From assembly GCF_024734075.1 (NCBI RefSeq), contig NZ_CP102850.1:3472001-3536000 (forward strand): 64,000 bases of DNA, read 5' to 3'. Position numbers and translations under genes: made by a program. The notes beneath the pieces are model-generated. The model was not told the origin of the DNA. It ran no database searches and worked only from the letters and a program-made list of their open reading frames with translations. This DNA comes from Gordonia mangrovi (lineage in GTDB: Bacteria > Actinomycetota > Actinomycetes > Mycobacteriales > Mycobacteriaceae). The number at the start of each line of letters is the position of its first letter. Position 1 is the stretch's first letter. Positions 1 through 64,000 of the stretch are shown one piece after another.

Positions 1-92
1 AGAATCCTGTTCTCAGTTGTGCGCAACAGGGCAAACCGGGTCCGATATGATTGCCCGATGATGTTGATGGACCGGAGTGAAGGTGGCCGGTT

Positions 93-737
93 GTGACCGT
101 AGGGTCCGAGGAACCCGCATGGAAGCAACGTGCGGTCGAGCGCTCATTGCGAGGCGCCAAGGAGCGGGCGGGCCAGCGGGTCCAGAAGTTCCTCGATGCG
201 GCGCAGGAGATCATCGTGGAGAAGGGGAGTACCGACTTCACGGTGCAGGAGGTGGTCGAACGCTCGAAACAGTCTCTGCGGAGTTTCTATCTCCAGTTCG
301 ACGGCAAGCATGAATTGTTGCTGGCGCTCTACGAGGAAGCGGTTGTGCGCATGACGGCGCAGATCCGGGCGGCCACCGAGAATGAGGACGACCCGGTCGA
401 GCAGTTGCGGGTGGCCGTGGAACTGCTCTATGAACTGTGTCAGCCCGACCCGGTTGCCCGCCGGCCGCTCTTCACCGAGTTCGGTACCCAGTTGTTGATT
501 TCCCACCCGGTCGAGATGCGCACTGCCTACACCTCGTTGTTCGGGCTCTTCACCGAATTGCTCGAGCGCGCAGGCCAGGCGGGTCGTCTACGGGGAGACG
601 CCGATCCTCGTCGCGTCGCCTCCATGATGATGCAGTCGATCATGTTCATCGCGCAGCCGGCCAGCGCCGACATGTTGCCGACGCCGATCACTGCCGAGGA
701 GGTGTGGGACTTCTGCGCGCACGGTGTTGCCCGGTGA
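93..737 (+). CDS. TetR-family transcriptional regulator
   Basis: Predicted one-component repressor of 214 residues. Residues about 28-75 form the TetR DNA-binding domain: a helix around AAQEIIVEKG, the helix-turn-helix FTVQEVVERS, and the conserved tail SFYLQFDGKHELL. The rest is helical and variable, so the inducer cannot be read. The GTG start at 93 leaves about 25 charged residues before the first helix, which is long but not rare. The gene converges on the 741-1238 gene with three bases between the stops. An imperfect palindrome, GTTGTGCGCAAC at 16-27, lies inside a wider CCTGTT/AACAGG inverted repeat (6-30) and could be its own operator, but that is a guess. Confidence 0.85.
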   Translation: MTVGSEEPAWKQRAVERSLRGAKERAGQRVQKFLDAAQEIIVEKGSTDFTVQEVVERSKQSLRSFYLQFDGKHELLLALYEEAVVRMTAQIRAATENEDDPVEQLRVAVELLYELCQPDPVARRPLFTEFGTQLLISHPVEMRTAYTSLFGLFTELLERAGQAGRLRGDADPRRVASMMMQSIMFIAQPASADMLPTPITAEEVWDFCAHGVAR

Positions 738-740
738 GTT

Positions 741-1238
741 CTAGCCCGCGGGTACGAGATCGGCGACCAGGTCGGCGTCAGCGAGGTTGACGCTGCGAAA
801 TGTCTCGTGGCGGCACACCATCAGAGGATGATCGCCGCAGGCAGCCAGGGCTTGCGTCTTGAATGCGCGGGCGGCCACGCTCAGCCGGTGAGAAACCGGA
901 ACACTTGCCGTGGAATCGATTCCGAAGCCATCCTCGCCCCACATGGTGACCTCTGTCTCGTTGCGCGCGGCAGACGCCACGACCTTCGCGACTTCACCGT
1001 TACGTCGGCAGAAGTCGACCGACGTGGCGATTGCCGGTCGACAGGCGCGGAGGCGATGACCGGTGATGTCGAGCACCGTGGGCGCTGCGCCCAGAATTCG
1101 GACAGGGCGAGGGTCCGCGCCGAGCGGTAGGGCGATGTTGACCTCCCAACCTGCTGTCACCCGGTCGTAGATCCAACCCCCGGCGTGCAGTACCAGGTCG
1201 CCCACGCTGTCGCTGATGATGTCGAGCTGATATTTCAT
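741..1238 (-). CDS. Conserved hypothetical protein co-transcribed with a TetR gene
   Basis: Protein of 165 residues that I do not recognise. It begins MKYQLDIISDSVGDL and has no signal peptide or transmembrane segment. The ATG at 1238 is chosen because AGGGGAG lies 6-12 bases upstream and the start overlaps the stop of the upstream TetR gene by four bases (ATGA), implying translational coupling. The reading frame is open further upstream, but that stretch lies inside the TetR gene. The middle part mentions no catalytic motif I can name; it has three cysteines (CRPAI, CRRNG, CGDHP) and ends with acidic repeats. Coupling to the TetR gene suggests it belongs to that regulator's response. Confidence 0.75.
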   Translation of the reverse strand: MKYQLDIISDSVGDLVLHAGGWIYDRVTAGWEVNIALPLGADPRPVRILGAAPTVLDITGHRLRACRPAIATSVDFCRRNGEVAKVVASAARNETEVTMWGEDGFGIDSTASVPVSHRLSVAARAFKTQALAACGDHPLMVCRHETFRSVNLADADLVADLVPAG

Positions 1239-1840
1239 GCTTGCTCCCCTGAAGTGAAATCGATCTCGAGGCATCGGACGTACTCGTCGAAGATGTCCAT
1301 CAACGGGATTTCCGGATCCAGCAGCCATGACATCTCGACCCCGTTGATGAACGCGACGATCTCCATGGCGCGAAGACGTGCGTTGATTCCGGCCCGGTAT
1401 GTGCCGATTCGCTGATTGTGTTCGATCACGTCATGGACGATGTCAACTGCGGTGTACCAGCGTTGCAGGAGCCGATCGTGCAGCGGTGCATCGGGAGCCA
1501 GATTCTCAACCAACAGCACCGTGAACGTGCCTACCAGTTCGGGCGAGCGCTGGATGCGTTCGGCCACGCGGCGAATCTGCACGAAGAGGTCGCCGTTGAG
1601 ATCTGCCTCCTCGAGATCAGCATGATCACGCGCGTCGATAACCGCATGCAGCAGTTGTTCTTTGGACTCGAAATGGTGCAGGAGTCCCGCTGCGGTCATG
1701 CCTGCGTCCGCGGCGATCTGGGCCAGCGTCGTGCTCCGCCAGCCTTGGCGTGCGAGCCGCCGCGCAGCGTGATCCAGGATGCGCTGCCGGCGTTCTTCGC
1801 CCTTCGCGAGAAGGGTGGCGTAGGGGCGGGTGTCTGCCAC
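1235..1840 (-). CDS. TetR-family transcriptional regulator
   Basis: TetR-type repressor of about 201 residues. The N-terminal helix-turn-helix is clear (RRQRILDHAARRLARQGW, then TTLAQIAADAGMTAAGLLHHF and SKEQLLHAV). The C-terminal half is a TetR_C-like ligand domain of unknown effector. I place the start at the GTG at 1840 because AGGAG lies eight bases upstream. The open frame runs to 1912, but a start there would place the gene's own operator (1857-1880) inside the coding sequence. It is followed by the 165-residue gene with a four-base overlap. The operator 17 bases before the start predicts autorepression. Confidence 0.88.
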   Translation of the reverse strand: MADTRPYATLLAKGEERRQRILDHAARRLARQGWRSTTLAQIAADAGMTAAGLLHHFESKEQLLHAVIDARDHADLEEADLNGDLFVQIRRVAERIQRSPELVGTFTVLLVENLAPDAPLHDRLLQRWYTAVDIVHDVIEHNQRIGTYRAGINARLRAMEIVAFINGVEMSWLLDPEIPLMDIFDEYVRCLEIDFTSGEQA

Positions 1841-1856
1841 GTCGAAGCTCCTGTCA

Positions 1857-1880
1857 AACCTAGTGAACGTACAGTAGGTT
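1857..1880. promoter_or_regulatory. Inverted-repeat operator of the 1235-1840 TetR gene
   Basis: The 24 bases read AACCTAGTG, six spacer bases, then CAGTAGGTT: nine-base arms that match except for one G/C position. The site lies 17 bases upstream of the proposed GTG start, where TetR autoregulatory operators usually sit. No other copy was noticed in the window. Confidence 0.7.
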
Positions 1881-2023
1881 GGTTTGCCCCTGTGTGACAA
1901 GGGTCTCAGCAAAATTGGTGTTGGGCTTCCGCTGAGTGGGACTCGACGTTGTCTGCCGACTACTCGCCGGCACGCACGTCGGAGAGGAAGCGGGACGCGA
2001 ACGCGAAGATGAGGCTGCTCGGG

Positions 2024-4357
2024 TCAATCGGTCAGATCGAGCGCGGCTCGGATGATCGAATCCTCGTCGATGCCGTGCAGTCGGTACACCTCGTCGAGGG
2101 CTCCGGATTGACCGAATGATGTGACACCCAGAGCGATCGATTCGACGCGGTTGATCGTCGGGACGAAGCCCAGGGTGTGCGGATGACCGTCCAGGACGGT
2201 GACCATCGGTGTGGCGCGATCGGCGGGGAACACCTGATCCAGGATCCACGTGGGTCCATCGCCCTGTCCGCGACGGGACTGCAGGGCCTCGAACACCAGA
2301 CCGGGACTGGTGATCACCACGACATCACACGCGATGTCCATCTGGGCCAATCGATCTGCGGCAGCCAACGCGTCGGTCACCATGGCGCCGACGGCGACGA
2401 TGGTCACCACCGGGGCTGCCGCACGTCGCAGGGGATAGGCGCCCGCGACGACCTGCCGCCGTCGCCGCTCCCGCGCGGCCGGGTCGGTCGGCACGGCGGC
2501 CAGCTTCTGTTCGACGGGCCGGGTCGACAGCCGTAGGTAGGCGGATCGTCCGCCCGGCTTTCCCATGTGCGCCAGGCAATCCAGCAGTGTCCACTCGACG
2601 TCGAGCGCGAACGCCGGTTCGTAGCTCACACAGCCGGGCTGTTCGAGTCCGATGGATGGGGTCTTGATCGATTGGTGCGCACCGCCTTCGGGAGCCAGGG
2701 AGACCCCGGCAGGGGTGCCGACGAGGATGGACTGCCCGCCGGCGTAGATCCCGAATGACCATGGCTCCAGGGCCCGTTCGACGAAGGGGTCGTAGAGCAC
2801 CCCGATCGGCAGCAGCGGCTGACCCCACCGACTCCAGGTGGCGCCGAGTTCGCCGATCAGTCCGACGAGATTGGTCTCGGCGATCCCGAGTTCCATGTGC
2901 TGCCCGGTGGGCCGCTCCCGCCAGTGCATGATCGTCTCGCGGTCGTCGTCGAACCAGTCGCGACGTTCTGTCGGCGACCACACGCCCACCTTGTTCAACC
3001 AGCCGGCCAGATTCGTCGACGACGTGACATCGGGGCTCACCGTGATCACCCGGCGCGCGACGTCGGGCGCCTCCCGGGTCAGGTCGAGCAGGGTCCGGCC
3101 TAGTGCGGCCTGGGTGGTGGAGATCGCCGTCGGCACCCTGGTGAGGTCGGTGGGCACCGCGAGACCCACCGGTGCCGGAACCGGCTCGCGGGTCAGCCGG
3201 GCGACGGTTGCCGCGCACACCTCGCCGGCCGGGGAGTGCGCATCGAACCGGTGCCACGGGCGAGTCGGGTCCTCGCCCAGTTCGTCGGCGAGACCGGCGA
3301 ACTGCTCCTCGGTGAGCAGCGTCGAATGATTCTGCGGATGCCCCTGCGTCGGCAGTCCGTAGCCCTTGATGGTGTACGCGAGGATGACGGTGGGCCGGGT
3401 GTCGTCGATCTCGGCGAATGCCGCGCGTAACGCACCCAGGTCGTGGCCGCCGAGGTTGCGGATGGCGGCGTGCAGGGTGGCATCGTCGAGATCGGCGAGC
3501 AGCGCTGAGATGGCTCGGGCTTCCGGTCCGGCACCGGGCAGCCGCGACCGGATCTCGTCGTCGCGGCACCGCAACAACCGCTGGTACTCCGCATTCGGCA
3601 TCTCGGTGATCCGGGTACGCAGCGCATTGCCGCCGGTCCGGGCGAACAGTTTCTGCAGCAGGTGACCCCATTTGACCGTGATCACCTGCCAGCCGGCCGC
3701 GGCGAACATCGACGCCAACCGCCCGGCCGCGATGTTGGGCACCACTCGGTCCAGCGACTGACGATTCAGGTCGACGATCCAGACGATCTCGCCGAGTTCG
3801 GGGACCGCTGGGTCGAGGATGGCCTCCCACACCGCACCCTCGTCGAGTTCGGCATCGCCGACCAGTGAGTACTGCCGACCGGTGCCGGCGGTGCCGAACG
3901 CCGTGCTCACGTAGCGTCGTGCCATCGCTCCCCAGATGGGGGCGGTGGCGCCGATGCCGACCGAGCCGGTCGAGTAGTCGACGGTGTCGGGATCCTTCGT
4001 GCGGCTCGGGTAGCTCTGCAGACCGCCGAGTTCCCGCAGCCGCGGCAGGTGGTCCGCATCGAGCTCCCCGAGCAGGTAGTTGATCGCGTGCAGTACCGGC
4101 GCCGCGTGCGGCTTCACCGAGACCCGATCACCCGAACGTAACTGGGAGAACCAGAGTTCGGTCATGATCGAGACCATCGACGCGCACGATGCCTGATGCC
4201 CGCCGACCTTCAGTCCGGACGGATTGGGTCGCACTCGATTTGCGTGGTGCACGATCGCCGTGGAGGTCCACAGCACCCGGCGCGAGATCTCGTCGAGGAC
4301 CTCGTCAGCATCGCGGCCGACCTCGCCGTCCGGACGGGGCGTGAACGTCGTCATCAT
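2024..4357 (-). CDS. Pyruvate dehydrogenase E1-like / transketolase-family ThDP enzyme
   Basis: Thiamine-diphosphate enzyme of about 777 residues, of the homodimeric pyruvate dehydrogenase E1/transketolase superfamily. The ThDP motif reads GDAELDEG followed by VDLNRQSLD, which resembles AceE (GDGEMDEP...NCNLQ) more than transketolase. The N-terminal stretch GGHQASCASM matches the AceE substrate-side segment. The pyrimidine domain follows, and a transketolase-like C-terminal domain closes the chain. It is shorter than typical AceE (about 890-930 residues). ATG codons at 4357 and 4354 follow AGGAGG at optimal distance. It is divergent from an Lrp/AsnC regulator, so amino-acid or keto-acid control is likely. 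The exact 2-oxo acid substrate cannot be read. Confidence 0.82.
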   Translation of the reverse strand: MMTTFTPRPDGEVGRDADEVLDEISRRVLWTSTAIVHHANRVRPNPSGLKVGGHQASCASMVSIMTELWFSQLRSGDRVSVKPHAAPVLHAINYLLGELDADHLPRLRELGGLQSYPSRTKDPDTVDYSTGSVGIGATAPIWGAMARRYVSTAFGTAGTGRQYSLVGDAELDEGAVWEAILDPAVPELGEIVWIVDLNRQSLDRVVPNIAAGRLASMFAAAGWQVITVKWGHLLQKLFARTGGNALRTRITEMPNAEYQRLLRCRDDEIRSRLPGAGPEARAISALLADLDDATLHAAIRNLGGHDLGALRAAFAEIDDTRPTVILAYTIKGYGLPTQGHPQNHSTLLTEEQFAGLADELGEDPTRPWHRFDAHSPAGEVCAATVARLTREPVPAPVGLAVPTDLTRVPTAISTTQAALGRTLLDLTREAPDVARRVITVSPDVTSSTNLAGWLNKVGVWSPTERRDWFDDDRETIMHWRERPTGQHMELGIAETNLVGLIGELGATWSRWGQPLLPIGVLYDPFVERALEPWSFGIYAGGQSILVGTPAGVSLAPEGGAHQSIKTPSIGLEQPGCVSYEPAFALDVEWTLLDCLAHMGKPGGRSAYLRLSTRPVEQKLAAVPTDPAARERRRRQVVAGAYPLRRAAAPVVTIVAVGAMVTDALAAADRLAQMDIACDVVVITSPGLVFEALQSRRGQGDGPTWILDQVFPADRATPMVTVLDGHPHTLGFVPTINRVESIALGVTSFGQSGALDEVYRLHGIDEDSIIRAALDLTD

Positions 4358-4440
4358 CGTCCTCCTTGCACCCACGCTGAGCAGATCGCTTCTGAGTCTG
4401 CGCGCGGTCTGGCAGAGTGTGCAAGACACCAACGACAGAA

Positions 4441-4455
4441 TGCGCAGATTGCGCA
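4441..4455. promoter_or_regulatory. Candidate Lrp/AsnC operator (TGCGCA repeats)
   Basis: TGCGCA-GAT-TGCGCA lies between the divergent E1-like gene and the Lrp/AsnC gene; each hexamer is itself palindromic. A third TGCGCA occurs at 4492-4497 across the regulator's start, and GGCGCA at 4469-4474 is a near copy. Arrays of short symmetric half-sites suit an octameric Lrp-type protein. Confidence 0.5.
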
Positions 4456-4490
4456 GCAATCGAGTTGATGGCGCAGACAGGATGGTCACG

Positions 4491-4955
4491 ATGCGCAAGC
4501 AGTTGAGGTTCGACGCGACCGACCGTGGCATCCTGCGGGCGCTGATCCGCGCGCCGCGCGCCACGACGAGTGCGCTCGCCGAACGAACCGGCCTGTCGCG
4601 CAACACCGTCCAGTCCCGCCTGACCCGGTGGGAGGGCGCCGAGGTACTGCACGGGTTCGATCGTCGCATCGACACCGAGGCGCTGGGCTACTCGATCACC
4701 GCCTATGTGTTCACCGAGGTGACCCAGCGGAGGCTGGCGGAGGTGTCGGCGGCGCTGGAACGAATACCCGAGGTGGTCGAGGTCCTCGGGCTCAGCGGCG
4801 CCACCGACCTGCTGGTGCAGGTGGTGGCCCGGGACGCGGACGATCTCTACCGTGTCGCCGGGCTCATCCTCGACATCGACGGTGTGCAGCGGAGCACGAC
4901 GGCGCTGCGCATGCGGACTCTCGTCGGGTACCGCCTCGACCAACTGCTGGATTGA
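4491..4955 (+). CDS. Lrp/AsnC-family transcriptional regulator
   Basis: Feast/famine regulator of about 154 residues. Residues 8-55 hold the helix-turn-helix (DATDRGILRALIRAPRATTS, then LAERTGLSRNTVQSRLTRWE). Residues about 70-145 form the alpha-beta RAM effector domain (AYVFTEVTQRRLAEV, then VLGLSGATDLLVQV). The ATG at 4491 is preferred because AGGA lies eight bases upstream; an ATG at 4482 is in frame. It is transcribed away from the E1-like gene, and TGCGCA repeats between them suggest it controls both. The ligand is probably an amino acid, but nothing here identifies it. Confidence 0.88.
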   Translation: MRKQLRFDATDRGILRALIRAPRATTSALAERTGLSRNTVQSRLTRWEGAEVLHGFDRRIDTEALGYSITAYVFTEVTQRRLAEVSAALERIPEVVEVLGLSGATDLLVQVVARDADDLYRVAGLILDIDGVQRSTTALRMRTLVGYRLDQLLD

Positions 4956-5106
4956 CCTGGCGGCCGGAGCCCCGCGTTCCGGACGGCTGAACGTGGCCGT
5001 CTGCGGTCGCGGGTCGCCTCGGTTCGCGCGGGCAGTCGACCACCCGCGCTCTCCGAGTCGACCCGCGTGGTCGCGGCCGACCCGCGGCAGCACAACCGCG
5101 CTGCCG

Positions 5107-5907
5107 TCAGCCCTCCCAGCCGGCCGGCGGATGCCCGAGACAGAACACTGCGCCGAACGGGTCGGTGACGGCGGCGAGCGTCCCGTAGGGCGTTTCCTCA
5201 CCGGCCATCATCACCCCACCGCCGAGCGCCTCGACATGTTTCACGGTCGCCGCGACGTCGTCGACGGTGACGTAGACCTGCCAGAACGACGGCACCTCGG
5301 CGGGAAACAGCTTGGCCGCGTCCATGATCCCCGAGTATGAGCTCTCGCCGAGGAAGACCTGGCCGTAGTGGTCGGGCCCGACCGCATCGGGGTCGCCGCC
5401 GGTCCCGACCTCCTCGATGCGCGCGCCGAGTACCTCGGTGTAGAACGCGACCGACTTCGCGTAGTCCTTGCTCTGGCACTCGAACCAGTACGGGGTGCCG
5501 TGGGTTCCCCATTCCAGGAAGCCCGGATGGGTGCCCGGCTTCCACCACCCGATGACCGCACCCGCCGGATCGGTGGCAACCATCATCGTGCCCATCTCGC
5601 CGACATCCATCGGCGGCACCATCATCGAGCCGCCGGCCTTCTCGACCGCGGTGACGGTGGCGGCCGGGTCCGCAGTGTGCAGATACACCGACCACACGTC
5701 CGACGGGCCGTTCGGATCCATCACCGGCCCGCACCCTGCGATACGTTTGCCGTTCTTGACGAAGTTGCGGTACCCGCCGAATTCGGCGTCGGGCTCCTCG
5801 GCTTCCCACCCGAAGATGTCGCCGTAGAACTCGGCGGCCTTGTCGGGCTCACTGCTCATCAGGTCGAACCAGATCGGTGCGCCGATCGGCGCCGAGTAGT
5901 CGCTCAT
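5107..5907 (-). CDS. VOC (glyoxalase/bleomycin-resistance) family protein, two domains
   Basis: Protein of about 266 residues with two tandem VOC domains. The first covers residues about 8-125 (PIWFDLMSSEPDKAAEFYGDIFGW at the start) and the second about 137-262 (PYWFECQSKDYAKSVAFYTEVLG). Such duplicated VOC proteins are common in actinomycetes and are usually called glyoxalase-like; substrates are mostly unknown. Two adjacent ATGs are possible; 5907 has AAAGGA six bases upstream. The gene is divergent from the mycothiol-dependent-isomerase-like gene at 6061. A lyase or hydrolase acting on thiol conjugates is possible, but this rests on the neighbour only. Confidence 0.85.
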   Translation of the reverse strand: MSDYSAPIGAPIWFDLMSSEPDKAAEFYGDIFGWEAEEPDAEFGGYRNFVKNGKRIAGCGPVMDPNGPSDVWSVYLHTADPAATVTAVEKAGGSMMVPPMDVGEMGTMMVATDPAGAVIGWWKPGTHPGFLEWGTHGTPYWFECQSKDYAKSVAFYTEVLGARIEEVGTGGDPDAVGPDHYGQVFLGESSYSGIMDAAKLFPAEVPSFWQVYVTVDDVAATVKHVEALGGGVMMAGEETPYGTLAAVTDPFGAVFCLGHPPAGWEG

Positions 5908-6060
5908 CATGCATCCTTTCGCGGATTCGGGATCGAACACCATTGCTGACCTCAAGCGTGGCCGAAAGTCATCGCAGGCACGCCGGAATGTGGCATGCCG
6001 ATGAAAAACAGTCGGCCAACCGGTCGATACCCCTGAGTGAACCCACGCGAGGAGGCCGCC

Positions 6061-6669
6061 ATGCCCATCGACACCACCTACGCCCGGCAGATCTCGGCTG
6101 CCGCCGACGAGATGCTCACGATGGCCGCCGCCGTCACCGACGGCATGCTGACCCGACCGAGTCCCTGTACCGACATGGACCTCGCCACCCTGCTCGGCCA
6201 CATCGACGGGTTGTCTCAGGCGTTCGCCGCGGCCGCCCACAAGGACTTCGGCCCGATGACCTCCACCCCGCCCGACCCGACACGCAGTGAACTGTCGCCC
6301 GGCTGGTCCGTTGCGTTGCGCTGTCATGTGCGCGAACTGGCCGACGCCTGGCAGGCTCCGGATGCCTGGGAGGGGATGACACAGGCCGGTGGTGTGGACG
6401 CCCCGGCCGAGGTCATGGGCACCATCGCACTGTCGGAACTGGTGCTACACGGCTGGGATGTGGCCCGCACCATCGGCGTCGACTACACCCTCGACGACGA
6501 TGTCCTCGAAGTGGTCTACGACTTCCACCATCCGCCGGGTCCGCAGAGCGAGCGTGAGGGCATGTTCGGTCCCGTCGTCGAGGTCCCCGCCGACGCCCGA
6601 CTCGTCGACCGACTTGCCGGCCTGACCGGCCGTGACCCGTTCTGGCCGCATGGCACCCTGGAGGAATGA
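6061..6669 (+). CDS. TIGR03086-type metal-binding protein (MDMPI/DinB superfamily)
   Basis: Protein of 202 residues in the mycothiol-dependent maleylpyruvate isomerase-like/DinB superfamily, TIGR03086 type. It has the N-terminal four-helix pattern with LLGHIDGLSQAF, and ELVLHGWDVARTIG in the third helix. These histidines are the usual metal ligands. The ATG at 6061 follows GAGGAGG; an in-frame GTG at 6037 lies upstream without a good ribosome site. Its stop overlaps the start of the next gene by four bases. Members of this family often act on mycothiol conjugates; the substrate is unknown. Confidence 0.82.
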   Translation: MPIDTTYARQISAAADEMLTMAAAVTDGMLTRPSPCTDMDLATLLGHIDGLSQAFAAAAHKDFGPMTSTPPDPTRSELSPGWSVALRCHVRELADAWQAPDAWEGMTQAGGVDAPAEVMGTIALSELVLHGWDVARTIGVDYTLDDDVLEVVYDFHHPPGPQSEREGMFGPVVEVPADARLVDRLAGLTGRDPFWPHGTLEE

Positions 6670-7190
6670 GCGACGGAGCCGAACGGGCGAGAGCGACGAT
6701 CCGGCGGTTCACCTGGCCGATCGCCGCACTCGGCGGTCTGCTGCTGATCGGTTTCAGTCTCGTTGCCTGGGGCGTCTCCGACGAGGGGGTGCAGCCCTCG
6801 ATCACCGGGCTCGGCCGGGTGCGGGTGCCCGGCGCCACCGCTGAGGATGTGGCGTTCCTCGAGGAACACACCATGCGGCCCGGGCTGTGGACGGTGATGT
6901 TCGGGTCGATGGTCACGGTGGTCTCGGTGCTCGCGTGGTGGCGTCCGCGATTGCGGTGGCCCGCGGTGCTGATCGTCGGCTTGAGCGCGATCGGTGCACT
7001 GGCAGTGACGATTCCGACGTTGGCCGACCCTGGTGCCCACCTGTTCGATCAGCAGGTGCAGGATGCCGTGCGCGTGGAATCACCGCTGATCGACGTCGGC
7101 TACGGGCTGCTCGGCACGCTGATCGTCGGCATCGCGCTCATTGGTTTGGTGGTGGCCGCCGCCCTCACCCCAGCCGACGGATCGTCTTGA
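6666..7190 (+). CDS. Four-helix integral membrane protein
   Basis: Membrane protein of 174 residues, unknown function. Hydrophobic segments lie at about residues 18-37 (IAALGGLLLIGFSLVAWGV), 75-91, 97-116 and 148-168, so four membrane spans are predicted. A roughly 35-residue loop between the first two spans carries acidic residues. The ATG overlaps the upstream stop (ATGA), so it is translated with the TIGR03086 gene. Its last 26 bases overlap the end of the convergent NlpC/P60 gene. No catalytic motif is visible. Confidence 0.8.
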   Translation: MSDGAERARATIRRFTWPIAALGGLLLIGFSLVAWGVSDEGVQPSITGLGRVRVPGATAEDVAFLEEHTMRPGLWTVMFGSMVTVVSVLAWWRPRLRWPAVLIVGLSAIGALAVTIPTLADPGAHLFDQQVQDAVRVESPLIDVGYGLLGTLIVGIALIGLVVAAALTPADGSS

Positions 7191-7668
7191 TGTGCGACCA
7201 GTGGTTCAGCGGGGTGAACCCGATCGGGGCTCCGTTCGGCCCGTAGGCGTTGAACACCTGACCGAAGCCGGCGTAGATGCCGATATGGCTGGCGTCGCGA
7301 TAGAAGACGATGAGGTCGCCCGGGGCCAGCGCGGACAGCGGGATCGAGTGGCCGACCCGGGCCTGCTCCTGGCTGGTCCGGGGCAGCCGGATACCGGCGG
7401 TGGAGAACGCCCACTGCATGAGCCCCGAGCAATCCCACGACCACGGGCCCGTCCCGCCCCACTCATATGGTCGCCCGAGTTGGGTCATCGCGGCCGTGAG
7501 TGCCTGCATTCCCGCAGGTGTCGGGATCGGGAGGTAGATCTCGACGGACCCCGACGAGCCCGAGGAGCCGGTGTCGGCGGCGACTTCGGCCGCGGTCCCG
7601 ACTCCGACACCGGTCGCCAGGCCGAGCGCGCACAGCACGCCGACCAGCCGACACCGGATGTTCTGCAT
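7165..7668 (-). CDS. Secreted NlpC/P60 peptidoglycan hydrolase
   Basis: Exported cell-wall endopeptidase of 167 residues. Residues 1-31 form a signal peptide (MQNIRCRLVGVLCALGLATG, with an A-A-D cleavage region). The catalytic domain holds the nucleophile in WDCSGLMQWAF at about residue 80 and the histidine in ASHIGIYAG at about residue 128. The substrate groove segment RPYEWGGTGP is also present. At 167 residues it is a minimal enzyme with no separate coiled-coil or SH3 region, unlike RipA. It probably cleaves peptide stems. The gene stands alone and its 3' end overlaps the membrane-protein gene. An imperfect inverted repeat around TCTCAA/TTGAGA (7701-7719) lies upstream of its start. Confidence 0.88.
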   Translation of the reverse strand: MQNIRCRLVGVLCALGLATGVGVGTAAEVAADTGSSGSSGSVEIYLPIPTPAGMQALTAAMTQLGRPYEWGGTGPWSWDCSGLMQWAFSTAGIRLPRTSQEQARVGHSIPLSALAPGDLIVFYRDASHIGIYAGFGQVFNAYGPNGAPIGFTPLNHWSHIKTIRRLG

Positions 7669-7769
7669 GACATCTACAGTGACGGATGTTCTTCCAATTG
7701 TCTCAACCTTTGATTGAGATTGTTGAAGAATTCAGCTCTCGCGCCCCCGTCACGGCAGCTGACCCCTCG

Positions 7770-8171
7770 TCACCAGTAGCCATCCGGATCCGACTCGGGC
7801 GACTCCGGCGGGATGATCCCCTCGGCGACACCGTGATCGATACTCGCCGACAGCCGCGGGCAGGTCGGCATCATCGCGCCCGGCAGCAGTGCCCTACCGG
7901 CATCGTCGGATCGCTCGAGTTCATTGCATCGCGCCCGTGCATCGGTGGTCCACTGCACGCTGGTGTGGTGGGCGCTGGTCTTCTTGACGAACACGCACGC
8001 ATGGCACGATCGGCACTCGATCGCGTGCATCCCGCCGTGTAGATAGTGCTCGCGGTCGCGTGCGGTCGCGGCGTGCACGACAGCCAGGCGCTCGGGATCA
8101 CCCTGGTAGTCGGGGGCCTTCGCCCAGCCGTGACCCCCCGAAGCGACCTCGCGCGCGGCTGCCCGTGACAT
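7770..8171 (-). CDS. Small Cys-rich protein partnered with kshA (Rv3527-like)
   Basis: Protein of about 133 residues starting MSRAAAREVASGG, four bases downstream of the kshA stop and so in the same operon. It contains the cluster CRSCHAC at about residues 56-62, and further cysteines near CNELE and CPRL, which suggests metal or iron-sulfur binding. It is not a standard 2Fe-2S plant-type ferredoxin. From memory, M. tuberculosis has a small conserved gene (Rv3527) next to kshA (Rv3526), and this looks like its counterpart. A role in electron supply or stability of the KshA oxygenase is an inference. The start at 8171 has only a weak GACGAG ribosome site. Confidence 0.7.
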   Translation of the reverse strand: MSRAAAREVASGGHGWAKAPDYQGDPERLAVVHAATARDREHYLHGGMHAIECRSCHACVFVKKTSAHHTSVQWTTDARARCNELERSDDAGRALLPGAMMPTCPRLSASIDHGVAEGIIPPESPESDPDGYW

Positions 8172-8175
8172 CTCG

Positions 8176-9393
8176 TCACACCTGCGCCTTCTCCGTGGGC
8201 TCGGTCGCCGGCGCCCCGGTTTCCTCGGCTGCCTTTTCCTCTTGGCGCCGCAGATTCTCCTGGATCTCCACACCCCAACTCTCCAGCGCCTTCGAGGTGT
8301 CGATCTCGTATTCGAACCGCTGCGTCATCTCCTCGTCGACATCGGCCTTGTCGACATAGAACTGCTCGTACCAGCGACGCAACTGGTAGACGGGGCCGTC
8401 TTCCTCGACGAGCAGCGGGTTGTCGATGCGGGTCTTGTTCTTCCAGATCTCGACGTCCTGCAGGAACCCGACCTCGACACCCGCGGTGATCTTGGCGGCC
8501 ATCTTGGCGGCCTGTTCGGCGGTCAGGCCCTCGGGGACCTTGGCCATCACGCCGTACATCAGCACGAAGGAGTTCTCGTCGATGGGGTAGTGGCAGTTGG
8601 TCAGGATGGTCTCGATCGCGAAACCGCCGTAGTACTGCACCATCGGGTTGAGCATGTACGACGGTCCGTAATAGGCGGCGATCGACTCCAGGCGGCTGTC
8701 GCCGTAGTTGGTGCCGAGCGTGACGTCGGGGCGGCCGTGCGAGTTCATGTACTGCGCGGCGACCTCACCCTCGAAGACGTTCTTGAAGTAGTCCGGCAGC
8801 GCGTAGTGCACGTAGAAGAAGTGCGCCATGTCCACGACGTTGTCGATGATCTCGCGGCAATTGGAACCCTCGATGACGATGCGGTTCCACGTCCACGGGG
8901 TCCACTCGTCGGAGCCGACCTCGTCGAGTTCGGGGATGATGCACTCGTCGGGCGGCGGGTTGCCCTCCGGGTCGTTGTAGACGAACACCTGGCCGTTGCG
9001 GGTCATCGTCGGCCACGCGCGGGTCTTGGCGAGCTTCGGGTTGCGCTTGGCGTACGGCACGCCCGCGCAGCGGCCGTTGCCCTTCCACAACCAGCCGTGG
9101 AAGGGGCAGGCGACGTTGTCGCCCTTCACGCTGCCCTGCGAGAGGTCTCCGCCCATGTGGCGGCAGAACGCGTCGAGGACGTTGATCTCGCCGTGGGAGT
9201 CCGCCCACACCACCAGCTTGGTGCCGAAGATGTGCACGGAGTGCGGCTTGCCGTCGGTGAAGTCGTCGATGAGGCCGAGGCAGTGCCAGCCGCGCGCGAA
9301 CCGGGTCGGGGGCGTGCCGGTGTCGATCTCGCGAACGGCGACGTCGTCGCCGTGGGCTGTGACGCCTGCGGTGGCCTCGGGGGTCGCTGACAT
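8176..9393 (-). CDS. kshA: 3-ketosteroid 9-alpha-monooxygenase, oxygenase component
   Basis: Rieske non-heme iron oxygenase of 405 residues. It hydroxylates C9 of androst-1,4-diene-3,17-dione and related ketosteroids, which opens ring B. The Rieske cluster ligands are C77-x-H79 (FCRHMGGD) and C96-xx-H99 (CPFHGW). The mononuclear iron ligands H191 and H196 sit in AHFFYVHYALPD, and the later Asp is in FLQDVEIW. Length and the YYGPSYMLNPM segment fit KshA. The reductase KshB is not in the window. The gene is divergent from hsaA, and two KstR-type boxes (9456-9469 and 9548-9561) lie between them. Confidence 0.95.
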   Translation of the reverse strand: MSATPEATAGVTAHGDDVAVREIDTGTPPTRFARGWHCLGLIDDFTDGKPHSVHIFGTKLVVWADSHGEINVLDAFCRHMGGDLSQGSVKGDNVACPFHGWLWKGNGRCAGVPYAKRNPKLAKTRAWPTMTRNGQVFVYNDPEGNPPPDECIIPELDEVGSDEWTPWTWNRIVIEGSNCREIIDNVVDMAHFFYVHYALPDYFKNVFEGEVAAQYMNSHGRPDVTLGTNYGDSRLESIAAYYGPSYMLNPMVQYYGGFAIETILTNCHYPIDENSFVLMYGVMAKVPEGLTAEQAAKMAAKITAGVEVGFLQDVEIWKNKTRIDNPLLVEEDGPVYQLRRWYEQFYVDKADVDEEMTQRFEYEIDTSKALESWGVEIQENLRRQEEKAAEETGAPATEPTEKAQV

Positions 9394-9455
9394 CCGTTAC
9401 TCCTGTTCTGGCGTGTGATTCGCTCGTTCCGCTCGAATCGGTACGAACCCAATAC

Positions 9456-9469
9456 TAGAACATGTTACA
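9456..9469. promoter_or_regulatory. KstR-type operator in the kshA/hsaA promoter
   Basis: TAGAACATGTTACA fits the KstR consensus TnnAACnnGTTnnA at every fixed position. It lies 63 bases upstream of kshA. KstR represses cholesterol side-chain and ring genes in mycobacteria and rhodococci. Confidence 0.8.
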
Positions 9470-9547
9470 AAAATGACGAGTCGATCGCGTCACGTGATGC
9501 TGATCGGACCAGCAAATGGGCCTAAAGTCCCAGTGCTCGACATAAAT

Positions 9548-9561
9548 GAGAACGTGTTCTA
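9548..9561. promoter_or_regulatory. Second KstR-like operator, hsaA side
   Basis: GAGAACGTGTTCTA fits TnnAACnnGTTnnA except for the first base and is nearly a perfect palindrome (AGAACGTGTTCT). It lies 68 bases upstream of hsaA, so each divergent transcription unit has its own box. Confidence 0.75.
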
Positions 9562-9628
9562 ATCTCATCATCAGACGGGAACCAGGGCGGCCGGGTAGGT
9601 CGTCGAGCAACGAGTAGGAGCGGGCGAG

Positions 9629-10813
9629 ATGCCAGCAAGACGGAGCGAAGCGGCCGAACAGGTCCTGGAGAAGATCAACGCACTCCTCCCGGAGATCGAG
9701 CAGCGTGCGCAGCAGACCGAAGATCTGCGACGTATCCCCGATGAGACGGTGTCGAGTCTCGAGGGCGCCGGCTTCTTCAAGCTGATGCAGCCCGAGCAGT
9801 GGGGCGGTTATCAGGTCGACCCGGTGACCTTCTACGAGGGCGTGCGTCGGATCGCGACCGCATGTGGCTCCACCGGTTGGGTGTCGGGCATCATCGGCAT
9901 CCACAATTGGCATCTCGCGCTGTTCGACCAGCAGGCGCAGGAAGACGTGTGGGGCTCCGACCCCAACGTCCGCATCTCGTCGTCCTACGCCCCGATGGGG
10001 ATGGGCGAGGTGGTGGACGGCGGCTACAAGGTCAACGGTTCCTGGGCCTGGTCGTCGGGCTGCGACATGGCGGATTGGGTGTTCGTCGGCGGACCGGTCA
10101 TCAAAGACGGCAAACCCGTCGACTTCGTCAGCTTCCTGATCCCGCGCAGCGAGTACACGATCAAGGATGTCTGGAACGTGGTGGGCCTGCGGGGGACCGG
10201 TTCGAACACCATCGAGGTCAAGGATGTGTTCGTGCCGCGCCACCGGATGCTGAGCATGCGGACCATGAGCATGGGGCAGAGCCCAGGGCTCGAGCAGAAC
10301 ACCGCGCCGGTCTACAAGATGCCGTGGGGCACCATCCATCCCAGCACCATCGCCACGCCGATCGTCGGCATGGCCTACGGTGCCTACCACGCCCACGTCG
10401 AGCATCAAGGCAAGCGTGTCCGTGCCGCCTACGCAGGCGAGAAGGCCAAGGAGGACCCCTTCGCCAAGGTGCGGATCGCCGAGGCGGCCAGTGACATCGA
10501 CGCCGCCTGGCGGCAGTTGTCGGGAAACCTCCAGGCGGAGTACGACCTGATCCTCGCCGGCGAGGAGATCCCGATGGAACTACGTCTGGCTGCCCGACGT
10601 GATCAGGTGCGGGCGTCGGGACGGGCGATCTCGGCGATCGACCGCCTCTTCGAGAACTCCGGTGCACATGCGCTGGAGAACGGCACTCCCATCCAGCGTT
10701 TCTGGCGCGACGCCCACGCCGGTCGGGTGCATGCGGCCAACGACCCCGAGCGCGCGTACGTGGCATTCGGCAACGGCGAGTTCGGGATTCCCATCGGCGA
10801 CACGATGGTGTGA
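9629..10813 (+). CDS. hsaA: 3-HSA hydroxylase, oxygenase subunit
   Basis: Flavin-dependent monooxygenase of 394 residues with an acyl-CoA-dehydrogenase fold. It hydroxylates 3-HSA (the phenolic 9,10-seco steroid) at C4 to the catechol 3,4-DHSA, using reduced flavin from HsaB. Diagnostic stretches are FFKLMQPEQWGGY near residue 50, GSTGWVSGIIGIHNWHLAL near 80-98, WAWSSGCDMADW near 140, and the C-terminal RFWRDAHAGRVHA. The length equals that of the M. tuberculosis enzyme as I remember it. It heads the operon hsaA-hsaC-hsaB behind a KstR box. In M. tuberculosis hsaD follows hsaA; here it does not. Confidence 0.95.
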   Translation: MPARRSEAAEQVLEKINALLPEIEQRAQQTEDLRRIPDETVSSLEGAGFFKLMQPEQWGGYQVDPVTFYEGVRRIATACGSTGWVSGIIGIHNWHLALFDQQAQEDVWGSDPNVRISSSYAPMGMGEVVDGGYKVNGSWAWSSGCDMADWVFVGGPVIKDGKPVDFVSFLIPRSEYTIKDVWNVVGLRGTGSNTIEVKDVFVPRHRMLSMRTMSMGQSPGLEQNTAPVYKMPWGTIHPSTIATPIVGMAYGAYHAHVEHQGKRVRAAYAGEKAKEDPFAKVRIAEAASDIDAAWRQLSGNLQAEYDLILAGEEIPMELRLAARRDQVRASGRAISAIDRLFENSGAHALENGTPIQRFWRDAHAGRVHAANDPERAYVAFGNGEFGIPIGDTMV

Positions 10814-10879
10814 CTTCCGATGAACTGGTGGAGCGGCGCGACAGCGCGCTTTCTGATCGGCGTGGACTGCGAGGAGTGA

Positions 10880-11794
<915 letters not shown>

Positions 11795-11795
11795 G

Positions 11796-12383
11796 ATGAC
11801 CAGCACCGACATGACGCGAACCCCGTACGGCTCCGCAGAATTCGATTCACGCCAATTCCGCACCGCGATGGGTCAGTTCTGCACCGGTGTCACGGTGATC
11901 ACCACGATCGATCCGGCCGGCAACCCGGTGGGCTTCGCCTGCCAGTCGTTCGCTGCGCTGTCGCTCGATCCGCCCCTGGTGCTGTTCTGCCCCAACAAGA
12001 CATCGCGGAGCTGGAAGGTCATCGAAGAGACCGGACAGTTCTGTGTGAACGTGCTGTCCAACCGGCAGCAGGACGTGAGTGCGGCCTTCGGGGCGCCCGG
12101 CGACGACAAGTTCCGTCACGTCGTCTGGGACCCGTCGCCGGCCGGCCTGCCGGTGATCCGGCACGCCCTGACCTGGGTCGAATGCGACGTGGAGGGGGTC
12201 ACCGACGGCGGCGATCACCACATCGTGCTGGGGCGCGCGCTGACCTTGGGAGAGGTGCTGCAGGACAAGCCGTTGCTGTTCTATCGCGGCGGCTACCTGT
12301 CGACCGAACATCCGCGCGTCACCCCGGCGCAAGCCGAACTGGAGAACTTCCTCACCTGGACCGGAGGCGACACCTGGCTATGA
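11796..12383 (+). CDS. hsaB: 3-HSA hydroxylase, flavin reductase subunit
   Basis: Flavin reductase of about 195 residues that reduces FMN or FAD with NADH for HsaA. The flavin_reductase-like fold is visible in FRTAMGQFCTGVTVIT at about residues 21-36, ACQSFAALSLDPPLVLFCP (flavin binding) near 50-68, and CVNVLSNRQQDVSAAF near 86. The stop of hsaC ends one base before the ATG at 11796; a second ATG at 11811 could also serve. Its stop overlaps the start of the next gene (ATGA). Together with hsaA and hsaC it forms the ring A hydroxylation and cleavage unit. Confidence 0.93.
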   Translation: MTSTDMTRTPYGSAEFDSRQFRTAMGQFCTGVTVITTIDPAGNPVGFACQSFAALSLDPPLVLFCPNKTSRSWKVIEETGQFCVNVLSNRQQDVSAAFGAPGDDKFRHVVWDPSPAGLPVIRHALTWVECDVEGVTDGGDHHIVLGRALTLGEVLQDKPLLFYRGGYLSTEHPRVTPAQAELENFLTWTGGDTWL

Positions 12384-13609
12384 GCTCGACGGCGAGCCCT
12401 ACCGACACCTCATCCGCAAATACCGCGATCACCCGACAGGTCGCTGTCACCAAGCCGTTGACCGACGCCATCGCCGAGGCCGAACAGCTGATCGCGTCGG
12501 CCGACTTCGTGCACAGCGACCAGGATCTCGCCGAGGGATACGACTACCTCGCCGGCAGCATCGCGGCCATCGTGCAACTCGTCCGGTCGCGGCAGAAAAG
12601 CCACCCCAACTTCATCACGTCGACCGGCCCTACCACCAAGATGGGCCTCGACAACCCCGACACGCTCTACTATCACGCCGACCTCGACGTCGGTGGCACC
12701 TACGTCGTCCGTGGACATCGGGGCAGCACAGTCGATCTCAGCTTCCAGGTACTCACCGGCGACTACACACCCTCATCGGTGCCCGGTGGCGACGAAGCCT
12801 TCGACGACCGACGCATCCCGATCGACGCCAACGGGGACTTCGAGATCACCTTCGGCCCCGCGATCGACGAGAAGCGTCCCGACTACATCACCCTGGCCGA
12901 CGGAGCGTCGATGCTCTCGGTGCGAGAAGTGTACGGCGACTGGACCCAACGCAAGGGCAGCATCTCCATCGAACGACTCGACACCACCGGTACAGCGCCG
13001 ACAGAGCCCGACCTCGCGCGGGTGACACGTCGTTACGCCACCGCGGGCAAGATGCTGACGTCGCGGATCAACACCTGGTTCAACTTCCCCAAGTGGTTTT
13101 ACCTCGACGAACCGGTCAACACCTTCACCACGCCACGGCTCACGCCGGGCGGATTGGCGACCCAATATTCGTCGGTCGGACACTTCCGGCTCGCCGACAA
13201 CGAAGCGATGGTCGTCACGGTGCCGAAATCGTCCGCGCCGTACCAGGGTTTCCAGCTGGGCAGCATGTGGTACATCTCGCTGGACTACGTGAACCATCAG
13301 ACCAGCCTCAACTCCGCCCAGGCGCAGGTCGATCCGGACGGCATGATCCGGATGGTGGTATCCCGCCGAGACCCCGGCATCGCGAACTGGATCGAGACCA
13401 CCGGACGTATCACGGGGATCATGCAGTTCCGATGGCAGCGCACCGACGACCCGATCACCGCCGCCGACGGTCCCAGCGCTCAGGTAATCGACATCGGTGA
13501 TGTCGCACAACACCTGCCGTACTTCTCACACAACTCCGTTGACGAGGCCGGGTGGGCGCAGCGAATCGCGGCGCGGCAGCGTGCGTTCGCGGAGAGGATG
13601 CTGCTGTGA
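12380..13609 (+). CDS. DUF1214-type protein (Rv3531c-like)
   Basis: Protein of 409 residues with no signal peptide. The C-terminal half carries the DUF1214 pattern, with YQGFQLGSMWYISLDYVNHQ near residues 290-310 and a region ending with WIETTGR. The function is unknown; family members are often linked to steroid or alkyl substrates. From memory, M. tuberculosis Rv3531c-Rv3530c-Rv3529c encode this protein, an SDR and a sulfotransferase, near kshA; the same trio is attached here to hsaACB. All junctions in this stretch overlap by 4-8 bases, so it is one operon under the KstR-type promoter. Confidence 0.8.
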   Translation: MSSTASPTDTSSANTAITRQVAVTKPLTDAIAEAEQLIASADFVHSDQDLAEGYDYLAGSIAAIVQLVRSRQKSHPNFITSTGPTTKMGLDNPDTLYYHADLDVGGTYVVRGHRGSTVDLSFQVLTGDYTPSSVPGGDEAFDDRRIPIDANGDFEITFGPAIDEKRPDYITLADGASMLSVREVYGDWTQRKGSISIERLDTTGTAPTEPDLARVTRRYATAGKMLTSRINTWFNFPKWFYLDEPVNTFTTPRLTPGGLATQYSSVGHFRLADNEAMVVTVPKSSAPYQGFQLGSMWYISLDYVNHQTSLNSAQAQVDPDGMIRMVVSRRDPGIANWIETTGRITGIMQFRWQRTDDPITAADGPSAQVIDIGDVAQHLPYFSHNSVDEAGWAQRIAARQRAFAERMLL

Positions 13610-14400
13610 GTGGTACCGGATTGCTCGCGGGCAAGGTGGTGGTGGTCTCCGGCGTCGGACCGGGGCTGGGGCGGTCGATCTGCCTGCGTGCCGCGGCGGC
13701 GAGCGCGCACGTGGTGCTCGCCGCGCGCACCGAATCCCGACTCAAGGAGGTCGCGGCCGAGGTCGACAACCTCGGTGGCAAGGGTCGGACCTTTGTGGTG
13801 CCCACCGACATCTCCGACGACGACGCCGTCGACGCCCTGGTGTCGTCGACCATCGCCGAATTCGGCCAGGTGGATGTGCTGGTGAACAATGCCTTCGCGC
13901 TGCCGTCGATGAAACCCCTCGCACGCACCGATTTCGATCAGATCAGCACCAGTCTCGAACTGACCGTGCTGGGCACGCTGCGCGTCATCAAGGCCTTCAC
14001 CGATGCACTCGCCGATGCCGATGGCGCGATCGTCAACATCAACTCGATGGTGATCCGACATTCGGAACCGCGTTACGGCAGTTACAAGCTGGCGAAGTCG
14101 GCGCTGCTGGCGATGTCGCAGACCCTGGCCACCGAACTGGGCGACAAGGGAATCCGGATCAACACCGTCGCGCCCGGATACATCTGGGACGACCAACTCA
14201 AGTGGTACTTCGGCGAGATCGCCAAGAAATACGAGATCACCCCGGAGCAGGTCTACCAGCAGACCGCGAGCAAATCGGACCTCAAACGGCTGCCCGAGCC
14301 GGACGAGATCGCCGAGGCGGTGGTGTTCCTCGCCTCGCCGATGGCCAGCGCCATCACCGGTCACACCCTCGACGTCAATTGCGGTGAATACCATGACTAG
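13606..14400 (+). CDS. Short-chain dehydrogenase/reductase (Rv3530c-like)
   Basis: NAD(P)-dependent oxidoreductase of 264 residues. The cofactor motif is VVVVSGVGPGLGRSI at residues about 10-24 (GxxxGxG), with the NNAF motif near 91. The catalytic set appears as S in NINSM (about 145) and Y/K in YGSYKLAKSAL (about 160-164). The aspartate after the second strand is replaced by AARTESR, which hints at NADP use. The GTG start overlaps the upstream stop by four bases and follows GGAGAGG. The likely substrate is a steroid hydroxyl or keto group, judged from the operon only. Confidence 0.87.
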   Translation: MSGTGLLAGKVVVVSGVGPGLGRSICLRAAAASAHVVLAARTESRLKEVAAEVDNLGGKGRTFVVPTDISDDDAVDALVSSTIAEFGQVDVLVNNAFALPSMKPLARTDFDQISTSLELTVLGTLRVIKAFTDALADADGAIVNINSMVIRHSEPRYGSYKLAKSALLAMSQTLATELGDKGIRINTVAPGYIWDDQLKWYFGEIAKKYEITPEQVYQQTASKSDLKRLPEPDEIAEAVVFLASPMASAITGHTLDVNCGEYHD

Positions 14401-15541
14401 TCCCGTCACACCCCGCACCAATGTGGGCACCGTCGACGATCTGCACGAGGCCGCCACCCGCGCCACCGGACTCGACGACTTCGGGGACCACGACTACCTC
14501 GAAGCGCTCGAGGTGCTGCTCGACTCGTATGCGCGCGACGCCGATCTGACCGAAGTGGGCAGCAAGATGTTCCGCTTCTTCCTCAAAGGCGCACTGATCG
14601 CCCGACTGCTGTCGGAGGCCTTGTGGCAGAACAATCCTGACTACTCCGACGTTGCGATCACGCGGCCCATCTTCGTCACCGGTCTGCCGCGCACCGGCAC
14701 CACCGCCCTGCACCGGTTGCTCACCGCCGATCCGCGGCATCAGGGACTGGAGATGTGGCTGGCCGAGTTCCCGCAGCCACGGCCGCCGCGGGAGACCTGG
14801 TCGTCGAACCCGGTGTATCAGCAGATCGACGCCGGTCTCGAACAACACCACGTCGACAACCCCGAGTTCATGGGCCTGCACTACATGAGTGCCGCCGAAG
14901 TCGAGGAGTGCTGGCAGTTGTTGCGCCAGAACGTCATGTCGATCTCGTATGAATCGCTGGCATACCTGCCGACCTACTCGCGGTGGCTGGCACAGCAGGA
15001 CTGGACGCCGGCGTACACACGGCATCGACGCAACCTGCAGATGATCGGCCTCAACGATCCGGACAAGCGGTGGGTGCTCAAGAACCCCAGCCACATGTTC
15101 GCGTTGGACGCGTTGATGGCGGCCTACCCCGATGCGCTGGTCATCCAGACGCACCGCCCACCGGAGACGATCATCGCGTCCATGTGCAGCCTGGCGGAGA
15201 ACGCCACGCCGGGATGGTCGAACACCTTTGTGGGCGACACGATCGGCGAGACGCAACTGGAACTGTGGTCGCGCGGGTTGCGTGAGTTCGAGTCGGCACG
15301 ACAGCAGTACGACCCCGCACAGTTCCTCGACGTCGACTTCGCGGACCTGCGCGCGGATCCGTTCGGAACCGTCGCACGCGTCTACGCCGCCCTCGGTGCC
15401 GATTTCACCGAGGAGGCGCGGGCGGCGATGGTCGCCCTCGACGATGAGAGCCGGTCGGGCGATCGCAAGCCCCGGCACCGGTACAGCCTCGCCGACTACG
15501 GACTCACGGAACGCGCGGTGGCGGAAGCGTTCGCGCACTGA
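14393..15541 (+). CDS. Sulfotransferase family protein (Rv3529c-like)
   Basis: PAPS-dependent sulfotransferase homologue of 382 residues. The 5'-phosphosulfate loop is TGLPRTGTTALHRLL at about residues 99-113. The 3'-phosphate region follows as KNPSHMFALDALMAAYPDA and VIQTHRPPETI near 225-255. It overlaps the SDR gene by eight bases and ends the steroid operon. It may sulfonate a hydroxylated steroid intermediate, or the fold may be used for another transfer; no acceptor is known to me. The PAPS-producing cysD-cysNC genes lie 15 kb downstream on the same strand. Confidence 0.85.
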   Translation: MTSPVTPRTNVGTVDDLHEAATRATGLDDFGDHDYLEALEVLLDSYARDADLTEVGSKMFRFFLKGALIARLLSEALWQNNPDYSDVAITRPIFVTGLPRTGTTALHRLLTADPRHQGLEMWLAEFPQPRPPRETWSSNPVYQQIDAGLEQHHVDNPEFMGLHYMSAAEVEECWQLLRQNVMSISYESLAYLPTYSRWLAQQDWTPAYTRHRRNLQMIGLNDPDKRWVLKNPSHMFALDALMAAYPDALVIQTHRPPETIIASMCSLAENATPGWSNTFVGDTIGETQLELWSRGLREFESARQQYDPAQFLDVDFADLRADPFGTVARVYAALGADFTEEARAAMVALDDESRSGDRKPRHRYSLADYGLTERAVAEAFAH

Positions 15542-15627
15542 CCGGACGCGTCACCCGCAATCCGCCACATCGGCGTCGTACTCTGGCGCCATGGCCCACC
15601 TGGCACGGCGCACGGTACCCGGAACTG

Positions 15628-15831
15628 ATGGAGCCGGGTGCGGACACCGACGAATGGCTCACGCATCGTTCGGGATTGGCCACCCTCCTGTTGCTCGTCG
15701 TCGCGCTGGTGATCGCGATCGTCGTTCCCGACATCAGTGTGTGGCCGCTGCTTCTGCTGTTCCTCGCTGACCCGACAGACCGGGTGCTGCCCAGACTGGG
15801 GCTGACCCGGGAACGCGGGACGATGAGGTGA
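15628..15831 (+). CDS. Small membrane protein, 67 residues
   Basis: Short protein with two hydrophobic stretches at about residues 17-34 (LATLLLLVVALVIAIVVP) and 36-47, then a charged tail with LADPTDRVLPRLG. GGAAC lies just upstream of the ATG. It sits between the sulfotransferase and the lacI-type gene, whose stop lies 22 bases beyond. The function is unknown. It is compatible with a real small membrane protein, but a chance ORF is not excluded. Confidence 0.5.
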   Translation: MEPGADTDEWLTHRSGLATLLLLVVALVIAIVVPDISVWPLLLLFLADPTDRVLPRLGLTRERGTMR

Positions 15832-15853
15832 GCCGTCAAGGCGAGGTGGACCG

Positions 15854-16873
15854 TCACGGCGCGCCGAGCGTGGATGCCCGCGCAACGAGTTCGGGTTGGA
15901 ACACCGGGTTGTTCGGGGTGTGCCGTTGGGGTGAATCCGCGGCCGCCGCCACCAGCAGTTCCACCGCGGTCGAACCGATGCGTCGCGTCGGCTGCCTGAT
16001 CGACGACAACGGGACCACTGCCGAACGCGCGAAGTCGATGTCGTCGTAGCCGATGAGGGCAATGTCGTCGGGGACCCGGACGGTGCCGCCGAGCATCGTG
16101 AAGGACTGCAGCACACCCATCGCCACCAGATCGTTGGCGCAGAACACCGCGTCGGGTCGGTCGGTGGGGCGTCGACGCTGTAGTCGGTCACCGACCTCGC
16201 GTCCGGCCAGCACGCTCAGCGACGGTGTCTCGATGACCTCCAGGGTGGCGTCGGGGACCGCCGCGATCGCGTCCTCGGCACCACGGCGACGGTCGGCGAC
16301 CTGCCGCAGTGCGGGCGGCCCACCGACATAGGCGATCCGGCGGTGGCCGAGGCCGCACAAATGGCCGGCAGCCAGGTGTCCACCGGCGATGTCGTCGACG
16401 GCCACCGAGTCGAACGGGGAGCCGCTCGCGTCCCGGTCGACCAGCACGATCGGCATGCCGCGTCGCCGCAGCGCGTCGAGCCGCTCGAGGTCGTCACCGA
16501 TGGGTGAGACCATCAGGCCGAATACCCGTTGTTCGTCGAACGCGTCGATGTAGGCCGTCTCGCGGGTCACATCCTCATCCGAGGTGCCGAGCAGCACCGT
16601 GAGGTCGTGTTCGCCGCCCGCACGCTCGGCTGCCCGGGCGATGTCGGTGAAGAACGGGTTGCCGACGTCGAGGACCACCAGACCGACGCATCGCGAGCGG
16701 CCGGCCCGGAGTTGGCGCGCTGCGTCGTTGCGGACGAATCCGAGATTCTCGATCGCCGCCTGCACCCGCGCCACGGTTGCCGGAGAGACCTTGTCGGGCG
16801 CATTGAGCACGTTCGACACCGTGCCCACCGACACCGATGCGGCGGCGGCGACGTCTCGCATGCTCACACCCAT
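15854..16873 (-). CDS. rhaR: LacI-family regulator of the L-rhamnose operon
   Basis: LacI/GalR-type repressor of 339 residues. The helix-turn-helix and hinge are at residues about 5-50 (MRDVAAAASVSVGTVSNVLN, then RQLRAGRS). A periplasmic-binding-protein-like sugar domain follows (VGLVVLDVGNPFF, ALIGYDDIDFA). It is the last gene of the rhamnose catabolic cluster, 160 bases after the lldD-like gene. The palindromes at 24963-24980 and 23076-23087 have the central-CG form preferred by this family. L-rhamnose or a pathway intermediate is the likely inducer. The symbol follows usage for actinobacterial rhamnose regulators and is inferred from context. Confidence 0.85.
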   Translation of the reverse strand: MGVSMRDVAAAASVSVGTVSNVLNAPDKVSPATVARVQAAIENLGFVRNDAARQLRAGRSRCVGLVVLDVGNPFFTDIARAAERAGGEHDLTVLLGTSDEDVTRETAYIDAFDEQRVFGLMVSPIGDDLERLDALRRRGMPIVLVDRDASGSPFDSVAVDDIAGGHLAAGHLCGLGHRRIAYVGGPPALRQVADRRRGAEDAIAAVPDATLEVIETPSLSVLAGREVGDRLQRRRPTDRPDAVFCANDLVAMGVLQSFTMLGGTVRVPDDIALIGYDDIDFARSAVVPLSSIRQPTRRIGSTAVELLVAAAADSPQRHTPNNPVFQPELVARASTLGAP

Positions 16874-16983
16874 GGGTTCATCTCACCAGATCCGGGGCCG
16901 CTCGGATGGTAGGCCCACCCGATGTGCCTTATGGCCGCCAGACGATGAGGGCTGCCGGCGGGGGTACCACGAGCGACCCTCCC

Positions 16984-17013
16984 GCCCCGCGAGCCGGATC
17001 TCTCCCGCGGGGC
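16984..17013 (-). terminator. GC-rich hairpin after the lldD-like gene
   Basis: GCCCCGCG and CGCGGGGC form an eight-base-pair stem with a 14-base loop, 20 bases downstream of the stop at 17034. There is no T-rich tail, so it may attenuate rather than end transcription before the regulator gene. Confidence 0.4.
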
Positions 17014-17033
17014 CGAAGTATCACTCGCGGGTG

Positions 17034-18293
17034 TCAGGACCGGGTGCGGGGGACGAGCCTCTCGAGCTGCGTGACGTGGGCCGGGGTGAGCTCGTCCAGC
17101 GAGGCCACGCCGAGCAGGCGCATGGTGCGCGAGATCTGTTCGGAGAGGATCTCGATCATCCGATCCACCCCGGCCTCGCCGCCGGCCATCAGCCCGTAGA
17201 GGTAGGCCCGGCCGACGAGCGTGAACCGGGCGCCCAGGGCGATGGAGGCGACGATGTCGGCGCCGGAGGAGATGCCGGTGTCGAGCATGACTTCGGTGTC
17301 GCCGCCCACCTGGCGCGCCACGTCGGGCAGCAGGTGGAACGGGATTGGCGCCCGGTCGAGTTGGCGCCCACCGTGATTGGACAGCACGATGCCGTCGGCC
17401 CCGAGGTCGGTGACGGCTTTCGCGTCGTCGACGGTCTGAATCCCCTTGACCACCAGCTTGCCCGGCCACTGACTCTTGATCCAGGCCAGATCGTCGAAGG
17501 TGACGGTGGGGTCGAACATGGTGTCCAACAGTTCGGCGACGGTGCCCGACCAGCGGTCCAGCGACGCGAAGGCCAGGGGTTCGGTGGTGAGGAAGTCGAT
17601 CCACCATTGCGGGCGTGGCAGGGCGTTGACGACGGTCTTGGCGGTCAGCGCCGGCGGGATCGACATGCCGTTGCGGTTGTCGCGCAGGCGGGCTCCGGCG
17701 ACCGGCACGTCGACGGTCACCAGCAGTGTGTCATAGCCGGCTTGCGCCGCGCGGTCGACCAGCGCCATCGAGCGCTCGCGGTCCTTCCACATGTACAGCT
17801 GAAACCAGTTGCGGCCGGACGGATTGGCGTTCTTGACATCCTCGATGGAGGCGGTGCCCATCGTCGACAACGAGAACGGGATGCCGGCCCGGCCGGCCGC
17901 GCGTGCGCCCGCGTACTCGCCCTCGGTCTGCATCATGCGGGTGAAGCCGGTCGGCGCGATGCCGAAGGGCAGCTCCGATCGTCCGCCGAGAATCGTGCAC
18001 GACGTGTCGACCTTCGACACGTCACGCAGGATCGCCGGGTGGAACTCGATGTCGGAGAACGCCCGGCGGGCCCGCTCGATGGACAGTTCGGCCTCGGCGG
18101 AACCGTCGGTGTAGTCGAAGGCCGCCTTGGGGGTGCGGCGCTTGGCGATGACGCGGAGGTCCTCGATGGTCAGCGCGGCGTCCAGCCGACGCTTCTTGGC
18201 GTCGAACTGCGGCTTCTTGAACTGCATCAGCGGTGCGAGGTCTGCCACCTTGGGGATTCGGCGCTGCATGGAAGTGGTGCGCTGCATGGTCAT
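17034..18293 (-). CDS. lldD: FMN-dependent alpha-hydroxy-acid (L-lactate) dehydrogenase
   Basis: Flavocytochrome-b2/LldD-type enzyme of about 419 residues that oxidises L-lactate to pyruvate. Family marks are [11 protein letters not shown] near residue 58, [12 protein letters not shown] near 110, [11 protein letters not shown] near 167, [18 protein letters not shown] near 190, [11 protein letters not shown] near 278, and the catalytic signature SNHGGRQLD near 307-315, with the catalytic His in it. The ATG at 18293 follows GGAAAGG and overlaps the rhaB stop by four bases. In this operon it would finish the oxidation of the lactate made from L-lactaldehyde. That pathway role is an inference from position. 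Confidence 0.85.
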
Positions 18294-19777
18294 GCCTTTC
18301 CTGCCCCGACCGTGGCACGTCGCGGCGACGCGTGGGTACTGCGGGGTACGTAGTGTTGCGGCGGGAACCGGTCGGCGACGATGCCGCGCATCGACTCCAG
18401 GTCGCCGTCGATCAGTTCGTAGGCGCGCGCGGTGATCAGTACGTTGCCCAGCGCGGTCGCCTCGACGGGGCCGGCCAGCACCGACAGACCGAGGCGGTCG
18501 GCGGTGAGCTGGCACAGCAACCGGTTCTGCGACCCGCCACCGACGAGATGAACGGTCCGCACGTCCTTTCCGGTGAGCTCGGCTGCCTGGCGGACGGTGT
18601 CGGCGAACGCCGCGGCCAGGCTCTCCACGATGGCGCGCACCATCTCCGGGCGGGTCAGCGGCGGTGGCATTCCGCGTTCGGTGTACCAGTCGCGGATACG
18701 GCCGGGCATGTCGCCGGGCGGAAGGAACCGGGCGTCGTCGGTGTCGAAGACGTCGAACGTCGGGGTGACCTCCGCGGCTTGGGCGAGCAGTTCGGACAGA
18801 TCCGCCCGGTAGCCGTCGCGCTGATACTGGCGCACTGTCTCGCTGAGCAGCCAGAGGCCCATCACGTTGTGCAGATAGCGGATTCGTCCGTCGGCGCCGA
18901 CCTCGTTGGTGAAGTTGGCCTTCCAGCCCGCGCGGGACACATTCGGCGATTCGAGCTCCACACCGACGAGGCCCCAGGTGCCGCAGGAGATATAGGCCGC
19001 CGACGACGGGTCCATCGGAATGGCCGCGACGGCGGACGCGGTGTCATGGGATGCGACGGCGGTGACGTGCGGGGCCCCGGTCAGCCCGAGTCGCTCGACG
19101 ACGTCGGGCAGCAGCGGCCCCAGATCGCTTCCGGTCTCCACGATCTCGGGAAAGAGGCCGACCGGCAGATCCAGGCGCTCCATCATCGCGGTGTCCCACT
19201 GCCCATTGATGCCGAGCAGCCCGGTCGTCGAGGCGTTGGTGCGTTCGGTGCCGCGACGGCCGGTGAGCCAATAGGCGAGGAGATCGGGGATGAGGAGCGC
19301 GCTGTCGGCGTGATCGAGCAGACCGTCCCGCTTCTCGGCGGCCAACTGGTACACGGTGGTGAACGGCAGGAACTGCAGCCCGTTGCGCACGTACAGGTCC
19401 GCCGGCCCGAGTTCGGCGTGGACCGCCTCCACGCCGGCGGCCGTGCGCGCATCGCGGTAGTGATGCGGCAACCCGAGCATCCGACCGTCGCGCAGCAGCG
19501 CGTAGTCGACGGCCCACGAGTCGATGCCGACGCCGACCAGATCGTCGGCGCGCCGGCCGGCCTCGGCGAGTCCGGCGCACGCCTCGCGGAACAGCCCGGG
19601 GACGTCCCAGTGCAGCGCGGAACGTCGGCCGTTCCAGATGTGCACGGGATCGTTGCCGAACCGGGCCACCTGCTCGAGTTCGAGCCTGCCACGCGAGATG
19701 TCGGCGAGCATGACGCGCCCGCTGGTCGCGCCCAGGTCGATGGCGGCGACCTGGGCCGACCGAGTGGAGCGGCTCAT
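18290..19777 (-). CDS. rhaB: L-rhamnulokinase
   Basis: FGGY-family sugar kinase of 495 residues that phosphorylates L-rhamnulose at C1. The N-terminal phosphate loop is [14 protein letters not shown] at about residues 10-23. WAVDYALL near 90 and the [11 protein letters not shown] segment near 245 are typical of rhamnulokinases. The adenosine motif [18 protein letters not shown] lies near 400. It is flanked by four-base overlaps on both sides, with rhaEW upstream and the lldD-like gene downstream. Rhamnulokinase rather than xylulose or glycerol kinase is supported by the operon content. Confidence 0.92.
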
Positions 19778-21810
19778 CGTAGGAACGCGGCCGCAACGCC
19801 CGCGTCGACGGGCACGTGCAGACCGGTGGTGTGGGAGAAGTCCGAGGTGCACAGCGCGAACGCGGCGTTGGCGATGTTCTCCGGCAGCACCTCCCGCTTG
19901 AGCAGGGTGCGCTGGGCGTAGAACTTGCCGAGATCCTTCTCCTCGACGCCGTACACGGCGGCGCGCTGGGCGCCCCAACCGCCGGCGAAGATGCCCGAGC
20001 CACGCACCACGCCGTCCGGGTTGATGCCGTTGACCTTGACGCCGTGCTCACCGAGCTCGGCGGCCAGCAATCGCACCTGATGCGCCTGGTCGGCCTTGGT
20101 CGCCGAGTAGGCGATGTTGTTGGGTCCGGCGAACACCGAGTTCTTCGACGAGATGTAGAGGATGTCGCCGCCGAGCTGCTGGTCGATCAGGGCGCGGGCG
20201 GCGGCCTTGGACACCAGGAACGAACCGCGGGCCATCACGTTGTGTTGCAGGTCCCAGTCGGCGGCGGTGGTGTCGAGCAACGACTTCGACAGTGACAGCC
20301 CGGCGTTGTTGACCACCAGGTCGATGCCGCCGAAGGCGAGCACGGTGGCATCGATCGCGGCCTGCACGGCGGCTTCGTCGGTGACGTCGGCGGCCACTCC
20401 GATCGCGACGTCGGTGCTGCCGATCTCCTCGGCGGCGGTCTGCGCCTTCGCGGCGTCGAGGTCGGCGATGACGACGCAGGCACCCTCGGCAGCGAGTCGT
20501 TGCGCGATGGCCTTGCCGATCCCCGAGGCCGCGCCGGTCACCAGTGCGATGCGGGTCGCCAGCGGCTTGGGCTTGGGCATCCGGGCGAGCTTGGCCTCTT
20601 CCAGCGCCCAGTATTCGATGCGGAACTTCTCCGACTCGTCGATGGGGGCGTAGGTGGACACGGCCTCGGCGCCACGCATCACGTTGATGGCGTTGAGGTA
20701 GAACTCGCCGGCCACGCGTGCGGTCTGCTTGTCCTTGCCGAAGCTGAACATGCCGACGCCGGGGACCAGCACGATGGCCGGGTCGGCGCCGCGCATCGCC
20801 GGGCTGTCGGCGGTGGCGTGGCGCTCGTAGTAGGCCGCGTAGTCGGCGCGGTAGCGCTCGTGCAGCGCAGTCAGTCGCTCTTTGCACTCGTCGACCGTCG
20901 CCGATGCGGGCAGGTCGAGCACCAGCGGCTTGACCTTGGTGCGCAGGAAGTGGTCGGGGCAGCTGGTGCCGAGTTCGGCCAAACGCGGATGTTCGGATGC
21001 GGCGAGGAAATCCAGCACCGGGTCGACGTCGGTGAAGTGACCGACCTGCGGCCGGTCCACCGAGGCGAGACCACGGATGAACGGCGCCAGCGCAGCGGCC
21101 TTCGCGCGCCGTTCGTCGGCGGCCAGCGCACCGTAGCCGTCGAGCTGCGTGCCGAACGGCTGCGGGCGGCCGTTGGCGGCGATGTAGCGTTCGGCGGACT
21201 CGATGATCTCCAGTGAGTTCGCCTCGGCCTCCGCGGAGGTGTCACCCCAGGCGGTGATGCCGTGACCACCGAGGATGCAGCCGATGGCCTGCGGGTTGGC
21301 CTGTTTGATCGCGGAGATGTCGAGGCCCAGTTGGAAGCCGGGGCGACGCCACGGCACCCAGACGACGCGGTCGTCGAAGATCTTGCGGGTCAACGCCTCA
21401 CCGTCGGCGGCGGTGGCGATGGCGATACCGGAATCGGGGTGCAGATGGTCGACGTGTGCGGCGTCGACGAGGCCGTGCATGGCGGTATCGATGGAGGGCG
21501 CGGCACCGCCCTTGCCGTGCAGGCAGTAGTCGAAGGCGGCCACCATCTCGTCCTCGCGGTCGAGACCGGGGTACACGTCGACGAGCGCGCGCATCCGGTC
21601 CAGCCGCAGGACGGCGAGGCCCTTCTCGGTGAGCGTGCCGAGGTCGCCGCCAGAGCCTTTGACCCACAGCAGGTCGACGTTCTCGCCGGTGACCGGGTCG
21701 GTGTCGGTGCCCTTGGCCGACGTGTTGCCGCCGGCGTAATTGGTGTTCTTCGGATCGGCGCCGAGGCGGTTGGACCGCGCGATGAGATCGGCGACAGCGG
21801 GGTTCGTCAT
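19774..21810 (-). CDS. rhaEW: Bifunctional L-rhamnulose-1-phosphate aldolase / L-lactaldehyde dehydrogenase
   Basis: Fusion protein of 678 residues. Residues about 15-390 are a class II (zinc) aldolase domain with NTSAKGTD, the metal site HVDHLHPDSG, and GGHGITAWG. Residues about 420-678 are a short-chain dehydrogenase (VTGAASGIGKAIAQRL, NNAG, catalytic AYSATKADQ). Such RhaEW fusions cleave rhamnulose-1-phosphate to dihydroxyacetone phosphate and L-lactaldehyde, and the SDR half oxidises the aldehyde to L-lactate. The ATG at 21810 is the first usable start; AGGAG lies 12 bases upstream, slightly far. The stop overlaps the rhaB start. Its product fits the lldD-like gene downstream. Confidence 0.93.
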   Translation of the reverse strand: MTNPAVADLIARSNRLGADPKNTNYAGGNTSAKGTDTDPVTGENVDLLWVKGSGGDLGTLTEKGLAVLRLDRMRALVDVYPGLDREDEMVAAFDYCLHGKGGAAPSIDTAMHGLVDAAHVDHLHPDSGIAIATAADGEALTRKIFDDRVVWVPWRRPGFQLGLDISAIKQANPQAIGCILGGHGITAWGDTSAEAEANSLEIIESAERYIAANGRPQPFGTQLDGYGALAADERRAKAAALAPFIRGLASVDRPQVGHFTDVDPVLDFLAASEHPRLAELGTSCPDHFLRTKVKPLVLDLPASATVDECKERLTALHERYRADYAAYYERHATADSPAMRGADPAIVLVPGVGMFSFGKDKQTARVAGEFYLNAINVMRGAEAVSTYAPIDESEKFRIEYWALEEAKLARMPKPKPLATRIALVTGAASGIGKAIAQRLAAEGACVVIADLDAAKAQTAAEEIGSTDVAIGVAADVTDEAAVQAAIDATVLAFGGIDLVVNNAGLSLSKSLLDTTAADWDLQHNVMARGSFLVSKAAARALIDQQLGGDILYISSKNSVFAGPNNIAYSATKADQAHQVRLLAAELGEHGVKVNGINPDGVVRGSGIFAGGWGAQRAAVYGVEEKDLGKFYAQRTLLKREVLPENIANAAFALCTSDFSHTTGLHVPVDAGVAAAFLR

Positions 21811-21845
21811 GAGTTCGTTTACTCCTCGAGTTGTGGGTCGGAAGG

Positions 21846-23006
21846 TCAGGCGCCCCAGGAGGACTGGGTGCCCCCCACGCGCTCGTCGGCGATGCGCTCG
21901 GCGTAGCCGGAGGTGGCGAAGGCGGCCATCGGATCGGCCGGCAGACCGCGGGATTCGCGGCGCTGCGCGAGCATCGGGCGGACGTCGGTGTAGAAGGCGT
22001 CCATCATGATGGCGTTGGCGCCCAGCACATCGCCGGCCTCCTGGGCGGCGGTCAGGGCGTCGGTGTCCACGAGCAGTGCACGTGCGGTCATCTCCTGCAC
22101 ATTGAGCACCGAGCGGATCTGGCCGGGAATCTTCTCCTCGACGTTGTGGCATTGATCGAGCATCAGCGCGACCGGGGATCCGGTGTCCAGGCCACCGCCG
22201 CGCACCACCTCGAACAGGATGCGGAACAGTTGGAACGGGTCCGCGGCGCCGACGATGAGGTCGTCGTCGGCGTAGAAGCGGGAGTTGAAGTCGAAGGAAC
22301 CGAGCTTGCCGAGGCGCAGCAGCTGGGCGACGATGAACTCGATGTTGGTGCCCGGCGCGTGGTGGCCGGTGTCGAGGCAGACCATCGCCCGTTCGCCGAG
22401 CGCGCTGGCGTGGGCATACGAGGTGCCCCAGTCGGGGACGTCGGTCACGTAGGTCGCGGGCTCGAAGAACTTGTACTCCAGCACGAGCCGCTGATCGTCG
22501 CCGATGTGCTGGTAGATGGTGGCCAGCGATTCGGCGAGCCGGTCCTGACGGCCGCGGATATCGCCCTGACCGGGGTAGTTGGTGCCGTCGGCGAGCCAGA
22601 TCTTCAGATCGCGCGAACCGGTCTGACCCATCACGTCGATGCAGGCGAGGTGGTGGTCGATGGCCTTCTGCCGCACCGTCTTGTCGGTGTGGGTGAGACT
22701 GCCGAACTTGTAGTCGTCGTCCTGAAAGGTGTTGGAGTTGATGGTGCCCAGCCGGACGCCGAGATCGGCGGCGTAGGACCCCAGCACACGGTAGTCGTCG
22801 ACGGTGTCCCACGGGATGTGCAGTGCAACCGAGGGTGCCAGACCGGTCAGTTCGTTGACCTTCGCGGCGTCGGCGATCTTCTCGTGGATGGTGCGGGGCG
22901 TGCCCGGGGTGCCGAACACCTTGAAACGGGTGCCGGAGTTGCCGAACGCCCAGGAAGGGAGCTCGATCTCGAGGTTGTCGAGAATCGTCTCGTCAAAGGT
23001 GGTCAT
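21846..23006 (-). CDS. rhaI: L-rhamnose isomerase (RhaI type)
   Basis: TIM-barrel sugar isomerase of 386 residues that converts L-rhamnose to L-rhamnulose. It is of the Pseudomonas stutzeri RhaI type, not the E. coli RhaA type. Typical stretches are SVALHIPWD near residue 60, KIWLADGTNYPGQ near 137, LEYKFFEPATY near 180, CLDTGHHAPGTNIEF near 214, and FDFNSRFYADDDL near 240 with the metal ligands. The ATG has AAGGA 8-12 bases upstream. It is preceded by a palindromic operator 70 bases upstream, so it may have its own promoter inside the operon. Confidence 0.94.
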   Translation of the reverse strand: MTTFDETILDNLEIELPSWAFGNSGTRFKVFGTPGTPRTIHEKIADAAKVNELTGLAPSVALHIPWDTVDDYRVLGSYAADLGVRLGTINSNTFQDDDYKFGSLTHTDKTVRQKAIDHHLACIDVMGQTGSRDLKIWLADGTNYPGQGDIRGRQDRLAESLATIYQHIGDDQRLVLEYKFFEPATYVTDVPDWGTSYAHASALGERAMVCLDTGHHAPGTNIEFIVAQLLRLGKLGSFDFNSRFYADDDLIVGAADPFQLFRILFEVVRGGGLDTGSPVALMLDQCHNVEEKIPGQIRSVLNVQEMTARALLVDTDALTAAQEAGDVLGANAIMMDAFYTDVRPMLAQRRESRGLPADPMAAFATSGYAERIADERVGGTQSSWGA

Positions 23007-23075
23007 GAGGAGGTCCTTCTGTGGAGTCCCCGCCGCCGGCGTCGGGGGAGGAGATGCACCGGCGGCGGGGAAGTG

Positions 23076-23087
23076 TGAAACGTTTCA
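23076..23087. promoter_or_regulatory. Internal LacI-type operator upstream of rhaI
   Basis: TGAAACGTTTCA is a perfect 12-base palindrome with the central CG typical of LacI-family sites. It is the same core as the 24963-24980 site. It lies between the MFS stop and the rhaI start, 70 bases before the ATG. Confidence 0.75.
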
Positions 23088-23117
23088 ATCGAGAGCGGTA
23101 GGCGCCGGTCGGGCGAG

Positions 23118-24473
23118 TCAGCGGCCGGCCGGCTCGGCGACGACGTCCTCGGTGGCCCGCACCGTCGGTGACTGCTCGACGAGGTCGGGTGACATCGGCA
23201 CACCGTAGCGCTCGACCTCGATCTCCTGCAGCGTCTTGCCCTGGGTCTTCGGTGCCCAGATGGCCCCGATGACCAATGCGACGGTCAGCAGGCCGACGAG
23301 CAGAGCGCCGACCGCCGGCAGGCCGGTCGCGGCCAGCATCGTCGGGAAGAAGTAGCTGAGCAGGCCGGTGGCGGCGCGGACGGCGAAGAACATGATGCCC
23401 TGCGCGCTGGCCCGGTACGGGGTGGCGAACAGTTCGCTGGCCCACAGGCTGTAGAAGGCCTGGGCGCCGATGCCGGACGAGATGCCCCACAGGACGGCGA
23501 AGATCAGCATGGTGGCGATGCCGCTGTCGGTGAACAGGACCAGGACGAGCCAGCCGACGATGCCGAGGGCGGCGCCGAAGACGTAGAGGCCGCGCTGTGA
23601 GACGCGGTCGGCGTAGCGCATGAAGCCGAAGTAGGTGGCCAGCACGGTGCAGCCCCACACGAGCACCTGCAGCAGGTTCTGCTGCACCTCGCTCTCGAGC
23701 CCCGCGGTCTCGTAGACCCGCGGCATGAAGATGCCCGCCTGGCCGGCCACGGTGTTCCAGAAGAGGTAGATGCCGCCGAGCAGCAGCAGTGCGGTGATGT
23801 TGACCTTGCGGGAGAACAATCCCTTGACGCCACGGGCGCCGACCGCGGATTCGATCTCCTGCGGCTCGCGCGCGGCCTCGTCCTTCCAGATCTTCGATTC
23901 GGCAAGACCCTGGCGAATCCACCAGACCACCGCGGCGACCACGAACAGGTGCAGGAAGATCAGGCGCGAACCGAGCAGTCCGAGGGGCGCGAGCGCCGCG
24001 GCCAGCGCGAAGCCGATGAGCGGGCCCACCGACCAGGCGAGCTGCGCGGTACCGACGTGCTTCGCGCGTTCCACTGATGGGGCCTCTTCGGCGATGTAGG
24101 TCCAGGATGCCGGCACTCCGGCCCCGACCGCGATGCCGGTGATGATGAAGGCCGCCAGCAGCATCGAGTAGTTGACCGCGAACGCCGCGAGCAGCACGCC
24201 CGCCATGTAGACGAGCAGATCGTAGGTGTAGATCTTCTTGCGGCCGAAGCGGTCGCACAACGGGCCGCCGATCGCGGCGCCGATGGCCGCACCGAAGGCG
24301 TTCGCGCTCAGGGCCGCGAGCAGCCCGACGGCGAAGTTGCTGATGCCGAACTCGTCCTGCCAGAACGCCAGGCTGGTGGCGATGGCGATGATGGAACCGG
24401 CCTCGATGTAGTTCGACATGGCGACCGAGATGGTCGCCCGCCAGCCGGTGGTGGAGCGCGCTCCTACTTTCAT
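23118..24473 (-). CDS. MFS sugar transporter, probable L-rhamnose permease
   Basis: Major facilitator protein of 451 residues with about twelve predicted membrane spans. The loop 2-3 motif is GGPLCDRFGRKKIY near residue 72, and SWTYIAEEAPSVERAKHVG near 125 resembles sugar-porter loops. A central cytoplasmic loop (residues about 195-225) is charged. The ATG at 24473 follows AAGGAAG. It lies between rhaM and rhaI in the rhamnose operon, so L-rhamnose import is the likely role; the sequence alone does not fix the sugar. Confidence 0.87.
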   Translation of the reverse strand: MKVGARSTTGWRATISVAMSNYIEAGSIIAIATSLAFWQDEFGISNFAVGLLAALSANAFGAAIGAAIGGPLCDRFGRKKIYTYDLLVYMAGVLLAAFAVNYSMLLAAFIITGIAVGAGVPASWTYIAEEAPSVERAKHVGTAQLAWSVGPLIGFALAAALAPLGLLGSRLIFLHLFVVAAVVWWIRQGLAESKIWKDEAAREPQEIESAVGARGVKGLFSRKVNITALLLLGGIYLFWNTVAGQAGIFMPRVYETAGLESEVQQNLLQVLVWGCTVLATYFGFMRYADRVSQRGLYVFGAALGIVGWLVLVLFTDSGIATMLIFAVLWGISSGIGAQAFYSLWASELFATPYRASAQGIMFFAVRAATGLLSYFFPTMLAATGLPAVGALLVGLLTVALVIGAIWAPKTQGKTLQEIEVERYGVPMSPDLVEQSPTVRATEDVVAEPAGR

Positions 24474-24551
24474 GGTGCTTCCTTGCGTCGATCTCAGTAG
24501 AGAGGGTGGGGTCGATGAGGTCAAGCCGGGTCGGGGATGGAGGTGCTCCGA

Positions 24552-24902
24552 TCAGTCGAGGTGGAAGTACTCGAGCAGTTCGCTGCGTACGGTGTCCGGG
24601 TTGGCGCCGGCGGCGCAGTCGGCGGTGTTCGCGGGCAGGAAGTACTGCGACATCTGCGCCTGCCAGCGAGCGTTGACGTCGGTGGCCTCCATCGCCGCCG
24701 TGGCTCTGGCGAAGTCTTCGGTCTCGAGGTAACCGACGATCATTCCGTCGTCGCGGCGTAGAAACAGCGAGTAGTTGTTCCAGCCGGCCTCGCCCAGGGC
24801 GTCGAGCATCTCGGGCCAGACGGTGGTGTGCGCCTCGAGGTAGTCCTCCACGCGCTCGGGCTTGAGATGCATCACGAAGCAGACGCGTTGGCGCTCGGGC
24901 AC
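24552..24902 (-). CDS. rhaM: L-rhamnose mutarotase
   Basis: RhaM/RhaU-type mutarotase of 116 residues that interconverts alpha and beta anomers of L-rhamnose. The family pattern is complete: CFVMHLKPERVEDYLEAHTT near residues 8-27 with the active-site His, VWPEMLDALGEAGWNNYSLF, VGYLETEDF near 63, and NARWQAQMSQYF near 82. The GTG at 24902 is chosen because AAGGAGG lies eight bases upstream; the frame stays open further up without a better start. It is the first gene of the rhamnose operon, 60 bases after the operator. Confidence 0.93.
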   Translation of the reverse strand: MPERQRVCFVMHLKPERVEDYLEAHTTVWPEMLDALGEAGWNNYSLFLRRDDGMIVGYLETEDFARATAAMEATDVNARWQAQMSQYFLPANTADCAAGANPDTVRSELLEYFHLD

Positions 24903-24962
24903 AGCCCACCTCCTTGATCGTCGTTCCGGCCGGCGGGCGATCCGCCGTGGCACATCTGCGCT

Positions 24963-24980
24963 TTTTGAAACGTTTCAAAA
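24963..24980. promoter_or_regulatory. Main operator of the rhamnose operon
   Basis: TTTTGAAACGTTTCAAAA is a perfect 18-base palindrome 60 bases upstream of rhaM. It shares the core TGAAACGTTTCA with the site upstream of rhaI. The length and central CG fit a LacI-family repressor such as the one at 15854-16873. Confidence 0.85.
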
Positions 24981-25090
24981 TGTGATGGCGACTACAGTAG
25001 GGCACCGCTTGTGTCTCCGTCAAGGTGGGTGGTGCGTCACGCCCGGGTCGGCTGGGAGATCGAGGGCCCATCAGGCGGGCGGTGCCGGTC

Positions 25091-26191
25091 TCAGGGCAGG
25101 ATGCGCGCACCCAGTTCCGCGACGACTTCGTGCGGTTGGCCGAACAACTGCGCGCTGCCGTGAGCGCGTTTGAAGAACAGCGAGATGTCGTGTTCGGCGG
25201 TGATCCCGATGCCGCCGTGCAGTTGGATACCCTCGCCCGCCACCGCCTGAAATGCCTCGGAACAGTGGACATGGGCGGCCGCGGCCAGATCCTCGGCGTC
25301 GGGGGTGCCGGCGGTGACGGCCGCGACGGCAGCGCGTGAGATCGAGCGGGAACTCTCGACGAGCGCATACATGTCGGCCATGCGGTGTTTGAGTGCTTGG
25401 AAAGACCCGATGATTCGCCCGAATTGCTTGCGGGACTTGGTGTATTCGACGGTGAGGTCGAGTGCGGCCGCAGTTCCCCCGACCTGTTCGGCCGACAGCA
25501 GCGCCCACGCCAGTGCGCGCAGGCGGCCGGCCAGATCGGGCCCGGCCGGGATCGATCGGGCCGGCGCCTCGTCGAAGGTCACCCGCGACAATGGTCTGCT
25601 CGGGTCGACGACCGGTAGCGGCGTCACGGTGACACCGTCGGTGTTCGACTCGACGGCATGCAGAGTGACCCTGTCGACGTCGCCGGCGAGTACCACGAAC
25701 AGGTCCGCCGATTCGCCATCGAGGACGTAATCGGCGGTGCCCGACAGCAGCCCGGCATCGGCCGTCACCCCGGGAGTGGACCAGCCGTGCCGGCCGGCCC
25801 AGCAGACGGTGGCGACGCACTCGCCGGACGCAATACCGGGCAGCAGGTCTCGACTCGTCGATTCGTCGTCGGCGAGCAGGATGGCCGCGGTGGCGACCGC
25901 GGTGGCGAGGATCGGCACCGGGGTCAACGCTCGTCCGAATTCCTCGAGGACCGCCCCGGTTTCGCTGAATGCGGCGCCGCCACCGCCGTACTCCTCCGGA
26001 ATCGGTAGCGACGCGGCGCCGATCTCGGTGCACAGCGTAGACCACAGGGTGCGATCCATGCGCGGCGTCAGCCGCATGGCCGCCCGGGCACTGGTCGAAT
26101 CCGCACGCCGGCCGACCAGTTCCCGGATGGCGTCGGCCAGTGCCGCACGTTCGTCGGCGGAGATGGTCGCGGTGTCAGCGGTCACGGTCAC
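25091..26191 (-). CDS. Acyl-CoA dehydrogenase-like subunit
   Basis: Acyl-CoA dehydrogenase-fold protein of 366 residues, FadE type. The N-terminal helical domain has LPIPEEYGGGG near residue 65. The C-terminal domain has YTKSRKQFGRIIGSFQALKHRMADM near 250-274 and GGIGITAEHDISLFFKRAH near 330. The usual catalytic Glu position of medium-chain enzymes (EGT) is not seen, and the flavin-contact middle domain is short. That pattern fits the partner subunit of an alpha2-beta2 enzyme as described for actinobacterial steroid FadEs. The GTG start overlaps the upstream stop by four bases. It is the last gene of the operon. Confidence 0.88.
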   Translation of the reverse strand: MTVTADTATISADERAALADAIRELVGRRADSTSARAAMRLTPRMDRTLWSTLCTEIGAASLPIPEEYGGGGAAFSETGAVLEEFGRALTPVPILATAVATAAILLADDESTSRDLLPGIASGECVATVCWAGRHGWSTPGVTADAGLLSGTADYVLDGESADLFVVLAGDVDRVTLHAVESNTDGVTVTPLPVVDPSRPLSRVTFDEAPARSIPAGPDLAGRLRALAWALLSAEQVGGTAAALDLTVEYTKSRKQFGRIIGSFQALKHRMADMYALVESSRSISRAAVAAVTAGTPDAEDLAAAAHVHCSEAFQAVAGEGIQLHGGIGITAEHDISLFFKRAHGSAQLFGQPHEVVAELGARILP

Positions 26192-27153
26192 AGTGACTCC
26201 AGAATTCGTCGGCGCAGATCGGCGGGGGTGCCCCAGGCGGTGAGCAGCGCCCGGGTCTTGGTGAGATACAGCGACAGGTCGTGTTCAGTGGTGTATCCGA
26301 TGGCGCCCAACACCTGCAGCGCGCGACGAGATGCCAGGTAGGCGGCATCGCCTGCGGCCACCTTCGCGGCGGCGACGTCGCGCCGCACATCGGTGCCCTC
26401 CGGCACCAGTCCGTCGATGCCGAGCGCGGCGGCGTACACCAACGGTCGGGCCATCTCGACTGCGATCGCGACGTCCGCGAGGTGATGTTTGACCGCCTGG
26501 AACGACCCGATCGACCGGCCGAACTGATTGCGCGCCTGCGCATAATCGGCGGCCAGGGTCAGCATCGCACCGGCCATGCCCAGCAGTTGAGCGGCGGTGG
26601 CCAAGGTGCCGATGTCCACGGCGTCGTCGACTGCGACGGCGTCGGCCAACACCTCGCCGGGGCTGAGTTCGGCCAGAATGCGGGTGGGGTCGACGGTGGC
26701 GACCCGATCACCGGCGGTCGCCGTGCTCAGCACGCCATCCCGCACGAGGTAGGACGCCTCGGCGAGCGGTGCCAGGGGAGCGGTGGGCGGGATCGCGCAG
26801 GTGGCCAGGGCGCCCTCCGCGAGTGCGCTCACCCGCTCGCCGGTGACCCCCGCGGTGTGGAACAGCACAGGCAACACCGCGACGGTCTCCACGATCGGCC
26901 CCGGCAGTGCGTGCCGGCCGATCTGCTCCATCGCGACGGTCATCTCGATCGCGCCGGCCGACGCGCCACCACAGGATTCGTCGATGAGGAGTCCGTTGAC
27001 GCCGGTGTCGGCCAGGGCCGCGATCACTTCCATGACCGGCCGGTGATCCCCGTGGCTCCAGGCGCGGGCGCGCGCCGGGATGTCGGCCTTGGTCAGCAGC
27101 GCGTCGACCGTCGACGCGAGGTCGTCGTGGACGTCGGAGAGGAGGAAGTCCAT
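26188..27153 (-). CDS. Acyl-CoA dehydrogenase-like subunit
   Basis: Shorter acyl-CoA dehydrogenase homologue of 321 residues. The start MDFLLSDVHDDLASTVDALL is typical. The family marker QARNQFGRSIGSFQAVKHHLADV lies near residue 210, and GAIGYTTEHDLSLYLTKT near 290. No catalytic glutamate is visible in the standard place, so it probably works as a non-catalytic partner. It overlaps the next gene by four bases and follows the 388-residue dehydrogenase by four bases. From memory, M. tuberculosis echA13-fadE17-fadE18 have a similar order, with one dehydrogenase fewer. Confidence 0.88.
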   Translation of the reverse strand: MDFLLSDVHDDLASTVDALLTKADIPARARAWSHGDHRPVMEVIAALADTGVNGLLIDESCGGASAGAIEMTVAMEQIGRHALPGPIVETVAVLPVLFHTAGVTGERVSALAEGALATCAIPPTAPLAPLAEASYLVRDGVLSTATAGDRVATVDPTRILAELSPGEVLADAVAVDDAVDIGTLATAAQLLGMAGAMLTLAADYAQARNQFGRSIGSFQAVKHHLADVAIAVEMARPLVYAAALGIDGLVPEGTDVRRDVAAAKVAAGDAAYLASRRALQVLGAIGYTTEHDLSLYLTKTRALLTAWGTPADLRRRILESL

Positions 27154-27157
27154 GATG

Positions 27158-28324
27158 TCACCGGTCCCCGCGCGGCAGGCCCAACAGCCGTTCCGCGATC
27201 ACGTTGCGCTGGATCTCATTGGTACCGGCATAGATCGGGCCCGACAGCGAGAACAGGTAGCCGTCCATCCAGGTGTCGTCGATCTCGGCGTCCACGCCCT
27301 GCAGGTCGAGTGCCGTCTCGTGGGTGGCGATGTCCCACTGGGACCAGAAGACCTTGTTGATCGACGATTCCATGCCGAGTTGACCGCCGGCGGCCAGTCG
27401 GCTGACGGTCTGGTAGGTCGACAATTCGTACGCCCGTGCGCCGATCCACGCATCGGCCACGCGCGCATCGACATTCGCGGTCGGATGCAGGCCCTCGTGG
27501 TTGCGCTGCCACAGGTCGGTGAGCCGATCGGTGGTGGCCAGAAACCTGCCGGGGGACCGTAGCGACAGGCCGCGCTCGTTGGCGGCGGTGCTCATCGCCA
27601 CTTTCCAGCCGTTGTCGACGGCGCCGATCACACCGCTGTCTCCCGGGGTGGCCGGATCGTCGGGGACGAAGACATCCTCGAGGAACAGTTCGGCGAATCC
27701 CGGCTCGCCGTCGAGCTGCGCGATCGGGCGGACGGTGACGCCGTCGCTGCGCAGGTCGAACATGAAGTAGGTCAATCCCTTGTGCCGCTGTGCCGCACGG
27801 TCGGTGCGGAACAGTCCGAAGGCCCGGTCGGCGAAGCTCGATCGGGAACTCCACGTCTTCTGGCCGTTCAGCAGCCAACCGCCCTCGGTGCGCGTCGCGG
27901 TGGACCGCAGGGACGCGAGGTCGCTGCCGGCCTCCGGCTCGCTCCACGCCTGACCCCAGATGTCGTCGGCGCGGGCCATGCGGGGCATGATGCGGGCGAG
28001 CTGATCGGGATGTGCGTGCTCGAACAAGGTGGGCGCGAGCAGGAAGATCCCGTTCTGGCTGACCCGTCCGGGCGCGCCGGCGCGGTAGTACTCCTCCTCG
28101 AAGATCACCCAGTGCAGCAACGGCACGTCGCGGCCGCCGAACTCTTCGGGCCAACTCACCACCGACATCCGGTCGGCGGCCATCGTTCGCTCCCACTCGC
28201 GGTGCGCCTCGAACCCCTCGGCGGTGTCCATCGAGGGCAGCGGCTCGGCGGGGACATGCTCGCCGAGCCACCCACGCACCTCGGCGCGGAACCGCTCGGC
28301 GGCCTCGTCGAAGAAGAGATCCAT
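27158..28324 (-). CDS. Acyl-CoA dehydrogenase (catalytic-type subunit)
   Basis: Full-length acyl-CoA dehydrogenase of 388 residues with all three domains. The flavin region WGQAWSEPEAGSDLASLRST lies near residue 121 and GWLLNGQKTWSS near 148. The C-terminus has GPIYAGTNEIQRNVIAERLLG, where Ala replaces the Glu of the common EGT motif. A glutamate in AANERGLSL aligns with the isovaleryl-CoA-dehydrogenase-type base, so catalysis may use that position, as proposed for steroid FadEs. The ATG at 28324 starts one base after the hydratase stop. It likely pairs with one or both smaller homologues downstream. Confidence 0.9.
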   Translation of the reverse strand: MDLFFDEAAERFRAEVRGWLGEHVPAEPLPSMDTAEGFEAHREWERTMAADRMSVVSWPEEFGGRDVPLLHWVIFEEEYYRAGAPGRVSQNGIFLLAPTLFEHAHPDQLARIMPRMARADDIWGQAWSEPEAGSDLASLRSTATRTEGGWLLNGQKTWSSRSSFADRAFGLFRTDRAAQRHKGLTYFMFDLRSDGVTVRPIAQLDGEPGFAELFLEDVFVPDDPATPGDSGVIGAVDNGWKVAMSTAANERGLSLRSPGRFLATTDRLTDLWQRNHEGLHPTANVDARVADAWIGARAYELSTYQTVSRLAAGGQLGMESSINKVFWSQWDIATHETALDLQGVDAEIDDTWMDGYLFSLSGPIYAGTNEIQRNVIAERLLGLPRGDR

Positions 28325-28325
28325 G

Positions 28326-29276
28326 TCAGTTCGAGCTCCCGTGACTGTGCGGCCCGCTCGCTGCGCTCCCAGCGGCGTTCGCACCGGAGGACGCCTTCAT
28401 CGACTTGGCGTCCATCCCGCCGAGGGAGTCGCCGCCACTCTCGGCGTTGGCGGCGTGGGCGAAGTGGTGCCAACCGAACACGGAGTCCATCGAGTTGCGC
28501 AGGCCCATCTGGTCCTCACAGATGTTGACGGCCTTCTTGGACAGGAACAGGCCCTGCATGGGCATCGACACCATCTTCTCGGCGAGAAAGTCGACCTTGG
28601 AGGTGAGTTCGTCACGGGTCACGACGTGATTGACCATGCCCCACTCGGCGGCCTGGGTTGCGGTGAACCGTTCGCCGGTGAACAGGATCTCCTTGGCGCG
28701 ACGGGTCCCCAATGCGTAGGCGTGTGCGAAGTACTCGACACCGGGAATACCCATGCGGGCCACCGGGTCGGAGAAGAACGCGTCGTCGGAGGCGACGATG
28801 AAATCGCAGATCCACGCGAGCATCAGTCCGCCGGCGATGCAGGCGCCGTGGACCTGCGCGATCAGCGGTTTGGGGATGTCACGCCAGCGTCGGCACATCC
28901 CCATGTACACCTCCATCTCCCGTGCGAGGCGCTGATCGGCACCCGACTTGTCGGAGTGGTCCCAGTGCAGGGTGGCGACGTTGTCGTAGTAGGTGTCGAA
29001 ATCCTTTTCGGGGGTGCCGATGTCGTGGCCGGCGGAGAAATGCTTGCCGTTGGCCCGCAACACGATCACCTTCACCGCGGCGTCGTCGACGGCCTTGCGG
29101 AACGCCGCATCCAGCGAATAGGTCATCACCGAGTTCTGCGCGTTGCGGTATTCGGGACGGTTGAGCGTCACATACGCGACGGCGTTCTCGGGGCCGCCGA
29201 CCTCGTAGGCGACCGGCGACGACTCGGGCCCCAGGTCGTCGGGGCCGAGTGTGGGCGGGATCACGGCATCACTCAT
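28326..29276 (-). CDS. Enoyl-CoA hydratase/isomerase family protein
   Basis: Crotonase-fold protein of 316 residues. The CoA-binding and oxyanion-hole stretches are NGKHFSAGHDIG near residue 80 and QVHGACIAGGLMLAWICDF near 142-160. The long C-terminal tail (about 40 residues rich in Ser, Gly, His) is unusual. The usual catalytic Glu pair is not clear: DPVARMGIPGVEY lies where the second acid would be. It is first in an operon with three acyl-CoA dehydrogenases and sits behind a KstR2-type box. From memory, M. tuberculosis EchA13 is of similar length and order. Substrate unknown. Confidence 0.88.
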   Translation of the reverse strand: MSDAVIPPTLGPDDLGPESSPVAYEVGGPENAVAYVTLNRPEYRNAQNSVMTYSLDAAFRKAVDDAAVKVIVLRANGKHFSAGHDIGTPEKDFDTYYDNVATLHWDHSDKSGADQRLAREMEVYMGMCRRWRDIPKPLIAQVHGACIAGGLMLAWICDFIVASDDAFFSDPVARMGIPGVEYFAHAYALGTRRAKEILFTGERFTATQAAEWGMVNHVVTRDELTSKVDFLAEKMVSMPMQGLFLSKKAVNICEDQMGLRNSMDSVFGWHHFAHAANAESGGDSLGGMDAKSMKASSGANAAGSAASGPHSHGSSN

Positions 29277-29293
29277 GACCCCGAGCCTAACCT

Positions 29294-29307
29294 AGCAAGT
29301 GCTTGGT
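29294..29307. promoter_or_regulatory. KstR2-type operator of the hydratase/dehydrogenase operon
   Basis: AGCAAGTGCTTGGT fits the KstR2 consensus AnCAAGnnCTTGnT at every fixed position. It lies 18 bases upstream of the hydratase start. KstR2 controls degradation of steroid rings C and D (HIP) in mycobacteria. Confidence 0.75.
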
Positions 29308-29343
29308 TGGTAGTTCGAGGTGCGACGTGCCGGCGATGCGGAC

Positions 29344-30243
29344 TCAGCTCAGTTGTGCGGAGATCGCGGCCGCAGCCGAGCAGGTCGCCCCGGCGAGCTC
29401 GCGGAGTCCGTCGGCGGTGAGGGTGGTGTTGGGGCAGGCCACGATGGCGGCCACGGCGTGGCCCTCGGCGTCGCGGATCGGGGCCCCGACCGTCACCACC
29501 GCGACGTCGCCGATGAGCTCCCCGGGCAGGTAGTCGATCACCGACAGTTCGGTGAGCAGGTCGCCGACGCGCGATCGGAGGTGTTCGGACATGGTGTCGA
29601 GTGAACTCAGCGCCTCGACCATGGCGACGTGGTCGTCGGTCATCCGCTCGATCGAGTACCCGCGATCGGCCACCACGTCGAGGACCTCGCGGAGTCGGTC
29701 GCGAGTGGCCAGCGGAGCTGTGCCGAGCCACTCGGCGCGAACTCGTGCGGGCTCGAAGGCGATGAACTCGCGGCAGATCGGCGGCCGCAGCCGTACGCGT
29801 TGTCCGTGCCGAAACCACGGTGACGGGTCGTCACCGGCGAGTGGTGCCGGGACCACGTGATCGGCGACGGTGATGGTGTCGAGGGCGGTGCGCCGGGCCA
29901 CGAAGTAGGCGATGCCGAAGCGCTCGCTCAGTTGGTGGGCGGCCACTCCGGCCCACCGGTCCAGGTGATCGGACTGTCGGGCGCTTCGGGCGAGCGTCAC
30001 GAAACCCGGCCCGATCACGTACCGGCCGGAGTCGGGTTCCCGCAGCAACCAGCCGTGGGCGACGAGTTCACCCACAATGGCGTGTGCGGTGGCGCGCGAG
30101 AACCCGGTGTGACGGACAATCTCGGCAAGCGTCAGCGACGGGTTGTCCGATCCGGCGAGGAGTTCGAGGATGCTGATCACGCGGGCGGTCGGCGGCGAGC
30201 CCGGTTGACGTGCGTCAGCAGACTCACCTACGGTCTGTGTCAC
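29344..30243 (-). CDS. IclR-family transcriptional regulator
   Basis: IclR-type regulator of 299 residues. The N-terminal winged helix is at residues about 20-80 (ARVISILELLAGSD, LTLAEIVRHTGFSRATAHAI, and RYVIGPGFVTLA). The effector domain follows, with RHGQRVRLRPPICREFIAF and GAPIRDAEGHAVAAIV. It is divergent from cysD with 46 bases between the starts, and a palindrome at 30259-30274 sits there. Its 3' end converges on no gene but faces the hydratase promoter, so it could control either operon. The inducer cannot be read. Confidence 0.88.
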   Translation of the reverse strand: MTQTVGESADARQPGSPPTARVISILELLAGSDNPSLTLAEIVRHTGFSRATAHAIVGELVAHGWLLREPDSGRYVIGPGFVTLARSARQSDHLDRWAGVAAHQLSERFGIAYFVARRTALDTITVADHVVPAPLAGDDPSPWFRHGQRVRLRPPICREFIAFEPARVRAEWLGTAPLATRDRLREVLDVVADRGYSIERMTDDHVAMVEALSSLDTMSEHLRSRVGDLLTELSVIDYLPGELIGDVAVVTVGAPIRDAEGHAVAAIVACPNTTLTADGLRELAGATCSAAAAISAQLS

Positions 30244-30258
30244 ATAGTCAATGCTTAG

Positions 30259-30274
30259 TGTCGAGTATTCGACA
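30259..30274. promoter_or_regulatory. Palindrome between IclR gene and cysD
   Basis: TGTCGA-GTAT-TCGACA is a perfect six-base-arm inverted repeat 15 bases upstream of cysD and 15 bases upstream of the IclR start. It is well placed as an operator for the IclR protein or for a sulfur regulator acting on cysD. Confidence 0.55.
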
Positions 30275-30289
30275 TGTCAAGGAGAGCGT

Positions 30290-31252
30290 ATGGTTTCGAG
30301 CGCTACAGGTGCACAAAGCGCGGGTGCCCGAGACGGTCGTGTGCACCACGGCTACGAGTTGACTCATCTCGCGGCGCTCGAGGCCGAATCGGTGCACATC
30401 ATGCGTGAGGTGGCCGCGACCTTTGAGCGGCCGGTGTTGCTGTTCTCCGGCGGCAAGGACTCGGTGGTGATGTTCCACCTGGCGCAGAAGGCGTTCTGGC
30501 CGGCGCCGGTTCCGTTCCCGCTGATGCATGTCGACACCGGTCACAACTTCGACGAGGTGATCGAGTACCGCGACCGGGTCGTCGAACAGACGGGTGTGCG
30601 CCTGGTGGTGAGTTCGGTACAGGACGACATCGACGCGGGCCGGGTCGTAGAGGACACCGGTCCCGGGGCGAGTCGCAATCGACTGCAGACCACCGCGCTG
30701 CTGCGGGGCATCCAGGAGCATCGGTTCGATGCGGTGTTCGGTGGAGCGCGTCGAGATGAGGAGAAGGCCCGCGCCAAGGAGCGGGTGTTCAGCTTCCGTG
30801 ACGAGTTCGGCGCATGGGATCCGCGCGCGCAGCGTCCCGAGTTGTGGCAGCTCTACAACGGGCGGCACCACAAGGGTGAGCACATCCGGGTGTTCCCGCT
30901 GAGCAACTGGACCGAACTCGACATCTGGCAGTACATCGCCGCCGAGAACATCGAACTGCCGCCCATCTACTACGCCCATCAGCGCGAGGTGATCCCGCGT
31001 GACGGCATGTATCTGGCGAAAACCCGGTTCCTGCACCAGTATCCGGGTGAGCAGACGCAGGTCGAAACGGTCCGGTTCCGCACCGTCGGCGACGCCACCT
31101 GCACCGGGTGTGTGCTGAGTACCGCCGACACCGTCGAGAAGGTGATCGACGAGATCGCCATCACCCGGGTGACCGAGCGGGGTGCCACCCGCGCTGACGA
31201 CCGGATCTCGGAGGCCGGCATGGAGGATCGGAAGAAGGAGGGCTACTTCTGA
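30290..31252 (+). CDS. cysD: Sulfate adenylyltransferase subunit 2
   Basis: ATP-sulfurylase catalytic subunit of 320 residues. It makes adenosine 5'-phosphosulfate from ATP and sulfate, with CysN as GTPase partner. The PP-loop SGGKDS lies at residues 53-58. RRDEEKARAKERVFSFRD near 165 and the C-terminal ATCTGCVLST and DRKKEGYF are family marks. The ATG at 30290 follows AAGGAGA; an earlier ATG at 30251 lies inside the promoter and is rejected. The stop overlaps the cysNC start by one base. Confidence 0.96.
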   Translation: MVSSATGAQSAGARDGRVHHGYELTHLAALEAESVHIMREVAATFERPVLLFSGGKDSVVMFHLAQKAFWPAPVPFPLMHVDTGHNFDEVIEYRDRVVEQTGVRLVVSSVQDDIDAGRVVEDTGPGASRNRLQTTALLRGIQEHRFDAVFGGARRDEEKARAKERVFSFRDEFGAWDPRAQRPELWQLYNGRHHKGEHIRVFPLSNWTELDIWQYIAAENIELPPIYYAHQREVIPRDGMYLAKTRFLHQYPGEQTQVETVRFRTVGDATCTGCVLSTADTVEKVIDEIAITRVTERGATRADDRISEAGMEDRKKEGYF

Positions 31253-33090
31253 TGCCCAAGGAACTGCTGCGCCTGGCGACCGCGGGTTCGGTCGACGACG
31301 GCAAGTCGACGCTGATCGGGCGGCTGCTGTTCGATTCCAAGACGATCTTCACCGACCAGCTGGAGTCGATCGAACGCACCAGCGCCGAACGGGGCGACGA
31401 GTACGCGAACCTCGCTCTGCTGACCGATGGTCTGCGCGCCGAACGTGAGCAGGGCATCACCATCGACGTCGCCTACCGGTATTTCTCCACGCCCAAACGC
31501 AAATTCATCATCGCCGACACCCCCGGGCATGTGCAGTACACCCGCAACATGGTGACCGGGGCGTCGACGGCCGATCTGGCGATGATCCTGGTCGACGCAC
31601 GCAAAGGTGTCCTCGAGCAGACGCGGCGGCACGCATTCCTGTCGTCGTTGCTCGGCATCCCACACCTGACGATCTGTGTGAACAAGATGGATCTCGTCGA
31701 CTGGTCGCAGGAACGGTTCGACGAGATCTGTGACGAGTTCATCGCCTTCGCGGCGAAGCTGAACGTCACTGATCTGACCTTCATCCCGCTGTCGGCGTTG
31801 CAGGGCGACAACGTCGTCGACCAGTCGGTCAACATGCCGTGGTACGAGGGTCGGCCGCTGCTCAACCATCTGGAGAACGTCTACATCGCCTCGGACCGCA
31901 ACCTGATCGACGCGCGGATGCCGGTGCAGTACGTGATCCGTCCGCAGCGCAGTGACGGCAATGACCACCGCGCCTATGCGGGCACCGTGGCCGGTGGGGT
32001 GTTCTCCCGCGGCGACGAAGTGGTGGTGCTGCCGAGTGGTTTCAGCACCACCATCACCGATATCTGGGCGCCCGGCGGCGACCGGGTCGACGAAGCGTTC
32101 GCGTCGATGGCGGTGTCGATGGAACTCGCCGACGAGATCGACATCGTCCGCGGCGACATGCTGGCACGCCCGAACAACCGCCCCTTCGTCGGCCGTGACA
32201 TCGACGCGATGATGTGTTGGTTCTCCGACGACACCGAGCTGCGCCCGGGTAACCGGTACGTGATGATGTGTGGAACCCGCACCACCCGCGCGCAGATCAG
32301 CGGCCTGAACTACCGGCTCGATGTCAACACCCTGCACCGCGACGGGGAAGCGAAGACGTTGCAGCTCAACGAGATCGCCCGGATCTCGCTGCACACCCAG
32401 CAGCCGCTGCTGTTCGACGCGTACCGCAAGAACCGGGAGACCGGCAGTTTCATCCTGATCGATGAGGCGACCAACAAGACCGTCGGCGCGGGCATGATCA
32501 CCGCGCCGGTCAGCAAGGACAGCCACGTCGTGTGGCAGACCACCAAGGTCACCCGCGAGCAGCGCACCCACCAAGGGGCGACGATCTGGCTGACCGGGTT
32601 GTCGGGGTCGGGTAAATCGTCGTTGGCCGTCGAGCTCGAGCGGCGCATGGTGGCCGAGAGCCGGTTCTCCTACCTCATGGACGGCGACAATCTCCGGCAC
32701 GGCCTCAACGCCGACCTCGGCTTCTCCGACGACGACCGGCGCGAGAACATCCGCCGCACCAGCGAGGTGGCCGCGTTGTTCGCCGATGCGGGCGCGATCG
32801 CCATCGTGTCGTTGATCAGCCCGTTCGCCGACGAACGTCAGCGCGCGCGGGAGATCCACGCCGAGCGGCGCCTGCCGTTCTACGAGATCTTCGTCGACAC
32901 CCCGCTCGAGGTGTGTGAACAGCGCGATCCCAAGGGGCTCTACGCCAAGGCGCGACGCGGCGAGATCAGCCAGTTCACCGGCATCGACTCGCCGTACGAA
33001 CGTCCCCTCAATCCCGATATCCTCGTGACGCCAGCGGATGGCTCACCCGCCGAGGTGGCCCAATCGGTCATCCGCAACCTGGGACTGTAG
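31252..33090 (+). CDS. cysNC: Fused sulfate adenylyltransferase GTPase subunit / APS kinase
   Basis: Bifunctional protein of 612 residues. Residues 1 to about 430 are CysN: GTPase P-loop GSVDDGKST at 12-20, switch region EREQGITIDVAYRYF, DTPGH, and NKMD. Residues about 440-612 are CysC APS kinase: P-loop GLSGSGKSS near 448-456, DGDNLRHGLNADLGFS, and FVDTPLEVCEQRDPKGLY. Together with CysD it converts sulfate to APS and then PAPS. The fusion is the common actinobacterial arrangement. Product PAPS can feed sulfotransferases or reductive assimilation; no PAPS or APS reductase gene is in the window. Confidence 0.96.
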   Translation: MPKELLRLATAGSVDDGKSTLIGRLLFDSKTIFTDQLESIERTSAERGDEYANLALLTDGLRAEREQGITIDVAYRYFSTPKRKFIIADTPGHVQYTRNMVTGASTADLAMILVDARKGVLEQTRRHAFLSSLLGIPHLTICVNKMDLVDWSQERFDEICDEFIAFAAKLNVTDLTFIPLSALQGDNVVDQSVNMPWYEGRPLLNHLENVYIASDRNLIDARMPVQYVIRPQRSDGNDHRAYAGTVAGGVFSRGDEVVVLPSGFSTTITDIWAPGGDRVDEAFASMAVSMELADEIDIVRGDMLARPNNRPFVGRDIDAMMCWFSDDTELRPGNRYVMMCGTRTTRAQISGLNYRLDVNTLHRDGEAKTLQLNEIARISLHTQQPLLFDAYRKNRETGSFILIDEATNKTVGAGMITAPVSKDSHVVWQTTKVTREQRTHQGATIWLTGLSGSGKSSLAVELERRMVAESRFSYLMDGDNLRHGLNADLGFSDDDRRENIRRTSEVAALFADAGAIAIVSLISPFADERQRAREIHAERRLPFYEIFVDTPLEVCEQRDPKGLYAKARRGEISQFTGIDSPYERPLNPDILVTPADGSPAEVAQSVIRNLGL

Positions 33091-33098
33091 GAGACAAC

Positions 33099-33854
33099 GT
33101 GTCGGAGGATCGTGTTCTTGCCGGCGAACTCGCCACCGAGGCCGGACACCTGCTGATGCAGATTCGCGCCGAAAGTGATCTGCGCGGAAAGGAACTCGGC
33201 GCGGAGGGGGACCAGCGGTCGAACGATCTGCTGCTCGAACGGTTGGCGGCGCAACGGCCGGCCGACAAGGTGCTCTCGGAGGAGTCCGCCGACGACAAGA
33301 CACGTTTGGAGGCCTCTCGGGTGTGGATCGTCGACCCGGTCGACGGCACCCGGGAATACGGCACCGACGGGCACGCCGACTGGGCCGTCCATGTCGCGTT
33401 GTGGTCCGCCGCGAGTGGTCTGATCGCCGGTGCGGTGGCATTGCCGGCACTCGGGATCACCTATGTCGACAACGACGATCCGGTGGCCGAAACGGCCGGT
33501 CTCGCGTCGTCGCCCAAGGGGGATCGACCACGCGTGGTGGTGAGTGCCTCACGCGCGCCGGCTTTCTCGCAGGCGGTGGCCGATGCGATCGGCGGCGAGG
33601 TGCTGTCGATGGGGTCGGCCGGCGCCAAGGCGATGGCCGTGGTGCGCGGCGAGGCGGATGCCTATGTGCATGCAGGTGGCCAGTACGAGTGGGACTCGGC
33701 GGCGCCGGTGGCGGTCGCACAGGCGAAAGGTTTGTGGTGCGGCCGGATCGACGGGAGCGCACTGGTCTACAACCAGGACGACACCTATCTGCCTGATCTG
33801 ATCATCTGTCGCCCGGAGTTGCGTGACACCATTCTGTCGGTGACCGCGTCGTAG
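33099..33854 (+). CDS. cysQ: 3'-phosphoadenosine 5'-phosphate phosphatase
   Basis: Inositol-monophosphatase-fold phosphatase of 251 residues, CysQ type, that hydrolyses PAP to AMP and so clears the by-product of PAPS use. Metal and active-site motifs are SEESADD near residue 66, WIVDPVDGTREYG near 75-87, and the C-terminal AGGQYEWDSAAPVAVA near 190-205. A GTG start at 33099 lies eight bases after the cysNC stop. It closes the operon. Some actinobacterial CysQ proteins also act on fructose-1,6-bisphosphate or inositol phosphate, so the PAP role rests on the operon. Confidence 0.93.
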   Translation: MSEDRVLAGELATEAGHLLMQIRAESDLRGKELGAEGDQRSNDLLLERLAAQRPADKVLSEESADDKTRLEASRVWIVDPVDGTREYGTDGHADWAVHVALWSAASGLIAGAVALPALGITYVDNDDPVAETAGLASSPKGDRPRVVVSASRAPAFSQAVADAIGGEVLSMGSAGAKAMAVVRGEADAYVHAGGQYEWDSAAPVAVAQAKGLWCGRIDGSALVYNQDDTYLPDLIICRPELRDTILSVTAS

Positions 33855-33878
33855 CGGACCGTGCTGGATCTCGATACG

Positions 33879-33961
33879 CCCTCCGCTGGCGCTCCGGGCT
33901 ACTCGATCAGCGGAGGGGTGGTCTCGATGGGCGAAACCCGTGAACTCGATCAGCGGAGGGG
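33879..33961. repeat. Intergenic REP-like repeat with direct and inverted copies
   Basis: ACTCGATCAGCGGAGGGG occurs exactly twice, at 33901-33918 and 33944-33961. CCCTCCGCTG at 33879-33888 is the exact inverse of CAGCGGAGGG inside both copies. The wider phrase (cgatacgccctccgctggcg, then cgggctactcgatcagcgg) resembles a palindromic intergenic element I remember as abundant in Gordonia and Rhodococcus genomes. It fills the gap between cysQ and eccA, two convergent genes. Confidence 0.7.
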
Positions 33962-33970
33962 GGATCAGGG

Positions 33971-35746
33971 TCAGCGTTGTAGTCCGGCAAGGACGTTGCG
34001 CAACGCGGTGCGCACGTCGTCGACCTCGATACGCATCAGGTCGTCCTGGGACAACGACGCGAGATCGTCGGACGCCGACAGCCGGTATTCGCGTTCCTCT
34101 TCGGCGGCCTCGACGATATTGCGGATGAAACGGCCGTTGCCGGCCACGTCGCTGGCTCGCCGCATCCCCGACGGCCCTTGCCGCACATCGTGATACAGCG
34201 GCGCACAGGCCTGCTCGAGTTCGATGACGGATTCGTGGGTGAGCAGTGAATCGCGTCGGCGGGCGATGAAGTCGCCGATACGGGCGAGTTCGTCGGGGGT
34301 GTAGGACTCGAAGCGGACCCGGCGGGCGAACCGGGACGCGAGACCGTCGTTGGACGACAGCAGTCGGTCGATCTCGGAGTCGTACCCCGCGATGATCACG
34401 ACGAGACGATCCCGGTCGTCCTCCATGCGGGCCAGCAGGGTGTCGACGGCCTCCTTACCAAAGGCGTCGCCGCCGGAGAGCCCCTCCTGGATGAGCGTGT
34501 AGGCCTCGTCGATGAACAGCACGCCGTCCATGGCCGAGTCGATGACGGCCGACGTTTTGGGGGCGGTGGATCCGAGATGTTCGCCGACCAGGTCGCGGCG
34601 GGTCGCCTCGATCACCTTGTCGGTCTTGATGAAACCGAGCCCGCAGTAGATCTTCGCGACGATTCGGGCCACCGTGGTCTTGCCGGTACCGGGCGGACCG
34701 GTGAAGGCCAGGTGCAGGCTGCGGGCCGCGGTGTTGAGCCCGCGGTCGGCGCGGACCTTCGCCAGCGTGGCCGCCGACTGCAACTTGGCCACCTGCTCCT
34801 TGACCGACATGAGGCCGATCTGGTCGGACAGTTCGCGCTGGGCCTCGGTCACCATCTCCGACATCTCGGGTCGGTCGGTGGTGTCGGAGACGAGGGACTC
34901 GGCGGGATCGGGCACCGAGTCCGGGTTCCACGGGTCGCGGCGCTCGGCAATCGTGTCGGGGGAAGTGATGATCAACCGGAAGTTCGGTGATTTCAGGGCT
35001 TCCCCGGCGGGTGAGTTCGGGTCCCGGGCGTAGGCCTGCTCGAACATGGCCCGAGCCTTGTCCTCGTGGCCCTGCTCCCGCAATGCCATGCCGTGGGTGA
35101 ACATCGCCTGGGTGGCCATCGACTGGATCGGTCCGTCGATCACGTTCTGCAATCGGCGGATGCCCTCCCCGAACATACCCATCTGGACGCAGGCGGAGCC
35201 GACCATGCTGTCCGCGGCGGTCTGCAGGAAAGTGTCGCTCCAGCGGTCCGACCGGCGGAGCGCGGTGAGAACGTCCGGCCAGCGTTGCGTCGACAGGTAC
35301 AGGAAGGCCTGCACGAACTCGATGATCGGCGTGCGGTGCGCGGCGGGGACCTCGTCGAGGACCTCCTGGGCACCAGGGAAGTCCTGGCCTCGGGTCAACG
35401 ACGAGGCGTAGGCGGCCGCGGCTTCGGTCGCATCGGTCATCGGATAGGTGATCTGGTACACCGTCCACCTGCCGACCAGCGTGCGTTGCGGCAACCCGAG
35501 CCGCCGCTGCTCATGCCCGATCGCGCTGCGGGTGCGGTACAGGGCGAGCAGGACCTCGTCGCTGTCCTCACCGCAGGCCAACCGTCCCAGCCACGCGTCG
35601 GCCATGGTCGGGTCCCATTCACTGGCCCGGGTGAACGCCTTGGCGGCCTGGGCCGGGTTGTTGATCGGTTCCTGGCCTTCGACGGCGATGCCGAGCGAGA
35701 GCACCCCGAGTTCGAACAGTTGCCTCGCTTTGCGGACGTCAGCCAT
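33971..35746 (-). CDS. eccA: EccA-type AAA+ ATPase of ESX (type VII) secretion
   Basis: Cytosolic ATPase of 591 residues. The N-terminal half (to about residue 280) is helical and TPR-like (MADVRKARQLFELGVLSLGI, FLYLSTQRWPDVLTAL, MREQ-like repeats). The C-terminal half is a CbxX/CfqX-type AAA+ domain with Walker A GPPGTGKTT near 349, Walker B VLFIDEAYTL near 410, and an arginine-rich region FARRVRFESY. This matches EccA of the ESX systems (about 570-620 residues). No eccB, eccC, eccD, mycP, or EsxA/B-like genes are nearby. The ATG at 35746 follows GGGGGA. Confidence 0.88.
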   Translation of the reverse strand: MADVRKARQLFELGVLSLGIAVEGQEPINNPAQAAKAFTRASEWDPTMADAWLGRLACGEDSDEVLLALYRTRSAIGHEQRRLGLPQRTLVGRWTVYQITYPMTDATEAAAAYASSLTRGQDFPGAQEVLDEVPAAHRTPIIEFVQAFLYLSTQRWPDVLTALRRSDRWSDTFLQTAADSMVGSACVQMGMFGEGIRRLQNVIDGPIQSMATQAMFTHGMALREQGHEDKARAMFEQAYARDPNSPAGEALKSPNFRLIITSPDTIAERRDPWNPDSVPDPAESLVSDTTDRPEMSEMVTEAQRELSDQIGLMSVKEQVAKLQSAATLAKVRADRGLNTAARSLHLAFTGPPGTGKTTVARIVAKIYCGLGFIKTDKVIEATRRDLVGEHLGSTAPKTSAVIDSAMDGVLFIDEAYTLIQEGLSGGDAFGKEAVDTLLARMEDDRDRLVVIIAGYDSEIDRLLSSNDGLASRFARRVRFESYTPDELARIGDFIARRRDSLLTHESVIELEQACAPLYHDVRQGPSGMRRASDVAGNGRFIRNIVEAAEEEREYRLSASDDLASLSQDDLMRIEVDDVRTALRNVLAGLQR

Positions 35747-35881
35747 CGGGTCCCCCAGTCCGTGCTTCCCTGCAATGAACTCCGTGCAGGTCGCGTTGTG
35801 CCGGTGACCTGTCCGTGTCAGGTGCCCAGCGTAGCGGTGTGGTCTCCGCACGCCCGCAGGCGGCCACTGCGACCTCTGACA

Positions 35882-35894
35882 TAGACTCGGCAGA
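35882..35894 (+). promoter_or_regulatory. Probable leaderless promoter of purL
   Basis: TAGACT at 35882-35887 fits the actinobacterial -10 form TAnnnT. Exactly seven bases separate it from the GTG at 35895, so transcription would begin on the start codon. No Shine-Dalgarno sequence precedes purL. Confidence 0.6.
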
Positions 35895-38180
35895 GTGAGT
35901 GCGCAGGTGGATACCGTTTCAGCCGCAGCCGGCAGCCCCGACCAACCGCAACCGTTCCGCGAACTCGGCCTCAAGGACGATGAGTACGCCCGGATCAAGG
36001 AGATCCTGGGCCGCCGTCCCACCGACGCCGAACTCGCCATGTACTCGGTGATGTGGTCGGAGCACTGCAGCTACAAGTCGTCGAAGGTGCATCTGCGCTA
36101 CTTCGGCGAGACCACCACCGACGAGATGCGGGCGAGCATGCTCGCGGGGATCGGCGAGAACGCCGGCGTCGTCGACATCGGCGACGGCTGGGCGGTCACC
36201 TTCAAGGTCGAATCGCACAATCACCCCAGCTATGTCGAGCCCTATCAGGGTGCGGCGACCGGCGTCGGCGGCATCGTCCGCGACATCATGGCCATGGGCG
36301 CCCGACCGATCGCGGTGATGGACCAGTTGCGCTTCGGACCGGCCGATGCGCCCGACACCCGCCGCGTCGTCGACGGCGTGGTCCGCGGCGTCGGCGGCTA
36401 CGGCAACTCCCTCGGCCTGCCCAACGTGGGCGGCGAGACCGTCTTCGATGCCAGCTACGCCGGCAACCCGCTGGTCAACGCGCTCTGCGCAGGTGTGCTG
36501 CGAGCCGAGGACCTGCACCTGGCCTTCGCATCGGGTGCGGGCAACAAGATCATCCTGTTCGGCGCCCGCACGGGCCTCGACGGCATCGGCGGCGTGTCGG
36601 TGCTCGCCTCGGAGACCTTCGACGACGACGGTGCGTCGGGGCCGAGTCGCAAGAAGCTGCCGAGCGTCCAGGTGGGTGATCCGTTCACCGAGAAGGTGCT
36701 CATCGAGTGCTGCCTGGAGCTGTATCACGCCGGCCTCGTGGTCGGCATCCAGGACCTCGGTGGCGCGGGATTGTCGTGCGCGACCTCCGAACTGGCCGCG
36801 GCCGGTGACGGCGGCATGCACATCGATCTGGAGAAGGTGCCGATGCGTGCCGAGGGCATGACCCCGGCCGAGGTGCTCTCCAGCGAGTCCCAAGAGCGCA
36901 TGTGCGCCGTCGTGACCCCCGACAACGTGGACGCGTTCATGGCGGTCTGCAAGAAGTGGGATGTGCTCGCGACGGTGATCGGCGAGGTCACCGACGGTGA
37001 CCACCTGGTCATCACCTGGGACGGCGAGACCGTCGTCGACGTCCCGCCGCGCACCGTCGCCCACGAGGGGCCGGTGTACAACCGCCCCGTCGCCCGCCCG
37101 GACTGGCAGGACAGCGTCATCGCGTCGACGACCGGGTCGCTGAAGCGCCCGCAGACCGCCGACGAGCTGCGCGCCACGGCCCTCGAGCTGCTCGCGTCGC
37201 CGGCGCTGTGCAGCCGCAAGTTCATCACCGAGCAGTACGACCGCTACGTCCGGGGCAACACGGTGCTCGCCGAGGCCGCCGATTCGGGCATGGTCCGTAT
37301 CGATGAGACCTCCGGACGCGGCATCGCCCTGGCCACCGACGCGTCGGGGCGCTACACCTACCTCGATCCCTATCGCGGTGCGCGGCTCGCGCTCGCCGAG
37401 GCCTACCGCAACGTCGCGGTGTCCGGTGCGACGCCCAAGGCGGTCACCAACTGCCTCAACTTCGGTTCGCCCGAGGACCCCGCAGTGATGTGGCAGTTCC
37501 AGCAGGCCGTGCGTGGGCTGGCCGACGGTTGCGCCGAACTGGGGATCCCGGTGACCGGCGGCAACGTCAGCTTCTACAACCAGACCGGCTCCACCGCCAT
37601 CCTGCCGACGCCGGTCGTCGGCGTCCTCGGCATCATCGACGACGTCCATCGTCGGGTGCCGACCGGATTCGGCACCGAGCCGGGGGAGACACTGATCTTG
37701 CTCGGTGCGACCCGCGACGAGTTCGACGGCTCGATCTGGGCGCAGGTCGCCCACGATCACCTCGGTGGGCAGCCACCGCTGGTCGATCTCGAGCACGAAC
37801 GTCTGCTCGCCGAGATCATGGTCGCCGCATCACGGGATGGGCTGGTCTCGGCCGCCCACGACCTGTCCGAGGGTGGACTCTTCCAGGCGGTCGTCGAATC
37901 GTCGCTCGCCGGGGAAACCGGTTGTCGCATTCTGCTTCCCGAAGGCGCTGATCCCTTCGTGTGGCTGTTCTCCGAGTCGGCGGGCCGCGCCGTGGTGGCG
38001 GTGCCCCGGACCGAGGAGTCACGGTTGTGCTCGATGCTCGACGCGCGCGGCATGCCGTGGACGCGGATCGGGGTGGTGGACCAGGGTAGCGACTCGGTGA
38101 CCGTGCAGGACCAGTTCGAGGTCACCCTCGCCGACCTCCGCGCGACCCACGAGGGAACTCTGCCGAAGCTGTTCGGCTGA
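35895..38180 (+). CDS. purL: Phosphoribosylformylglycinamidine synthase subunit II
   Basis: FGAM synthetase large subunit of 761 residues, small-type PurL needing PurQ and PurS (not in the window). It converts FGAR and glutamine-derived ammonia to FGAM in purine synthesis. Visible marks are [12 protein letters not shown] near residue 51, [20 protein letters not shown] near 103-122, [12 protein letters not shown] near 176, [16 protein letters not shown] near 280, and [11 protein letters not shown] near 520. The GTG start has no ribosome site but follows a -10 element by seven bases. The stop overlaps the next ATG by one base. Confidence 0.97.
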
Positions 38181-39019
38181 TGTCCTCCGAGCCGGGGGTG
38201 TTCGGACCACACGAGCTCGGCGCGCTGGTGTGGTTCTACGACATGCACGGCTACGCGACGTTGCGTGGGCTGCTGACCGAATCCGACGTCGCGGCGGTCG
38301 AAAACGAGTGCACCGCCGCACAACACGCGGTCATCGCCGGTGAACTCGACGCCCGCCACGGCTCGACGGTGTTCCTCGACGAGGCGGCCAAGGCCCGGCG
38401 GTTCGCCAACTACGTCGAGTACGTCAGCGAGATCTCGCCGGCGGTGCGAGCGGCCGTCACCCACCCGATTCTCGCCGACGCAATGGCTCGGCTGCTCGGA
38501 GAACGCGCCTGGCTGCGTGCGCATGAACAGTTCGGCGTGGTCTACCAGGATGCCCGACCCGGCCGGGAGTCCGGCTATGCCCGGATCGGCTGGCATTCGG
38601 ACTGGCAGGCGGGCCCGAGCCTCGACGTGTGGCCGTCGACGGCGTTCACCATCCACGTCGACGGGACCAGCCCTGCCAACGGTTTCTTGCGCGTCGTCCC
38701 CGGCTCGCACCTGTGGGCGACGCCGGCGCCCTACCGGAACGTCAACGGCGTCGAGGTGCCCGCGACGGCGCGTCCGGCCGGCGGCCGCACGGATCGGCGG
38801 CCACCCTTCGACATGCCATTGCGGTTCGAGAAGGTGCCGGGCGAGGTCGCCGTGTACGCCGAGCGCGGCGACATCCTGCTGCACGACTGCTACCTGTGGC
38901 ACTCCGCGGCCCGCGCGACCGATGACGACTCGCGGCGCAGACATGTGCGTGGTGGCTACTTCGGAGGCGCCAAACCTGCTGCGGGTGTTGCGGAGTTCAT
39001 CAAGAACGCGGCGCGCTGA
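38180..39019 (+). CDS. Phytanoyl-CoA dioxygenase (PhyH) family protein
   Basis: Fe(II)/2-oxoglutarate-dependent oxygenase of 279 residues. The metal triad is H-x-D in IGWHSDWQAG at about residues 137-139 and the distal His in LLHDCYLWHSAARAT at about 240. The 2-oxoglutarate arginine is probably in RRRHVRGGYF near 255. The middle has PANGFLRVVPGSHLW, the usual hydrophobic PhyH stretch. It starts on the last base of the purL stop, so it is translationally coupled to purL, which is an unusual partner. Substrate unknown; a hydroxylation role in secondary or small-molecule metabolism is possible. Confidence 0.87.
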   Translation: MSSEPGVFGPHELGALVWFYDMHGYATLRGLLTESDVAAVENECTAAQHAVIAGELDARHGSTVFLDEAAKARRFANYVEYVSEISPAVRAAVTHPILADAMARLLGERAWLRAHEQFGVVYQDARPGRESGYARIGWHSDWQAGPSLDVWPSTAFTIHVDGTSPANGFLRVVPGSHLWATPAPYRNVNGVEVPATARPAGGRTDRRPPFDMPLRFEKVPGEVAVYAERGDILLHDCYLWHSAARATDDDSRRRHVRGGYFGGAKPAAGVAEFIKNAAR

Positions 39020-39038
39020 GGAGCTCGCACAGTGCCGT

Positions 39039-39899
39039 TCACACCGCGGCGACGAGCCCTTCGGCATCGTCGGTGGTGATCTGATCGACGCGCAGTTCGA
39101 TCAGGCGCCGCGCTTGCCGCACCGAGTCATCGTCGACCCCGGTGATCGTGTACGCATCGACGGTGCGCCCTCGGCTGTGAAAAGCGCTGACCATGTCGAA
39201 GCCTCGGCGGTCGGCCTCCAAGATGAGGCGGCGTTCCAGATAGACCATCTCGGCGTGTGGTGAGGCGATGACGGCGCGACGCACGAATCCCTCGAAGTCC
39301 TCGGAACGCAGGACGCGCCGCAGGGCGCCGTGATGGCAAGGGTCGTAGCCGATCCGGATACCGGGCACGGCGTCGGTCAGGAGCCGGACGGCCTCGGCGT
39401 CACCGCAGGACAGGATCATGTTGGGTGCCATGTCGGCGATCGCGTCCGCGAAGTGGCCGATCACCGTGTCGTCGAGTGCCGAAGCGTCCTGTTTGAAGTC
39501 CAGCTGCAACCTCGCGGACGGATGAATCCGACCATGCGCGAACAGGTCCGGAAGATCTTCCAGCAGCAGGACCGGTTGATCGACGGGCACCCCGTCGTTG
39601 TCCCGGAGGTGCACGGTGCGCAACTGCGCGACCGAAGCCGCGGTCACCCGGCCACGCCCGGTGGTGGTGTGCCCGAGTTCCAGATCGTGCAGGACGGCGA
39701 AACCGCGTTCGCCGTGGATCACCAGGTCGATCTCGACGCTCGCCCCCGCCGTCATACCCTCGACGATCCGATGCGCGGTGAATGGCGGATCGGTGGGGCG
39801 ACGGCGCGCACGATGCCACTTGATGCAGGTCCTATGGCCCTCGTGGATCACTTCCACCGGTGGCAGCGTGGAAGGCGTGAAGGCCGGGTCGGTGTGCAT
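39039..39899 (-). CDS. Glycerophosphodiester phosphodiesterase-like protein (divergent)
   Basis: GDPD-fold TIM-barrel protein of about 286 residues. The metal motif appears as VEIDLVIHGERGFAVLHDLELG with the conserved E-x-D and the H-D pair, followed by TTTGRG. The N-terminal HRG of typical enzymes is HRA here, and the usual PENT is replaced by PPFT, so it is a divergent member. Later segments include LQLDFKQDAS and SCGDAEAVRLL. The start at 39899 lies 40 bases from the divergent membrane-protein gene and lacks a good ribosome site. Activity on glycerophosphodiesters is possible but not certain. Confidence 0.72.
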   Translation of the reverse strand: MHTDPAFTPSTLPPVEVIHEGHRTCIKWHRARRRPTDPPFTAHRIVEGMTAGASVEIDLVIHGERGFAVLHDLELGHTTTGRGRVTAASVAQLRTVHLRDNDGVPVDQPVLLLEDLPDLFAHGRIHPSARLQLDFKQDASALDDTVIGHFADAIADMAPNMILSCGDAEAVRLLTDAVPGIRIGYDPCHHGALRRVLRSEDFEGFVRRAVIASPHAEMVYLERRLILEADRRGFDMVSAFHSRGRTVDAYTITGVDDDSVRQARRLIELRVDQITTDDAEGLVAAV

Positions 39900-39939
39900 C
39901 GGCGAGACGCTACGCCGCCCGGATGAACGGAAGGCGTCG

Positions 39940-40599
39940 ATGCGGTTCAGTTTAGGGCGATGGATCGGTTTCGTGACGGTTGCGGAATCGGTGGGCTTCC
40001 TGATTCCGGTGGCGGGCATGGGTATCTGTGCGGCCGCGGGCTGCTCGCCGTGGCTGACCTGGCTGACCGTGGCGGTCTTCGGCGCCGGCGAGGGCGCACT
40101 ACTCGGGCTGGGGCAGGCCGAGGCGCTGCACGGCACCGAGGTGGCCGTGCCGGTGCTGAGGTGGGTGGCGGTGACGTCGGCTGCGGCGGCGTTCGCGTGG
40201 ATGCTGGGGATGTTGCCGTCGACCCTGAACGATGCGGGAGTGCTCGCCGACATGTCGAATCCGGCCGTGTGGGTCGCGTTCGGGGTGGGCGCGGTCCTGC
40301 TCCTGCTGAGCATTCCGACGGCGCAATTCCTGGTGCTCCGCGACGTGATGCCGCACGCGGTGGGGTGGATACCGGTGAATGTGGCTGCCTGGTCGGTCGG
40401 CCTGGTGGCGACCTTCGTGCCCGGCCCGTTTGTCGACGAGGACACATCGACAGCAGTTCTGGTGACTTCCTTCGCCGTGGCGGGTATCTGCATGGCGCTC
40501 ATGGTCGCGACCATCACCGGCTGGTGGCTGCGCCGTCGAGCCGCCGCTTCGCCGAACCCGCCACCGGAAAGTGAAACGTGTTCTAGTTTGAGTGTATGA
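39940..40599 (+). CDS. Integral membrane protein, about six spans
   Basis: Membrane protein of 219 residues, unknown function. Hydrophobic segments lie at about residues 8-32, 38-58, 68-90, 103-126, 140-160 and 168-190. Glycine and alanine are abundant and there is little loop sequence. The ATG at 39940 follows GGAAGG. Its 3' end overlaps the next start by four bases and contains a perfect KstR-type box (40572-40585), so the downstream gene may be transcribed separately. Confidence 0.75.
   Translation: MRFSLGRWIGFVTVAESVGFLIPVAGMGICAAAGCSPWLTWLTVAVFGAGEGALLGLGQAEALHGTEVAVPVLRWVAVTSAAAAFAWMLGMLPSTLNDAGVLADMSNPAVWVAFGVGAVLLLLSIPTAQFLVLRDVMPHAVGWIPVNVAAWSVGLVATFVPGPFVDEDTSTAVLVTSFAVAGICMALMVATITGWWLRRRAAASPNPPPESETCSSLSV
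40572..40585. promoter_or_regulatory. KstR-type operator inside the 3' end of the membrane-protein gene
   Basis: TGAAACGTGTTCTA fits TnnAACnnGTTnnA at every fixed position. It lies 10 bases before the ATG of the reductase-like gene at 40596, a position where bound repressor would block transcription. It is 31 kb from the kshA/hsaA boxes. Confidence 0.7.
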
Positions 40600-41675
40600 C
40601 TCTTCGCGTGGTCGAGTGGTCGACCGGAACCGTGGGCAGGCACGCCATCGCCGGGATCGACGCCCGCCCCGATCTGGAGCTGGTCGGGGTCTGGGTGTCC
40701 GATCCGGCCAAGGTCGGCCGAGATGCCGGCGAGCTGGCCGGTCTCGGCCGCGACCTCGGTGTGGCCGCGACCGACGATCGAGACGCCCTGATCGCACTCA
40801 AGCCCGACTGCATCGTGCACACCGCGATGACCGACGACCGGATCTTCGAGGCCATCGACGACCTGATCTTCTTCGTCGAGTCGGGCATCAATGTGGTCTC
40901 CAGTGGGCCGGTGGTGCTGCAGTTTCCGCGAGGCATCCTCGACCAGGATCTTCTCGACCGGATCGCCGCCGCCGGACGGACCGGCAACGCGAGCCTGCAC
41001 GTCAACGGCATCGACCCCGGCTTCGCCAACGACGTGCTGCCGCTGGCGATGACGAGCCTGTCACAGCGGATCGACGAGGTTCGGTGTCTCGAGATCGCCG
41101 ACTACTCGACCTACTATCAGCCCGTCGTCATGACGGGCATCTTCGGATTCGGACAGCCAATGGACCACACCCCCATCCTGCTGTACCCGGGTGTGCTCGC
41201 GATGGGCTGGGGCAGCGTGGTCCGTCAGCTCGCCGCCGGCCTGGGGCTGACCCTCGACGAGCCGCTCGTCGAGCGTTTCGACCGGGTTGCGGCCGACCGC
41301 CGCTACTCGACCGTGTCGGTCGACATCCCCGAGGGGACCATGGCGGCACTGCATTTCGAGGTGGTCGGGCAGGTGGACGGCGTCGATCGGATCGTGCTCG
41401 AACACTTCACCCGCACCCACCCGGAGCAGTGTCCCGATTGGCCGACCCCGGCGCAGGGCGACGGCTGCTATCGGGTTCTGATCTCGGGCGAACCCGAGAT
41501 GCAGGTCGAATTCACCCACCGCGGCGAGAACGGCGACCACAACGTCTCCGGCATGATCGTGACCGCTATGCGGTTGGTGAATTCGGTTGCCGCGGTGGTG
41601 GACGCGAAGCCGGGGCTGGTGACCGTGCTGGATCTTCCGCCGGTGAGTGGGCGGAGACTCGTATCGGGGCCGTGA
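40596..41675 (+). CDS. NAD(P)-dependent DAP-dehydrogenase/dihydrodipicolinate-reductase-like protein
   Basis: Oxidoreductase of 359 residues, DapB-N Rossmann type. The N-terminus is RVVEWSTGTVGRHAIAG at about residues 4-20, an unusual nucleotide loop (GTVG) found in this actinobacterial family. GVWVSDPAKVGRDAGE follows, then TDDRDALIALKPDCIVHTA. The C-terminal domain has NGIDPGFANDVLPLAM. It is not a lysine-pathway enzyme by length or context. The KstR box immediately upstream suggests induction with steroid genes and action on a steroid or CoA-linked intermediate; that is an inference. The coding start overlaps the upstream stop by four bases. Confidence 0.82.
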   Translation: MTLRVVEWSTGTVGRHAIAGIDARPDLELVGVWVSDPAKVGRDAGELAGLGRDLGVAATDDRDALIALKPDCIVHTAMTDDRIFEAIDDLIFFVESGINVVSSGPVVLQFPRGILDQDLLDRIAAAGRTGNASLHVNGIDPGFANDVLPLAMTSLSQRIDEVRCLEIADYSTYYQPVVMTGIFGFGQPMDHTPILLYPGVLAMGWGSVVRQLAAGLGLTLDEPLVERFDRVAADRRYSTVSVDIPEGTMAALHFEVVGQVDGVDRIVLEHFTRTHPEQCPDWPTPAQGDGCYRVLISGEPEMQVEFTHRGENGDHNVSGMIVTAMRLVNSVAAVVDAKPGLVTVLDLPPVSGRRLVSGP

Positions 41676-41715
41676 GCGCGGTGCTGCCGATCGGTGTCGA
41701 GATCGAGATCTCTGG

Positions 41716-43224
41716 TCACAACTCCCAGGTGTGCACCGGTTCGCCTTCGTGCATCTGGACGACGTAATCGCGCAGCATCCCGTGCAGCGCCTGGGTTCTG
41801 GTCTCGCCGGCGTTCTCCCGGGCCAGCACCGCCCTGCGCTGCCACACCGATCCCGTCTGATGCGTGATGCAACGGCCCTCGATCACCGACAGGTAGCGGG
41901 ACCGGGCTTTGCCGGAGACGCCGTAGGCCCGCAGCCCCCGGTCGGCGATGTCCAGCAGTCGCCGCAGGGTGAGTTCGTCGGGCCGTACCCAGCCGACGTT
42001 CGGCCAGTACAGCTGTGACTCGAGTCCGGCGCGGGCCCCCGATTGCAGGTTCTCGGCGGCCGCATTGAACGACATCTGCGACCAGAGGGGGCGGTCGGAT
42101 TCCACCAATCCGCGCACCAGGCCGTAGTAGAACGCGGCGTTGGCCATCGTGTCCACGACCGTCGGACCGGCCGGCAACACGCGATTCTCCACCCGCAGGT
42201 GTGCGGTGTCGTCGACCACGTCGTAGACAGGTCGGTTCCAGCGATAGACCGTGCCGTTGTGCATGCGCAATTCGTCGAGGTCGGGAATGCGTCCCTCGTC
42301 GAGCTCATCGATCGGGTCGGTGTCGGTGCACACCGGCAACAGGGCCGGGAAATACCGGGTGTTCTCCTCGAACAGGTCGAAGATGGTGTTGATCCACCGT
42401 TCCCCGAACCAGACGCGGGGCCGCACCCCCTGATTCTTCAGTTCCAGCGGCCGGGTGTCGGTGGCCTGCTCGAACACCGGTATGCGGCTTTCATGCCACA
42501 GGGTCGTACCGGCGAGGAAAGGTGAGTTGCCGGCCAACGCCACCTGCACCCCGGCGATGGACTGCGCGGCGTTCCAGTACGCGGCGAAATTCTCCGGCGC
42601 CACCCGAAGGTGCAACTGCAGTGATGTGCAGGCGGCCTCGGGCAGGATCGAGTCGCTGGTGGTGTGCAGCCGTTCGGTGGCGCGGTCATCGCCGAGCGGG
42701 ATGCCGCTGATGTCGATCTCGATGTCCTCACCGCGCGCGGCGAAGATCTGCTGGTTGAGCAGGTCGTAGCGGGGGTTGGCCGAGATCCAGTGATGGGCGA
42801 AGTGCTCTGAGGTGAGTGTGGGCAGCATGCCGACCATCACCAGGTGGTTGTCGGTCTGTGACGCCCTCTCCTCGGCGCGATTGAGCGACGTGCGCAGCGC
42901 CTGCTCGAGCGAGATCGTGTCGTCGGTGACGAATGGGCGGGGGGAGACGTTGATCTCGATGTTGAACTGTCCGAGTTCGGTCTGGTAGTCGGGATCGGCG
43001 ATGGCGTCGAGGACCGTCGCGTTGGCCATCGCCGGATTCATGTCCGTGTCGACCAGGTTGAGTTCCACCTCCATGCCCAGCAACGGCTCGGGCGGGCGTC
43101 CCTGGTCGGTGAACAGACCGTCGGCGAGCATCCGCGCGATCGCCTCGGTACCGCGGCTGACCTGCCTGCGAAATCGCACCCGGTCCTCGCCGGTGAACTC
43201 CCGGTTGGCCACGTCGGTTCCCAT
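41716..43224 (-). CDS. Glutamate-cysteine ligase family (GCS2) protein
   Basis: Carboxylate-amine ligase homologue of 502 residues, GCS2/YbdK superfamily. LGMEVELNLVD at about residues 48-58 is the ATP-metal segment (E-x-E). QFNIEINVSPRPF near 94 and RVAPENFAAYWN near 205 follow; the C-terminal half has ENRVLPAGPTVVDTMANAAFYYG. The family includes glutamate-cysteine ligases and other amide-forming enzymes. In a mycothiol organism it need not make glutathione; ergothioneine or another peptide bond is possible. It starts 16 bases from the divergent sterol-carrier-like gene. Confidence 0.82.
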   Translation of the reverse strand: MGTDVANREFTGEDRVRFRRQVSRGTEAIARMLADGLFTDQGRPPEPLLGMEVELNLVDTDMNPAMANATVLDAIADPDYQTELGQFNIEINVSPRPFVTDDTISLEQALRTSLNRAEERASQTDNHLVMVGMLPTLTSEHFAHHWISANPRYDLLNQQIFAARGEDIEIDISGIPLGDDRATERLHTTSDSILPEAACTSLQLHLRVAPENFAAYWNAAQSIAGVQVALAGNSPFLAGTTLWHESRIPVFEQATDTRPLELKNQGVRPRVWFGERWINTIFDLFEENTRYFPALLPVCTDTDPIDELDEGRIPDLDELRMHNGTVYRWNRPVYDVVDDTAHLRVENRVLPAGPTVVDTMANAAFYYGLVRGLVESDRPLWSQMSFNAAAENLQSGARAGLESQLYWPNVGWVRPDELTLRRLLDIADRGLRAYGVSGKARSRYLSVIEGRCITHQTGSVWQRRAVLARENAGETRTQALHGMLRDYVVQMHEGEPVHTWEL

Positions 43225-43240
43225 GGGTCAATGGTGCATG

Positions 43241-43675
43241 ATGGTCGGCGTGGCAGCGCGCAAACCGATCGATCCGGTCGCCGTGCGCGAGGCGGTCCTG
43301 GCTGTCGCGCCCTGGTTGCTCGACGAAGCCGTCGGCGCACCGTCGCGCGCCGAACTCGCTGCCGCGGTGCGCCTGAGCGTCCGCACCCTGGCCGAGCTCG
43401 CCCCCGGCAATTCCGTCGAGGTCCGGGTACCGCCCTTCGTGGCCGTGCAGTGCATCGAAGGTCCGCGTCACACCCGGGGAACACCACCGAACGTGATCGA
43501 GACGAGCCCCCGGGAGTGGTTGCTGTTGGCGACCGGACTCGCGGATTTCGACGAGGCCGTCGCCGCGGGTGAGATCAGTGCGTCCGGCCATCGGGCTCCG
43601 GCGATCGCCGAACTGTTGCCGGTCATCCCGCTCGATCGGGCTGCACGCCAGGGCACCGGGAACGATCAGGACTGA
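43241..43675 (+). CDS. Sterol-carrier-like family protein (Rv0807-like)
   Basis: Protein of about 144 residues. The SCP-like segment is LSVRTLAELAPGNSVEVRVPPF near residues 46-67, followed by VAVQCIEGPRHTRGTPPNVIE and PREWLLLATGLADFDEAV. This matches a small conserved protein that, from memory, sits before purF in mycobacteria (Rv0807). The MACS-like acidic N-terminus has no membrane span. The start is uncertain: ATGs at 43238 and 43241 and a GTG at 43250 are in frame, none with a strong ribosome site. Function unknown. Confidence 0.8.
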   Translation: MVGVAARKPIDPVAVREAVLAVAPWLLDEAVGAPSRAELAAAVRLSVRTLAELAPGNSVEVRVPPFVAVQCIEGPRHTRGTPPNVIETSPREWLLLATGLADFDEAVAAGEISASGHRAPAIAELLPVIPLDRAARQGTGNDQD

Positions 43676-43844
43676 GTGCCGTACCTCACATCGCGGAATA
43701 CCCGGTGGCGGCGCACCGCTGCATGATTCGCAATGGCGGGCTACCGGCCGGTAAACTCGGGGTATCTCCCAATCCGCCGACGTACAGCCGCGTCGACGTG
43801 TTGTCCCGCCGTGAGATGTGTAGAGCCCCAGGGAGCGCAGCCGC

Positions 43845-45422
43845 ATGACCGACTTGTCGATCACCAGCAAGAACCTTCTCGCGCCGGCGTGTACCTGCGG
43901 TACCGCCCCCATCTCCGATGAGCCGGAGAACGAGCCGCGCGAAGAGTGCGGCGTGTTCGGTGTGTGGGCGCCGGGCGAAGACGTGGCGAAGCTCTCGTAC
44001 TACGGGCTCTATGCGCTACAGCACCGCGGTCAGGAAGCGGCCGGCATCGCCGTCGGCGACGGCTCCCAGGTGCTGGTCTTCAAGGACCTCGGTCTGGTCA
44101 GTCAGGTCTTCGACGAACAGACCCTGGGCGCGATGGTCGGTCACGTCGCCATCGGGCACTGCCGGTATTCCACCACCGGCTCGACCACCTGGGAGAACTC
44201 GCAGCCGATCTTCCGGACGACCGCCGCCGGCACCGGCGTGGCGCTGGGACACAACGGCAATCTGGTCAACACCGCCGACCTGGCCAGCCGGGCTCGTGCG
44301 CTGGGCGTGATGAGCACCGCCGCGACGTCGGATTCTGACCTCGTCGGCGCGCTGCTCGCCCATGGCGCCGCCGACAGCAGTGTGGAGCAGGCCGCGATGG
44401 AACTGCTGCCGCTGCTCAAGGGTGCCTTCTGTCTGACCTTCATGGACGAGCACACCCTCTACGCGGCGCGTGACCCGCACGGCGTGCGCCCGCTGTGTCT
44501 GGGCCGACTCGATCGCGGCTGGGTGGTCGCGTCGGAGACCGCCGCCCTCGACATCGTCGGCGCCTCGTATGTGCGCGACATCGAACCCGGCGAACTGCTC
44601 GCCATCGACGCCGACGGGGTGCGCAGCTCACGATTCGCCGAGCCCACCCCACGCGGCTGTGTCTTCGAGTACGTCTACCTCGCCCGCCCGGACAGCGTCA
44701 TCCACGGCCGCTCGGTGCACTCCACGCGTGTGGAGATCGGGCGACGGCTCGCCCGTGAGTACCCGGCCGAGGGCGATCTGGTGATCCCGGTACCGGAGTC
44801 CGGTACTCCCGCAGCCGTCGGCTACGCCCAGGAATCCGGTATCCCCTACGGCCAGGGCCTGATGAAGAACGCCTACGTGGGACGCACCTTCATCCAGCCA
44901 TCGCAGACGATCCGTCAGCTCGGCATCCGTCTCAAACTCAACCCGCTCAAGGAAGTCATCCGCGGCAAGCGCCTGGTGGTGGTGGACGATTCGATCGTGC
45001 GCGGCAACACCCAGCGCGCGCTGATCCGCATGCTGCGCGAAGCCGGCGCGGCCGAGGTGCATGTCCGCATCGCGTCGAGCCCGGTGCGCTGGCCGTGTTT
45101 CTACGGAATCGACTTCGCCTCGCCGGCCGAGTTGATCGCGAATGGCATGGAATCCGAGGAAGGCATGGTGGAGGGCGTCCGTCAGGCCATCGGCGCCGAC
45201 TCACTCGGCTACATCGGGATCGATGAGATGATCGCCGCCACCGACCAGCCGGCCGACAACCTGTGCGCCGCATGTTTCGACGGTGACTACCCGATCGAAC
45301 TGCCCGAGGAGACGTCCATGGGTAAGGCGGTGCTGGAACAGATGCTGGCCAGCGCGGCGGGCGATGGCCGCGATCCGTTGACCGCCCCGAACGACAACGT
45401 CAGCGCGGTGATGCGGCCCTGA
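43845..45422 (+). CDS. purF: Amidophosphoribosyltransferase
   Basis: First enzyme of purine synthesis, 525 residues; makes phosphoribosylamine from PRPP and glutamine. The nucleophile Cys35 lies in REECGVFGVW after a 34-residue leader that is probably a cleaved propeptide. The glutaminase domain has LQHRGQEAAGIA and CRYSTTGSTTWENSQP. The phosphoribosyl domain has the PRPP loop VVVDDSIVRGNT near 378-389 and the C-terminal iron-sulfur-type cysteines in NLCAACFDGDYP. AGGGAG precedes the ATG. purM follows after 170 bases. Confidence 0.97.
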   Translation: MTDLSITSKNLLAPACTCGTAPISDEPENEPREECGVFGVWAPGEDVAKLSYYGLYALQHRGQEAAGIAVGDGSQVLVFKDLGLVSQVFDEQTLGAMVGHVAIGHCRYSTTGSTTWENSQPIFRTTAAGTGVALGHNGNLVNTADLASRARALGVMSTAATSDSDLVGALLAHGAADSSVEQAAMELLPLLKGAFCLTFMDEHTLYAARDPHGVRPLCLGRLDRGWVVASETAALDIVGASYVRDIEPGELLAIDADGVRSSRFAEPTPRGCVFEYVYLARPDSVIHGRSVHSTRVEIGRRLAREYPAEGDLVIPVPESGTPAAVGYAQESGIPYGQGLMKNAYVGRTFIQPSQTIRQLGIRLKLNPLKEVIRGKRLVVVDDSIVRGNTQRALIRMLREAGAAEVHVRIASSPVRWPCFYGIDFASPAELIANGMESEEGMVEGVRQAIGADSLGYIGIDEMIAATDQPADNLCAACFDGDYPIELPEETSMGKAVLEQMLASAAGDGRDPLTAPNDNVSAVMRP

Positions 45423-45594
45423 CGGGCCCCACATCGCGGTCCGATGCCCTGCACCGGGCGTCCGCCGGGTCGGGTAGCGTATTCGGCGTCGGGACTCGTG
45501 GGTGACCTCAGGTGCGAGCCGACCGTACGACCGACGGAGGCTCCGACGCCCGGAGATCCGACCACCTGGATTTCGACAAGGGGTGCTCAGCTAG

Positions 45595-46716
45595 ATGACC
45601 GATCGGGATTCGGCTGCCGACAGTCAGGCCAACGACCGCGGCACCGCGGGCGACGGCCTCTCCTACGCCGCTGCGGGCGTCGACATCGATGCCGGTGAGC
45701 GTGCCGTCGAACTCTTTGCCCCGCACGCCAAACGGGCGTCTCGCCCCGAGGTCATGGGCGGACTCGGCGGTTTCTCGGGTCTCTTCGCGCTGAAAGGCAA
45801 CTACCGTGAACCCGTCCTGGCCGCCGCCAGCGACGGTGTGGGCACCAAACTGGCCATCGCGCAGGCGATGAACAAACACGACACCGTGGGCCGCGATCTG
45901 GTCGCCATGTGCGTCGACGATCTCGTCGTGTGTGGCGCCGAGCCGCTGTTCCTGCAGGACTACGTGGCCGTCGGCAAGGTGGTGCCCGAAACCGTCGCAC
46001 AGATCGTGGCCGGAATCGCCGACGGCTGTGTCGATGCCGGTTGCGCGCTGCTGGGCGGCGAGACCGCCGAACATCCCGGCCTGATGGACGAGGACCACTA
46101 CGACCTGTCGGCCACCGCGGTCGGTGTCGTGGAGGCCGATTCGATCCTCTCGCCCGAGCGGGTACGTCCCGGCGACGTCGTGATCGCGATGGGTTCCTCG
46201 GGTTTGCACTCCAACGGCTACTCTCTGGCCCGCAAGGTGCTGCTGGAGTGGGGACACATGGATCTCGCCGGCCACGTCGAGGAGTTCGGTCGGTCCCTCG
46301 GCGAGGAACTGCTGGAGCCGACACGCATCTACGCCCGGGACTGTCTCGCCGTTGCGGCGGAGACCGATGTCCGGACCTTCGCCCACGTCACCGGCGGTGG
46401 ACTCGCCGAGAACCTCGCACGGGTCATCCCCGCCGGCCTCGTCGCCGAGATCGAGCGGGAGACCTGGACGCCGGCACCGGTGTTCGCGCTCATCGCGCAG
46501 CGCGGGCGGGTGGCGCGCGAGGAGATGGAACGCACCTTCAACATGGGCGTCGGCATGGTCGCCGTGGTCGCGCCGGAGGACACCGAGCGCGCCCAGGCGG
46601 TGTTGACCGCCCGACATGTGGACAACTGGGTTCTCGGCTCCATCAAGCGATCCGCCGAACCGAAGAATCCGGACCTGCCCCACGTGGTGCTCTCGGGGGA
46701 ACACCCCCGGTTCTGA
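45595..46716 (+). CDS. purM: Phosphoribosylformylglycinamidine cyclo-ligase (AIR synthetase)
   Basis: AIR synthetase of 373 residues; converts FGAM to AIR with ATP. Family marks are YAAAGVDIDAGERAVELF near residue 22, the GVGTKLAIAQ segment near 82, DLVAMCVDDLVVCGAEPLFLQDY near 100-122, LLGGETAEHPG near 152, and HVTGGGLAENLARVIP near 264. It forms the pair purF-purM, the usual actinobacterial order, and its GlycineSerine-rich ATP site matches PurL as the same superfamily. The ATG at 45595 has only a weak GGG-rich upstream region. Confidence 0.97.
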   Translation: MTDRDSAADSQANDRGTAGDGLSYAAAGVDIDAGERAVELFAPHAKRASRPEVMGGLGGFSGLFALKGNYREPVLAAASDGVGTKLAIAQAMNKHDTVGRDLVAMCVDDLVVCGAEPLFLQDYVAVGKVVPETVAQIVAGIADGCVDAGCALLGGETAEHPGLMDEDHYDLSATAVGVVEADSILSPERVRPGDVVIAMGSSGLHSNGYSLARKVLLEWGHMDLAGHVEEFGRSLGEELLEPTRIYARDCLAVAAETDVRTFAHVTGGGLAENLARVIPAGLVAEIERETWTPAPVFALIAQRGRVAREEMERTFNMGVGMVAVVAPEDTERAQAVLTARHVDNWVLGSIKRSAEPKNPDLPHVVLSGEHPRF

Positions 46717-46868
46717 CCGGGCGATGACATCGGACCGACCCGAACTGCCCGAAACGGCCTGAGGTCGAGTTCCCACGGGCCATTGGACCCTCGCGGCCGG
46801 CCGGCATCCGCGGTTCACTGACAGTACGCACCGTGAGACGTGCATACCCCTCGGCGAGAGGCTCTGTC

Positions 46869-47471
46869 GTGGACGCACCGATGAACACCGCGGACCGGGT
46901 CCGTCCGCTGGCTGCGGGCGCAGGGCTGCGGGCACTGTTGCGCTGTCTGTTCGCCACGCTCCGGCTGCTGTCGGCCGGGCGGGTCCATCTGCCCACCCAC
47001 AACGTGGGTCGCACCATCTGCTTTGCCGACGGCACCACCGGCCGGGTGTATCGCGAGACCGAGCTCGAGGTGGACACGGTCACCGAACCGACCACGTTGG
47101 TCGTCGCGTTCCGGCTGCGGTGGATCGGCTCCAACGCTTTCGCCCACCGGCTGTTCCGCGTCGAGAGCCTGTTGAACACCCCGCTGTTCGTGGGCTTCCC
47201 GGGCTTCGTGTCGAAGCTGTGGATGGCTGCGGACGAAGCCGGCCGATACCGCGGGGTATACGAATGGGACGACGCAGACCTCGCGATCGCCTATGTCCGA
47301 GCGCTGTGGTGGCCCCTGGCGCTGGTCAGCGAACGCAGCAGCATCTGCTGTCACGTGGTGCCCGACGCCCACCGAGACGAGGTGATCGCGACCATGGAGC
47401 CCGACCCCGATGACAGCTGCTGGTGGCGTCCGATTCGCAACGGGAGAACCGTCTGCGAGGAGTCGCAGTAA
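46869..47471 (+). CDS. Unassigned protein, possible YdhR-like dimeric alpha/beta-barrel protein
   Basis: Protein of about 200 residues. The segment FVGFPGFVSKLWMAADEAGRYRGVYEWDD near residues 113-141 (given in part: FVGFPGFVSKLWMAAD) resembles the end of a dimeric alpha/beta-barrel monooxygenase-like domain, where a strand carries the pattern P-G-hhh-K-hWh. A GTG at 46869 follows GAGAGG by seven bases and is preferred; in-frame starts also exist at 46833 and 46881. It is downstream of purM by 150 bases and converges on the DUF3073 gene. Function not known. Confidence 0.7.
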   Translation: MDAPMNTADRVRPLAAGAGLRALLRCLFATLRLLSAGRVHLPTHNVGRTICFADGTTGRVYRETELEVDTVTEPTTLVVAFRLRWIGSNAFAHRLFRVESLLNTPLFVGFPGFVSKLWMAADEAGRYRGVYEWDDADLAIAYVRALWWPLALVSERSSICCHVVPDAHRDEVIATMEPDPDDSCWWRPIRNGRTVCEESQ

Positions 47472-47638
47472 CCGTCCGTCAGCGTAGGCGGAGCGCCGAC
47501 GAGCCATCACGAAACCACACCTGGGTCGTCAGAAGGCGGGCACCGCTGCCCGGCTCCCGCCACTCAGGTGTGGCTTCGTGTGGTGCGCACCGAACCCGGT
47601 GCAGAGGCATGAGGGTCATGCCGACGTCGAACGGAGAG

Positions 47639-47815
47639 TCAGGCTCGACGCCACTCGTCCTCATCGGCCCACTCATCCACCGGATCCCGGCGATCCGCCG
47701 AGTCCTCCGACCCGGACAGCTCGCGCTGCAAGCTGTCGAAGTCGGTGTGGGGAGTGGAGTACTTCAGCTGACGAGCAACCTTCGTCTGCTTTGCTTTTGC
47801 CCGGCCGCGGCCCAT
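47639..47815 (-). CDS. DUF3073 family protein, 58 residues
   Basis: Small protein starting MGRGRAKAKQTKVARQLKYS, then TPHTDFDSLQRELSGS and an acidic end DEWADEDEWRRA. The basic N-terminus and acidic C-terminus are the DUF3073 pattern. From memory, it sits after purM in mycobacteria (Rv0810c), as here. GAGGGGG lies about nine bases upstream of the ATG at 47815. It is 58 residues, under the common 60-residue cutoff. The basic N-terminus may bind nucleic acid, but no function is known. The gene is transcribed toward purM. Confidence 0.87.
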   Translation of the reverse strand: MGRGRAKAKQTKVARQLKYSTPHTDFDSLQRELSGSEDSADRRDPVDEWADEDEWRRA

Positions 47816-47838
47816 ATGGGACCCCCTCGCACAATGAC

Positions 47839-47864
47839 GGGGCGGCCAAACATTTGGCGGCCCC
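47839..47864. other. Hairpin in the leader of the DUF3073 gene
   Basis: GGGGCGGCCAAA and TTTGGCGGCCCC pair with one mismatch and a two- to four-base loop, 24-49 bases upstream of the DUF3073 start. It lies in the 167-base gap between MOSC and DUF3073. It may be a leader hairpin or the end of the MOSC transcript; there is no T-rich tail on either strand. Confidence 0.4.
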
Positions 47865-47982
47865 GTTCTCTAGGTAGTGAATCTGTCGTGGCACCAGTTT
47901 AGCGCGCTCCTCTCGATAATGCGGATCGCCCTGCCGACACGCCGACAGCGACCGAGAATGCGCTGCGCAGAGCGCCGATGAG

Positions 47983-48633
47983 TCAGACCCGGGCGAGCTT
48001 CCGGGAGGCTTCGCGACGCACCTTGGGGGCGAGCCCCTCCTGGGCCAGCAGCACCGACAACGCATCGGCATCGGCCGCGGTGCCGGGGAGCAGATGGCGC
48101 ACCAGGACGCCGTGGCCGGGCCGGTGCACCACCCGCACGAGGTCACCGGCGCCGACGCTGCCCGGCCGCAGAACCCGCAGGTAGGTGCCGGTGTCGGCGC
48201 GGGTCATGAACCGCTTGACCCAGTTCGGTTCGCCGGACCAGGCGCTGAAGGTGCGGCACGGGGTGCGGGGGATCGTCGCCTCCACCACCAGGCCGTGGTC
48301 GCCGATCTCCCACAGCTCGCCCACCACCGCGTCGGTCGTCTCGAGCCCGTCGATGCGGAGGTTCTCGCCGAACCAGCCGTGCGGGAGTTCGCGACCCAAT
48401 TCGTCGGCCCACCGTTGTGCCTCGTGTTCGCCGTAGGCGTAGAGGGCCTGGTCGAGGCCGCCGTGGTGGGTGGTGTTGACGACATGGTCACCGACCAGTC
48501 CCTGGTCGGTGACCGGGACCCGACCCGATTGCGGGCGTTTGTCGATCGCGCTGGCGCCCACGTTGTCGAGGATCACATCATGACCGGCGGCACAGACGGC
48601 CAGGACGGTGCCGGTGCCGGGCTCGAGGCTCAC
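47983..48633 (-). CDS. MOSC-domain protein (YiiM-like)
   Basis: Molybdenum-cofactor-sulfurase C-terminal (MOSC) protein of 216 residues. Marks are DQGLVGDHVVNTTHHGGLD near residue 48-66, GWFGENLRIDG near 93, and IPRTPCRTFSAW near 135 with the conserved Cys. Family members bind molybdenum cofactor and take part in N-hydroxylated-compound reduction or cofactor delivery. The GTG start at 48633 overlaps the ygfZ stop by four bases. The conserved neighbours in mycobacteria, as I recall, lack this gene, so it looks like an insertion in the block. Confidence 0.85.
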   Translation of the reverse strand: MSLEPGTGTVLAVCAAGHDVILDNVGASAIDKRPQSGRVPVTDQGLVGDHVVNTTHHGGLDQALYAYGEHEAQRWADELGRELPHGWFGENLRIDGLETTDAVVGELWEIGDHGLVVEATIPRTPCRTFSAWSGEPNWVKRFMTRADTGTYLRVLRPGSVGAGDLVRVVHRPGHGVLVRHLLPGTAADADALSVLLAQEGLAPKVRREASRKLARV

Positions 48634-49808
48634 GAACCGCGTACCCCGCCGTGTCGGAGCCGTTCGACGGCGGCACGCCCGGCCTGCACGTGGTCGTCGG
48701 TGCGCACCGAGTCGGGGTCGATCCGGGCACTCACCGGATGTTCGCCGTCGACGAGCAGATCGACGTCGGGCCCCACCGACCGTTTCACGAGTGCAAGCGC
48801 GATCGGGCCCAGCTCGAAGTGATCGACCACTGTGCCGACCCGGCCGACGGTGCGGCCGCCCGCGGTCACCGGGTCGCCGGTGGCCGGCCGCTCGTCGGCA
48901 CTGCCGTCCAGATGCAGCAGGACCAGTCGCCGGGGGGACTTGCCGAGGTTGTGTACGCGCGCGACGGTCTCCTGGCCGCGGTAGCAACCTTTTTCGAGGT
49001 GGACCGCGCCGTGCGCTTCCGGACCACCGATCCAGTTGACCTCGTGGGGGATGGTGCGCTCGTCGGTGTCGACACCCAGCCGCGGCCGCAGGGCGGCGAC
49101 ACGCATCGCGTCATAGGCCCAGCTCCCGGCCATCCGGACGCCGAGTTCGGTGAGTTGCCCCCACCACGCCTGCACCGCGTAGTCGGGCACCACCAGATCG
49201 ATCACCGGCAGTTGCCCGCCGTCGCCGAGGCCGGGCATGACCCGCCAGAAACCGAGCGGTTCGTCCTCGTGGTGGAGTTCGGGCAGACTGCCGGCGGTGT
49301 ACACCTCGGCGTCCGGGGTCAGTTCCAGCAACTCCGCGATGGGGCCACTGAGAATGTCGGGGCCGATCAGCGTCAGCACGGCCATGTCGGGTCGCGCTGC
49401 GGGTTCGACCTTCGCCCAGAACACCATCTTGGTCAGGAAGTCCGTGAGCGGGCCGCCGCGGCTGCCCTCACAGTCGACCCAGGTGATCCCGTCGATGTCG
49501 GTCAGCACGAAATGCTCCTCGACGCGACCGTTCAGGTCGAGGGAGAGGTTCTCGGCGCTGTGCCGGTCGGCCAGCGACTCGACGTGCTGGCTGGAGATGG
49601 TGTGCAGCCAGGTCAGTCGGTCGGCGCCGGGGATCTCGATGACGGCCCGATCGGATCTGTCGACGATCACTGCGGTGCGTTGCGCTGCCCGCTGCTCCCC
49701 GAGTGGATCCCCGTAGTGCCAGGCGACGTGTAGCAGGTCGTCGGCGGGATCGGGACCGGGCACAGCGCCCTGGTCGGAGTACCTGGTCAGAATGGGTGAC
49801 GCGGCCAC
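48630..49808 (-). CDS. ygfZ: Folate-binding YgfZ/GcvT-like protein
   Basis: GcvT-fold protein of about 392 residues, YgfZ family, used in iron-sulfur cluster assembly or repair and folate binding. The signature KGCYRGQETVARVHNLG is complete near residue 275. N-terminal ADRLTWLHTISSQHVESL and WAYDAMRVAALRPRLGVDTDE are also typical. The GTG at 49808 is preferred because AGGA lies eight bases upstream; an ATG at 49817 is in frame. It overlaps the MOSC gene by four bases and is divergent from pabC. From memory, it matches Rv0811c in mycobacterial gene order. Confidence 0.9.
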   Translation of the reverse strand: MAASPILTRYSDQGAVPGPDPADDLLHVAWHYGDPLGEQRAAQRTAVIVDRSDRAVIEIPGADRLTWLHTISSQHVESLADRHSAENLSLDLNGRVEEHFVLTDIDGITWVDCEGSRGGPLTDFLTKMVFWAKVEPAARPDMAVLTLIGPDILSGPIAELLELTPDAEVYTAGSLPELHHEDEPLGFWRVMPGLGDGGQLPVIDLVVPDYAVQAWWGQLTELGVRMAGSWAYDAMRVAALRPRLGVDTDERTIPHEVNWIGGPEAHGAVHLEKGCYRGQETVARVHNLGKSPRRLVLLHLDGSADERPATGDPVTAGGRTVGRVGTVVDHFELGPIALALVKRSVGPDVDLLVDGEHPVSARIDPDSVRTDDHVQAGRAAVERLRHGGVRGS

Positions 49809-49882
49809 GCCATCCATCCTACGGGTCGACACGTTCGCGTCGTTGCGGGCGCAATGGCGCGTGGCGAGATTAGCCTCGTGCC

Positions 49883-50752
49883 ATGGCTGTTGCGCAGATC
49901 CTGGTGACCCTCGACGGCACGGTGCATGATCCCGACGTCCCGTTCCTGCACGCCGACGACCTCGCCGCGCTCCGCGGCGATGGCGTGTTCGAGACGCTGC
50001 TGATCCGGTCCGGACGCACCCGCAGGGTGGCCTCCCACCTCGACCGGCTCGAGCGCAGTGCCGCGATGATGGAATTGCCCGCACCGGATCGTGAGCAGTG
50101 GGGCGGGGCCATCGAAGTCGCCGAGAAGCAGTGGAACAGCGAGCACCCCGACGCGGAGGCATGGCTGCGACTGGTCTACTCCCGGGGCCGGGAGAGTGCG
50201 CCAGACGGCGGGCCCACCGCCTACGTGATGGCCGGGCCGGTCGCCGACCGGGTCGCCCGGGCCCGGTCCGAGGGAATCTCGGTGGTGACCTTGGATCGGG
50301 GGTTCTCCACCGATCTCGCCGATCGCGCACCCTGGCAGCTGCTGGGAGCCAAGACGCTGAGCTACGCCACCAACATGGCCGCACTGCGCTACGCGGCCAC
50401 CAACGGGTTCGACGACGTGATCTATCTCAGCAGTGAGGGTTCGGTGCTGGAGGGGCCGCGCTCCACGGTCGTCACCGTCACCGGGACCACGCTGACCACG
50501 CCGCCGCCGGAGGCGGGCATCCTGCCGGGCACCACCCAACGCGCGGTGTTCGAGACCGCGGCGTCCGAAGGGTGGACCACCCGCACCGACGTGCTGCGTC
50601 GCGCAGACCTCATAGCGGCGGATTCGGTCTGGTTGATCAGCAGTGTCGCCCTGGCCGCGCGCGTCACGTCGCTCAATCGCTACGTCATGCCGGTGTCACC
50701 GAACCGCCACGATTTCGCCGATTTGGTGGACCGGGCCATTTGCGTTGACTGA
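49883..50752 (+). CDS. pabC: Aminodeoxychorismate lyase-like PLP enzyme (class IV aminotransferase fold)
   Basis: Pyridoxal-phosphate enzyme of 289 residues, fold type IV. It fits 4-amino-4-deoxychorismate lyase, the step that makes p-aminobenzoate for folate. The PLP lysine is in LLGAKTLSYATNMAALR at about residue 156. ALRGDGVFETLLIRSGR near 30, SSEGSVLEGPRST near 187 and GILPGTTQRAVFE near 214 are family marks. The substrate assignment is by similarity to the conserved mycobacterial position (Rv0812); a D-amino-acid or branched-chain aminotransferase is the alternative. A -10-like TAGCCT ends six bases before the ATG, so it may be leaderless. Confidence 0.8.
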   Translation: MAVAQILVTLDGTVHDPDVPFLHADDLAALRGDGVFETLLIRSGRTRRVASHLDRLERSAAMMELPAPDREQWGGAIEVAEKQWNSEHPDAEAWLRLVYSRGRESAPDGGPTAYVMAGPVADRVARARSEGISVVTLDRGFSTDLADRAPWQLLGAKTLSYATNMAALRYAATNGFDDVIYLSSEGSVLEGPRSTVVTVTGTTLTTPPPEAGILPGTTQRAVFETAASEGWTTRTDVLRRADLIAADSVWLISSVALAARVTSLNRYVMPVSPNRHDFADLVDRAICVD

Positions 50753-50898
50753 GAATGATGGCGCATCGGGTCGTCCCCGGCGGCGGTGATCTGTGCTCCG
50801 CGCTGCCGAGGCGGGAGATGCGCCCCACAATTGAATCCAGGTGCGATCTGGCTGTGAGTGCTTGAACCGGACGATCCGCGCGGCGTAGCGTGGTCCGC

Positions 50899-50925
50899 AC
50901 GCCTACTACTTTTCGTAGTAGGCGT
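50899..50925. promoter_or_regulatory. Perfect palindrome in the cyd promoter
   Basis: ACGCCTACTAC, five loop bases (TTTTC), then GTAGTAGGCGT: eleven-base arms with no mismatch. It lies 78 bases upstream of the cydA ATG in the 250-base pabC/cydA gap. The TACTAC/GTAGTA half-sites recall BlaI/CopY-type operators, but a Rex-like or other redox regulator is also possible. It could instead be a hairpin in the pabC 3' end. Confidence 0.7.
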
Positions 50926-51003
50926 GGTTCGGTGGTCAGGAGTTCGCACAGCCGGACCGGCCCGTGCATCGCAGCCCGATGCACCGACTCTGATAGAGGC
51001 GAC

Positions 51004-52560
51004 ATGGACGCTCTTGATGTCTCCCGTTGGCAATTCGGGATCACCACCGTCTATCACTTCATTCTCGTCCCACTGACCATCGGTCTGGCGCCGATGATCG
51101 CGGTGATGCAGACGGTGTGGCACGTGACCGGCAATGAACAGTGGCTGCGCGCCACCAAGTTCTTCGGCAAGCTGTTCCTGATCAACTTCGCCCTCGGCGT
51201 CGCCACCGGCATCGTGCAGGAGTTCCAGTTCGGCATGAACTGGAGCGAGTACAGCCGGTTCGTCGCCGACGTCTTCGGTGCCCCGCTGGCGTTCGAGGGT
51301 CTGGTCGCGTTCTTCCTGGAATCCACCTTCATCGGGTTGTGGATCTTCGGGTGGGGCCGACTGCCGCGCCGGGTACATCTGGCCTGTATCTGGTTGGCCG
51401 CGATCGGGGTCAACGCGTCGGCGTACTTCATCATCGCCGCCAACTCCTGGATGCAGCACCCGGTCGGTGTCGCCTGGGACGACTCCCGGGACCGGCCGGC
51501 GATGAACGATTTCTGGGCGGTGCTGACCAACAACACCACCCTGGCGGCCTTCCCGCACGTGATCGCCGGCGCGTTCCTCACCGCGGGAACCTTTGTGGCC
51601 GCGATCGGCTGCTGGTGGATGGCGCGGAACATGTGGCGCGCGAAGAAACTCCGTGCAGCCATCGAGACCGGCGACACCTCGGACATGCCGGAGACCACCT
51701 CGCCGAGCCAGATCGACGCCACCCCGGACGATCTCGAACACGACGCCCACCGCCTCTGGCGACCGGTGACGAGGTTCGCGCTGTGGGTCGTGATGGTGTC
51801 CGGCGTCGCGCTGTTCATCACCGGTGACATCCAGGCCGAGATCATGTTCAAGCAGCAGCCGATGAAGATGGCCTCGGCCGAATCGCTGTGTGAGACCGAG
51901 ACCGGCGCGCCGTTCTCCGTGCTCGCCATCGGCCGGCAGAACAACTGCGACAACATCACCCAGGTCATCGAGATCCCGAACATGCTGTCGTTCCTGGCCA
52001 ACCGTGACTTCAACAGCACCGTGCAGGGTGTGAACGAGTTGCAGGCGCAATACCAGGAGCAATTCGGCATGCCGGGGCAGAACTTCGCGCCGAACCTGTT
52101 CGTCACCTACTGGGGCTTCCGCGCCATGATCACCTGGGCGCTCGGCTCGGCGCTGCTCGCGTTCGGCGCGCTGTGGCTCACCCGCAAGAAGCGGGTCGTG
52201 GAGTCCCGCAGATTCGGCTTGTTCGCGCTGTGGATGATCCCCACCCCGTTCCTGGCCAACGCCTCCGGGTGGATCTTCACCGAGATGGGACGTCAACCCT
52301 GGGTGGTGGTGCCGAACTGGGAAGACGACCTCGACCCGCTGCGGATACACATGCTGGTACAAGACGGGGTGTCCAACCACGTCGCGGCGACGGTGTGGGT
52401 CACGCTGATCGGCTTCACCCTGATCTACGGAGCGCTCGGGGTGGTCTGGTTCATGCTGCAACGCCGCTACATCATCGAGGGACCGGCCACCTACGATGCG
52501 GTGCCGCCCGACGAACCGTCAAACTCCGATGAGCCCAAACAACTCTCGTTCGCGTACTGA
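51004..52560 (+). CDS. cydA: Cytochrome bd ubiquinol/menaquinol oxidase subunit I
   Basis: Membrane heme oxidase subunit of 518 residues; oxidises quinol and reduces oxygen at high affinity. The axial histidine H18 lies in TTVYHFILVPLTIG and the second near residue 184 in FPHVIAGAFLTAG. GRQPWVV near 437 is the conserved quinol-side motif. NWSEYSRFVADVFGAPLAFE and MQHPVGVAW are family stretches. The span count is about nine. The Q-loop region (residues 245-370) is moderately long. AGAGG precedes the ATG. cydB, cydD and cydC follow in order. Confidence 0.96.
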   Translation: MDALDVSRWQFGITTVYHFILVPLTIGLAPMIAVMQTVWHVTGNEQWLRATKFFGKLFLINFALGVATGIVQEFQFGMNWSEYSRFVADVFGAPLAFEGLVAFFLESTFIGLWIFGWGRLPRRVHLACIWLAAIGVNASAYFIIAANSWMQHPVGVAWDDSRDRPAMNDFWAVLTNNTTLAAFPHVIAGAFLTAGTFVAAIGCWWMARNMWRAKKLRAAIETGDTSDMPETTSPSQIDATPDDLEHDAHRLWRPVTRFALWVVMVSGVALFITGDIQAEIMFKQQPMKMASAESLCETETGAPFSVLAIGRQNNCDNITQVIEIPNMLSFLANRDFNSTVQGVNELQAQYQEQFGMPGQNFAPNLFVTYWGFRAMITWALGSALLAFGALWLTRKKRVVESRRFGLFALWMIPTPFLANASGWIFTEMGRQPWVVVPNWEDDLDPLRIHMLVQDGVSNHVAATVWVTLIGFTLIYGALGVVWFMLQRRYIIEGPATYDAVPPDEPSNSDEPKQLSFAY

Positions 52561-52571
52561 GGAGATCGACG

Positions 52572-53654
52572 ATGGGTCTGCCCGAATTCTGGTTCCTGAT
52601 CATCGCGTTCCTGTTCGTCGGCTACTTCGTCCTGGAGGGCTTCGACTTCGGTGTCGGCATGCTCATGCCGTTCCTCGGCCGCAGCCACACCGGCGGTGAC
52701 GAATCGGTGGCACCGGGCGAGGAGATCGCCGATCCCGACGCCCGGCGACGGACCATCCTGAACACCATCGGGCCGGTCTGGGACGGCAACGAGGTCTGGG
52801 TGATCACCGCCGGCGCGGCGTTGTTCGCGGCGTTCGGTGGGTGGTACGCGACCATGTTCAGCGCCTTCTATCTCCCACTGTTCCTGATCCTGATCGGATT
52901 GATCACCCGGGTCTGCGCCATCGAATGGCGCGGCAAGATCGATGACCCGAAGTGGCGCAGGGCCGCGGATATCGGTATCGGTCTGGGCTCGTGGATCCCG
53001 GCGATCCTCTGGGGTGTCGCGTTCGCGAACGTGGTCCGCGGCATCCCCATCGACGCCGACCATCAGTACACCGCGGGCTTCTTCAACCTGCTCAATCCGT
53101 ACGCCCTGCTCGGCGGGCTCACCACGCTGCTGGCGTTCCTGACCCACGGTGCGGTCTTCCTCGCCCTCAAGACCTCCGGCGTGCTCAAGCAGGACGCGAT
53201 GACCTACGCTGCGCGGCTGGCGATTCCGACGCTCGTGGTGGCCGCGGTGTTCCTGCTGTGGACGCAGTTCGCCTACGGCAACGGGTGGACCTGGATTCCG
53301 GTGCTGATCGCGGCGGTCGCCGCCGTGGTGATGGTCGGCGCCACCCAGATACGCCGCGAGGGCATCGCGTTCGCCGCGACCTTCGTCGCGATCGGCGGCA
53401 CCGTGGCGACCCTGTTCGCCGTGCTCTACCCGAATGTGCTGCCGTCGAGCACGAGTGAGGCCTACAACCTCACCATCGACAACACCTCGTCGAGCAACTA
53501 CACGCTGACCATCATGACGTGGGCCGCCGTGCTGATCACCCCTGTCGTCATGGGCTATCAGGCGTGGACCTACTGGGTCTTCCGCAAGCGCCTGTCCGTC
53601 GAGCAGATCCCGGCCAGCACCGGACTGTCGTCGCTGCGCGCACGCTCGTGGTGA
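52572..53654 (+). CDS. cydB: Cytochrome bd oxidase subunit II
   Basis: Membrane partner of CydA, 360 residues, about eight or nine spans. Marks are FVLEGFDFGVGMLMPFLGR near residue 20-38, LNTIGPVWDGNEVWVITAGAALFAAF near 60-85 and AFYLPLFLILIGLITRVCAIEWRG near 98. It lies 11 bases after cydA with GAGGAG upstream. Its stop overlaps the cydD GTG by four bases. Confidence 0.95.
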   Translation: MGLPEFWFLIIAFLFVGYFVLEGFDFGVGMLMPFLGRSHTGGDESVAPGEEIADPDARRRTILNTIGPVWDGNEVWVITAGAALFAAFGGWYATMFSAFYLPLFLILIGLITRVCAIEWRGKIDDPKWRRAADIGIGLGSWIPAILWGVAFANVVRGIPIDADHQYTAGFFNLLNPYALLGGLTTLLAFLTHGAVFLALKTSGVLKQDAMTYAARLAIPTLVVAAVFLLWTQFAYGNGWTWIPVLIAAVAAVVMVGATQIRREGIAFAATFVAIGGTVATLFAVLYPNVLPSSTSEAYNLTIDNTSSSNYTLTIMTWAAVLITPVVMGYQAWTYWVFRKRLSVEQIPASTGLSSLRARSW

Positions 53655-55402
53655 CCGGACGCATCCGCACCTCGACCGAGACCGTTCCCGCCACGCCGGA
53701 CTCCGGTTCGCCGGAGCCCGGGACGGCCACCGCACGCCGTTCCGGGCCCATCGATCCGCGACTGCTCAGGCACTCCACGATCGCGCGCGGCTATGTCGTC
53801 GCCACCGCGATGTTCTCCTTCGCCGGCGTCGCGATGACCATCGTCACCGCGGCCATGGCCGCCTCCATCGTGTCCGAACTCATCGTCGACCCGAGTCGAC
53901 GGTCGCTGGGCGCGCAGCAACTGCATCTGTGGGTGCTGGCCGGGGCGCTGCTCACCCGCGGACTGCTGACCTACCTGCACGACCGCTACGCCCACCGTGC
54001 ATCGGCACGGGTGATCGCCCAGTTGCGCGGCCGCGCACTCCAGGTGCTGACGGACCCGGCGCAGACCTCCGTACGCGCGTTGGTGGCACGACGCGAACAT
54101 GCGGCGACGGTGGTGCTGCGCGGACTCGATGCGCTGGGCCCTTACCTGTCCGGGTATCTGCCTGCCCTGATCGTGACGATGACCGTCACGCCGACGGTCG
54201 TGGTCGTCGTCGGGCTCACCGACTGGCCGTCGGCGCTGGTCATCCTCATCACCCTGCCGCTGATCCCGCTGTTCATGGTCCTCATCGGTCTGATGACCCG
54301 GGAACGGACCGACCGCAAACTCGCGGCGACGAGCCGGCTGGCCGCTCAGCTGCTCGACCTGATCGCCGGGCTGCCGACGCTGCGTGCGCTCAACCGTTTT
54401 CGCGGTCCCGCAGCGCGGGTCGCCGACCTGGGGCGGGCCCATCGACGCAGCACGATGTCGGCGTTGCGGGTGGCGTTCCTGTCCGGCGCGGTCCTGGAAC
54501 TGCTCGCCACATTGTGTGTGGCGGTGGTCGCCGTCGGCATCGGTCTGCGGTTGGTGCACGGTGACATGAGTCTGTATGCCGGTGTGCTGGCGCTCATCCT
54601 GGCCCCCGAGGCGTATCACCCGCTGCGGCAGGTGGGCGCACAGTTCCACAACTCCGCCGACGGTGTCGCCGCGGCGGGCGAGGTCATCGACCTGATCGAG
54701 TCGGAGCCCGACGACGCGGTGATCGCGCCGGGCCGCCGCAGCTGCTCGGTGGCCGGGCAACCGGTCCGGCTCCTCGACGTCGGCGTGCACGGCCGGGACG
54801 GCTGGGCGCCCGAACACCTCGATGCGGTGTTCGAGCCGGGCCGGCTCACGGTGGTGACCGGTGCGAACGGGTCCGGGAAGTCGACGGCCCTGCTGGCGGT
54901 GATGGGCCTCGTGGCGCCCGACGCCGGTTCGGTGCTCATCGGGTCCATCCCGGTCGCCGAACTCGAGCCCGGTGCGCTGCACGAGCAGATCGCCTGGCTC
55001 CCGCAACAGCCCGTGCTGGTGCCCGGCACGGTCGATGAGAACCTCGCGCTGTTCGGTCCGCTCGACCCGGCGGCGCTGCAGCGCGCCGCGGCCGCCACCG
55101 GATTCGACACGGTGATCGCGGCGCTGCGCGATGGTGACCACACGCCGATCGGCGCGGACGGTACCGGGTTGTCGGCCGGGCAGCGTCAGCGTCTCGCACT
55201 CACCCGAACCCTCGCCTCCCCGGCACCGCTGCTGTTGCTCGACGAACCGACCGCCCACCTCGACGACGAATCGGTGCGTGCCGTGCTCGAGGTCCTGTCG
55301 GCCCGGGCCGCCGCCGGCGACACCGTGGTGGTGGTGGCCCATCAGCCGGCGGCACGGGCGTTCGCCGATCAGATCGTCGTCGTCGGTGGGGGGAGCACAT
55401 GA
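53651..55402 (+). CDS. cydD: Heterodimeric ABC transporter subunit for cytochrome bd assembly
   Basis: ABC exporter half of 583 residues. The N-terminal membrane domain (about six spans, residues about 45-330) contains GYVVATAMFSFAGVAMTIV. The nucleotide domain has Walker A VVTGANGSGKST near 405-416, signature LSAGQRQRLALTRTL near 503, and Walker B LLLLDEPTAHLD. CydDC exports reduced thiols such as cysteine or glutathione and is needed to assemble cytochrome bd. In this mycothiol organism the exported thiol is unknown. The GTG overlaps the cydB stop (GTGA). Confidence 0.94.
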   Translation: MTGRIRTSTETVPATPDSGSPEPGTATARRSGPIDPRLLRHSTIARGYVVATAMFSFAGVAMTIVTAAMAASIVSELIVDPSRRSLGAQQLHLWVLAGALLTRGLLTYLHDRYAHRASARVIAQLRGRALQVLTDPAQTSVRALVARREHAATVVLRGLDALGPYLSGYLPALIVTMTVTPTVVVVVGLTDWPSALVILITLPLIPLFMVLIGLMTRERTDRKLAATSRLAAQLLDLIAGLPTLRALNRFRGPAARVADLGRAHRRSTMSALRVAFLSGAVLELLATLCVAVVAVGIGLRLVHGDMSLYAGVLALILAPEAYHPLRQVGAQFHNSADGVAAAGEVIDLIESEPDDAVIAPGRRSCSVAGQPVRLLDVGVHGRDGWAPEHLDAVFEPGRLTVVTGANGSGKSTALLAVMGLVAPDAGSVLIGSIPVAELEPGALHEQIAWLPQQPVLVPGTVDENLALFGPLDPAALQRAAAATGFDTVIAALRDGDHTPIGADGTGLSAGQRQRLALTRTLASPAPLLLLDEPTAHLDDESVRAVLEVLSARAAAGDTVVVVAHQPAARAFADQIVVVGGGST

Positions 55403-57177
55403 CCATGCGTACTGATGCGGCTCCCGCGGCGGCCGACCAGGAGATGATGGAGGCCCCGCTGCGCCGGGCGTTCGCCTTCCTGGGGTTGCGCGGCCGCCCG
55501 CTGGTGAAGTCGATCCTCCTCGGGGTCGGCGGCGCGTTGTCCGCGCTCGGACTCGCCGCGCTGTCGGCCTGGCTGATCACCCGTGCCTGGCAGATGCCGC
55601 CGGTGCTCTACCTGTCGGTCGCGATCACCGCGGTGCGTGCGCTCGGCATCTCGCGCGGGGTGTTCCGCTACCTCGAGCGCCTGGCCACCCATGACCTGGC
55701 CCTCGGCGCGATGGCCACCGCACGTGAACGTGTGTATCGGACGCTGGCAGCCGGCTCGCCCGCCTACTCGGTGAGCCTGCGGCGCGCGGAGTTGCTGGGG
55801 CGTACCGGCGACGACATCGACGAGATCGGCAACGCCCTGATCCGCGGCGTCATCCCGATCGCGGTCGGCGCGGTGACCAGCGTGGCGGCCGTCGTCATCA
55901 TGGCGCTGGTCTCGTGGTGGGCCGCAGCGGTGCTCGCGGTGGCACTGATCGTGAGCGGTCTCCTCGCGCCGGCGATGGCAGCGCGCGGATCGGCCCGGAC
56001 CATCGCCGACTCCGCGGCCGCCAACGACCGCGCCGCGGACGCCGCGGTCACCGCGCTCTGGCACGCGCCGGAGCTGACCGTGGCCCGTCGTCGTGGCGCG
56101 GTACTGGACATCGCTCGGCGCAGTGAGGCCGAGGCACTGGCCGCGACCGACCGCGGTCTGCGCTATGAGGCCGCCGCGAGCGCCGCCACGCCGCTGTCGC
56201 TGGGTGCCTCACTCGTCGCGGCCTGCCTGATCGGCGTGCACCTCGCGTCGCAGGTCCCCGGTTCGTTGGCGGACGTGGCGTCGGGGGAGGGGCTCACCCC
56301 GATGATCCTGGGAGTGCTGATCCTGCTGCCGTTGTCGGCGTTCGAGTCGACGGGGCCGCTCACCGAGGCGGGTATCCAGCTCGAACGCAGCCGCCAGAGC
56401 GCGCGGCGGGTGATGTCGCTGGTGGATCGTGCCGGGGTGGACGTCGCCGACGGGGACGCCGACCCCGACGCCACCGACCGGACCATCTACGACGGCCCGG
56501 TCACCATTCAGATGGCGGGCCTGCGCTGGGGGTGGCCCGCCGGACCGCCGTTGGGCCCGGCCGGCGGGCTGGATCTGCGTCTGTCACCAGGAGACCGATG
56601 GGTCATCGTGGGGCCGAGCGGCGCGGGCAAGACCACCCTCGGTCTGACCCTCACCGGACTGTTGGCGCCACGCGTGGGCCACGTCGACATCCGCGACCAG
56701 AATGGCGACGCGGTGGACGTCCGCTCGTCGACCTGCTATTTCGCCGAAGAAGGCCACCTGTTCTCCACCACTCTCCGGGAGAATCTGCTGGTGGCCCGTG
56801 GCGACGCGACCGACGAGGAACTCGTCGCGGCGCTCGGGGCCGTCGGTCTGCGCTCCTGGTTGGACGGCCTCGCCGACGGACTCGACACCGACCTCGTCGG
56901 CGGTGCGGCGGCCGTCAGCGGCGGTCAGCGTCGCCGGCTGTTGCTCGCGCGCGCCGTGCTGCATCCGGCACCGGTGGTGGTGCTCGACGAGCCGACCGAG
57001 CACCTCGACGCCGACGACTCGGCGGCGATGTTGCAGCGGATACTCGGGCGGTCCGGCGACTTGTTCGATTCTCGTCGGATCGTCGTGGTGATCACGCATC
57101 ATCCTGCAGTGCAACAGATTTCGACAGGCAATCCGCGATGCGCCGTGTTCGGGATGGTGCCGCCGCAGGCGGGCTGA
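55399..57177 (+). CDS. cydC: Heterodimeric ABC transporter subunit for cytochrome bd assembly
   Basis: ABC half of 592 residues that pairs with CydD. The membrane domain occupies residues about 35-320 (GGALSALGLAALSAWLITRA, WAAAVLAVALIVSGLL). Walker A VGPSGAGKTT near 405-414, signature VSGGQRRRLLLARAVL near 507 and Walker B VVVLDEPTEHLD follow. ATGA overlap joins it to cydD. CydC is the last gene; the operon is cydABDC, the standard actinobacterial layout. The C-terminus continues 50 residues beyond the final helix (THHPAVQQISTGN). Confidence 0.94.
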   Translation: MTMRTDAAPAAADQEMMEAPLRRAFAFLGLRGRPLVKSILLGVGGALSALGLAALSAWLITRAWQMPPVLYLSVAITAVRALGISRGVFRYLERLATHDLALGAMATARERVYRTLAAGSPAYSVSLRRAELLGRTGDDIDEIGNALIRGVIPIAVGAVTSVAAVVIMALVSWWAAAVLAVALIVSGLLAPAMAARGSARTIADSAAANDRAADAAVTALWHAPELTVARRRGAVLDIARRSEAEALAATDRGLRYEAAASAATPLSLGASLVAACLIGVHLASQVPGSLADVASGEGLTPMILGVLILLPLSAFESTGPLTEAGIQLERSRQSARRVMSLVDRAGVDVADGDADPDATDRTIYDGPVTIQMAGLRWGWPAGPPLGPAGGLDLRLSPGDRWVIVGPSGAGKTTLGLTLTGLLAPRVGHVDIRDQNGDAVDVRSSTCYFAEEGHLFSTTLRENLLVARGDATDEELVAALGAVGLRSWLDGLADGLDTDLVGGAAAVSGGQRRRLLLARAVLHPAPVVVLDEPTEHLDADDSAAMLQRILGRSGDLFDSRRIVVVITHHPAVQQISTGNPRCAVFGMVPPQAG

Positions 57178-57245
57178 AAACTGGTTGCCGCCCGCGTGCG
57201 CCGAGCGTATCTTCATCGGTACACGAGGAAGGAGGTGGTTCGAAG

Positions 57246-57284
57246 TTGTATGACTGTTGGACACGTGAGGTGACCATCCGCTAG
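57246..57284 (+). CDS. Candidate 12-residue micropeptide with strong ribosome site
   Basis: A TTG start at 57246 is preceded by AAGGAGGTGG at 57229-57238. It would encode MYDCWTREVTIR followed by a stop at 57282-57284. An alternative ATG at 57250 gives only seven residues (MTVGHVR). The site is very strong for so short a frame and lies 52 bases after cydC, which suggests a leader or regulatory peptide. I recall a similar phrase in other actinomycetes but cannot name it. Confidence 0.4.
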   Translation: MYDCWTREVTIR

Positions 57285-57384
57285 CGCGGACCGAGGTATT
57301 CACCTCCGCGGAGTGCGCGGCGGATCGCCCACGGCGAACCGTGACGCCGCACCGGTCCGCGCCGGCGAATCCCAGGTGGTCACC

Positions 57385-57447
57385 CGGCCCCCGTACCCCG
57401 ATCCTTGTCCGATCGGCCAGGCCCGCTCGCGGGCGGTACGGGGGCCG
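57385..57447. ncRNA. Candidate structured RNA, three-way junction
   Basis: CGGCCCCCGTACC (57385-57397) pairs perfectly with GGTACGGGGGCCG (57435-57447), thirteen base pairs. Inside are CCGATC/GATCGG (57398-57403 with 57411-57416, seven-base loop) and GCCCGC/GCGGGC (57421-57426 with 57429-57434). Stem two begins right after the outer 5' arm and stem three ends right before its 3' arm, leaving only CCAG between them. The DNA is a near-perfect three-stem junction; strand and transcription are unknown. Confidence 0.45.
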
Positions 57448-57524
57448 TCTGCGTCCGCGGGAGGGGCGGGACCCCACCCCGCGGGATGTAACGCAGATCA
57501 CCGCGGGCCCGATGCGTAATTCAC

Positions 57525-57536
57525 GTAGTCGACTAC
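57525..57536. promoter_or_regulatory. Perfect palindrome upstream of the 57666 gene
   Basis: GTAGTCGACTAC is a perfect 12-base palindrome 129 bases before the ATG at 57666. It may be an operator for that gene. It shares only a short GTAGT/ACTAC resemblance with the cyd palindrome. Confidence 0.4.
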
Positions 57537-57665
57537 TCGTGTTTGCGACCTGATCGTGACGTGAACTGGTCACAGGCGTCGATCAGAACCGATCAGACCG
57601 ACCCATCCAGACCGGGCCGGGGCGCGAACCACAGATGAACGACATACTCGCCAAGGGAGACCGCC

Positions 57666-59006
57666 ATGACCACGACGCACGCACACGTGGTGTCCGTCCT
57701 GGACGAACCGGCCGCGCAAGGTCCGCGCGCGTCGATCGCTCACGAGCTCGACGGGCACATCGACGAGCACGTCCGAGCGCGGTTTCTCACGCCCGACGAC
57801 GCGGACTGGACCAATGACGGCGCCGCGAACTGGCTACCCGGCCACGTCTCCGGGCTGACCTACTCCCACGCGCCCGGCGGCGACCATCTGGTGCTGCACA
57901 ACCGTGGTGTGTCCGACCTGGGAGTGCTGTCGGTCCCGGAGCGGCCCGGCATCTCCGACAATGTCTTCACCCACCTGCCCGCCGGCTGCTCGGTAGATGT
58001 GCCGGCGGCCGACTCCCATGTGCTGCAGACGGCCCGGATCGATGGTCGACCGGTGCTCGTCGGCCAGATCCTCGAAGGCCGTGACGCGCACACCGGCGAA
58101 CCGCAGATGCTGCTCGACGGCCCGAACCCCGGCGAGGTGGACTGGGACCAGCGCGATCCCGACGCCAGGTTCTGGCGTCCCGGCGACGTCGATTTCGGGG
58201 TGCCGGCCTCGCCGTCGTTCGTCTTTCTCGACCCATTGGAGCACGGCGTTCATCACACCCGCATCGATTCCGAGGTGACTATCCACAACCGCTCCGACGG
58301 ACCCGTCGCGGTACTGACCGTCGGCGCTGAGGGCCCGCTCGACCTCGTGGTCGCCGAGTCGGGGGAATCGGTTCCGGTGCCGCCCGGGGACCAGGTCTGC
58401 TACGTGCAGGCGCCCAGAATCGACGGGAGCCCGACGATCCTGGGGGTAATGTGGTTCGCCGGCGGCCAGTTGATGCCCAGCTCGCTGCCCATCCCGGACC
58501 GTCGCGACCATCTCGACCGCCACTACCTGACACCGTGGAGTGCCGACTGGGACTGCGGGTACCCGCAACAGAACCACCTCGACGCCGAGGCCGACGGGGT
58601 GACCTACCAATACCGTGCGGGCGCCGAGACGCTGACCATCCGCAACACCGGCGAGGAGTCGATCGCGGTGATCTACAACCTCGGTTCCGACCGGGCGGTG
58701 GCCGAGATCGCGCCCCGCGGCAAGCGGACCTTCCCGGTTCGGTCGGACGCCGACACCGGCCAGGTCTTCTCGGTCGTGGGCGTGCGGCGAGGCGGGACGC
58801 CCGGACGTGCGGCGAGTGTGGACTCAGCCGGCGGGTTGGTGCCGGGTACCTCCGGACGGCCCGGCACCCCCACCAACTACGGTTCGGTGGTGGTCATGCT
58901 CGGAACCGTGGTCTACAGCGCCATCCCGAAGAAGAACCTCTATCTTGCCTGGTCAGACCGTCCCTGGTCAGGTCGTCGCCGTCGGCATCGTCGGTCGCAC
59001 CGCTGA
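57666..59006 (+). CDS. Unassigned protein with three repeated beta-rich units
   Basis: Protein of 446 residues that I do not recognise; no signal peptide or membrane span. Internal repetition is visible: LVLHNR at 75-80, VTIHNRS at 204-210 and LTIRNTG at 323-329, each followed about 45 residues later by RIDGRPVLVG (124-133), RIDGSPTILG (251-260) and the degenerate GQVFSVVGVR (365-374). LTPDDADW (41-48) is echoed by LTPWSADW (288-295). The C-terminus ends in a basic tail, RRRRHRRSHR. GGGAGACC precedes the ATG. It stands between cydC and the nitrobindin-like gene, where mycobacteria, as I recall, have no gene. Confidence 0.75.
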   Translation: MTTTHAHVVSVLDEPAAQGPRASIAHELDGHIDEHVRARFLTPDDADWTNDGAANWLPGHVSGLTYSHAPGGDHLVLHNRGVSDLGVLSVPERPGISDNVFTHLPAGCSVDVPAADSHVLQTARIDGRPVLVGQILEGRDAHTGEPQMLLDGPNPGEVDWDQRDPDARFWRPGDVDFGVPASPSFVFLDPLEHGVHHTRIDSEVTIHNRSDGPVAVLTVGAEGPLDLVVAESGESVPVPPGDQVCYVQAPRIDGSPTILGVMWFAGGQLMPSSLPIPDRRDHLDRHYLTPWSADWDCGYPQQNHLDAEADGVTYQYRAGAETLTIRNTGEESIAVIYNLGSDRAVAEIAPRGKRTFPVRSDADTGQVFSVVGVRRGGTPGRAASVDSAGGLVPGTSGRPGTPTNYGSVVVMLGTVVYSAIPKKNLYLAWSDRPWSGRRRRHRRSHR

Positions 59007-59026
59007 CTCGGTGGAGGTGCCGTCGC

Positions 59027-59692
59027 TCAGCCGGCGACGCGGCGCAGCTTGGCTGACAGCCGCGGGATGAGGTCGCCGTCGGTGTCCACCCGTTCCTCGA
59101 CGTAGGCCAGGTCGCCGTCCTCGACGAGACCATACAGGCGCTTGGCCCCGCCGGTGCGGCGTCCGGAGTCGGCCTTGATCACCACGTCGGTGGCCAGTTC
59201 CCACGACGTCTGGGTGAGCGGCGCCCCGTAGAAGAGTTCGATCGAGCCCTCGGCATGGGCGAGGAGCAGTTCGATGGTGTCGTCGTCGCCGATCCGCCAG
59301 TAGCCCGTCTCGCGCAGATCGGGCCGGACGAAGTGGGCGTCCTCGTCGATGACCCAGGATCGTGCCTGCCAGTTGAGGAAGTTCTGCCCGTCGTGGCTCA
59401 CCACGATCTGTTGCGCGAAGTGGTAGTCCTCGCCGGTCTCGGGATCGTTCGCCTCACCCTCGCCCTGCCAGATCCCGACGAGCGGCAGGAGAGCGAGCAG
59501 ACCGGAATGCAGGTCCGCGCCATGGCGCAGGTTGGCGGTGTCGTGTGCGAGCGGGATGTCGCCCCACTCGGGGAGGTTGCGTTCGGCGGTCTCCTGCGCA
59601 CGCTCGGCTGCCTGATTGATGGCCTCGTCGCCGGACCGGCGTCCCACCGGGCCGGCGTGGCGCTCGGAGCCGTCCGCGCCTGCGGAGCTCAC
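59027..59692 (-). CDS. Nitrobindin/FABP-like family protein (Rv0813c-like)
   Basis: Ten-stranded beta-barrel protein of 221 residues, THAP4/nitrobindin family. The barrel begins with [13 protein letters not shown] near residue 72, the family's G-x-W-x-G-x-G motif, followed by [19 protein letters not shown]. The last strand reads [12 protein letters not shown], where heme-binding nitrobindins have a His (HLSARL) as proximal ligand; here it is Arg, so heme binding is doubtful. N-terminal about 50 residues are charged and probably flexible. The GTG start overlaps the stop of a 32-residue micropeptide gene. Confidence 0.82.
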
Positions 59693-59787
59693 GACTCGTC
59701 GGTGATCAGACGGTAGAGGACGTAGACACCGAACCAGGTGATGAGGATCGCTGCCAGAATCAGCAGAATTTCGAAGAAGATGACCAC
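59689..59787 (-). CDS. Single-span membrane micropeptide, 32 residues
   Basis: Short gene encoding [20 protein letters not shown] (first 20 residues) then [12 protein letters not shown]. It is one hydrophobic helix with a polar acidic end. The GTG at 59787 has only a weak ribosome site, but the stop overlaps the nitrobindin-like start by four bases (GTGA), a strong sign of translational coupling. The gene lies between sseC and the nitrobindin-like gene. Function unknown; membrane-anchored partner of the barrel protein is a guess. Confidence 0.65.
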
Positions 59788-59843
59788 GCGAGAAGTCTAC
59801 CGCCCACAGCGCGGTGGCTCTCGCCCGGTCACGACAGAACGCG

Positions 59844-59876
59844 ACGAGGCCCCCGGGGCGTACCCGGGGGCCTCGT
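59844..59876 (-). terminator. Strong GC hairpin after sseC
   Basis: ACGAGGCCCCCGGG and CCCGGGGGCCTCGT form a perfect 14-base-pair stem with a five-base loop, beginning 12 bases after the sseC stop. It sits between sseC and the micropeptide gene and probably ends the sseA-sseC transcript, although a T-rich tail is absent. Confidence 0.65.
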
Positions 59877-59888
59877 GGGGGTTGCGGC

Positions 59889-60194
59889 CTACTTGGTGAC
59901 GACGATGTCGTGCTCGTGGACGCCGGGGCCCTCGGGCGAGACGGTCACGTCGCCGTTGCCCGACGAGGACAGTGCACGCAGCGTCCACTTGCCGGGTGCG
60001 GCGAAGAAGCGGAAGTCGCCGGTCGGGCTGGCCACCACCTCGGCGGTGAACTCGCCGGTGGAGTCGAGCAGCCGGACGAAGGCGCCGGCCACCGGGGTGC
60101 CCGACTCATCGTTGACGGTGCCGGTCAGCACCGTCTCCTTCTCGACGTCGACGCCGGCGGGCAGCTTCTGGCCCTGTTTGGGTGCAGCACACAT
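59889..60194 (-). CDS. sseC: DUF1416 family protein SseC
   Basis: Small protein of 101 residues with a carboxypeptidase-regulatory-like beta fold ([20 protein letters not shown] near residue 23). It is the usual partner gene of the rhodanese sseA in actinomycetes (sseC after cysA/sseA). It probably assists sulfur transfer; the exact role is unknown to me. Two cysteines are not evident; one lies in the start MCAAPK. It begins two bases after the sseA stop. Confidence 0.88.
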
Positions 60195-60196
60195 GA

Positions 60197-61036
60197 TTAC
60201 TTACCTTCCCCCAGCTCGACCGGGACGCCGACGAGCGAACCGTACTCGGTCCAACTGCCGTCGTAGTTCTTCACGTTCTGATGGCCGAGCAGTTCCTTCA
60301 GCACGAACCAGGTGTGGCTCGACCGCTCGCCGATACGGCAGTAGGCGATGGTCTCCTTCTCGCCGTCGAGACCGGCGTCTTTGTAGAGCTCGGCGAGGTC
60401 GTCGTCGCTCTTGAAGGTGCCGTCTTCGTTGGCCGCCTTGCTCCACGGCACGTTGATCGCACTCGGGATGTGACCGGGACGCTGGCTCTGTTCCTGCGGC
60501 AGATGCGCCGGAGCGAGGATCTTGCCGGTGAACTCGTCGGGGCTGCGGACGTCGACCAGGTTCTTGGCGCCGATCGCGTCGACGACCTCGTCGCGGAAGG
60601 CGCGGATCGAGGTGTCCGGCTCGGCGGCCTTGTAGCTGGTCGCCGGACGACTCACGGAGTCGGTCGACAGCGGACGGCCGTCGAGTTCCCACTTCTTGCG
60701 GCCACCGTCGAGCAGCTTGACGTCGTTGTGGCCGTACAGCTTGAAGTACCAGTACGCGTAGGCGGCGAACCAGTTGTTGTTGCCGCCGTAGAGGACGACG
60801 GTGTCGTCGTTGGCGATGCCGCGCTCGGAGAGCAGCTTGGAGAACTGGTCGGCGTCGACGAAGTCGCGGCGGACCGGATCCTGCAGATCGGTCTTCCAGT
60901 CGAGCTTGACGGCGCCGGCGATGTGGCCGCCGTCGTATGCGGAGGTGTCTTCGTCGACCTCGACGAAGACGGTCTTGTCGGCGTTGAGGTTCTGCTCAGC
61001 CCAATCGGCGCTGACCAGGACGTCGCTGCGTGCCAT
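60197..61036 (-). CDS. sseA: Thiosulfate sulfurtransferase (rhodanese)
   Basis: Two-domain rhodanese of 279 residues; it transfers sulfane sulfur from thiosulfate to cyanide or thiols. Active-site Cys lies in IAYCRIGERSSHTWF near residue 233. The inactive first domain has VFVEVDEDTSAYDGGHIAGA near 23-42 and the second LVDVRSPDEFTGK near 160. From memory, it corresponds to CysA2 of M. tuberculosis (Rv0815c). The gene is preceded by a leaderless polycysteine leader at 61222-61302, so expression is probably cysteine-controlled. sseC follows. Confidence 0.93.
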   Translation of the reverse strand: MARSDVLVSADWAEQNLNADKTVFVEVDEDTSAYDGGHIAGAVKLDWKTDLQDPVRRDFVDADQFSKLLSERGIANDDTVVLYGGNNNWFAAYAYWYFKLYGHNDVKLLDGGRKKWELDGRPLSTDSVSRPATSYKAAEPDTSIRAFRDEVVDAIGAKNLVDVRSPDEFTGKILAPAHLPQEQSQRPGHIPSAINVPWSKAANEDGTFKSDDDLAELYKDAGLDGEKETIAYCRIGERSSHTWFVLKELLGHQNVKNYDGSWTEYGSLVGVPVELGEGK

Positions 61037-61221
61037 GGTGGTTCCTTCCCGGACTCGGAGAGTTGTGTGCGATGTACAGCTCAGATGATGGAGGCCGAAC
61101 CGTGATGGCAGATGTCGTCACCGACGGTGAGGTCCGGATCGGACACAGAGGATGAGGTGCGCAAACTGCCCGGCCGCCATCGTGAAGGTGAACGCGTCGA
61201 AGATGACGCCACGTCCACCGT

Positions 61222-61302
61222 CTAACGACAGCAACAGTCGGCGATACGACAGAAGTCGATCGCACGACGGCGAGTGAGCATGAACTCACGGCGCAGTTGC
61301 AT
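61222..61302 (-). CDS. Polycysteine leader peptide of the sseA-sseC operon
   Basis: Leaderless short ORF of 26 residues, MQLRREFMLTRRRAIDFC followed by RIADCCCR and a TAG stop at 61222-61224. The ATG at 61302 is the first base predicted to be transcribed: TATGGT (-10) at 61310-61315 is seven bases upstream. In mycobacteria, leaderless ORFs ending in consecutive cysteines act as cysteine-responsive attenuators before sulfur genes, including cysA2; this sits in the same place. The 185 bases from its stop to sseA would be the attenuator. Confidence 0.85.
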   Translation of the reverse strand: MQLRREFMLTRRRAIDFCRIADCCCR

Positions 61303-61309
61303 GCGACTC

Positions 61310-61315
61310 ACCATA
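61310..61315 (-). promoter_or_regulatory. -10 element of the polycysteine leader
   Basis: TATGGT on the minus strand fits TAnnnT. It is followed by seven bases and then the leader ATG at 61302, the spacing typical of leaderless mycobacterial transcripts. No ribosome site precedes the leader. Confidence 0.6.
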
Positions 61316-61363
61316 CAGGGGGCCGTCGGCCCACCCAAATGGCTCGGGGTGAACGCGTGGGCT

Positions 61364-62275
61364 TCAGAACTCGTCCGGGCGGAGATCGCGGGGCCCGGCC
61401 TCGCCGGTGAGCAGGACGTCGCTGCCCTCACTGGTGGCGCCGGTCGGGGCGATGTCCCACGGCATCGGCATTGGCGGCAGGGCGGTGCTGAAGCGGGACA
61501 GGACGTAGTCGCGCTGATCGTCGGCGACCCCGGGCTCCACGTGGTCCTCGGGTCCCCGATAGAAATCGGTCGCCGTGAGCTGTAGCCGACCGTCCACAAC
61601 GGAGAGGTCGACCTCGACGCTCACCGTCGCGGTGGGTCCGGGGTACGCCGACGCCGAGGCCGGCACATCCGAGGCGAGATCCAGCGGTGCAAGCGCGACG
61701 GTCCCCGTCAGCAGGACGCCGCTCGTGCGTCGCAGGAGTCCGTCGCCGGGTCCGCCACCGCCGGGCCGGTCGGCCGGCGCCGGCGTGTTCACGGTGAGAT
61801 CGAGGATGCCGAGCATCCGTCCCAGATTGACCGAATCGAGTCGGGTGTAGGCCGCCACCGACGAGGTGTGTATCAAGTCACTTGCCTGAATCTCGAAGCC
61901 GTCGGGCACCGCCATCGACCCGAGCGTCGCGCCCATCTCGGCGTGGCAGCCGCCGACCGGCGGACAGTCCACCGCGGCGCCGCGCGCCGTGATGACCGCG
62001 CCGCCGAACTCACCCGCGCGGGCGTGGCTCGTGAACGGAAAACCGCTGATCGTGACCTCGGGGTCGTAGGTCAGTCGGGGCGATGTGAGCAACGCCCGGG
62101 AGAACGAGTGCTCGGCACGCATGGCGGCAAGAGTGTCGACGAGCACGGCCAGTCCACCGAGTGCGATGATGCAGACAACGCCGGCGCCGATGATGCGACG
62201 GACCATGCGGCGCGGACGCTCGGATGGCTGTCGCCGACCCTCCCCGGTCGCCTTGTTAACAGCGAAACGCCCCAT
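61364..62275 (-). CDS. lmeA: DUF2993 cell-envelope protein, LmeA-like
   Basis: Envelope protein of about 303 residues. A basic N-terminus (RPRRMVRRIIG) is followed by one membrane anchor or signal helix at about residues 30-48 (GAGVVCIIALGGLAVLVDTL). The DUF2993 domain begins with AEHSFSRALLTSPRLTYDPE and continues to the C-terminus. From memory, this is the LmeA (Rv0817c) position; LmeA is needed for lipomannan elongation in mycobacteria. The ATG at 62275 lies seven bases after a possible CAGAAT -10, so it may be leaderless. It is divergent from glnR. Confidence 0.82.
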   Translation of the reverse strand: MGRFAVNKATGEGRRQPSERPRRMVRRIIGAGVVCIIALGGLAVLVDTLAAMRAEHSFSRALLTSPRLTYDPEVTISGFPFTSHARAGEFGGAVITARGAAVDCPPVGGCHAEMGATLGSMAVPDGFEIQASDLIHTSSVAAYTRLDSVNLGRMLGILDLTVNTPAPADRPGGGGPGDGLLRRTSGVLLTGTVALAPLDLASDVPASASAYPGPTATVSVEVDLSVVDGRLQLTATDFYRGPEDHVEPGVADDQRDYVLSRFSTALPPMPMPWDIAPTGATSEGSDVLLTGEAGPRDLRPDEF

Positions 62276-62421
62276 TGGCGCTATTCTGTCATCTATCGCG
62301 CACACGTTGGTAAGGCGGCGTAAACAATCCCACGCCGCTGCCACCTGCGTCGGACCGGGCTCACAGGGGTGCCCGGGCGTGCGTGACCGAGGGTTGGGGA
62401 ACGACGAGATCGGAGTGGTTC

Positions 62422-63231
62422 ATGGATCTCTTGCTGTTGACAGCCGATCCGAACCCGGAAGCAGTGTTGCCGTCGTTGTCGCTGCTGGCGCACACCGTGC
62501 GCACTGCGCCGACCGAGGTGTCGTCGCTGATGGAGGCGGGCAACGCCGACGTCGCGATTGTCGATGCACGCACGGATCTGGCGGCCGCACGAGGGCTGTG
62601 CCGTCTGCTCGGCAGCACGGGGTCGTCGGTGCCGGTGGCCGCGGTGCTCACCGAGGGGGGCCTTGTCGCGGTCAACGCGGATTGGGGGCTGGACGAATTC
62701 CTGTTGCCGGGGACCGGTCCGGCCGAGCTCGATGCGCGCCTGCGACTGCTGGTGGTCCGCACGCGCGGCATGACCACCGAGGAGGCGAGCGGCAAGGTCA
62801 CGCTCGGGGAACTCGTCATCGACGAGGGCACCTACACCGCGCGGCTGCGCGGTCGCCCGCTCGATCTCACCTACAAGGAATTCGAGCTACTCAAGTACCT
62901 GGCCCAGAACGCCGGCCGAGTGTTCACCAGAGCGCAACTGCTGCAAGAGGTGTGGGGATACGACTTCTTCGGCGGCACCCGCACCGTCGATGTGCACGTG
63001 CGACGGCTGCGCGCCAAGCTCGGCAGTGAGCACGAATCGTTGATCGGCACGGTGCGCAACGTCGGCTACAAGGCGGTGCGACCGAACCGTGGTCGGGGCA
63101 GCGCCGGTGCCGACGCACTCGATGTGGTGGCCGATGACGTCGACGGCGGTGACGACATCGGCGACGGCGACATCGGCGCGGACGAACTCGACGGTCCGTA
63201 CGAGGAGTTCAGTGCGCGTACCGGAAACTGA
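62422..63231 (+). CDS. glnR: OmpR-family nitrogen regulator GlnR
   Basis: Orphan OmpR/PhoB-type response regulator of 269 residues. The receiver-like N-terminal domain (residues about 1-110) has no standard phosphorylation pocket that I can trust. The C-terminal winged helix runs from about 130 to 215, with [40 protein letters not shown] and [13 protein letters not shown]. It is the conserved actinobacterial GlnR position (from memory Rv0818). The ATG follows GGAG by seven bases. The C-terminal acidic tail (residues 225-260) is long and low-complexity. GlnR controls nitrogen assimilation genes. Confidence 0.85.
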
Positions 63232-63250
63232 CAGGTCCGCAGGCGAACCG

Positions 63251-64000
63251 ATGGTGGTCGATCGGTTGACCCCGGAGATGGTCGCGCACGCGCACCGAAC
63301 GGTCACTGCGGCGAAGGCGGCGGACGGCGTCGCCCCGCTCTCCGAACAGTCCGAGCAGGCGATCGAATCCGTTGCCACACCGGCCCTCCGGCATGTCGTC
63401 ACCGATGTCGGCTACGCCAACATCAGCATTGGCCGCGACGACGAGCCGGCGATGATCGAGGCGGTGGTGCACCCCGCGTCTCGAGGTCACGGACATGGCC
63501 GCGAGCTACTCCAGGCCGCCTTCGCGGTCGCCCGCGAGATGGTCGCCGAGCCGGCTCCGCGCGTGTGGGCGCACGGTGATCTACCCGCCGCGGTGGCCAC
63601 CGCGGCGTCGCTGGGCCTGTCCCGCCGTCGCGAACTGCTGCAGCTGCGACGCCCGGTGGGCGGCGACGCCGACGACCTGCCCGCGCTCGAGGTGGCCGAC
63701 GACATCGTGTTGCGGACGTATGCGGGAGCCGCGGACGACGCCGAGATCCTGCGGGTGAACAATGCGGCGTTCGACTGGCATCCGGAGCAGGGTGGATGGT
63801 CGGTCGAGCAGATCTCCGAGCGGGTGCACAGCTCCTGGTTCGATCCGGAGGGCCTGTTCCTGGCATTCGATGCCGCCGATCCCACAACGCTGCTGGGTTT
63901 CCACTGGACCAAGCGACACGACGCCGACCTCGGGGAGGTCTACATCGTCGGTGTCGACCCGGCGGCGCAGGGTCGCGGACTGGGGCGGTTGCTGACTCTC
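63251..64000 (+). CDS. mshD: Mycothiol synthase, partial (runs off the window)
   Basis: GNAT acetyltransferase, the last step of mycothiol synthesis (acetyl transfer to cysteinyl-glucosaminyl-inositol). Only the first 250 residues are present; full MshD is about 300. The first GNAT domain contains EAVVHPASRGHGHGRELLQAAF near residue 70 and the second VYIVGVDPAAQGRGLGRLLTL near the window edge, both acetyl-CoA motifs. An in-frame GTG at 63212 overlaps glnR and has GAGGAG four bases upstream, so the start may be earlier. It places the organism among mycothiol producers. Confidence 0.9.
   Translation, partial: MVVDRLTPEMVAHAHRTVTAAKAADGVAPLSEQSEQAIESVATPALRHVVTDVGYANISIGRDDEPAMIEAVVHPASRGHGHGRELLQAAFAVAREMVAEPAPRVWAHGDLPAAVATAASLGLSRRRELLQLRRPVGGDADDLPALEVADDIVLRTYAGAADDAEILRVNNAAFDWHPEQGGWSVEQISERVHSSWFDPEGLFLAFDAADPTTLLGFHWTKRHDADLGEVYIVGVDPAAQGRGLGRLLTL

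Follow-up and report, generated by a model that had tools for sequence, protein, structure and literature searches.

Ms_IGR-5, a stand-alone RNA whose fold may be opened by translation of its own 12-codon frame

The RNA family Ms_IGR-5 is already known and is filed in Rfam merely as an sRNA. Comparison of its copies supports the view that bases of a 12-codon frame within the RNA can pair with the RNA's own 3' domain, and our favoured reading, held with moderate confidence, is that of a stand-alone RNA whose fold opens when its own frame is translated, a switch worked by the ribosome. The copy analysed here lies in a window of 64,000 nucleotides of Gordonia mangrovi, to which all positions refer; all features of the RNA are on the plus strand.

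The single Rfam match found by cmscan in this window was RF02471 (Ms_IGR-5) at 57221-57453 (+), with 104.2 bits against a gathering cut-off of 45 and an E value of 2.2e-22; the ends given are those of the model match, which spans the full model length (1-184). The 3' stem of the family is complete in the window and covaries in relatives, so that both score and structure place the locus in the family. The folding energy of the RNA (z = -4.2) was equalled by none of 200 shuffles, and a scan of the window for tRNA and tmRNA found none. The genome of G. mangrovi harbours one copy of Ms_IGR-5, a family reportedly described from M. smegmatis.

The RNA ends in a terminator-like three-way junction (57385-57447). 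For this region the initial annotation had drawn a 13-bp outer stem enclosing two further stems that abut it, with only CCAG between them, and exactly this arrangement is present: the strands CGGCCCCCGTACC (57385-57397) and GGTACGGGGGCCG (57435-57447) pair at 13 of 13 positions, and hairpin 1 (57398-57416; 6 bp, loop CTTGTCC, with the loop GUCC at 57407-57410) is joined by the CCAG spacer (57417-57420) to hairpin 2 (57421-57434; 5 bp). The annotation had taken the region for a structured RNA and named homologues in Mycobacteriales with compensatory changes as the check. Such homologues exist, the micro-frame is kept in them, matches occur in 172 of 200 sampled genomes of the order (E 0.001; 165 over the cut-off), and 12 of the 13 outer-stem pairs change on both sides. 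In the 89 copies used for this covariation, taken from 118 parsed 3' domains (36 further loci were unparsable or ran off the contig end), 178 cells showed both-side changes compared to 53.9 in shuffles, and 94.8% of the cells were paired compared to 80.2%. Hairpin 1 keeps its loop GUCC among relatives while its arms vary, and hairpin 2 is variable and missing from some relatives. Of the features of an intrinsic terminator the GC-rich stem is present; the window then reads TCTGCGTCC, which contains no U-tract, while a U-tract follows the stem in most Zixibacteria copies read. A GC hairpin at 57455-57484 lies outside the Rfam match, 3' of it. On the 5' side the domain is preceded by a variable linker (57285-57360), which forms a long hairpin in the minimum-energy fold of this copy, and by a conserved element GCCGGCGAATCCCAGG (57361-57376) with similar letters in relatives.

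The 12-codon frame described earlier, starting at TTG behind AAGGAGG (57229-57235), proved exact: MYDCWTREVTIR is encoded at 57246-57284, with the start TTG at 57246-57248 and the stop TAG at 57282-57284. Comparison supports that it is kept as a frame. The stop is in place in 312 of 315 distinct copies (TAG 249, TGA 39, TAA 24), a set that contains one chance match (L325), and 300 of these 312 have a canonical start (TTG 145, ATG 103, GTG 52). The other 12 starts were, by eye, CTG in five, ATC in four, ATT in two and not clear in one; the 12 loci with a non-canonical start (e.g. L018, L053, L151) carry a very strong Shine-Dalgarno sequence alongside. As out-of-frame controls, the two other frames gave an open stretch that begins with a start codon in 0 and 24 of the 312. 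Frame lengths were 12 codons in 276 copies, 13 in 15, 14 in seven and 11 in two. The subset found by the Rfam model behaved in the same way, with a stop in 201 of 203 and a canonical start in 189 of 201. Apart from L325 in the frame set, the chance matches L259, L313, L321 and L325 were removed before counting. An SD-like GAGGUG (57267-57272) within the frame is invariant in 315 of 315 copies, third codon positions included, whereas codon 6 has a variable third base. In 312 of 315 aligned copies this GAGGUG stands 9 bases 5' of the stop. The residues E8-V9 were present in 300 of 300 frames read, with variation at codons 2-7 and 10-12, and per-codon residue counts of the frame copies revealed no repeated codons for one amino acid.

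Codons 8-11 supply the 5' strand of a helix, P2, in which GGUGACCA (57269-57276), overlapping the SD-like GAGGUG, pairs 8/8 with UGGUCACC (57377-57384). Among relatives the commonest form of the 3' strand is CAGUCACC, and the commonest pair is GGUGGCUG with CAGUCACC. All eight pairs are formed in 230 of 278 copies; both-side changes occur at three of the eight positions, and some 13% of copies are unpaired at position 5. P2 is also part of the minimum-energy fold computed for the window sequence alone. In 33 copies from deep-branching lineages, Zixibacteria and the MAG RBG_13_61_14, own pairing reached 17.9 compared to 16.6 for swapped and 16.0 for shuffled strands, a modest gap; by eye, the best P2 site resembles the element before the terminator in 12 of 13 Zixibacteria/RBG copies.

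A second contact is made by GGAY in codons 5-6 (GGAC at 57259-57262 in the window), which by covariation may pair either with the RUCC loop of hairpin 1, forming a pseudoknot, or with an RUCC at the SD end. For the loop, GGAC was combined with GTCC in 149 copies and with ATCC in none, and GGAT with ATCC in 94 and, as a wobble pair, with GTCC in 18; outside this table were 14 copies classed as other, two with GGGC and ATCC, and one with GAAC and GTTCC. The loop rule was blind to the ORF and called GTCC where both motifs were present, as in one copy (L084); an alternative parse of the loop, which sometimes picked hairpin 2, gave 150, 4, 85 and 21 in the same order. The corresponding numbers for the SD end were 156 GGAC with GUCC, six GGAC with AUCC, 35 GGAU with GUCC and 83 GGAU with AUCC, and both tables ignore kinship, which inflates the counts. 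The pattern that had picked 111 of the 314 copies demanded GGA-not-C together with an exact SD and so raised the share of GGAU by construction; information therefore comes only from comparing loops among copies of the same ORF type. With the shift from GGAC to GGAU codon 6 encodes T, M or I, and the loop shifts along with it. In one genus (g97) six GGAC copies all have GTCC and five GGAT copies have ATCC in four cases and GTCC in one; the co-change also holds in Nocardia camponoti, and L133 has GGAAC in the frame and GUUCC in the loop. Among the matches listed in a scan for GGA-not-C, GGAU was common in Streptomyces, Kitasatospora and Nocardioides, with loops mostly AUCC, and the change from GGAC to GGAU was seen at least in the Streptomycetaceae, the Nocardioidaceae and one Nocardia. 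In the window copy folded for minimum energy, the partner of GGAC is the SD end and not the loop; the pseudoknot lies outside what that fold scored.

Other GUCC sites were considered as partners of GGAC and rejected, as no co-change was seen: in 118 GGAU copies the frame end has GTCC in three and ATCC in none, and the 3' tail has GTCC in 38 and ATCC in one. The 40 bases 3' of the stop contain ATCC in 30 of 118 GGAU copies compared to 20 of 181 GGAC copies, so the loop is not the sole place that shifts.

These pairings bear on the question of whether the product of the frame matters, in which case the RNA would be a compact mRNA equipped with a terminator and a strong ribosome-binding site. Frame, start and stop are conserved, and the invariant GAG-GUG, giving E-V in every frame read, would also fit a peptide function. 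However, residues at codons 2-7 and 10-12 vary, and the fixation of the third bases of GAG GUG in all 315 copies looks like a constraint on the RNA. Moreover, the changes at codon 6 and codons 10-11 go together with matching changes in the 3' domain, and because amino-acid changes are thus linked to pairing, a micropeptide gene appears weakened and, in our view, improbable.

The frame is preceded by an extended Shine-Dalgarno sequence, AGGAAGGAGGTGGTTC (57226-57241), all 16 bases of which can pair with the 16S 3' tail GGAUCACCUCCUUUCU (13 Watson-Crick and three G-U pairs); this 16S 3' end was read in the G. mangrovi genome itself. With G-U allowed, 247 of 314 copies match the tail at 16 of 16 positions and the other 67 at 15 of 16; among the Rfam-found copies the numbers are 187 and 16. 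In 100 loci of ∼1 Mb (1.99 Mb on both strands), each fetched for its Ms_IGR-5, all 95 full 16-base matches were Ms_IGR-5. A 12-base SD pattern occurred at five places in the own genome, namely the three 16S genes, Ms_IGR-5 and one elsewhere; a backward control was found at five places too, and a match of 12 bases is therefore not rare in itself.

Such a match might by itself bind and hold the 30S subunit, the RNA then being a ribosome decoy with incidental translation of the frame. The near-complete pairing in 314 of 314 copies, the lack of any other full match in the ∼1 Mb and the weak starts (TTG in 145 of 300) would agree with a decoy, but a stop kept in frame and lengths that differ by whole codons suggest that complete reading is under selection, and we regard a pure decoy as quite improbable.

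Ms_IGR-5 looks like its own transcription unit, as judged by its own promoter box and its varied neighbours. A putative promoter is indicated by the -10-like box TATCTT at 57208-57213; in relatives TAnnnT stands 20-23 bases 5' of AGGAGG in 302 of 314 distinct copies. Neighbouring genes were crudely predicted and clustered around 157 parsed entries, which include duplicates (the window and L001, which are the same place, and at least eight pairs such as L093/L138). In the window the RNA is followed on its own strand by a gene (57666-59006) that encodes a 446-residue frame for which no Pfam match was found and that starts about 210 bases after the RNA; no entry other than the window and L001 has a member of its cluster. 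In the 116 entries in which the RNA end and a neighbour were readable, the nearest downstream gene was convergent in 70, where gaps start at 0 bases. The other 46 had it on the same strand, and these genes fell into many clusters, the largest with five members. Thus relatives share no same-strand downstream gene.

A gene for a THAP4-like heme-binding protein follows at 59027-59692 on the strand opposite to the RNA. It is found near the RNA in 44 entries, other lineages included, and is the nearest gene in 20; in the 15 closest cases it ends 10-85 bases past the RNA. In several loci DUF1416 and rhodanese genes come after it. Upstream, the window carries cydA, cydB and two ABC transporter genes (cydD and cydC by position) at 50890-57177, ending 30 bases before the promoter box. 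Between 57520 and 57540 the perfect palindrome GTAGTCGACTAC separates the RNA from 57666 and is perhaps an operator of that gene.

With the conserved frame and the promoter box, Ms_IGR-5 has, as far as its sequence tells, one part of what is expected of a dual-function sRNA, namely a conserved frame in a stand-alone transcription unit. An ordinary trans-acting sRNA with the frame as a passenger or second function would likewise fit the Rfam label, the promoter box and the varied neighbours, but the SD and the frame are the most strongly conserved parts, which makes it a very doubtful explanation. The initial annotation had suggested a regulatory RNA or a leader for 57666; the structured RNA with a real micro-frame stands, whereas the leader role does not agree with gene order. 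Although 57666 is next on the same strand here and 46 of 116 entries have a same-strand neighbour, a cis-acting leader or attenuator is extremely unlikely and largely refuted, since 57666 lies beside the RNA nowhere else, most downstream genes are convergent and the same-strand genes are varied.

Beyond the order, matches were obtained in 131 of 197 genomes of the class and in 31 of 149 genomes of the phylum (15 of them above the cut-off). Almost every genome that matches does so once, and two do so twice. From the 28 genomes of the order that showed no match, 12, two of them of the same genus, were re-searched with looser filters; nine of them then matched weakly, always below the cut-off. 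A single same-genus copy was found (L022), and it stops at the contig edge. A pattern of SD plus core was present in 13 of 132 Zixibacteria genomes, and the backward control in none. A copy is also carried by one of three genomes of the phylum of the MAG RBG_13_61_14. The stop is in place in all 13 Zixibacteria copies and in the MAG copy, and by eye the Zixibacteria start is TTG or ATG in 12 of 13 (not in L351). Also by eye, the Zixibacteria copies share the element AAUCCC-AC(A/G)G and have a hairpin followed by a U-rich tail, except for L347, where these are masked; GGAC is mostly missing from the copies read, which finish in a plain U-tract terminator. When 12 of these loci were given to the Rfam model (11 Zixibacteria and the MAG, leaving out L347 and L356), 11 were matched and six exceeded the cut-off, the best with 63.1 bits. 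In L348-L350 a local GAGGU/ACCUC hairpin at the stop, seen by eye, possibly hides the second SD-like site.

Viral contigs yielded 68 pattern matches, none with the stop in place. Matches also occurred in three of 64 Latescibacterota genomes and three of 196 genomes of an archaeal phylum; of these seven matches five have no stop, and the near-identical L428 and L429 from Latescibacterota, which have TGA at the stop position but no AAGGAGG, were taken as chance. The backward control matched several Latescibacterota genomes too.

We propose that Ms_IGR-5 is a stand-alone gene for an RNA of ∼230 bases that has a promoter box of its own and ends in a terminator-like three-way junction. The RNA would capture the 30S subunit by pairing up to 16 bases with the 16S tail. 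The GGAY bases could have two partners: pairing to the SD end would shut the ribosome site, and pairing to the loop in the 3' domain would keep it accessible. P2 would cover most of the second SD-like site, GAGGUG, and a ribosome reading the short frame would have to open P2 and the GGAY contact, so that reading may pull apart both pseudoknot and helix. The GAGGUG ahead of the stop could in addition hold the terminating ribosome. Translation would thereby expose or hide the 3' domain, including the strand GUCACC with its likeness to a part of the 16S tail; the peptide would be a by-product, and the output would be directed at ribosomes, at other RNAs or at Ms_IGR-5 itself rather than at a gene in cis. 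While the contacts in this scheme rest on covariation, we infer the change driven by translation, the held ribosome and the effect on the 3' domain. A more far-reaching version is unlikely, if still worth considering: Ms_IGR-5 might be an ancient stand-alone ribosome sensor common to Actinobacteria and Zixibacteria, which would capture 30S subunits by the complete mature 16S 3' end, have its weak start read only by competent subunits, refold after 12 codons and report the state of translation in trans, with a peptide that has no function.

The consensus structure of RF02471 contains neither the pseudoknot between ORF and loop nor the pairing of codons 8-11 to CAGUCACC, and the entry is labelled actinobacterial, while Zixibacteria copies score up to 63 bits. 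Leader-peptide attenuators of the trp or whiB7 type have a short frame overlapping alternative pairings near a terminator-like stem. Ms_IGR-5 is alike in this arrangement but has no shared downstream gene and no apparent repeated codon. SgrS/SgrT and RNAIII are stand-alone dual-function RNAs with a conserved frame; in Ms_IGR-5, by comparison, the frame has 12 codons and the peptide changes with RNA pairing. tmRNA and 6S RNA are conserved stand-alone RNAs that act on core machinery; the Rfam scan matches neither of them, and the contact of Ms_IGR-5 would be the 16S tail.

If reading of the 12-codon frame governs the fold, Ms_IGR-5 would be an RNA gated by translation that has no gene in cis, and its best-conserved contact would be the 16S tail. 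This would account for the drift of the peptide sequence while the frame stays, and would offer a direct test of how bacteria that carry Ms_IGR-5 sense or hold ribosomes.
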